A stretch of DNA of 33,507 bases from Chloroflexota bacterium (lineage in GTDB: Bacteria; Chloroflexota; Dehalococcoidia; Dehalococcoidales; JAFGLR01), in NCBI GenBank assembly GCA_016210585.1, contig JACQTX010000200.1, positions 1 through 33,507 on the forward strand, written 5' to 3'. Positions 1 to 33,507 of this stretch are shown in pieces. Under the pieces are notes generated by a model, which saw only the letters and a program-made list of their open reading frames with translations, made no database searches and had not been told where the DNA came from. How positions within the stretch are numbered: position 1 is the first letter of the stretch; each line of letters opens with the position of its first letter. A program made the position numbers and the translations under genes.

Positions 1-1
1 C

Positions 2-481
2 ATGAACCCCTGCCCCTGCGGCTACTACGGCGACCCCTTCCGACACTGCACCTGCTCGCCAGGGCTGGTCTCCCGCTACCAGCAGCGCATCAGCGGCCCC
101 TTCATTGACCGGGTGGACATCTTCATTGAGGTGCCCCATATTGACTATGAGAAGCTGGCCGATGAGCGGCTGGGGGAAGCCTCCGCTAAGGTAAGGGACA
201 GGGTAACCGCGGCCCGTTCCGTGCAGCTGTCCCGTTTTGCCGGCACCAAGCTGATGTGTAACGCCGAGATGACGCCAGCCGAGGTCAGGCAGTGCTGCCA
301 GATAGAAGATGCCGCCCAGAGCCTCTTGAAAGCGGCCATGAAACAGCTCTACCTCTCCGCCCGTGCTTTCCACCGTATTCTCAAGCTGGGCCGCACCATC
401 GCCGACATGGAGAAGGCCGAGGTCATCAAAGCCCACCACATCGCCGAAGCGCTCCAGTATAGGCCGCGAAGGCTGGTGTAG
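2..481 (+). CDS. Mg-chelatase-like AAA ATPase, ComM/YifB family, C-terminal part (gene starts upstream of the window)
   Basis: MNPCPCGYYGD...C.C.....RYQQRISGPFIDRVDI.IEVP motif followed by the C-terminal helical domain (ARAFHRILKLGRTIADME); 5' end cut by window edge. Confidence 0.93.
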   Translation: MNPCPCGYYGDPFRHCTCSPGLVSRYQQRISGPFIDRVDIFIEVPHIDYEKLADERLGEASAKVRDRVTAARSVQLSRFAGTKLMCNAEMTPAEVRQCCQIEDAAQSLLKAAMKQLYLSARAFHRILKLGRTIADMEKAEVIKAHHIAEALQYRPRRLV

Positions 482-483
482 CC

Positions 484-726
484 GTGAAACCTATCCGCTA
501 TACACGTCATGCTCGAAGTAGAATGCGGCAACATGGCATTGGCGAAGATAGCGTCATTCTTGCTATCGGGGAGCCGGACCAGTTGTTACCCAGTATTAAG
601 AATCGTTATAATGCTCTTAAGAGAACGACTGATAACATCATTCGAGTTACTTTTGTAGAGGAAGCTGACCAAATAGTGGTTATTACAGTGTCGCCGCGGA
701 AGCATTTCCAGGGAGGAGCAGAATGA
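484..726 (+). CDS. DUF4258-like small protein (80 aa), possible toxin-type partner
   Basis: N-terminal YTRHARSRMRQHGI pattern and C-terminal basic strand typical of DUF4258; ATGA overlap with the next ORF. Confidence 0.75.
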   Translation: MKPIRYTRHARSRMRQHGIGEDSVILAIGEPDQLLPSIKNRYNALKRTTDNIIRVTFVEEADQIVVITVSPRKHFQGGAE

Positions 727-950
727 AAATAGAGTACGACAAAGAAGCGGATGCTCTTTATATTATACTGCGTGACGTTCCTGCCTCTGATTCCAGGGAC
801 CTGGAGGAGGGTGTTACTGTGGACCTGGATGACGAAGGGCATATCGTGGGCTTGGAGATTCTAGATGCTTCCGAGAGACTAGGACTGGAAGCTCTGACCA
901 ATATCAGCATCGCGAACATGCCTCTGGAAAAGATTCCTTCGGGTAAGTAA
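723..950 (+). CDS. DUF2283 family small protein (75 aa)
   Basis: MKIEYDKEADALYIIL...V..DLDDEGHIVGLEILDAS is the DUF2283 signature; start overlaps the DUF4258 stop. Confidence 0.85.
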   Translation: MKIEYDKEADALYIILRDVPASDSRDLEEGVTVDLDDEGHIVGLEILDASERLGLEALTNISIANMPLEKIPSGK

Positions 951-1076
951 CTGAAAGCCGAGGCAATCAAACATGCGAATAAGGCCATCGAGTTCAGCAA
1001 AGATCATCTGTCTTGACGAGCAGTAACTGTAAAGTCATTGTAAATAGTAGTCCTGATTATGACAGGGGAATATCAA

Positions 1077-1880
1077 ATGCCTTTTCCTCATACTGTAAAG
1101 GAAGAAGCTCTTGTAAGATCTCGGCGATGTTGCTGCCTCTGTAACGAGTTCGCTGGCATATACACTAATGTGCATCACATCATACCGGAAAGCCAAAATG
1201 GAGCAAGTACAATAGATAATGCCATAGTTTTGTGTTTAAGATGTCATGGCGAGGTAGGTCACTACAATAACGAACATCCGGTAGGGAACAAATACTCAGC
1301 AAGTGAATTGACTAAGCGCCGAGACGCTTGGTGGACGTGGTGTGAAGATAATCCCGCTGTGCCATTACCGAAGAATCCAGTTTCAGTATCACCATCAAGA
1401 ATTGATCTCGGAAATGATGAATGGCTAACTAAATCACTTCTACATATATACAACAAAGAAGACCGCTTTTACTACCAAGTCTGGGTAAAAATAGGCATTG
1501 AGTCAGAAGAGATTCAACCAGAGCAGATAAGTATTGACTTTGTTAGGGGACATGATGACTTGAAGCTTCGCGCAGGTTTTGTGGAAATGTCTGCATCTAT
1601 CTTCAGAGTGTGTTGTGTCGATGGTGCTGGAAAGAAAGTCGCTTTCCTTGTCATCAACTCATTAGAGCCACACTCAATCTACACTTTTGAAATATCTCGA
1701 CTTCCGTCATGCAAATTATCCAGTACTAAAGCCCATAAGCTGCAGATCGCGATTAGCAGTTTCAGGGATGAGCCAGCCGGAAGCGGAGAGGGTGCCAACG
1801 AAGCCTTCCTCACCTTCATCCCACCGGAGAACCTCCAAATGACCGCAATATCGTTGGTAATGCGTCGAACAACTAAATAA
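1077..1880 (+). CDS. HNH endonuclease-domain protein with uncharacterised C-terminal region
   Basis: CCLCN...VHHIIPESQNGASTIDNAIVLCLRCHGEVGH matches HNH (CxxC-HHI-N-CxxCH). ATG at 1077 chosen because a purine-rich caggggaa precedes it; ORF opens at 1059. Confidence 0.8.
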   Translation: MPFPHTVKEEALVRSRRCCCLCNEFAGIYTNVHHIIPESQNGASTIDNAIVLCLRCHGEVGHYNNEHPVGNKYSASELTKRRDAWWTWCEDNPAVPLPKNPVSVSPSRIDLGNDEWLTKSLLHIYNKEDRFYYQVWVKIGIESEEIQPEQISIDFVRGHDDLKLRAGFVEMSASIFRVCCVDGAGKKVAFLVINSLEPHSIYTFEISRLPSCKLSSTKAHKLQIAISSFRDEPAGSGEGANEAFLTFIPPENLQMTAISLVMRRTTK

Positions 1881-2016
1881 TATCGCTTAGGCATGCCCAT
1901 GTGGACGTTAAAATTAATGGACTCGAGAACGGGTGATCCTTGTCTGTGCAGAGCATAATCACGCAATTGAATGCCAAGTATTAGTTACAACCGCTTCGAG
2001 CTTAACCCCTGCAGGC

Positions 2017-3441
2017 CTAACCCCTCCTCGCCCAAAAGCGGCTGACCAGTCCCAGCGCCCGTGCCGCTCTTTCGATGCTCGGATAGACCGCTAAACCAGC
2101 TTCATAGAGCCGGGTTTCCGCCCGGAGGCGCTCGCTCTCCGCTAGGCCCGGCGGCAGCACCACTACGACGGGCTTCGCTTTGCTTTCGGCAAAGCTAACG
2201 GCCAGGCTGGCTATGCGGTGCAAGCCTTCGGGCGACCAGCCGTGGCATATATCGTCGGCATGGGCCTGCAGGATGATTGTGTCTACCGCTGGCTCAGCGG
2301 CCACGGCGTTAAGCCCCTTGGTCAGGTTGTCCATGTTGCCGCCCAGGGAGCTGAGGTCGAGCGGATTGTGTAGGATAGCCCCCGGCCAGGTGACAAAGCT
2401 CTGCAATTCCTCCTTGACCTCGGCACTGAAAGGCGGGATGGTGAGGCCGGACTCCAGGCATATATCGGCGGCGGCGACGCTATCGCCGCCGCCACCTGCC
2501 GCCAGCCCGGAGACGATGGCCACGTTGCCCCGCGGGCAGGGCGGCACCCGCCTCAGCGTCATCAGGATATCCACCATGTCATTGATGTTGTCCACCTGCA
2601 AGGCGCCCGCCTGTTTCAGGGCGGTGCTCCAGACGGCATGGGCAGCCGCCATGGACCCGGTGTGAGAAGAGGCGGCGCGGGCACCGGCAACGGTCTTGCC
2701 ACCCTTCAGAATGACTACCGGCTTGATAGCGGCAACCTCACGCAGGACATTCCAGAAGCGGCGCCCGTCCCGCACACCCTCCAGGTAAGCACCGATGGCT
2801 TTTGTCTCCGTATCAAGGCCGTAGAACTCAAGGTAGTCAGGACTGTCCAGGTCAATGCCATTGCCGAAGCTGACCGCCTTGCTGATACCGAGGTTGCGGG
2901 CGATACACCCCTTGATAATCTGGCCCACGTGTCCCCCGCTCTGTGACGCCACCGATATGTCGCCCGTCTCGCCCATGAAGGCCGATGGCCCGCACGTCAG
3001 TCTTATTGACGGGGTATAGACGCCGATACAGTTCGGCCCGATGATATGGAAGTTGCCGGCGCGGGCTTTTTTGACCATCTCTGCCTCAAGCAAACGGCCT
3101 TCCTCTTTGCCGGACTCGCTGAAGCCCGCCGTGAAGAACTGGACGGCCCTGACGCCCTTGGCGGCGCACTCGTCCAGCAGGGCGAGCACCGAGCGGGCCG
3201 GCACTGATACGGTGACGTAGTCTACCGGGCCGGGTATTTCCGTTATCGAGTGGTAGCACCTCATGCCGAAGGCCTCATCCTCACTGGCACTGACGGCATA
3301 AAGCTGGCCGCGAAAGCCCGCGTTTAAGAGGTTACGCAGGAAGCGGTAGCCGCCCTTGGCGAAGGTGGTGAAAGAACCCACCACGGCGATGGATTTGGGG
3401 TAGAAAACCGGCTCAAACTCAGCACGCCTATCTCTTAGCAT
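2017..3441 (-). CDS. CoA-binding / acetyl-CoA synthetase (ADP-forming) alpha-subunit-like protein
   Basis: FYPKSIAVVG CoA-binding start, IIGPNCIGV, SQSGGHVGQ, SFGNGIDLDSPDYLEF, SSHTGSMA motifs; no ATP-grasp domain. Confidence 0.85.
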   Translation of the reverse strand: MLRDRRAEFEPVFYPKSIAVVGSFTTFAKGGYRFLRNLLNAGFRGQLYAVSASEDEAFGMRCYHSITEIPGPVDYVTVSVPARSVLALLDECAAKGVRAVQFFTAGFSESGKEEGRLLEAEMVKKARAGNFHIIGPNCIGVYTPSIRLTCGPSAFMGETGDISVASQSGGHVGQIIKGCIARNLGISKAVSFGNGIDLDSPDYLEFYGLDTETKAIGAYLEGVRDGRRFWNVLREVAAIKPVVILKGGKTVAGARAASSHTGSMAAAHAVWSTALKQAGALQVDNINDMVDILMTLRRVPPCPRGNVAIVSGLAAGGGGDSVAAADICLESGLTIPPFSAEVKEELQSFVTWPGAILHNPLDLSSLGGNMDNLTKGLNAVAAEPAVDTIILQAHADDICHGWSPEGLHRIASLAVSFAESKAKPVVVVLPPGLAESERLRAETRLYEAGLAVYPSIERAARALGLVSRFWARRG

Positions 3442-3678
3442 ATTGTTTTAGACGCAATCCGGCTTTGGGCAAAAAGAAACGGCTGTAATTGACCGGTACG
3501 TGTCCCGGATTGCCAGCAGACCTCCTTCAATTCGGAATAGCTGTCCTCTAGTATATCGGCCTGCCCGCCACCCGTCAACGACACTACCCGGACCGTAAAC
3601 CGTGGATTGGTATTCAAATCAGTCACCTTACGGGTGCCAGTAATAGGTTTCGGGACTCACCCAACTGTCCTCGCGAGA

Positions 3679-3737
3679 CCTTCCCGAAGAGCCTTCGGAA
3701 GGATGAGTCGGGAGGCGAAGTCCTTCCGCGGAAGGAC
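3679..3737. repeat. Paired palindromic (REP/BIME-like) intergenic element
   Basis: ccttcccgaagagccttcggaagg (3679-3702) forms a ~10 bp hairpin; gtccttccgcggaaggac (3720-3737) is a perfect 18 bp palindrome. Confidence 0.6.
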
Positions 3738-3841
3738 GTTTTGCACCCAAATCCGAATAGGTGCCATTGACCTGACTTCTGAATTCCCCTATACTGGCAA
3801 CGGCTAGTCAAATGGAATCACAAATACTTCAAGGAGGCCTG

Positions 3842-4843
3842 ATGGCCAGGAAAATTAGGGTGGTGCAGTTTGGCTGCGGCCCTATTGGTTGTAGTATTGT
3901 CCGGCTGGCGGCACGTAAGCCGGGCTTTGAAATCGTAGGGGCTATTGACCTGGTAAATGTTGGACGTGATCTGGGGGAGGTGGCCGCTTTACACAGGGAC
4001 ATTGGCGTGAAAATTTCGCCCAATGCTGATGCGGTCTTGAAAGAGACCAAACCGGACATTGTTCTGCACGCCACCGGCTCCAGCCTGCCCACCATTTATC
4101 CCCAGCTGGAGCAGATTGCACGGGCTGGCGCCAGTGTTGTCTCCAGCACGGAAGAGCTCTCTTATCCCTTCCGAAAACACCCGGAGCTGGCGGCACGGAT
4201 TGACAGGCTGGCCAAAGAAAACAAAGTGGCCATACTGGGGACAGGTGTTAACCCCGGCTTTCTGATGGATACCTGGCCCTTGGCCATGACCGCCGTATGC
4301 CAGGATGTGCGGCACGTCAAGGTCGTCCGCATTCAGGACGCCTCGCCACGGCGGCTCCCCTTTCAGAAGAAGATAGGTGCCGGGCGGACAATCGAGGAGT
4401 TCAATAAGCTGGTGGCTGAAGGCACGCTGCGGCATGTTGGCCTGGCCGAGTCCATCGCCATGATTGCCGCCGGCCTGGGCTGGACACTTGATGACATCAC
4501 TGAGACAATAGAGCCGGTAATCGCTGCCGAAGAGGTCCGCAGCAGCTATATCACGGTCCGGCCGGGACAGGCCGCGGGCGTAAAACAAGTGGGACACGGC
4601 TGGCGAAAAGGCGAAGAGATGATAAACCTCGATTTCCAGGCTTATATCGGTGCCAGGGAGTCTTACGATGCGGTGTATATCACCGGTGTGCCCAACATGG
4701 AGGTGGTTATCAAAGGTGGCACACACGGGGATATAGCTACTGCCGCCATGATTGTCAACGCCGTGCCCAGGGTGCTGGCAGCACCACCCGGTCTGACCAC
4801 CATGAAGGATTTGCCTCTGGTCTGTGCGCTGCCCGGCGCCTGA
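3842..4843 (+). CDS. DapB-like NAD(P)-dependent dehydrogenase, 2,4-diaminopentanoate dehydrogenase-like
   Basis: VVQFGCGPIGCSIVRLA Rossmann motif, EELSYPF, GTGVNPGFLMD motifs; strong SD aaggagg just before ATG 3842 (ORF opens at 3812). Confidence 0.75.
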   Translation: MARKIRVVQFGCGPIGCSIVRLAARKPGFEIVGAIDLVNVGRDLGEVAALHRDIGVKISPNADAVLKETKPDIVLHATGSSLPTIYPQLEQIARAGASVVSSTEELSYPFRKHPELAARIDRLAKENKVAILGTGVNPGFLMDTWPLAMTAVCQDVRHVKVVRIQDASPRRLPFQKKIGAGRTIEEFNKLVAEGTLRHVGLAESIAMIAAGLGWTLDDITETIEPVIAAEEVRSSYITVRPGQAAGVKQVGHGWRKGEEMINLDFQAYIGARESYDAVYITGVPNMEVVIKGGTHGDIATAAMIVNAVPRVLAAPPGLTTMKDLPLVCALPGA

Positions 4844-4870
4844 TCTCCGGATGGTGTCGCTGCGAGACCC

Positions 4871-5008
4871 TTACATCCTTCGGCTGGAGGATGGAAGGCA
4901 GTGAGATTGCCACGTTGTTAGTAGTCGGCTTACCCAATATCCCCTGGCAATATCCTGCAGCAAAACCTTTACTTGCTCTACAGTGAATCTCTTGTGGACC
5001 TGGCCCAT
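4871..5008 (-). pseudogene. Remnant N-terminus of an integrase-type transposase (IS481-like style), frameshifted
   Basis: AAGGAGGAATGT-ATG then MGQVHKRFTVEQVKVLLQ; continuation (A)GYCQGILGK appears in another frame (ORF 4755..5036), implying a frameshift. Confidence 0.4.
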
Positions 5009-5130
5009 ACATTCCTCCTTTTCCCGAGGAAGGCAATGTCCCAGCTCACTTTTGAAGTGGTAACTGTCCAATCTTCCATGCCCCTTGTTAGGGGGCACCA
5101 TTAAGTATGAAAAATTACGCGTTCGACACT

Positions 5131-5233
5131 GTCACTCTGGCGAAGCCTGTCCTGGCGACAGGCCAGGAGCCAGAATCCAGGCTGGCCTATCCCGCCCCTC
5201 TGGATTCCAGCTTTCGCTGGAATGACAAAAAGG
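5131..5233. repeat. Dispersed hairpin-forming intergenic repeat, copy 1
   Basis: Contains cctgtc-ctggc-gacagg and attccagc-tttc-gctggaat (5204-5223) hairpins; shares the attcc-GC-tttc-GC-ggaat core with copies near 7807 and 11105. Confidence 0.65.
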
Positions 5234-5285
5234 TAGCTATTTTCTGAGCAATTTTCAGTCGTAAATAACCACGCAATTCACGACC

Positions 5286-5314
5286 TTGACAAAAAAAACT
5301 GGTTGTGGTTTACT
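5286..5314 (+). promoter_or_regulatory. Sigma70-type promoter for the structured RNA
   Basis: TTGACA (5286-5291), 17 nt spacer, TTTACT (5309-5314). Confidence 0.6.
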
Positions 5315-5320
5315 AGAAAC

Positions 5321-5577
5321 TGAAGGTCGACCCGGGGACCTGAAAAAAAGTGCTACGGAGGTGTCGATGAGGCTACACGTAGTATGGAGAGTATTCCAGG
5401 TTGACAGTTGATGCCCTGCAGAGGCAGGGCACCTCAAACTCGACCTGGCTCGAGTGAGAAACTGGGGTAGAGTCCCATAATAAGGACGCCCAGTGCGGTC
5501 GTGATGACCGCAAGTGAGCCTAAGTCGAGAAACAAGACTTGGCGTGGAGAGCACTTTTAGTGCTCTCCACTTTTTTT
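5321..5577 (+). ncRNA. Unidentified structured non-coding RNA (~255 nt) or long leader of the rhomboid gene
   Basis: Promoter-like element upstream, no convincing ORF, stems 5396-5404/5440-5448, 5412-5419/5424-5431, 5461-5466/5489-5494, 5495-5500/5506-5511, and a strong intrinsic terminator at the 3' end. Confidence 0.6.
5544..5577 (+). terminator. Rho-independent terminator
   Basis: gtggagagcact-ttt-agtgctctccac perfect 12 bp stem followed by T7. Confidence 0.93.
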
Positions 5578-5644
5578 GTTTACTGGCGGCCCTGGCATTG
5601 CTTTGTTGGACGTCACCCGCTATGATTAGAATGAGAGTGGTCTG

Positions 5645-6277
5645 ATGGGAAATCGCTACTATCGTCCTAGCTACAACGTTATCTGGGGACTGATTGGCAT
5701 CACGGTCTTTTTCTTCCTTATTGACATTATTCTGCCCCCTGGCAGGGGTGTCGCCCTTTTTGGTCTGCGAGAGGTCACTCTTGGTGCCCGTCCGTGGACG
5801 ATAGTGACGAGTATTTTCATGCACGGCGGTATCTGGCATATCTTTGTCAACATGCTGACCCTCTATTTCTTCGGCTCGGCGCTGCTTGGTCTGGTGGGCA
5901 ATGTAAAGTTCTTGATCGTTTACTTTGGTGGCGGTCTATTGGGTAATATCCTCTTCTTACTCTTGAGCCACCCCCTTGCCACGGTAGTCGGTGCTTCCGG
6001 GGCGCTCTTTGCGCTCGGCGGGGCGCTGGCGGTAATGAGACCCAAACTGAGCGTCTTCATATTCCCCATCCCTGTGCCAGTGCCGCTCTGGATAGCGGTG
6101 ATAGGCGGCTTTTTACTGATGTCCTTCTTGCCGGGTATTGCCTGGCAAGCCCACCTGGGCGGCCTCATCTTTGGGCTTGTTGCCGGCTATTTCTTCCGGC
6201 GGCAGGAGCAACGACCGCGGCCCTGGGGCCAAGCGAGTAGTATCAGTGGGAAGTTCTGGAGAGGCCGTAGATTGTGA
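5645..6277 (+). CDS. Rhomboid family intramembrane serine protease
   Basis: HGGIWHIFVNM, GASGALFALGG (catalytic GxSG) and AHLGGLIFGL (catalytic His) in a multi-TM protein. Confidence 0.93.
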   Translation: MGNRYYRPSYNVIWGLIGITVFFFLIDIILPPGRGVALFGLREVTLGARPWTIVTSIFMHGGIWHIFVNMLTLYFFGSALLGLVGNVKFLIVYFGGGLLGNILFLLLSHPLATVVGASGALFALGGALAVMRPKLSVFIFPIPVPVPLWIAVIGGFLLMSFLPGIAWQAHLGGLIFGLVAGYFFRRQEQRPRPWGQASSISGKFWRGRRL

Positions 6278-6906
6278 TGGCAGAAGAAGCGGAAAGGCAT
6301 GGCATACGGGTTACGGTATTCTCTGATTACCTGTGCCCGTGGTGCTATGTAGCCCTGGTGCGTTTGCACCGGCTGAAAGCGGAGTGTGGCGCGCGACTGG
6401 AACTCACTTGGAAGAACTTCCCCCTCCGTCCCTACGGGATACCAACGCTATCGCCTGGTAAGCTGAACCACGGGATGGCTGCGGCAGAGGCAGAAGAAGA
6501 GGGTATCCCCTTCAAACAGTGGCCGGAGTCACTGCCCCCGCCGGCTAGCAGTATACCGGCACTGGAAGCGGCCAAGTGTGCCCAGCTACAGGGCACCCAA
6601 GCCTTCGAGCGCTACCAGCTAGCCCTGTTCCAGGCCTACTTCGAGCAGAACCAGGATATCAGCCAGACGCCGGTCCTTTTTTCTCTCGCCCGAGAAGTCC
6701 AGCTAGATGTGGACAAGTTTGTCACTGAGTTCAATAGTGGCAGACAGAAAAGGGTAATCTGGGCCGAGTTTGACGAGGCGCGTAATACGCTGCACATTAC
6801 GAGTATTCCCACCGCCATTTTCGAGAACGGTATCCGCTTCGAGTGTGCGGTGCCCATCGAGGTCTATCGCCGGGCTGTGGAGCTTTGCCGGGCACCAGCA
6901 GCTTGA
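6274..6906 (+). CDS. DsbA family thioredoxin-fold oxidoreductase (FrnE-like)
   Basis: VTVFSDYLCPWCYVALVRL start, helical insertion, and ITSIPTAIFENG cis-Pro region; ATGA-type overlap with rhomboid stop. Confidence 0.87.
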   Translation: MMAEEAERHGIRVTVFSDYLCPWCYVALVRLHRLKAECGARLELTWKNFPLRPYGIPTLSPGKLNHGMAAAEAEEEGIPFKQWPESLPPPASSIPALEAAKCAQLQGTQAFERYQLALFQAYFEQNQDISQTPVLFSLAREVQLDVDKFVTEFNSGRQKRVIWAEFDEARNTLHITSIPTAIFENGIRFECAVPIEVYRRAVELCRAPAA

Positions 6907-7009
6907 GGACACCCGGCTATCCCGTTGCCGTCTATTGATTTGCTGATTGCGGACGGCTATACTGTCCTTACCAGAGATAGACCTGCCAGAGCAGAAGGAG
7001 GGTAAGCAT

Positions 7010-7261
7010 ATGCCCGAGGAGCTAGTTGGCAAGGTGTCCGACTTCTTTTCCCGACCGGTTGTGGCTGGTATCAAGATGACGGGGACGCTGAAGGTGGGCG
7101 ATAGTATCCGCATCAAAGGTCATACCACTGACCTGGAGATGGCAATTACCTCGATGCAAATACATAATGCCAATGTCCAGCAGGCCAATCCCGGTGATGA
7201 GGTTGGCATTAAAGTCGCGGACAGGGTGAGGCCAGGGGACTCCGTCTTTAAGGTGTTTTAA
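7010..7261 (+). CDS. EF-Tu domain 2-like small translation-factor-like protein
   Basis: GKVSDFFSRPVVAGIKMTGTLKVGDSIRIKGHTTDLE...VGIKVADRVRPGDSVFKV beta-barrel; ATG 7010 has SD gaaggaggg (ORF opens at 6947). Confidence 0.8.
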   Translation: MPEELVGKVSDFFSRPVVAGIKMTGTLKVGDSIRIKGHTTDLEMAITSMQIHNANVQQANPGDEVGIKVADRVRPGDSVFKVF

Positions 7262-7273
7262 GGCTGGCCGAAA

Positions 7274-7741
7274 CTAGCCGATGCTCCTGATGATGTTGGC
7301 CATTTCGATGGCGCTGACCGCAGCCGCAAAGCCCTTGTTCCCCTCTTTGGTCCCCGCTCGCTCAATCGCCTGCTCCAGGTTATCCGTGGTGATGACGCCG
7401 TAGATGACTGGCAGCCCGGTCTCCAGGTTCACCTGGGCGATGCCCTTGGTGACTTCCGCGGCGATATACTCAAAATGCGGTGTCCCCCCGCGAATGACGG
7501 CACCGAGGCAGATAACCGCGTCATAGCGTTTGGTCTGGGCCAGCTTTTTGGCAATCAGGGGAATCTCAAAGGAGCCAGGCACCCAGGCTACCTCTATGTC
7601 CTCCTGGTTGACGCCGTGGCGCAGCAAGGCGTCCTGCGCCCCTTCCAGCAGCTTCTTGCTGATGAACTCATTGAAGCGGGAGACCACCACCCCGAACTTC
7701 AGCCCCTTGCCCAGCAGCATGCCTTCGAACAATCTGGCCAT
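7274..7741 (-). CDS. ribH: 6,7-dimethyl-8-ribityllumazine synthase
   Basis: [70 protein letters not shown] motifs. Confidence 0.97.
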
Positions 7742-7784
7742 TGTCTTCTCCTTTTGAGGCTATTTGGTAGCGCTCCATGCCATC

Positions 7785-7865
7785 GTTACAAAAACACATT
7801 ACTCCCATTCCGGCGAAAGCGGGAATCCAGGCAGGGGATCAATTGTCTGGATACCTACTTTCGTC
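7785..7865. repeat. Dispersed hairpin-forming intergenic repeat, copy 2 (between ribH and ribBA)
   Basis: gttacaaaaac...cccattccggcgaaagcgggaatccag...tctggatacc; aligns by eye to the reverse complement of ~11080-11145. Confidence 0.65.
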
Positions 7866-7943
7866 GCTATGGTGAAATCGTGTATCTCCACACCCCAGTA
7901 GCAGCAACGGCAACCCAGCACCTGGAAGTGTTACAGGTCCTTA

Positions 7944-9167
7944 TCACTGACTCGTGTCAGTAGTATCAGCGATTTTCAGGAGGTGTCCCAGCTTCTTCTG
8001 CTTGGTCTCCAGGTAGCGGCGGTTATGAGGGTTGGGCGCGGCGATGATGGGTATGGTCTCCACCACCTTCAGGCCATAGCCTTCCAGTCCAATAACCTTC
8101 TTGGGGTTGTTAGTGAGCAGCTTAATCTTGTGCAGGCCGAGGTCAGCCAGGATTTGGGCGCCGATGCCGTAGTCTCGCAGGTCCGGAGCAAAGCCCAGGT
8201 GCAGGTTGGCTTCTACAGTGTCCAGCCCTTTGTCCTGGAGGGCATAGGCACGTATCTTATTGTGGAAGCCGATGCCCCGCCCCTCCTGCCGCATGTAAAG
8301 CAAGACGCCGCGGCCCTCACGGGCGATGCTCTGCAGGGCCAGGTCAACCTGCTCACCACAATCGCAGCGCAGGCTGCCAAAAACGTCCCCCGTCAGGCAC
8401 TCGCTGTGGACGCGCACGAGCACCGGTTCGTCCGTAGAAATATCGCCCATCGCCATCGCCAACTGCTCGTCAGGGTCAGTATCGCTCTTGTAGGCAAAGG
8501 CGGTGAACTCGCCGTAGGTCGTGGGTAGCCTGGCTTCCGCCACCCGGTGCACCAGCTTTTCATGTCGGCGCCGGTAGGCAATCAGGTCCGCAATAGTCAC
8601 AATCTTTATGCCAAACTTCTGGGCCACCACCTCGAGCTGGGGCAAACGGGCCATGGAGCCATCTGCGTTCAGAATCTCGCAGATGACCGCTGCCGGATAA
8701 AATCCGGCCAACCGGGCCAGGTCAACGGATGCCTCGGTATGCCCGGCGCGCACCAGGACGCCGCCATCCCTGGCCCGCAGCGGGAACATATGGCCCGGCC
8801 GCACCAGGTCATCAGGCTTGGTGGCCGGGTTGACTATCGTCCGGACGGTTTCCGCACGGTCAGCCGCTGAGATACCCGTGCCCACCTTGTGCTTGGCCTC
8901 GATGGATACGGTGAAGGCCGTGCCGTGTTTGGATGTATTATCCCCGACCATGAGAGGAATCTGCAGCTCGTCCAGCCGTTTCCCCGCGATGGGCAGGCAA
9001 ATCAGTCCCCTGGCATACAGGGTCATGAAGTTGACAGCTTCGGTGCTGACCTTTTCCGCCGCCAGGACCAGGTCACCTTCATTCTCCCGGTCCTCATCGT
9101 CAATAATGATGACGAACTTGCCAGCCTCAATATCAGCGATTGCGTCTGGAATACTCGCTATTGCCAT
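7944..9167 (-). CDS. ribBA: Bifunctional 3,4-dihydroxy-2-butanone-4-phosphate synthase / GTP cyclohydrolase II
   Basis: [31 protein letters not shown] (RibB) and [33 protein letters not shown] (RibA). Confidence 0.98.
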
Positions 9168-9181
9168 AGTAAATACCTCGT

Positions 9182-9811
9182 TTAGCTTACCAGGAAGCCA
9201 TGCTCCTGGAGAAATGCATCCGTTATTCCTGTGCCTTTTGCCTGCTGGAGCTGCTCCACATATTTGGCAATTATGTCTATCTCCAGGTTGACCGGTTCAC
9301 CGGCACGCCGCCGGCCCAGGTTAGTATTGTGCCAGGTATAGTCAACGATGGAAACTGCAAACGAATGTGGGTCTCTGTCCGTTACAGTCAGACTGACGCC
9401 GTCAACGGCTATGAAGCCCTTTTCCACTATGTAGCGCATGATTTCAGCCGGCGCCCCGAAGCTGACCAGCACCGCCCCTTTTGCCGGCGCCAGGGAGATT
9501 ACATAGCCGGTGCCGTCCACATGTCCTTGTACCAGGTGGCCACCCAGGCGCCCGCCCAAGGCTAGTGGTCTCTCCAAGTTAACACCGGATCCTGCTGAAA
9601 GCCGGCCAAGGTTGCTCCGCCGCAGCGTCTCCGGCATGACGTCAACGGTAAAGGAGCCGGTATCAAACCTGGTGACGGTGAGGCACACCCCGTTGACAGC
9701 AATGCTATCTCCCAGAGACATGCCCTGCGTGACCTTCCGGGCCGCTACTATGAGATGGCCGGACTCTAGCGAGCTTACCCTGCCGACCTCTTCCACTATG
9801 CCGGTAAACAT
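9182..9811 (-). CDS. ribE: Riboflavin synthase alpha subunit
   Basis: [48 protein letters not shown] duplicated barrels. Confidence 0.97.
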
Positions 9812-10932
9812 ATCTGTTCCCCAACGTAGCCGCTGACGACTACGTCCTGGCCCATCTGCTCCACGCGCATATTCTTTAGCTGAATAGAATCAGCTATCTT
9901 GGCTGCCCCGTCACCGGCTACTGCCGTCACCGCTTTCTCACCCCCGATGATAACCGGGGCGATGAAGGCAACCACCTTGTCCACCAGGGCGGCATCAAAG
10001 AGCGAGCCGAGCAGCGTGCCGCCGCCCTCAACGAGCACGCTGGTTATCCCCCGGCTGCCCAGGACGCGGAATAGCTCCTTCAGGTCAACCTGCCCCTCAC
10101 CCAGGGGCAACTCCAGCAACTCCGCACTAGCCGCGTTGAAAGCGGACCTCTCTTCAGGTGTGGCTGGCCGGCCGAGCACGAGCAACGTCTTGCCTGGCTG
10201 CTGAAAGACCCGCGCCGTGACCGGGGTGCGACCCTTGCCGTCCACAATTACCCGGAGTGGTTGCTTCTTCACGGTGCCGCCTTTGCCGCCACAGCAGCGG
10301 ACAGTAAGCTGAGGGTCGTCACTCAGGACAGTATTGGCCCCCACCATAACAGCATCGCTCACGTAGCGGAGGTGGTGGGCATACCGGCGCGATTCAACAC
10401 CGCTGATCCACCGGGAGTCACCGCTCCTGGTGGCGATTTTCCCGTCCAGACTGGCGGCAAACTTGACCGTTACGAAAGGCATACGGGTGGTGATATGTTT
10501 GATGTAGGCCTCGTTAAGCTGCCTGGCTTCAGATTCGTGCTCGCCGGTATAGGTGCGGATACCCTGCGTTTGCAGCTCGCGCTGGCCACCCCCGGCGACC
10601 ACTGGATTGGGGTCGGTCATGGCGAAGTGCACCTCACCAATGCCCGCCGTGATGATAGCCCGGCTGCAGGGCGGCGTCCGGCCAAAGTGGCAGCATGGCT
10701 CCAATGTCACGTAAAGGGCAGCCCCCCGCGCCGCCTCACCGGCCTGCCGGAGCGCCACCACCTCAGCGTGGGCGTCACCGGGCGGCCGGGTGTAGCCCTG
10801 ACCAACTATGGTATCATCCTTGACCACCACAGCGCCTACCGCCGGGTTGGGACTGACCTGTCCCAGGGCCAGCCTGGCTAATGACAACGCCTGCGCCATG
10901 TAGTCCATACAGTATTCATTGTAGATAACCAC
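9796..10932 (-). CDS. ribD: Bifunctional diaminohydroxyphosphoribosylaminopyrimidine deaminase / 5-amino-6-(5-phosphoribosylamino)uracil reductase
   Basis: DYMAQALSLARLALGQVSPNPAVGAVVV, GDAHAEVVAL, TLEPCCHFGRTPPC, KFAASLDGKIATRSGDSRWIS; probable start MDYM at 10908. Confidence 0.97.
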   Translation of the reverse strand: MVIYNEYCMDYMAQALSLARLALGQVSPNPAVGAVVVKDDTIVGQGYTRPPGDAHAEVVALRQAGEAARGAALYVTLEPCCHFGRTPPCSRAIITAGIGEVHFAMTDPNPVVAGGGQRELQTQGIRTYTGEHESEARQLNEAYIKHITTRMPFVTVKFAASLDGKIATRSGDSRWISGVESRRYAHHLRYVSDAVMVGANTVLSDDPQLTVRCCGGKGGTVKKQPLRVIVDGKGRTPVTARVFQQPGKTLLVLGRPATPEERSAFNAASAELLELPLGEGQVDLKELFRVLGSRGITSVLVEGGGTLLGSLFDAALVDKVVAFIAPVIIGGEKAVTAVAGDGAAKIADSIQLKNMRVEQMGQDVVVSGYVGEQICLPA

Positions 10933-11039
10933 CTACAAAATTGCAAACGTGGCAAAGGCGCACGGCTACTGTAAAAGGTAAGTAATCTCCCATGCCCGCT
11001 TTACAGACAGCACCACGAAGCATGAAAATACACAATGTA

Positions 11040-11152
11040 ACCATACCGACCCCGTATCGGAGTACGGGGTAAACTCCAGTCGGTATCCAGACGATACTGA
11101 CTAGATTCCGGCTTTCGCCGGAATGGAAAAGGGTATTTTCGTAACAATGCTG
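11040..11152. repeat. Dispersed hairpin-forming intergenic repeat, copy 3 (upstream of ribD, inverted relative to copy 2)
   Basis: attccggc-tttc-gccggaat perfect hairpin (11105-11124); neighbouring ccccgta...tacgggg nested inside accgac...gtcggt. Confidence 0.65.
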
Positions 11153-11178
11153 ATAGCTGGCGCGCCGATTACTGACAG

Positions 11179-12171
11179 CTAGCAGAGCACCTGCGGCTTG
11201 ATGTCCAGAAGCTTCAGCATAGCCACGTAGTCCTGAACGGCGGCAGCATAGTCATACTGTGGTTTGTAGCCCAGCTCCTGGCGGGCACGGTCAATGTTCA
11301 TCACAAAGTAAAACCCGGCGACCCAGGGTGCAATCATCGGGTTCAGGCCAGGACCTACTTCGATAAGCTGCTTGCCGAAGAACCTATTAACGGTCTCAGC
11401 GATTTCTCCATAGCTTATGCCCTTGCCGGTGCCGATGTGGAAGACGCGGTGCTTCAGATTCTCGGCGAAGCAGGCCAGCACAATCCCCTGGGCGATGTCC
11501 CGCGTATAGACAATATCTTCCCTTTCATCCCGGCCCTGGGGAATCTTGAGGGGCTGGCCAAGCATGGCGCTTTCGATGATTTTGCTGTGGATGCCCAGCT
11601 CGCCGTGCCTGGTCTGTTTCTCCGGGCCATACACCATGCCAAACCGCAGGACCACTACATCCAGCCCGAAGAGGCGGTTGTAGCTTTCCACCATGTTCTC
11701 GCAGAAGAACTTGGTGGCCCCGTAGATGCTATTAGGGGCTTTAGGATAGTCCTCATCAACGGGCTTATAGGTGGGATAGGCGTATTCGCCGGAAGCGGGC
11801 GCCAGGACGCCCTTGGTGCTAGTATAGACCACCCGCCTGATATTCATCAGCCGCGCCGCTTCCAGGATATTCATGGTGCCATCAACATTGACGTGATAGA
11901 CCATGTAGGGGTTAGCGTCCAGGGCTTTCGGCAGGGAGGCGGACATGTGGATAATCCGCTCCACACCATGCTGCTTGATAACGTTCAATATCCGGGGCAG
12001 GTCCAGGACATCGCCTTCAATGCAGTCAACTTTGTTGAGAATATCTTTGAGGAGCGTGGGGTTGGGGTGCCGGCTGTAGATGACCACCCGCATGCCTCTG
12101 TCCACGAGGGCACGGGTGACCCAGGAGCCAATAACGCCCGACCCACCGGTAACCAGTACTGAAGCCATCAC
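11179..12171 (-). CDS. NAD-dependent epimerase/dehydratase (extended SDR)
   Basis: VLVTGGSGVIGSWVTRAL, SIYGATKFFCENM (YxxxK), LRFGMVYGP, HIGTGKGISYGEIAE. Confidence 0.93.
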   Translation of the reverse strand: MMASVLVTGGSGVIGSWVTRALVDRGMRVVIYSRHPNPTLLKDILNKVDCIEGDVLDLPRILNVIKQHGVERIIHMSASLPKALDANPYMVYHVNVDGTMNILEAARLMNIRRVVYTSTKGVLAPASGEYAYPTYKPVDEDYPKAPNSIYGATKFFCENMVESYNRLFGLDVVVLRFGMVYGPEKQTRHGELGIHSKIIESAMLGQPLKIPQGRDEREDIVYTRDIAQGIVLACFAENLKHRVFHIGTGKGISYGEIAETVNRFFGKQLIEVGPGLNPMIAPWVAGFYFVMNIDRARQELGYKPQYDYAAAVQDYVAMLKLLDIKPQVLC

Positions 12172-12384
12172 TTGCCTCCTTAAACAACGCTATCCTTGAC
12201 GATAAATCAACCAACTTATACTACTTAGACTTTGCCCTTGTCAAGTCAGGAAACCAGGCCAAGCCCTGGCGCCTGATGCCAATATAGGGGGCATATGCGA
12301 TATGCTTGCTATTGACATACCACCCTTTTGAGTGAAAACGTCCCCCCTTTTACTTTACAACAGATAGGAGTATAATCTACACTT

Positions 12385-12855
12385 ATGGTAAGTATGCTGG
12401 GGACAAAAGGTCCGCTGTCCGGTCAGAAGGGTCAGGCCCTCATCAGCGTTATGTTCATCATGGTGCTGGGGTCTCTGCTCTTAGTACCAGTCCTGAACTA
12501 TGCCACCACCATTATCCGGACGGTGAATGCCAATGAGGCCAGGCTGGACGGCTTCTACGCCGCTGACAGCGGCGTGGAGTATGGTCTCTATAAGCTGAGG
12601 GCTGGCCTTTTCGTCCCGCCTGCAGGTGTAACCCTGTCCTTGCCCCAGCAGGTGAATGGCCTCGATGTCAGCATAAATATCGTGATAGGTACCACAACTA
12701 TCACCACCGGTGACACCAGCGATTACGATATCTACGCCACTACCAGCAGAAACGGGAGCACGGTCACCCGGGTGATGGCGGCGACAATGCGGGACGGGAG
12801 CTCGGCGCCTTATATCGTCTGGATTGAAGTGTGGGATGTGCTGGAGAGCCATTAG
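12385..12855 (+). CDS. Type IV pilus minor-pilin/PilX-like protein
   Basis: GQKGQALISVMFIMVLGSLLLVPVLNYATT hydrophobic N-terminus after a short basic leader; AADSGVEYGLYKL pattern typical of PilX/pilin-like proteins. Confidence 0.65.
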   Translation: MVSMLGTKGPLSGQKGQALISVMFIMVLGSLLLVPVLNYATTIIRTVNANEARLDGFYAADSGVEYGLYKLRAGLFVPPAGVTLSLPQQVNGLDVSINIVIGTTTITTGDTSDYDIYATTSRNGSTVTRVMAATMRDGSSAPYIVWIEVWDVLESH

Positions 12856-12864
12856 GAGTAGCAG

Positions 12865-13452
12865 ATGAAGCTTGGCCGGAGAGCAATCACGCTGCTCGGC
12901 ATCGTAGTTGCCGTCCTCCTCCTGGGGGCCGTCTATATGCTCTACTCGCGGCAGGCCCGCGCCTACGGTGAAGCGCAGTCCGGCATGTCCGCTGCCCAGG
13001 CCAATTTCCTTAAGGCCATCAACAGCCGCAAGACCATTGAGACCCAGATAGCCCAATCTCAAGAAGAGCTGGAAAAGACCCTGGCCTCGCTGGAACAAGC
13101 CAACGCCGAGCTCTCCCAGTCCGCTATAAGGTTCCCCGGTACCATTGACAATACGGACTATATGGAACTGCTCTTCATTCTATCCCAGGAGCATGACCTG
13201 GAGATTAGTGGCTTGACCATAAGCAAACCGACAGAGACCATCATAGATGAGATTACCTACTCTGCCGTGAAGCTCTCTTTCGGGGTGAGTGGCACCATGC
13301 CCGATATATTTGATTTCCTGTTGGACATCGCTTCTGATGAGGCGTTCTCGACCGCGGCGATTGAAAACCTCGGTGTGACTGCCCCAGAGGCGGCATCCGC
13401 CGGGGCACCATCAGCAGTGAACCTCTCCCTGACCATATACGGGCGGCAATAG
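12865..13452 (+). CDS. PilO-like type IV pilus inner-membrane accessory protein
   Basis: Single N-terminal TM, coiled coil, C-terminal region with LLFILSQEHDLEISGLTISKP...FDFLLDIASDEAFSTAAIENLGV; position beside PilM/N. Confidence 0.65.
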   Translation: MKLGRRAITLLGIVVAVLLLGAVYMLYSRQARAYGEAQSGMSAAQANFLKAINSRKTIETQIAQSQEELEKTLASLEQANAELSQSAIRFPGTIDNTDYMELLFILSQEHDLEISGLTISKPTETIIDEITYSAVKLSFGVSGTMPDIFDFLLDIASDEAFSTAAIENLGVTAPEAASAGAPSAVNLSLTIYGRQ

Positions 13453-13475
13453 AGAAACAATAACCTCTTCTTGTT

Positions 13476-13545
13476 TTGATAATTGGTTATTGAAATTTGA
13501 AATTTGTTTGGTGTTTGTATCTTTGATTACTGGTTATTGATAAGG
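13476..13545. repeat. AT-rich low-complexity intergenic repeat
   Basis: Repeated tgat[aat/tac]tggttattga and gaaatttgaaatttg units in an otherwise GC-rich region. Confidence 0.5.
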
Positions 13546-13549
13546 TCTT

Positions 13550-15037
13550 ATGGCTAGACGTGCGGTAACGTTATTTATTGAAGATAGTGCCATCAAGCTG
13601 GTGGTGACCGATGGCCGGCACGTCCTCAAGTGGGTGAGGGCGCCCCTGGCGCCAGGCCTGGTCACCGGTGGCCTCGTGGCTGATGAGGAGCGGGTAGCGG
13701 CCCGGCTGAAGGAGGTCACATCCCTGCTGGGCCTCAAGACGGCCCGCATTATCATTGGGCTGAATGAGCTTAATGCTCTCTACCGGTTGATTACGCTGCC
13801 GGAGCTGCCTGATGCCTTGCTACCGGAGGCCGTCCGGCGGGAAGCGGAGCGGGTGGTGCCTATCTCCCTTGACGAAGCCTACCTCTCTTACCAAGCCCTC
13901 CCGGTGAGCAAGCTGGAAAAACGTTACTTTCTGGCCGTCTTCCCCCGCCATGCCACCGATGTCCTGGTGAGGACGCTGCGGGCCGCCGGCTTGCAGCCCT
14001 ATCTAATGGACCTGGCCCCGCTGGCCATAGCCCGTCCCGCAGGTGAACCTAGAGCGGTCATCATTGATGTCCGCCGGACCAGCTTCGATATTGTCGTCAT
14101 GGTGGACAATATCCCTGAGGTTATCCGCAGCCTGCCTCTGCCCAGTGAGGCCCAATCCCTTATCGAGAAGCTACCCACTATCACAGAAGAACTGGAAAGA
14201 ACAGTGACCTTCTATAACTCCAGCCACACGGAGAGTCCACTGGATGCGACGGTGCCAGTTTTTGTGAGTGGTGACCTGGCCGATGCCACAGAGTACTGGC
14301 CGCACCTGGTGGGCAGCCTGGGCAATCCAGTCTCCATCCTGCCCTCGCCGATGCAGGCCCTAGAAGGGTTCGACCCCAGCCAGTTCATGGTCAATATCGG
14401 CCTAGCCCTGAAGCCGCTATCACCGGAGCAGGCGGGCACCATTTTGTCTCAGGTCAACTTCAATGCCTTGCCCCAGGTCTATACCCCGGAGCGCTTACGC
14501 CTCGCCCGGGTGGCACTACCGGTGGGCGGCGTCATTGGCCTCGTCGTTATTGGCTACCTGGGCCTCATGGCGCAGAGCACTGGTGCCAACGCCAACACCG
14601 TCCGCACCCAGATAGCTGCTGCCGAGCGCAATGTTGCTCAGGAGAACAAGGCTACCGCCGACGTGAAAAAGCAGCTTGACCAAGTCCAGGCCCAACTCAA
14701 AGCTACCAGCCCCCAGCTTAACCAGGTCAAGGCCATGGCGGGCGCCTATGAAAACACACTGGAAGAACTCAAGACGGCACGTGAGGACCTGCTGGGCGAC
14801 CTGAATGAGATTCTACGCCTGCTGCCGGATGATGCTAGCCTGAAGACCATCAGCAGATCCGCCGGCGCCTGGAACATTGCGGGCAGCGCCAGCGAGCCAG
14901 CCAGCGTCTTTGCCTACGTCCGGGCATTGAGGAACAGCCCCCAGTTTACCACTGCCACCCTTACATCCATAACCACCGGCAAGAGCACAGAGACAGGCGG
15001 CACGGCTACCGTCAGCTTCAACCTTGTGCTGGAGTAG
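13550..15037 (+). CDS. PilM-PilN fusion protein
   Basis: N-terminal actin-like PilM features (ARRAVTLFIEDSAIKLVVTDG, VIIDVRRTSFDIVVMVD, EELERTVTFYNS) then TM (VALPVGGVIGLVVIGYLGLMA), coiled coil and PilN-like periplasmic region. Confidence 0.82.
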   Translation: MARRAVTLFIEDSAIKLVVTDGRHVLKWVRAPLAPGLVTGGLVADEERVAARLKEVTSLLGLKTARIIIGLNELNALYRLITLPELPDALLPEAVRREAERVVPISLDEAYLSYQALPVSKLEKRYFLAVFPRHATDVLVRTLRAAGLQPYLMDLAPLAIARPAGEPRAVIIDVRRTSFDIVVMVDNIPEVIRSLPLPSEAQSLIEKLPTITEELERTVTFYNSSHTESPLDATVPVFVSGDLADATEYWPHLVGSLGNPVSILPSPMQALEGFDPSQFMVNIGLALKPLSPEQAGTILSQVNFNALPQVYTPERLRLARVALPVGGVIGLVVIGYLGLMAQSTGANANTVRTQIAAAERNVAQENKATADVKKQLDQVQAQLKATSPQLNQVKAMAGAYENTLEELKTAREDLLGDLNEILRLLPDDASLKTISRSAGAWNIAGSASEPASVFAYVRALRNSPQFTTATLTSITTGKSTETGGTATVSFNLVLE

Positions 15038-15120
15038 GTGCAAACGGCCCTCTGCTTTGACAATGCCGCCACTAGACTGTATATTGCAATGGAATGTGTT
15101 AGGTGTTAATACATTAAGAG

Positions 15121-15930
15121 ATGGCTGAACGCGATATACCACCAATCTTCAAGAACACGGCGATACCTCTCTACTACCAGCTTGAGACGCTCCTACGCCG
15201 GAAGATCGCTATGGGTGACTTCGACCCGGAGCGACCCATGCCGAGCGAGGGCGCCTTAGCCCAGGAGTACGGCGTCAGCCGTATCACCGTGCGGCAGGCA
15301 CTGGCAGCCCTCGCCATGCGCGGCCTGATTGTCCGCCGCAAAGGCAAGGGCACCTTTGTCCTGGCCAGGCCAATGCCGTTTCAGACCGGCAGTTTTCATG
15401 TCCTTATGGAAGACCCTATACCAATGGGTGAGGACAGCCAGCCCAAATTGATTGGCACCGCCTGGGCGAGGGCCGCGAAGAAAATCGCGGATGCCCTGGG
15501 GCTAGCGGAGGATAGCCGGGTATTGCGCATCGAGAAGATGTGGGCAGTAGCGGGAATGCCTTTTTCCTATGTGGTCAACTACCTAACACCAGATATCGGC
15601 AACAAAATCAATACGGCTGACCTCACCCGAAAGACACTGCTGGCAATCATTGAGGAAGACCTGGCCATAAGAGTAGCACAGGCGGAGCAAAGTATCGGCG
15701 CCGAAATTGCTGATACCTATCTGGCGTCTGTGCTGAACACTCGGGTCGGCGAGCCTCTGCTAAAAGTGGAACACCTCATCTTCGATGACAACAACACACC
15801 TCTGGAATGGGCTACCATTCACTACCGTGGCGACCGGTGCTCTTACAATATCAGGCTGCAGCGAGAAGACGGCGACCACTGGCAGAGCACCACCCTCCTT
15901 GAGGTTGACAAGAAGAACGCCTCCCTTTAG
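15121..15930 (+). CDS. GntR family transcriptional regulator with UTRA domain
   Basis: PLYYQLETLLRRKIAMGDFDPERPMPSEGALAQEYGVSRITVRQALAALAMRGLIVRRKGKGTFV wHTH then UTRA region. Confidence 0.95.
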   Translation: MAERDIPPIFKNTAIPLYYQLETLLRRKIAMGDFDPERPMPSEGALAQEYGVSRITVRQALAALAMRGLIVRRKGKGTFVLARPMPFQTGSFHVLMEDPIPMGEDSQPKLIGTAWARAAKKIADALGLAEDSRVLRIEKMWAVAGMPFSYVVNYLTPDIGNKINTADLTRKTLLAIIEEDLAIRVAQAEQSIGAEIADTYLASVLNTRVGEPLLKVEHLIFDDNNTPLEWATIHYRGDRCSYNIRLQREDGDHWQSTTLLEVDKKNASL

Positions 15931-16002
15931 ATACCCACTAGCATAGCCAGTGGCACTTCACAGGTCATACGCTGACGCATGCCCTTCTCCCCAACACCAT
16001 TC

Positions 16003-16143
16003 TCAGTCCGAGGATGGTAGTGGCTTGGGCTCCTGGATGACCATCGGCCTGTCACAGCAGCTTGGCATACCCTCACCCGCCCTGGTACAGAGGGCTTCCG
16101 TCCCGCAGACCTCGCAGCGATATCTCTTCCCCAACTGGCTCAT
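16003..16143 (-). CDS. Desulforedoxin-like small metal-binding protein (46 aa), second of a tandem pair
   Basis: Hand translation: MSQLGKRYRCEVCGTEALCTRAGEGMPSCCDRPMVIQEPKPLPSSD; CxxCG...CCxxPM pattern. Below ORF-track cutoff. Confidence 0.7.
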   Translation of the reverse strand: MSQLGKRYRCEVCGTEALCTRAGEGMPSCCDRPMVIQEPKPLPSSD

Positions 16144-16158
16144 GGCGTATCTCCCCGT

Positions 16159-16281
16159 CTAGGCTTTCTTTAGCTCCATGGGCTGCCCGCAGCAGTGTAT
16201 CGTCCCGTTGCCGCCACGGGTGACGATGAATTCTGAGCCGCACTTCTTGCACACGTACCTCTTGCCAACCTGATTCGCCAT
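16159..16281 (-). CDS. Desulforedoxin-like small metal-binding protein (40 aa), first of a tandem pair
   Basis: Hand translation: MANQVGKRYVCKKCGSEFIVTRGGNGTIHCCGQPMELKKA; CxxCG...CCGxPM as in desulforedoxin/desulfoferrodoxin N-terminal domain. Confidence 0.75.
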   Translation of the reverse strand: MANQVGKRYVCKKCGSEFIVTRGGNGTIHCCGQPMELKKA

Positions 16282-16295
16282 CTCCCCTCCTGTTC

Positions 16296-17858
16296 CTACC
16301 GTGACATCTGGACGTACTGCTCACGCAACTGCTTCTTCAGCACTTTGCCCATGGGGTTACGGGGCAATGATTCCACAAAGACAACATCCCTGGGTCGCTT
16401 GAAGCTCAGCCTGGCCCGGCAGCTCTCGATAATCTCCTCGGTGGTTGCTGTCTCCCCCTTCTTCAATATAACGAAGGCAACGGGTTGCTGGCCCCACTCA
16501 GGGTCGGGCACGCCGACTACCGCCGCCTCTTCTATCTTGGGATGGGCACAGACCACGTCCTCGACCTCTTCCGGCGAGATGTTTTCACCGCCACGGATTA
16601 TCATATCATCCTTGCGTCCCGCCAGATAAATGTAGCCTTCATCATCCACCCAGCCCATGTCACGGGTATGCAGCCAGCCTTCGGCATCTATCACCTGGGC
16701 TGTCTTCTGCTCATCCCGCCAGTAACCACTCATCACCCGCGGCCCTCGGGCTACTATCTCGCCCGTCTCGCCTTGAGGCACCTCCTGGCCGGACTCGTCC
16801 ACAATCCTCACCTCCACATCCGGCAGGGGCCGGCCGATAGACATAGCCAATCGCTTTAGCTTCTTCTCAACCACGTCCGGTCCGCCCTCAATGACGTGGT
16901 CTTCCGGGCCGAGGGCGGTGATGGTAGAGGCGGTCTCCGTCTGGCCGAAGGCGTTGATGAACTTCACCCGGGGCATCACCGCAATGGCCTTCTTGATGAC
17001 CTCAAAGGGCATGGGAGCGGCACCATAGGTAAGCACCCGCAGGCTGCTGAGGTCGCAGCGGCAGAAATCGGGGTGGTCAATGACCCACTTCAGCATGGTG
17101 GGCACGAGCATGGCGCGGCTGACCCGCTCCTGCTCCACTGTCTTCAGCCACTCGGTGGTCTCAAACTGCTTCATCAGCACCAGGGTGCGGCCGCCATAGA
17201 CCGCCGCCAGCATGGCCTGCAGCCCGGCCACGTGGTAGAGCGGCACGGTGAGCAGGTTCCTCTCCTCGATCTCCGGGCTGGCCGGGTCAACGTTTTGCAG
17301 GACGTAGGAGACAAAGCCGCTATGCCTGAGAGGGACCCCTTTGGGACGGCCGGTCGTCCCTGCCGTATACATGAGCACAGTGACGTCATCGTCCCCTATA
17401 TCAGTAAAGACCTCATCAGCAGCCCCCGAACAAATAAGCTCTTCATAGCACAGCATATCAGGCTGCCCGTCATCTATCGCGATAATGTGCTGGATCGCGG
17501 AAAGCCGGGGTAACATCGCTCGCATTGTCTCGATATACCGGCTGCCTACAAGCAATGCTTTGGCCCCGGCGTTACCCAGCATATAGACAAGCTCTTCTTG
17601 TTTGGCCCGGAAATTCAGCGGCACCATGATGGCACCGAGCCTGGCAATAGCGAAGTAGGCCTCGATATACTGCGGGCAGTTCACCTGCAATATGGCCACA
17701 ATATCGTTCTTGCCTATACCCAGCCCGGCGAGGGCATTGGCCAGCCGGTTGGCCCGCTCGTTGGTCCGCAGGAAAGACTGGCGCTGGCCTTCAAAGACAA
17801 GGCAGTCGCGCTCGGGGCAGATGGCCGCCGATATGGTAAGGAAGTCTGTTGTGTTCAT
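16296..17858 (-). CDS. AMP-dependent acyl-CoA synthetase/ligase
   Basis: MYTAGTTGRPKGVPL, NAFGQTETAS, YIYLAGRKDDMIIRGGENISPEEVE, LPRNPMGKVLKK motifs. Confidence 0.95.
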   Translation of the reverse strand: MNTTDFLTISAAICPERDCLVFEGQRQSFLRTNERANRLANALAGLGIGKNDIVAILQVNCPQYIEAYFAIARLGAIMVPLNFRAKQEELVYMLGNAGAKALLVGSRYIETMRAMLPRLSAIQHIIAIDDGQPDMLCYEELICSGAADEVFTDIGDDDVTVLMYTAGTTGRPKGVPLRHSGFVSYVLQNVDPASPEIEERNLLTVPLYHVAGLQAMLAAVYGGRTLVLMKQFETTEWLKTVEQERVSRAMLVPTMLKWVIDHPDFCRCDLSSLRVLTYGAAPMPFEVIKKAIAVMPRVKFINAFGQTETASTITALGPEDHVIEGGPDVVEKKLKRLAMSIGRPLPDVEVRIVDESGQEVPQGETGEIVARGPRVMSGYWRDEQKTAQVIDAEGWLHTRDMGWVDDEGYIYLAGRKDDMIIRGGENISPEEVEDVVCAHPKIEEAAVVGVPDPEWGQQPVAFVILKKGETATTEEIIESCRARLSFKRPRDVVFVESLPRNPMGKVLKKQLREQYVQMSR

Positions 17859-18183
17859 TTCATTATCTGATGTTACCTTATGCTTGACTAGGTCTGCAAG
17901 CCAGCCTGCCTCTTTCGCTCGGCTTTCAAACAGTAGGAAAACAAATTGCAGTTAGAAGTTTACAACAACTTGTGTCCATTTTAGACTGCCTCTTGCGTTT
18001 TTCGACTGAGGGAATCTTCCCAATTCATGACCTCCTTCGACTTTCGGTAAAGCCCATTAGGCTAAATGATTGTACATTTCTCTCTGTCTTACAGCAAGAC
18101 GAACGGCCAATCTGGCAGTCACATTCCATCTTCTTGGTGCAATCCGTGTTGGGGGTGGTCTGCTGATTTGAAGACCGCTCTGT

Positions 18184-18667
18184 CTAGCTCTCCAACACCG
18201 ACCCGCGGGTCAATCTCTGGACGGGTTTCGGACTCAAAGTGGCTCTCCGCTTCTCTGATTGTCTCTTGCCAAACTCTCGCAGAGCTTCACCGTGCAGCCT
18301 TGATAGAAAGTCGCTAAGATGGTGCCGCTCCTCTGCCGAAAGAGTGGACATGACGTTTTTGGATAGATTCTCGTTTCAAAGCCTGTTGACGGCGCTCCTT
18401 CCCCTTCTCTATCAGTTCGACCATAACTATCCTCTTCCGCTCCGGGTCACTGGTTTGCCTGACCAGTTTCCTCTTTTCCATCCGACTTACCAACTCAGAG
18501 ACTGTATTGGGTTCCCTTATGAACCAGCGAGATATTTCGGTAGGTGTACATTTGTCGCCCAACCTATCAATAATAAACAGGCCCGTCTTTAACACTTGCC
18601 AAAGCTGGGCCGAAGCTAAGGAAAATGACGTTCCATCATAATGTACGAGGGCTTTGCTAAGGTGGGG
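18184..18667 (-). pseudogene. MarR family regulator, frameshifted and apparently 5'-truncated
   Basis: LFIIDRLGDKCTPTEISRWFIREPNTVSELVSRMEKRKLVRQTSDPERKRIVMVELIEKGKERR (ORF 18314..18595); continuation KNVMSTLSAEERHHLSDFLSRLHGEALREFGKRQSEKRRATLSPKP is in another frame after an A5 run; IS lies directly upstream. Confidence 0.75.
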
Positions 18668-18668
18668 A

Positions 18669-20315
18669 CTACGTCAGTGGCTGGATTCGTAGTGGCGGGC
18701 GGAGTGCGACAGCTCGGAAGGCGTCGTTGGCGACGCCTGGTAGCTCGGTGCGCCACAGCCAGGCCTTGCCGTGAAACTCGAAGCGATTGGCCTGGACACC
18801 GGCGAGGTCATCCAGGACTTCCTGGTAGCTGGAACGGCTCCCCGTCTCAGCCAGCAGACGCCGCAGGGTCGTCTCCATTACCAGGGCGAGGCAACATATC
18901 AAGATGTGGCCTCTCACATGCTCTTCCAGTCTCAAATAGACCGGCCTTAGCTCCAGGCCACTCTTGAGTTCGCGGAAGGCCCGCTCAATCTGCCACAGGC
19001 TCTTGTAGTCCAGGGCCACCTCGTCGGTAGGGAGGTTAGTGTTAGTTCTGACTACCCACTTGCCATCGTAGCGCGCCTCCTTGCGAATCACCGCCTCCCT
19101 CAGCGCCAGTTCCCCGCCTTTCAGTTCGACGAAGCGCCGTAGCCCTCGGGGCATGATGAAAGCCTGGGCGCCCTTCTTGCTCAGGTCTTCTCGAGCGCGC
19201 TCGATGATCTCCTCCCGCCGCTTCCGGTCTCGTTCCTCTGCCTCAGCGTTGTGGCATACCACATAGCGATGGCCGTTTACCCATACCTCTTTGGCCTCCA
19301 CGTTATCGTCCACCTTGTGATAGCGGCCGGCCCGGCTCAGTACCACGTCCCGTACTTCCTTGTTCTGGCGCAGCCGCATCCCCAGGATGTAGTCGATCTT
19401 CGTGTCGACCTTGCCTTGGCTTCCAGCCTGGTTATCATCAGGCTCCTTCTCCAGGTCTTCTATGACTTCTTCGGAGACGACGCCCCGGTCGGCCACGATG
19501 ACTACCCTCCTTATCGGGAAGCGCCGCCTGAGGTCACCAAGTGCAGCGCGGAAGGCGTTGATGTCAGCGGTGTTGCCCGGGAAGACGTGATGGGCCACCG
19601 GGAAGCCATCCCCGGTTATCACTAAGCCCACCAGCACCTTGACGCACTCCGGGTGGTTCCCAGGGCGGCCCGGACAGGCCAGGCCTTCCGGTCCTCGCCC
19701 TTCAAAGTGCACCAGCGTGGTATCGAAGAGCACCAGGTCTACCTCCAGCGAGAACAGGTCGCGGCCTCGGACAAAGAGGGCCTGCTCAATGCTGTCCTTG
19801 CCCTTCACCAGGTAGCCCAGAGCCCGGTACAGATGATGTAGCTCGATCGCCTCGAACTCCGGACGGTACACCGCCTTGTGCATCCAGGTGTAAGTCCGCC
19901 GTTTGCTGCCGGGATCCAGGATGCGATGCACGACCATGGCGAAGGCTGCTTCGTCCAGGGAGAACTGTACCTCGGTCTTGCCCTGCAACCGGGTTAGCTG
20001 CTTGTTGAGCTCAAGATGCTCCCACAACCTGCGGAACACCAGCACCGGCCCGTAGCACTGACCGTGTTCCAGCCGTCCCTGGCCCTCGACTTCTACCCAG
20101 CACCTCTCCGAGTACCTGGCTAACGAAGCGATAAGGCGGTCAACGGCGCCGCTCGCCTGCAGCACATCCATCCGCCCCAGCTTGGCTACCAGCTCCTGGC
20201 GCTCTTTACCGCCGGACATGTAGTTGCGGCACAGGTACAGGTAGATGCGGGCTGACCCATCCTTGTTGCGGCGAATGAACTGGCGGATAAACATTCCATC
20301 AATATCATCGCTCAC
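18669..20315 (-). mobile_element. IS1634-type (IS4-like DDE) transposase
   Basis: DLVLFDTTLVHFEG, RRVVIVADRGVVSEEVIEDL, DGKWVVRTNTNLPTDEVALDYKSLWQIERAFRELKSGLELRPVYLRLEEHVRGHILICCLAL. Confidence 0.9.
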
Positions 20316-20672
20316 CTAGATACCATTTGTCAAGGGCTAAGACCAAAATCGTTCCACCATATTTTGACCTTTGGCGAGCGAAATTGAAGCTAACAGGTCA
20401 GCGACTTAGCTTCAGAGGGAATTGCTGACTGTAAAAGATAGGCCAGAAAGTAATAGCTCTATTGTCACCGTCCCCGAGGCGGGGCGATGAAGTCAAAATA
20501 GGGGGACCGCACCTCCCGTGTAGAGGAGCTTCCGTTGTCGACGCAGGACCTTGTAGGCTTGTAGTGTGTGAAGGTTGGTGATACAATCCACCTTACGAAA
20601 GAAGAAGTCGGTAAACGAAGTAAATGCCCAGTCCCGATATTTGGCCGGCCAACAAGGTTGGAGGTTGATGCC

Positions 20673-21488
20673 ATGACCAAGAGCAGAGACCCAAACAAGG
20701 TGGATGCAGTCAAAATACCTAACAGCGGAACTTCAGTAGGCGCGGCTTTTGCCGCATGGACAGTTGTTTTTGCACTAGCAGACTACTATCGGGTGAGCGA
20801 ACGTCCCTACGTTGTTTGGGTGACTGCTGCAGGCCTCATTGGGGGGGCCTTTGCTGCTTTCATGTTCTTGTGGCTATCTTCAATTGCTCGCAGGCACGTC
20901 TGTCAAGACCAACGTCATCGAGCGCAAGTTGAAGAGGGAGGCTATTGCCCGTGGGCATATTTTGGTGGACTGGGAATAATCTTTGCCGTTTTTCTCATTG
21001 GGCTTGCGGCAGAGTACCTGGCTTACCATTTCCGGCCCGGGACACCGTTTCCGGCGTGGGAGGTTGTCTTACTCGGTGCAAATGTTGCAGTTGTGGGTCT
21101 CACATGGTGGACTCATCTGGTTATCGCGGAGCGGCAGCCCCCAGAAGTACCTCCAAGTGGTCCGGGGAAGGAGATATTCCTCAAAGCTTTGGAGATGGAG
21201 ACGCAGTTTCTTCGGGCTATCGTAAGTGCGCTCACCCAGTTCGTCTACTTGATAGGCTTTGCCCTAATCGGCACGACAGCATTCGTCGTAAGCGGGTTTC
21301 TCAATCTTGGAGGCTACATATACCCTATTCTCCTTGGTCTGGGAATGTGGGTGCTTGGTCTTCATTTGGGACTAACCAGCCCGTTCATGCGACGGCACGG
21401 GGAGATTATACGAGCGATGGTAATGCAGGCCCGAGGCGGAGACGGGGTCGCCACAGCGAGTCAGATACAAAGCAAGACTGGTACCTAG
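20673..21488 (+). CDS. Multi-spanning membrane protein of unknown function
   Basis: Several hydrophobic segments (SVGAAFAAWTVVFAL, WVTAAGLIGGAFAAFMFLWL, GGLGIIFAVFLIGLAAEYLAY, VVLLGANVAVVGLTWW, LIGFALIGTTAFVVSGFL, YPILLGLGMWVLGLHLG); ORF opens at 20568. Confidence 0.65.
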   Translation: MTKSRDPNKVDAVKIPNSGTSVGAAFAAWTVVFALADYYRVSERPYVVWVTAAGLIGGAFAAFMFLWLSSIARRHVCQDQRHRAQVEEGGYCPWAYFGGLGIIFAVFLIGLAAEYLAYHFRPGTPFPAWEVVLLGANVAVVGLTWWTHLVIAERQPPEVPPSGPGKEIFLKALEMETQFLRAIVSALTQFVYLIGFALIGTTAFVVSGFLNLGGYIYPILLGLGMWVLGLHLGLTSPFMRRHGEIIRAMVMQARGGDGVATASQIQSKTGT

Positions 21489-21827
21489 CTTGCGCCGTTC
21501 TTGGTGTCAAGACTATGACCGGTCGGCCATCCATGTAGTTCTTATCTACATGGGCCTTGGTCTTTGACAAGTGAAGTAACTGACGGCTTGTCTTACACAT
21601 TCACTCAGATTGTCGGCTTTGAAGAAATGCTAACGAGTAGTGGACGTCCAGTCTCAATCAAGGAAACCATGATAACCGTATGAACAACCATGCAGTCGCA
21701 GACTACGAGAAACCTGAAATTGGTTTGTTGAAGCCCATGCTTTGTCACAATTTGGGTTTGATCTCCCGAAACCAAAAGGGAATTTGTCCCAGTGGTGAGT
21801 AACTTGGGGCACTATTATCCGGGCAAA

Positions 21828-23108
21828 TCAAGGTATCGGTGATTCGCTATTGTCGTACCACACGGGCTTGTTGAGCCATGCAGCCATCATCTGTCTTGAG
21901 ATTTCCTCCTGGATATGCCGCTGGGTCAAGCTTTTAGGAAGTAGTTTTCTGGCAATACCAAATAGATGGCTTTTCCAGATTCTTGCTTTCCGAGCTTTCA
22001 TTTCCACCGGGTAAAGAAACTCTCTAGACGCGAGGAACCTTATGAACGCAGAATATCCAGTCAGTTCTTCTCTTAGAACCTTCTCACGCGTCGTCATGAG
22101 TAGATACAAAGGCGCCAACGAACCCATTGCTAGGACAAGGTCAACAGGCGATGAGCCAAACAATCCCCTCGCCGCTTCTACAGCAGTGGTGAGCAGGTTG
22201 CTTCCTATGACCAAATCGTATACTATTCTCTTCTTTTTCAATTTGCTGTGCGCTTCCTGCAACTTAGCGTCTATCTCTTTCGACAGGAATTCTTGGTTTA
22301 CTCCGCTTTTGAGAATTTGTCCAACTTCGTCAATTGCCTCGTGCAGGAGATCAATGTCGTTACCCCAATTAGGAAGGCTCGGCTCGTCTATCCCTAGGAT
22401 CTCAGCAATGACCCGCCCATTGGCTTGCGTAGAAACGCTGGGTATCGCAAAAAGCGAGGAGGGTACACCCATCTTTTTGATTAGTAAGTCGACGGCCGGT
22501 CCGTACTCCGGAATGTCGAAGATAAACAGGTGAGTTTCAGGGATGCCGGTTATTGCTGCATAATGCTTGCGAATCGACAGTGCTACCAGCAGCTTCAGCA
22601 AGTATCGCATTACCAAACGTTCCGGATCGACTGGAAGGTTGCCCTCACGGACTTTGTTCATCTCGGCAATGGTGTTTTCTATCGCTCGCAAGAAAATTGT
22701 CTCCTTGCCTCTCCATTGCTTGCGAATCTCCAGCCCGTATCTTAGCCAGCTTTCATACCCGTGCAATGTGATTGACTGTAATTGCTCTTTAGCCAAAGAT
22801 TTCGTTATTCTTTCGGCAGTCTGCCTCATTGTTGACAAATCCGATCGCACGCATGATGAATATGAGACCTCAGCCTTAATGAATCTATGTGCAACATAGG
22901 TGTCAAGCGTGTCCCACGTTAGAACACTGTAAGGAGTTGCATCGATCGAATTGGCCGCTGACTGGTAATGTTCCAGATCGTTGGAATCCAAGACTAAGCA
23001 GTTTGGCGTGATTCCAGGGGTGGATAGCCATGCGGGATAGTAAAGCCATGAGCTCACGATTTGGGGGGTGCATAAAAAGACTGCGTCAAACTTGATCGCA
23101 TTTGTCAT
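21828..23108 (-). CDS. Uncharacterised 426 aa protein
   Basis: Long ORF with plausible composition; no family recognised. Confidence 0.7.
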   Translation of the reverse strand: MTNAIKFDAVFLCTPQIVSSWLYYPAWLSTPGITPNCLVLDSNDLEHYQSAANSIDATPYSVLTWDTLDTYVAHRFIKAEVSYSSCVRSDLSTMRQTAERITKSLAKEQLQSITLHGYESWLRYGLEIRKQWRGKETIFLRAIENTIAEMNKVREGNLPVDPERLVMRYLLKLLVALSIRKHYAAITGIPETHLFIFDIPEYGPAVDLLIKKMGVPSSLFAIPSVSTQANGRVIAEILGIDEPSLPNWGNDIDLLHEAIDEVGQILKSGVNQEFLSKEIDAKLQEAHSKLKKKRIVYDLVIGSNLLTTAVEAARGLFGSSPVDLVLAMGSLAPLYLLMTTREKVLREELTGYSAFIRFLASREFLYPVEMKARKARIWKSHLFGIARKLLPKSLTQRHIQEEISRQMMAAWLNKPVWYDNSESPIP

Positions 23109-23195
23109 TCGGTTTCTCCCGACGGACTTTTGTGATGATACAATACTGCATTTTGTTGCCCCGATTCAGGTAGCAAAAACTCAGAATGCTAACAG

Positions 23196-23570
23196 TCAAT
23201 TTACTGCTAGGGTGGCAAAAATGCCGAAAAAGGTTACTCCAGCGAAGAAGCTTACCTGCTGCAGGACGCCGAGTACTACGAGCGTAATATCCCCAACATC
23301 ATAATCTGAGCGCGAAACCAGCGTTATATAACGCCCGTGTATGAGGACCCCGAATAGGATCGCAGCGCCAAACAGTATCCACGATATGATTACGAGGTTC
23401 CGCAAATTGTCGGGTAATGGCCCTTTCACCAAGTCCTTTAAGAAAGTACCGCTGAACACAATCGTCCCCGTTGCCAAAGTTATCTGTAACTTTGCTAAAT
23501 CTGCTATGCTCTTTACCCCTTGGCTACCATTGCCCTTGTCTGATTGCCCGCTGCTATTCATAAAGCACAC
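23196..23570 (-). CDS. Small membrane protein (about 120 aa, ~3 TM)
   Basis: LAKLQITLATGTIVFSGTFL, NLVIISWILFGAAILFGVLIHG, VVLGVLQQVSFFAGVTFFGIFATLAV; start directly after upstream stop (TAG-GTG), alternative ATG at 23561. Confidence 0.6.
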   Translation of the reverse strand: MCFMNSSGQSDKGNGSQGVKSIADLAKLQITLATGTIVFSGTFLKDLVKGPLPDNLRNLVIISWILFGAAILFGVLIHGRYITLVSRSDYDVGDITLVVLGVLQQVSFFAGVTFFGIFATLAVN

Positions 23571-23894
23571 CTAACAGAAAATCTCTGACCACGGCCAAGA
23601 CAGCTTTGGACATACGTTTTGCTTAGCCGTTTCCACCGCCCGCTGGCCAATTCTGTCGCGCGGGCTGGCTAAAGTCCTACTGGCAGCGCCAAGGAGCTGC
23701 TCGAGGGCAGCTGCCATGCCTTCCTTCACTTCACCCGCGTCCTTCGTTTGCAATAGGTCGACTTTCTTAAGTGCTTCACTCACAAGGAACTCTTCAGCGT
23801 CTCTGTCCACATACAGCCCAGTTCTTTTCTCGAATTCACGAATGGTTCTCGACACGGACTGACGGATATCCAGCGGTTCTCGCTGTTTCAGCAT
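23571..23894 (-). CDS. Uncharacterised 107 aa protein
   Basis: Good SD (AAGAAGGAGG) upstream; ATGCTGA overlap with preceding reading frame, adjacent to next ORF. Confidence 0.6.
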   Translation of the reverse strand: MLKQREPLDIRQSVSRTIREFEKRTGLYVDRDAEEFLVSEALKKVDLLQTKDAGEVKEGMAAALEQLLGAASRTLASPRDRIGQRAVETAKQNVCPKLSWPWSEIFC

Positions 23895-24187
23895 TTCAAT
23901 CCTCCTTCTTGAGCATTGTCAGCGTCGTTTATCCATGCTCTGTGCCCGGAAATTGCCACAATCTGGGTAGTGCCCAAGACGCCGGAAGTCGGCCAGAGCT
24001 TCAGCCCATATAGTCCAAAGTGAACGAGTGCCGTATCGAAGAGTTCCATTACCATATCCAGCAAGAGGAGTCCATATGGGTTTTCTTCGGCTGGACATCT
24101 TTCGATGTGTCTCTCTTGGCCAGTGTTGGTGGCTTAGCCGTGCCCACCCGCTATTAGCATACACCCACACAGCGGGCAGTTCAACAT
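23888..24187 (-). pseudogene. Zinc-finger-type small protein interrupted by an in-frame TAA
   Basis: Hand translation MLNCPLCGCMLIAGGHG*ATNTGQERHIERCPAEENPYGLLLLDMVMELFDTALVHFGLYGLKLWPTSGVLGTTQIVAISGHRAWINDADNAQEGGLKC*; stop at 24134-24136, same frame continues to TGA 23888-23890. Confidence 0.4.
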
Positions 24188-24250
24188 GAATCCTCTCGTG
24201 CCTGACCATCGTCCTAGCAGCCTACATTCGGTTGCACTTTTTAGCGGTTT

Positions 24251-24427
24251 GTGACAAGCGAGGAAGACGTGGACATCTTCATAAGACCAAGCGAGTTTCA
24301 GAACTACCTCAAGACCATTCAGGCAGCTTACGCAGACCCGGGAAGATGGCCGGCTGACTCGATGGTGACCCGTTGGCGGCACATTACGATTCCGAACATG
24401 GCGATAGGTACGTTGGGCATGTCATAG
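24251..24427 (+). pseudogene. Possible fragment of a nucleotidyltransferase-type protein
   Basis: GTG-started 58 aa frame VTSEEDVDIFIRPSEFQNYLKTIQAAYADPGRWPADSMVTRWRHITIPNMAIGTLGMS; EDVDIFIRP resembles the DxD strand of small nucleotidyltransferases. Confidence 0.3.
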
Positions 24428-24549
24428 TCGTTTGTGCATTGGTAATTGTCTCGCGGCGCAGTTAATACTCCTGACAAAGTCTTTCACTCGCACCACTAGC
24501 CACGGAACAGGAATTCAACCACACTGTCTTCCTTTACGGTCTAGTGTGC

Positions 24550-27500
24550 TCAGTCCAATCCGACAATTATCCTTTCGACTTTTGTAATATCGAGCGCGTT
24601 GACTTTGCCATCCTGATTGGCATCCGCTCCGGGTGTTAGTGCATCCAGGCGGGCTATGACTCTTTCCACCATCGTGATGTCAAGAGCATCTAGAATGCCA
24701 TCACCGTTAGCGTCTCCGGGACGTATGGAAATACTCACACTATCGCCAATCCAGGTTGTCGGTATTTCTGTAGCAGTATTACTGGAAAGCATGCCTTCAG
24801 ACAGGTCTATTCTGCTGTTGGTGCCGAGAGGGCCAACAGCACGGAAACGTAGCGTGGCCAAGTGACCTGAGCCGGTAACCCCACTAAGCCCTGGAATATT
24901 CTGGACGATGACGTATTGGCCAACGCCAAGCTTATTGTAAAAGTCAACTGGCACGATTGTCGAGCCGATAACCCCTGAGGTCACAGAATCCAACCTGAGG
25001 ACGGACTCATCAAAAGTAAGGCTGTAATTAGCTGCATCCAGATTGTCCACCTGCTGTATGTCAACGGTAACTGTGAAATCAGAGTTCTCCGTAACATTGT
25101 CCGGGGCATTAACAGCTACCACAGTAGGCTGGATATTCGGGGGCAAGGCCACCGGGATTTCCATTGACACGAAGTCGGTAAGACCGCTCGAATCAGTTAC
25201 CGTAAGTGTCACCGGATAGTACCAGGGCGAGGAATAGGAATGAGTTACGTTCATTCCAGTAGCCACCGTACCATCACCGAAGTCCCAGTCATAGGAAACG
25301 ATACTACTGTCAACATCACTCGAGGACGAAGCATCGTAGGTGACCTGCTGGTTCACCACTGTAGAAGTTGGCGAAGAGGTGAATAAAGCAATAGGAGGCT
25401 GAGGAGGAACATACTCCTTGATGGTGATATTATCAAGATAGACTCCCCAGGTGTGCGAGATGCCATCGCCATTCGCCTCAAACATCAGTCGGAAATTCTG
25501 CGACTTGTAGGCAGACAAGTCCAGGGGAGAATACGACTGCTCCCCCGAGGCTCCCCCAAGCTCTCTTATGTAGCTCCAGGTTTGTCCGCCGTCGCTGGAA
25601 ACCGCAATCTTCAGAGAATCACCGCTTTCGGGAGGCAGATTCATTTCAAGGTCGTAGAATAAGCCGGGAGAGTTATACAAGGTCGTATCAGTGACGGGCA
25701 TAATTAGCTGGTCCAATAGGCTCTGGGGCCACACACCCGTTTGCGAGTCAAAGGCTGCCCACTGCCAGGAGCCATTGCGCTCGCGCAACTGCCAGTAGTT
25801 CCCTACTCCCGTTGCGGTTTCGCCCCAGGGTGGTAAGCCCACCTCCGGGCCTGAGCCGTCGGAGCCAACGTTGTAGTAAAATACCTGGCCGGTCATATTG
25901 TCATAGACCTTGGTATTGTCCACCCAGAATGCACCGTCTGATGGGTATCCCCCATCCTCGTCGGAGTTCTGCGCGTCTGAGACAAAACGGAACCTGAGCT
26001 TGAGGGGCGAGAGTATACCATCGGGTATCTCATAAGCCAGTCCCTCCACCCATCCCTGCGAGTTGCCGGAGTACTGGGCAAGTGGCTGCCACTGGTCTGC
26101 CGAAGGGTTGTATACCTCCGCATAGGCTATATCTTTGTCCAGCTCGGTATCGTACCTGGCGACGAAGCTGAGCCACGGGTCGGAGTTATCCGGTATAACT
26201 ATATCAGGGAACATCAGGAACTCGTCCCAGTTGTTGCCGTAGCCAGAACCCGACATATACTGCGCATTGGTCCTGGGGTCCGTGCCATCGTTACCAAACC
26301 ACCAGGATAGGGCGGTTGCCTGCTGAAGTGGAGTGCCTGCATTAACAGTCCCGATAACGAGAGCCCGACCCATGGCGTATGCGTTGTACGAAGAGGGGCT
26401 CTTGACCCGGGCAAGAGACCTCACCGAGCCGTCAAGTGTAGTCCACCCCATCGTCTGAGGCCTGCCAGAGCCGGGCTCTTCAAAACGCCATATGATTGGA
26501 GTCTCGACCCGTATGGGCTTAACATAAATAGTTATCTTGAAGGCGTCATTGTTGGGATTGTCATCTGGCGGCGGCGGATCGTCAGGGTCGAAAGGAGGCG
26601 CCCAGGGAGGTCCCCAGGGAGGAGATGGCGGAGGGCCGCCGTTGCCGCCGGGTGGGCTGAAATTGCCGCCGGTGAATGTGGGCACCGCGGTGTTTTTGCC
26701 CGGCGGCACCGTAACCGTAACTGTTACCGTGGCACTCTGCCCGGGGTCAAGGGGCGGGATAGTCGGCGAGACTGGTGGTGGCACGGGATGCCGGTACCGG
26801 CAGTCAAGGAACTCCAGCACCCTTCCCATGAATGCCTCACGGTCAGCGGCCTGCGGCAGGTTGTAGGCATCAACAGTAACGGTGGAAAGGACCGTAATAT
26901 ACTTCCCGCTATCCGCCTGGATGCCGGCGATTACGCCTGGGTACAGGAAGAACTCCCGCCCGCCCTCCTTGACGCCCTTAATCCCGTAGTTATCACTGCT
27001 GGGCGGTATTTCGAAGTAGAAGCCATCGCCGATGGTTCCCGGCACACCGTTTACAAGGGCGCCGGTGAACTTCTTTCCATAGCCATCAGCGAACATATAG
27101 TCGCTCATCAGCGTGCCGGTATTTGCCTGCCACTGGAACATGATGCCGCTGCCGAATACCGCAAGGCATCCGCCGTTGTCCAGGTATGTCTCAAGTTCCG
27201 GCTGGGCGATGCCCTCAAGCGTCCCGGCGGTATCACTGCCGGACTCCCAGATGACAACGTCATAGTCCTTAAGGTCTTTGGTGCCGGCGTCGCCATCTTC
27301 GTACCTGGGCGTGTACTGCGTATCTACGAATACCGTATCATAGGTGACACCGAGGCTGCCCAGGGCTTGCTGATAATAAACATGGTTCCCGCTGGATTCA
27401 CCAACCACGAGCAGGACCTTCCTGGACGACGGATGGGAGTAGACCTTGATGCCGAGGGTCAATCCGGTCGCACTAAGAAGCCCGCTGTTGGTGATGGTAA

Positions 27501-30500
27501 CGTCTATGGGCACCTGCGTTGTATCAGGGTCAATATAGGGCTTTGTCTTGACCCCGATGTCTCTGCGGCTCGTGCCACTGGTTGTATCATCTCCGTCGCC
27601 TCCGGAGGGAGGAGGTGGTGGTGTGGGAGGACCCCCTCCGGGGTCTACAATGGACGTGTCCGGCGGGAAACGCGGGTCTGGAGGTAGCGGGCCGGTGGGC
27701 GGGTTTTGCGACACCGGCGGCTCTTTCCTCTTCTTGCAGTTGGCTTCGACGGAGTCGTGGAAGCTGTCCTTTGCCGCCTGATATAGGTCTTTTTGGAACT
27801 TTTCTATTTTATACTGTAAGCTTCTCGCTAGCGCGTTTATGTCATCTAGCTGGTCTTCGTAGGTACCCTGCAGGTCCACGACGTCCGATATTAAGTTAGC
27901 CACGGTTACCGAATCGCTTAAATTATCGGTGGCGTCGGCCAAAAAATCAGCGGCAGCCCAACCCATATCTGTCGCGGATATCCCGCTTCCACTGGCAGCG
28001 TCGTAGGCTAGGCCCGCTGCTACACCGGCAGCCGCTCCCAGCACAGGGTTTGCGGTCAACGCGGTCACCAGGGCACCAACCCCCGCTCCTATGAAAGCGG
28101 AAATTACGGTGTTCCACCCACTTCTATTGAACTCGTCCTGTGCCTGATTCCTCATCTGGTTGAGCATGTTATTGAGGTCTTTTGCTATCCTGGCGCCCGC
28201 TTCATAAATCTCTTGTAGAGTGTTACGGTAATCGTCGAAGGCTCGTCTAATGCAGTCCTCGTCATAATCGTTCAGTGGGTAGCGCCTTCCAGCAGCCCTT
28301 ATATATCCTGATTTCCCTCCAAAGAGGTCAACGCGGTTGACCGGGTTGTTCAGGGCGTAGAGGTACTGGTTGAGCTCGTCCAGCGTGGAGCCCCACGGGT
28401 CTTTTGATACAAACCTGCCGCCACGGGGGTCATAGTACCTCGCCCTGAGATAGTAGAGGCCGGTAGCCTGGTCATACTCCCTGCCGGTAAAGCGGTAGGG
28501 ATTGGTCAGGCTCCCTGTCTGCTGGGTGATAACGCCGAAGGCATCGTATCTATAGGTGGCAACAGTGTTCTGGGCACTGTTGGAGAGTGCAGTGACACTG
28601 CCCAGCCCATCAAAGTGATAGTAGGAAGACACTCCGCCCCGGCTCACCTTCACCGGCTCATCAATGCCAGGACCATGGGTATAGCGTGCCACCTGCGCCC
28701 CGGCACCATCCATCTCGACCAGCACATCCCTGATATCGTAGAAGTAGAAGGCGGTCCCCGCGCTATCGGTCCGGGTCAGCCGGTCGCCGTAGGGGGCATA
28801 CCCGTAGCTTACCTGGCTGGCATCAGGCAGGGTGACGCGTGTCAGCCGGTTCTCGTAATCGTACTGGTAGGCGGTCGCATTCTGGCCCTCGGTTTTCTTC
28901 ACCATGTTGCCATTGTTATCGTAGGCATAGGTTGTGGCACCGGCGGTAAGCATCCTGTTATCGGCATCATAGGTGTACGCAGTGGTGTTGGTACCTTTGG
29001 TTTCGGTCAGCCGGTTACCCGCCGGGTCATACGTGTAGTCGGTTACGGTACCGCCTGGGCCGGTCACGCGAATCAGCCGTGAGAGGGCGTCGTAAACATA
29101 GGCAGTGACATCGCCATTGCCTTCGGTCATGCTGAGCCTGTTGCCCGCGCTATCGTAGGTATAGGTGAAGCTGGAGATGGTCTCGCCGCCGGTCTTCTTG
29201 GTAGCCATGCTCAGCAGCCTGTAAGCGGCATCCCAGGCATAAGTGGTGACGACGCCGTTGGGATAAGCCTCTTTGGTCTTCCTGCCGGAGGCATCGTACT
29301 CGAGGGTGGTGATGTCGCCTGACGGGTCGGTAAGGCTAAGCTGCCTGCCTGCGTAGTCGTAGGTGTAGCTGGTTACGCCGCCCATGGGGTCGGTCATGGT
29401 GGCCCGCTTACCGGCGGTATTATAGGTGTAGGCTATAGTCTTCTGGAACGAGCCGTAGTTGACCGTGGTGGAGAGAATCCGGTTGAGAGCATCATAGGTG
29501 TTGTCAGTGGTCTCGCCTGCGCCGCCGCTGCTGGCGATGCGGGTGACATTGCTCTCAGCGTCGTATGTATAGTCCACCGTGCTTGCGTCGGGGTAGGTGA
29601 TACGGGTCCGCCGGTTGAGGGCATCATAGACATAGCCCGTCAGATTGCCGGAGGCATCGGTCCTGGTAATAGCGTTGCCCGCGGCATCGTAGGTATACCT
29701 TGTTTCATATCCGAGCGGCGAGGTGATCTTTATGAGCCTGCTAAAGGCATCATACTCGTAACCGGTGGTATTCTCCCGAGCATCGGTAAACCCGGTGAGG
29801 TTCCCGCGAGAATCATAGGTAAAGGTGGTCTGATTGCCCAGCGCATCAATCTGTTTGGTCAACCGGTTCATGGCATCGTACTGATTGGTGGTGACATTGC
29901 CGCTGGGATCGGTTATCTTTGTCTGGTTCCCCGCAGCATCATACTCATATGCAGTGTACTTACCCAGGGCATCGGTCTCCCTGGTCAACCTGTTTAACGC
30001 GTCATACTCGTAAGTGATGGCGCTCCCGCTGGCATCTGTCTGTGAGACGAGATTTCCCAGGGCGTCATAGCTATACAGCGTAGCTGCCTTCGGTACGGGA
30101 TTACCCTGAGCATCTTTGGTAGCTTCAGTCTGCTTGGTCCGCCTGCCCAGGCTATCGTACTCGTAGATTGTCATAGTGCCCGCGGCATCGGTCCTGGTGA
30201 TGAGGTCCCCCACCGCATTATAGATGAAGGTAGTGGCGTTGCCCCCCGCATCCGTGGTGGTAGTCACTCTGCCCATAGCATCATGTTGATAATTGGTGGC
30301 GTTGCCCCGCCTGTCGGTAACACTGGTCCTGTTACCCACGGCGTCGTAGGTAGTTACCGTTTGGTAACCCAGCGGGTCAACGACATGGGTGCGCCGGTTC
30401 AGCGCATCATACTGGTAGCTCGTGGTATTGCCCCGTGCATCTTTTGCGGATGCTATATTGCTGTTGGCGTCATAGGTAACGTTAAGGAGGATGACATCCG

Positions 30501-32193
30501 CCCGGGTCATCTTCGTAACCCTGTTCAATGCGTCATAATCAAAGACGGTGAGGTTGTCTGAGGCATCGAGTACGGTGGTGCGGTTGCCCGCCGCATCGTA
30601 CTGGTAGCTGGTCTGGTTACCCAGGGCATCCGTCTCCTTCGTGAGCACGTTCACACTGTTATACTCATAGGACGTGGTGTTGCCCCGCCGATCAGTCTGA
30701 CTCAGCCGGTTGCCCACGCGGTCGTAGGTAAACGATTCGGTCTTACCAGTGGCATCGGTGATGGATTTGACCCGTCCCAGACTGTCATAGGTCATACCGG
30801 TGACCCCACCTTTAGCATCGGTGGTGAGTAGCAGGCTGCCACTGGTGTCATACACGCGGGAGACGACTTGTCCAGCGGCGTCGGTGACCTTGATGACCGA
30901 GCCGCCCAGGTTGTAGCTGTACTGGATTACCCGGTTCGCCGGGTCTATGGTCTTGATGAGGCTTCCCTCTTCGTTGTAGAAATACCGGGTCTCACCACCA
31001 AGGGCGTTCCCTTGCTTCAGAAGGCGGTCATTGGCATCATACTCATAGGTGGTGACACGACCGCCGGGTTCCGTCTCGCTAACGGTTCGCCCGACAGCGT
31101 CATAAGCAAAAGTCGTGGTGTTGCCCAGGGGGTCGGTCTGGCTGAGCCGGTTACCGTGAGTGTCGTAAGTGTAGGTAGTGGACTTGCCTCTGAAGTCGGT
31201 ATAGATTACCCTGTTGCCGTAAGCATCGTAGGTGGCGTATGAGGTATTGTTCAGGGCATCGGTTGTGCGGACCAGGTTGCCCTTGCCGTCATAGGTGTAG
31301 ATGGTGGAAGAACCCCGGGCATCGGTGGTGCGGGTAAGCAGAGAGATAAAGGCGGTGCTGCTATTAATGTTGTTCCACGTCCAGTACTCCCGTCTGTCCA
31401 GCGGGTCGCCTTCAGACAGCCTGTTGCCTAAGCTATCATAGGTATATGTGTAGGTTTTCCCGTTGGCATCGGAATAGCCAGTCCTGTTCATGGCGGCATC
31501 CCAGGTCATCAAAGAAATGCCGCCCTGGGCATCGATGATACTTATGGGGTTGCCGCTGTCGTTGGTCTGCACGGTGGTGCGGTGGCCGCTGGAGTTCGTT
31601 GCCACAGTGACGCCGCGTCCGTAGCTTATAGAGTACAACGTAGTCACATTGTAAGGCAGTCCGGTGCTGCGATTGTAGAGGGAATTGCTGATTTCCACTA
31701 CCTGATTGGCTGAATAGCGGAAGTTGAGCATTCCGCCGTAGCGGTTGATGGCGCTCCTTAATACGTGGTCGGCATTATAGTAATAGACAGTGGACTGACT
31801 TAATGCATCGGTTACCTTAGACAGGTTACTGCCATCATACTCGTAGGAGGTCTGACGGCCCAGTGGGTCGGTGACGCTGACTATTTTGCCATTACTATAG
31901 GCAAATGTCAGCGCCAGCCCCGAATCATCTTCCACCCTAGTAAGATTCCCGCTGGTATAGGTAAAAACCAGGGTATTGCCGTTCCTGTCAACTATACGCT
32001 GAAGCTGACCACTGAGGGAGAATTTGTATTTGGAGCCGTCCTTGTGCCACAGGGTGAAGGAGCTATCGGAGTTTCTTATAAGCTTGGAATGCAGCCCAGA
32101 AGGAGAGGTATACGAGCCACCACCACTGTCAGTAAAAGTATGCACCGAGCCGTCTCCATCATAGTAGGTTCTTATGCATTTCAGTTTGGTCAC
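24550..32193 (-). CDS. Giant YD-repeat/RHS protein (2547 aa) with PKD, cohesin-like and dockerin modules at the C-terminus; N-terminus probably truncated
   Basis: Dozens of YDxxGN/YEYDALNR repeats; RHS-core end (PYRFTGREYDQATGLYYLRARYYDPRGGRFVSKDPWG...LYALNNPVNRVDLFG); PKD (YDWDFGDGT...HSYSSPWYYPVTLTVTDSSG); cohesin-like (FTVTVDIQQVDNLDAANYSLTFDESVLRLDSV); dockerin (GDANGDGILDALDITMVERVI...ADANQDGKVNALDITKVERII). Confidence 0.92.
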   Translation of the reverse strand: MTKLKCIRTYYDGDGSVHTFTDSGGGSYTSPSGLHSKLIRNSDSSFTLWHKDGSKYKFSLSGQLQRIVDRNGNTLVFTYTSGNLTRVEDDSGLALTFAYSNGKIVSVTDPLGRQTSYEYDGSNLSKVTDALSQSTVYYYNADHVLRSAINRYGGMLNFRYSANQVVEISNSLYNRSTGLPYNVTTLYSISYGRGVTVATNSSGHRTTVQTNDSGNPISIIDAQGGISLMTWDAAMNRTGYSDANGKTYTYTYDSLGNRLSEGDPLDRREYWTWNNINSSTAFISLLTRTTDARGSSTIYTYDGKGNLVRTTDALNNTSYATYDAYGNRVIYTDFRGKSTTYTYDTHGNRLSQTDPLGNTTTFAYDAVGRTVSETEPGGRVTTYEYDANDRLLKQGNALGGETRYFYNEEGSLIKTIDPANRVIQYSYNLGGSVIKVTDAAGQVVSRVYDTSGSLLLTTDAKGGVTGMTYDSLGRVKSITDATGKTESFTYDRVGNRLSQTDRRGNTTSYEYNSVNVLTKETDALGNQTSYQYDAAGNRTTVLDASDNLTVFDYDALNRVTKMTRADVILLNVTYDANSNIASAKDARGNTTSYQYDALNRRTHVVDPLGYQTVTTYDAVGNRTSVTDRRGNATNYQHDAMGRVTTTTDAGGNATTFIYNAVGDLITRTDAAGTMTIYEYDSLGRRTKQTEATKDAQGNPVPKAATLYSYDALGNLVSQTDASGSAITYEYDALNRLTRETDALGKYTAYEYDAAGNQTKITDPSGNVTTNQYDAMNRLTKQIDALGNQTTFTYDSRGNLTGFTDARENTTGYEYDAFSRLIKITSPLGYETRYTYDAAGNAITRTDASGNLTGYVYDALNRRTRITYPDASTVDYTYDAESNVTRIASSGGAGETTDNTYDALNRILSTTVNYGSFQKTIAYTYNTAGKRATMTDPMGGVTSYTYDYAGRQLSLTDPSGDITTLEYDASGRKTKEAYPNGVVTTYAWDAAYRLLSMATKKTGGETISSFTYTYDSAGNRLSMTEGNGDVTAYVYDALSRLIRVTGPGGTVTDYTYDPAGNRLTETKGTNTTAYTYDADNRMLTAGATTYAYDNNGNMVKKTEGQNATAYQYDYENRLTRVTLPDASQVSYGYAPYGDRLTRTDSAGTAFYFYDIRDVLVEMDGAGAQVARYTHGPGIDEPVKVSRGGVSSYYHFDGLGSVTALSNSAQNTVATYRYDAFGVITQQTGSLTNPYRFTGREYDQATGLYYLRARYYDPRGGRFVSKDPWGSTLDELNQYLYALNNPVNRVDLFGGKSGYIRAAGRRYPLNDYDEDCIRRAFDDYRNTLQEIYEAGARIAKDLNNMLNQMRNQAQDEFNRSGWNTVISAFIGAGVGALVTALTANPVLGAAAGVAAGLAYDAASGSGISATDMGWAAADFLADATDNLSDSVTVANLISDVVDLQGTYEDQLDDINALARSLQYKIEKFQKDLYQAAKDSFHDSVEANCKKRKEPPVSQNPPTGPLPPDPRFPPDTSIVDPGGGPPTPPPPPSGGDGDDTTSGTSRRDIGVKTKPYIDPDTTQVPIDVTITNSGLLSATGLTLGIKVYSHPSSRKVLLVVGESSGNHVYYQQALGSLGVTYDTVFVDTQYTPRYEDGDAGTKDLKDYDVVIWESGSDTAGTLEGIAQPELETYLDNGGCLAVFGSGIMFQWQANTGTLMSDYMFADGYGKKFTGALVNGVPGTIGDGFYFEIPPSSDNYGIKGVKEGGREFFLYPGVIAGIQADSGKYITVLSTVTVDAYNLPQAADREAFMGRVLEFLDCRYRHPVPPPVSPTIPPLDPGQSATVTVTVTVPPGKNTAVPTFTGGNFSPPGGNGGPPPSPPWGPPWAPPFDPDDPPPPDDNPNNDAFKITIYVKPIRVETPIIWRFEEPGSGRPQTMGWTTLDGSVRSLARVKSPSSYNAYAMGRALVIGTVNAGTPLQQATALSWWFGNDGTDPRTNAQYMSGSGYGNNWDEFLMFPDIVIPDNSDPWLSFVARYDTELDKDIAYAEVYNPSADQWQPLAQYSGNSQGWVEGLAYEIPDGILSPLKLRFRFVSDAQNSDEDGGYPSDGAFWVDNTKVYDNMTGQVFYYNVGSDGSGPEVGLPPWGETATGVGNYWQLRERNGSWQWAAFDSQTGVWPQSLLDQLIMPVTDTTLYNSPGLFYDLEMNLPPESGDSLKIAVSSDGGQTWSYIRELGGASGEQSYSPLDLSAYKSQNFRLMFEANGDGISHTWGVYLDNITIKEYVPPQPPIALFTSSPTSTVVNQQVTYDASSSSDVDSSIVSYDWDFGDGTVATGMNVTHSYSSPWYYPVTLTVTDSSGLTDFVSMEIPVALPPNIQPTVVAVNAPDNVTENSDFTVTVDIQQVDNLDAANYSLTFDESVLRLDSVTSGVIGSTIVPVDFYNKLGVGQYVIVQNIPGLSGVTGSGHLATLRFRAVGPLGTNSRIDLSEGMLSSNTATEIPTTWIGDSVSISIRPGDANGDGILDALDITMVERVIARLDALTPGADANQDGKVNALDITKVERIIVGLD
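28500..32100 (-). repeat. Degenerate tandem YD-repeat array at DNA level
   Basis: Recurring units such as gcatcgtaggtatag/gtgg...ttgcccagggcatcggt spaced at roughly 60-70 bp. Confidence 0.85.
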
Positions 32194-33128
32194 TTATCCG
32201 CCCTCACAAAGTCTGTCCAGCTCTTGTAGGGCAATTTGATTCCCGCAACCTCGGTGGGGGTCTTTCCCTTAAGGCCGATATGAGGCTTGAAGAAGTTGTA
32301 ATGAACAAGAAAACCGTCAATGATTTGCCGTGCTGTCGGCAAGGTCTTGTAACCTCTGACTACCTTCGTGCGGTCTTTTATCGTGCCCTGAAAGCGTTCT
32401 ATGATGTTGGTATCGTCTTTGTCTGCAAACGGTGAGCTTTGAATGTGCTTGGTATCCGCGCCGAAGGCCAGTTCTATACCGTCCAAGTACGCGGCTAGCT
32501 TATCAGTTATGACCCGCTTCGGGGCTTTACCGGCACGCTGGGCGGCCAATTCCATCAAGGCTTGTGCTTCTTTGGTCCCCCGCTTGGGTGTTAGATAAGA
32601 GGCCAGCAGGAACCGCGTGTCGTGGTCTATGATGTCCCACAGCCAGTGATTTACGTCATTGAACTTGATTACGGTCTCATCAGCTACCCAAGTATCAGAT
32701 ACCTTCGGCGTGTAAGATTCCATCATTTTGACGGCCTTCTGCGCGTAGGACATTATCCACCGGTAAACGGTGGACTCATTGACCGGATTCCCACTTTCCG
32801 CTAAGTGTCTGGCCACTTCTGGAAAAGACAATCCGTCATAGTATGAGCTAATGCTTGTCCCGATGTCCTCAATTGTTGAACGTTTGCCGTAGGGCGCGTC
32901 CTTGTTGTTGAACTTCCGCCCGCATTTCGTGCACAGGTATTGTTGAACGCCCTCATCAATGCCATACTTCTGAATATCCGTGCTGCCGCACCATTTACAC
33001 TTGATTGGCTCAGGCTCGGTGAAGTGATGCTCGGCAAGGTGAACTACGTCTTTTGTAATTTCCAGCAATAACTTACCGTCACGTTGGACTAGGCGGATTT
33101 TGGCTTTGTGTTGTGTCATTTTTAGCAT
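32190..33128 (-). mobile_element. DDE transposase with N-terminal zinc ribbon (IS6/IS240-like style)
   Basis: CKWCGSTDIQKYG...QYLCTKCGRKF zinc ribbon; STVYRWI; DTWVADETVIKFN..HWLWDIIDHDTRFLLA; VITDKLAAY; NIIERFQGTIKDRTKVVRGYK; YNFFKPHIGLKGKTPTEVAG. Confidence 0.87.
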
Positions 33129-33483
33129 CCATCCTATCTAATTCTTTAATCCTGCTAATTACAGGCACGAGTAAGTTAGCCATAATATTATCCATTTCTA
33201 TTTTTTGGTTTCGTATATCCACTTGTGCGAGTATTGGGGAAAAAACATCAATCACATCGTATTTGTCGTATTTATAACTCAGAGCGACCCATAGTTCGTA
33301 ACTATTGAGTCCATATGAACCCGCCAAATACTCATCTATGAATTCGTTTAACTTCATATCTGAGTAATGAGCTTTTATTTTCTGAATCTTCTTGTCCAAC
33401 ATCAAATACTTGTGGTCTTTATATCTTCTTATTCCAAGCTTCATACCATCTAAGACTTTTCCTAAAGCTATACAGTCTGCCAT
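33079..33483 (-). CDS. Uncharacterised 134 aa ORF overlapping the transposase start; possible IS accessory ORF
   Basis: AT-rich ORF overlapping the transposase start by 50 nt in a different frame. Confidence 0.5.
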   Translation of the reverse strand: MADCIALGKVLDGMKLGIRRYKDHKYLMLDKKIQKIKAHYSDMKLNEFIDEYLAGSYGLNSYELWVALSYKYDKYDVIDVFSPILAQVDIRNQKIEMDNIMANLLVPVISRIKELDRMDAKNDTTQSQNPPSPT

Positions 33484-33507
33484 TTTGCACTGTCTCTCCG
33501 TATAAGG

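Follow-up and report, generated by a model that had tools for sequence, protein, structure and literature searches.

The DNA analysed in this study (hereafter the window) is a stretch of 33,507 nucleotides, positions 1-33,507 of the forward strand of contig JACQTX010000200.1 in assembly GCA_016210585.1, from a Chloroflexota bacterium (GTDB lineage: Bacteria; Chloroflexota; Dehalococcoidia; Dehalococcoidales; JAFGLR01). On its forward strand, a compact locus begins with a sigma-70-type promoter (5286-5314), read from the sequence as TTGACA (5286-5291), a 17-nt spacer and TTTACT (5309-5314). This is followed by a nearly invariant Shine-Dalgarno (SD) sequence, GGAGGTG (5357-5363), and by a 14-codon mini-ORF (5367-5411) encoding MRLHVVWRVFQVDS with the stop codon TGA (5409-5411). 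Hairpin H1 (GCCCTGC-AGAG-GCAGGGC, 5413-5430) begins 7 nt past the Asp13 codon (5403-5405). Further downstream lies a three-way junction, closed by a long helix whose 5' strand (5439-5451) pairs with the 3' strand GAGCCTAAGTCGAG (5516-5529) and whose arms are P2 (5461-5494, with the outer pairing ACTGGG/CCCAGT in this copy) and P3 (5494-5512, TGCGGTC-GTGAT-GACCGCA). The locus ends with an intrinsic terminator (5544-5577), comprised of a perfect 12-bp stem (5544-5570) and T7. The promoter and the terminator had both been pointed out in a preliminary description of this DNA, and both were confirmed.

Elsewhere in the window, the minus strand carries the riboflavin genes ribH, ribBA, ribE and ribD (7274-10932; named from their translations), where no FMN riboswitch was found at the Rfam gathering score, and a gene for a very large YD/RHS-repeat secreted protein of 2547 aa (24550-32193), adjoined by transposase-like ORFs (32190-33128 and 18669-20315).

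Anatomy, distribution and gene context of the RNA

The predicted fold of the RNA (5321-5577) has an energy of -113.3 kcal/mol, as compared with -78.1 +/- 4.2 kcal/mol for dinucleotide shuffles (z = -8.35), and none of 200 shuffles was as stable. Together with the covarying stems described below, this bears out the earlier claim of a highly structured RNA. Searches with the covariance models of Rfam 15 gave no family at or above the gathering score in the window (one tRNA elsewhere excepted) and none on the RNA in 18 homologous loci, which agrees with the preliminary description, where the RNA was assigned to no recognised family. At relaxed thresholds, the top sub-threshold match was sbrA (23.6 vs 45 bits), limited to the terminator. 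The possibility of a 6S RNA was rejected, as RF00013 matches nothing in the whole of the source genome, the structured RNA included.

By blastn, the structured RNA is single-copy in its own genome and was matched in 23 of 101 related genomes. With a covariance model derived from 19 sequences, it was found in 84 of the 156 genomes searched within the order (usually as one clear full-length copy) and in 14 of 301 genomes sampled across the phylum. The relatives that carry it belong to the Dehalococcoidales/Dehalococcoidia, and homologues are also present in other Chloroflexota classes. Its lack in 72 of the 156 genomes is partly a consequence of incompleteness, because most of them are metagenome assemblies; in family f8, though, complete genomes are also consistently without it.

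When oriented, the homologues share a 5' part with TTGACA-N17, GGAGGTG, a 42-nt ungapped block and the GCCCTGC/GCAGGGC hairpin, and a 3' part with the long helix around two arms and the terminator GTGGAGRGCACTT...AGTGCYCTCCAC-Tn. TTGACA and an A/T-rich -10 element (mostly TAnnAT-like) are kept at the equivalent place in about 20 homologues, and most members of the order retain the terminator stem GTGGAGRGCACTT together with its pairing strand. The promoter copy of the window went unscored in a generic promoter scan because its -10 element, TTTACT, is poor. Comparative evidence of this kind shows the locus to have the predicted make-up of a stand-alone transcript of ~255 nt, a mini-mRNA and a structured RNA in one, with its own promoter and terminator.

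The RNAs of other Chloroflexota groups have diverged in sequence and kept the order of promoter, ORF, hairpin, base-paired region with internal hairpins and terminator, an anatomy described by eye owing to poor automatic alignment. Their peptides include MNNRIRWGVWQVDx, MKKPHKVYGVWQVDF, MAQILYGVWQVDK and similar ones. A scan for the motif plus hairpin over 85,462 species genomes returned 68 stretches, of which approximately 62 were in Chloroflexota. One 'Bathyarchaeota' contig with a Dehalococcoidia-like copy is probably misbinned, and the five remaining non-Chloroflexota stretches, from Gemmiger (within long proteins) and Streptomyces (lacking a start and any RNA context), were judged to be chance matches. 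The string GVWQVD was not found in the literature searched. As judged by these comparisons, the sequences constitute a real RNA family, absent from Rfam and found across the Chloroflexota.

In the window, a rhomboid gene starts 67 nt downstream of the RNA, and a rhomboid-like gene is found 3' of it in no more than 6 of the 21 loci examined first. The other neighbours of stand-alone copies, named by eye from their translations, include genes for an M16 peptidase, an amidase and a ribulose-phosphate epimerase, pyrE and others, and several downstream genes are convergent. These varied contexts indicate an autonomous gene and not a rhomboid leader. An apparent pyrE lies ~160-235 nt downstream of the stand-alone RNA in 12 loci of a sister group within the Dehalococcoidia (L083, L084, L102, L127, L135, L139, L153, L235-L238 and L243, several of them probably the same gene fetched twice), for which vertical synteny and an added cis role are candidate readings.

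Covariation and the three-way junction

Within an alignment of 65 distinct sequences, 29 of the 35 pairs in the five helices of the model have changed on both sides, and 91% of cells are paired. The number of two-sided cells was 230, as compared with 59.7 in shuffled controls, and the covariation score was 0.380, as compared with at most 0.085 in all slid controls; this alignment was fitted to the model, and an unfitted alignment of 19 sequences likewise exceeds the shuffled and slid controls. Covarying stems, which the preliminary description had named as the support to look for, are therefore present in the homologues. H1 is paired in 99.1% of cells, with compensatory changes at 3 of 7 pairs. 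The long helix (helices 2 and 3 of the model, with 89% and 93% of cells paired) has changes on both sides at 11 of 13 pairs, arm P2 (helix 4) at 8 of 8 and arm P3 (helix 5; 89% paired) at 7 of 7. At its base, the P2 arm of the window copy has a slightly different pairing. A possible 5' stem around the SD (alignment columns 10-15/39-44) pairs in about half of the sequences (52.6% of cells), with some compensation.

All five helices listed in the preliminary description exist in the window sequence, but two of them, those of 9 bp and 5 bp, are not the conserved pairings. The 9-bp helix (5396-5404/5440-5448) is not supported in the homologues, since 272 of 500 shuffled columns reach the observed pairing, and its 3' strand pairs with 5516-5529 in the conserved long helix. 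In place of the 5-bp helix (5449-5453/5525-5529), the consensus has ~5439-5443/5525-5529. The 9-bp helix was also considered as a conserved switch and was rejected, as it does not covary. In an attenuator test, an alternative helix between the QVD codons and the long-helix strand covaried no better than shuffles, and no covarying alternative pairing that a stalled ribosome would switch was found.

The mini-ORF and the register of its hairpin

The claim of the preliminary description that no good ORF explains this strand does not hold, as the 14-codon ORF at 5367-5411 has an SD (GGAGGTG) and is conserved at the protein level. It is the best-conserved part of the RNA, and corresponds to the 42-nt block. 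The family consensus of the peptide is M-[RK]-L-H-x-x-x-G-V-W-Q-V-D-x (written out as MRLHAVLGVWQVDS), from which the window peptide differs at two conserved positions, having R for G and F for W. Among 60 divergent sequences, V9 is conserved in 60, Q11 in 59, V12 in 57 and D13 in 59, while residues 5-7 are variable, as is the residue after Asp (S, R, K, C, W or stop). Conservation is thus concentrated toward the C-terminus, as in ribosome-arrest leaders.

At the codon level, the 60 sequences have 109 synonymous and 4 nonsynonymous single-base differences over codons 8-13, as compared with 30.7 and 82.3 expected, and the same region gave 1 vs 98 and 1 vs 106 in frames 1 and 2. Some loci had been gathered with a peptide-coding DNA pattern, and the subset obtained by blastn and the covariance model alone agrees (58 vs 4; the extraction constrained codons 11-13). 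Codons 9, 11, 12 and 13 are nearly constant at positions 1 and 2 and free at position 3. In-frame stops before Asp are absent from all 60 sequences; stops interrupt the other frames in 59 and 33 of them. Translation of the RNA, with G-V-W-Q-V-D conserved as amino acids, is therefore well supported by comparison. The conserved mini-ORF shifts the likely nature of the RNA from non-coding to dual-function or attenuator-like and, judged by comparison only, the locus resembles dual-function sRNAs in having a small ORF that is translated and a predicted short transcript of its own. Restart at an overlapping stop/start (TGATG after Asp-Ser) and frameshifting were set aside, given the free variation at third codon positions and a pattern that not all copies share. 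In one locus (L114), the mini-ORF has two tandem copies of the motif and ends with ...LGAWQVDQAFLGVWQVD and a stop codon.

The position of the hairpin was analysed in 55 non-redundant short-ORF loci, for whose collection a hairpin had not been required. In 53 of these, the strongest stem on the 3' side of the Asp codon begins 4-9 nt from it, as compared with 6.8% of shuffles. The stop codon lies 0-22 codons after Asp in the same loci, so the hairpin is tied to the peptide motif and not to the stop. With Asp in the P site, the base of the hairpin would presumably be positioned about at the ribosomal mRNA entry. GVWQVD was also met in long proteins of other Chloroflexota families, without a hairpin, and these cases were discarded.

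Cis copies, proposed mechanism and known systems

The ORF and hairpin are also found without the three-way junction, directly upstream of other genes, commonly in several and in up to 4 copies per genome. These cis copies occur in at least 8 genomes, including G078, G065, G085, G035, G096, G069 and the source genome. A signal-peptide-like N-terminus, called with a simple hydropathy rule, is present in 17 of 20 proteins encoded downstream of cis copies, as compared with 7 of 69 proteins beside other copies, nearly all of which are stand-alone. Some of the cis-downstream proteins match peptidase families A4, C39 and M10. The comparison shows that the ORF-hairpin module is used separately, ahead of genes for putatively secreted proteins.

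The two cis copies of the source genome (G000), both on the minus strand (C19, 17977-18118, L204; C23, 13078-13253, L205), have leader peptides MKLYLLYGVWQVDS and MRLYLLYGVWQVDS... with a hairpin and precede genes of two mutually homologous secreted proteins. In four cis leaders of family f35 (L199, L201, L212 and L202), the 5' arm of the hairpin can pair with two 3' arms, GGCAC(A/G)GGG or GGGCGGGG, which may form an alternative hairpin or a pseudoknot. Leaders L196, L197, L202 and L212 lie directly after genes ending with '...GWNDRASSIS', a conserved stretch of crystallin-like appearance, in tandem arrays of secreted-protein genes.

The best explanation, put forward tentatively and with doubt slightly outweighing confidence, is a dual-function RNA in which translation of GVWQVD pauses the ribosome at Asp, the stand-alone form acting in trans and the cis copies controlling mRNAs of secreted proteins. 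The anatomy and the translation are well supported by sequence comparison; we infer the pausing, its trigger and the trans action. A nascent-peptide-dependent pause at ...QVD would be the most economical mechanism. While Asp is in the P site, the nascent peptide would slow or arrest the ribosome, and the hairpin at the mRNA entry site would reinforce the pause. In the stand-alone RNA, the pause may determine how stable the three-way-junction RNA is, how it folds or how it associates with ribosomes, and this RNA would act in trans; ahead of secreted-protein genes, the cis copies may use the same pause to control expression or stability of the mRNA. Points that weigh against this reading are the variable residue after Asp, the two departures of the window peptide from the consensus and the result that no covarying alternative pairing for a stalled ribosome to switch was found. 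A wider reading, in which one pausing module serves a trans-acting RNA and the cis leaders of a secreted-protein regulon as a phylum-wide Chloroflexota system responding to the same ribosome-sensed signal, is conceivable and on balance doubtful.

Other explanations have to be weighed against a pausing dual-function RNA. The micropeptide itself may work in trans by binding a protein or the ribosome (in a peTrpL-like manner), with no pausing and with a hairpin that only protects or terminates the mini-mRNA. Conservation of the peptide as protein suits this reading, which we regard as unlikely and still deserving attention, but the hairpin is locked to the Asp codon and not to the stop codon, many cis ORFs run up to 22 codons past Asp and so end in differing C-termini, and the occurrence of the peptide ahead of many unrelated secreted genes suggests cis action. 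That the mini-ORF is a generic leader, coupling translation or stabilising mRNA by 5' ribosome loading with no specific sensing, is distinctly improbable: some cis leader ORFs do stop 15-30 nt before the next start codon, and leader genes reportedly boost translation downstream (PMC4833913), yet mere loading would need neither the invariant V-x-Q-V-D nor the fixed hairpin spacing, and stand-alone copies have no downstream gene to couple.

The two alternatives offered by the preliminary description, a trans-acting RNA and a terminator-controlled leader of the rhomboid gene, fared differently. Since contexts vary and promoter and terminator are kept, the putative trans-acting RNA is favoured. 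The leader reading draws on the short distance to the rhomboid gene here and on its presence in 6 of the first 21 loci, and the pyrE that follows in the related group of 12 loci would suit a cis leader; the same RNA and terminator, however, precede epimerase, M16 peptidase, amidase, convergent or other genes, which makes a rhomboid leader very improbable. A purely non-coding RNA, in which the apparent ORF reflects constraint at the RNA level, is hardly credible: the ORF region does adjoin structured elements, but position 3 is free at V9, Q11, V12 and D13 with positions 1 and 2 fixed, and frames 1 and 2 are without this pattern.

The dual-function RNA proposed here adds a covariation-supported RNA family to the Chloroflexota, a phylum with few known regulatory RNAs, and defines a candidate secreted-protein regulon in uncultured bacteria. 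An RNA gene is here connected with a conserved peptide that has to be translated and with a hairpin set at a constant distance, which makes pausing directly testable in vitro. The case also illustrates that the lack of a long ORF in a structured sequence is weak ground for calling an RNA non-coding.

Several known systems resemble the Chloroflexota RNA in part. SgrS/SgrT, RNAIII and VcdRP are described as regulatory RNAs that also encode a small protein; in contrast to these, the Chloroflexota peptide has only 14 aa, the hairpin stands in a fixed register and the module is reused as a cis leader. tmRNA (RF00023) is likewise a structured RNA containing a short reading frame, but the Chloroflexota RNA has an SD and a start codon and no tRNA-like domain, ARAGORN finds no tmRNA in the window and the tmRNA of this genome sits on another contig, so a tmRNA was rejected. 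In ErmBL, ribosome arrest takes place at Asp10, and Arg7 and Val9-Lys11 are critical for it (PMC4935803); Lys11 has to occupy the A site. Such drug-dependent arrest peptides share with the mini-ORF a short leader ORF, critical residues just before the arrest codon and a Val-Asp end, and by analogy, with no homology claimed, ErmBL shows arrest to be possible with a short Val-Asp C-terminus. The Chloroflexota RNA differs in having no downstream resistance gene, a fixed hairpin and three-way junction, a non-conserved A-site residue and an arrest that is proposed. In Sinorhizobium meliloti, rnTrpL/peTrpL is a short RNA derived from the trp attenuator, with a leaderless ORF, of which both the 14-aa peptide and the RNA act in trans (PMC7298713). 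The Chloroflexota RNA differs from it by its SD, three-way junction and other peptide, and by having no biosynthetic operon downstream; the two are alike in being short transcripts with a 5' 14-codon ORF, a structured 3' part and a terminator, for which action in trans has been proposed.
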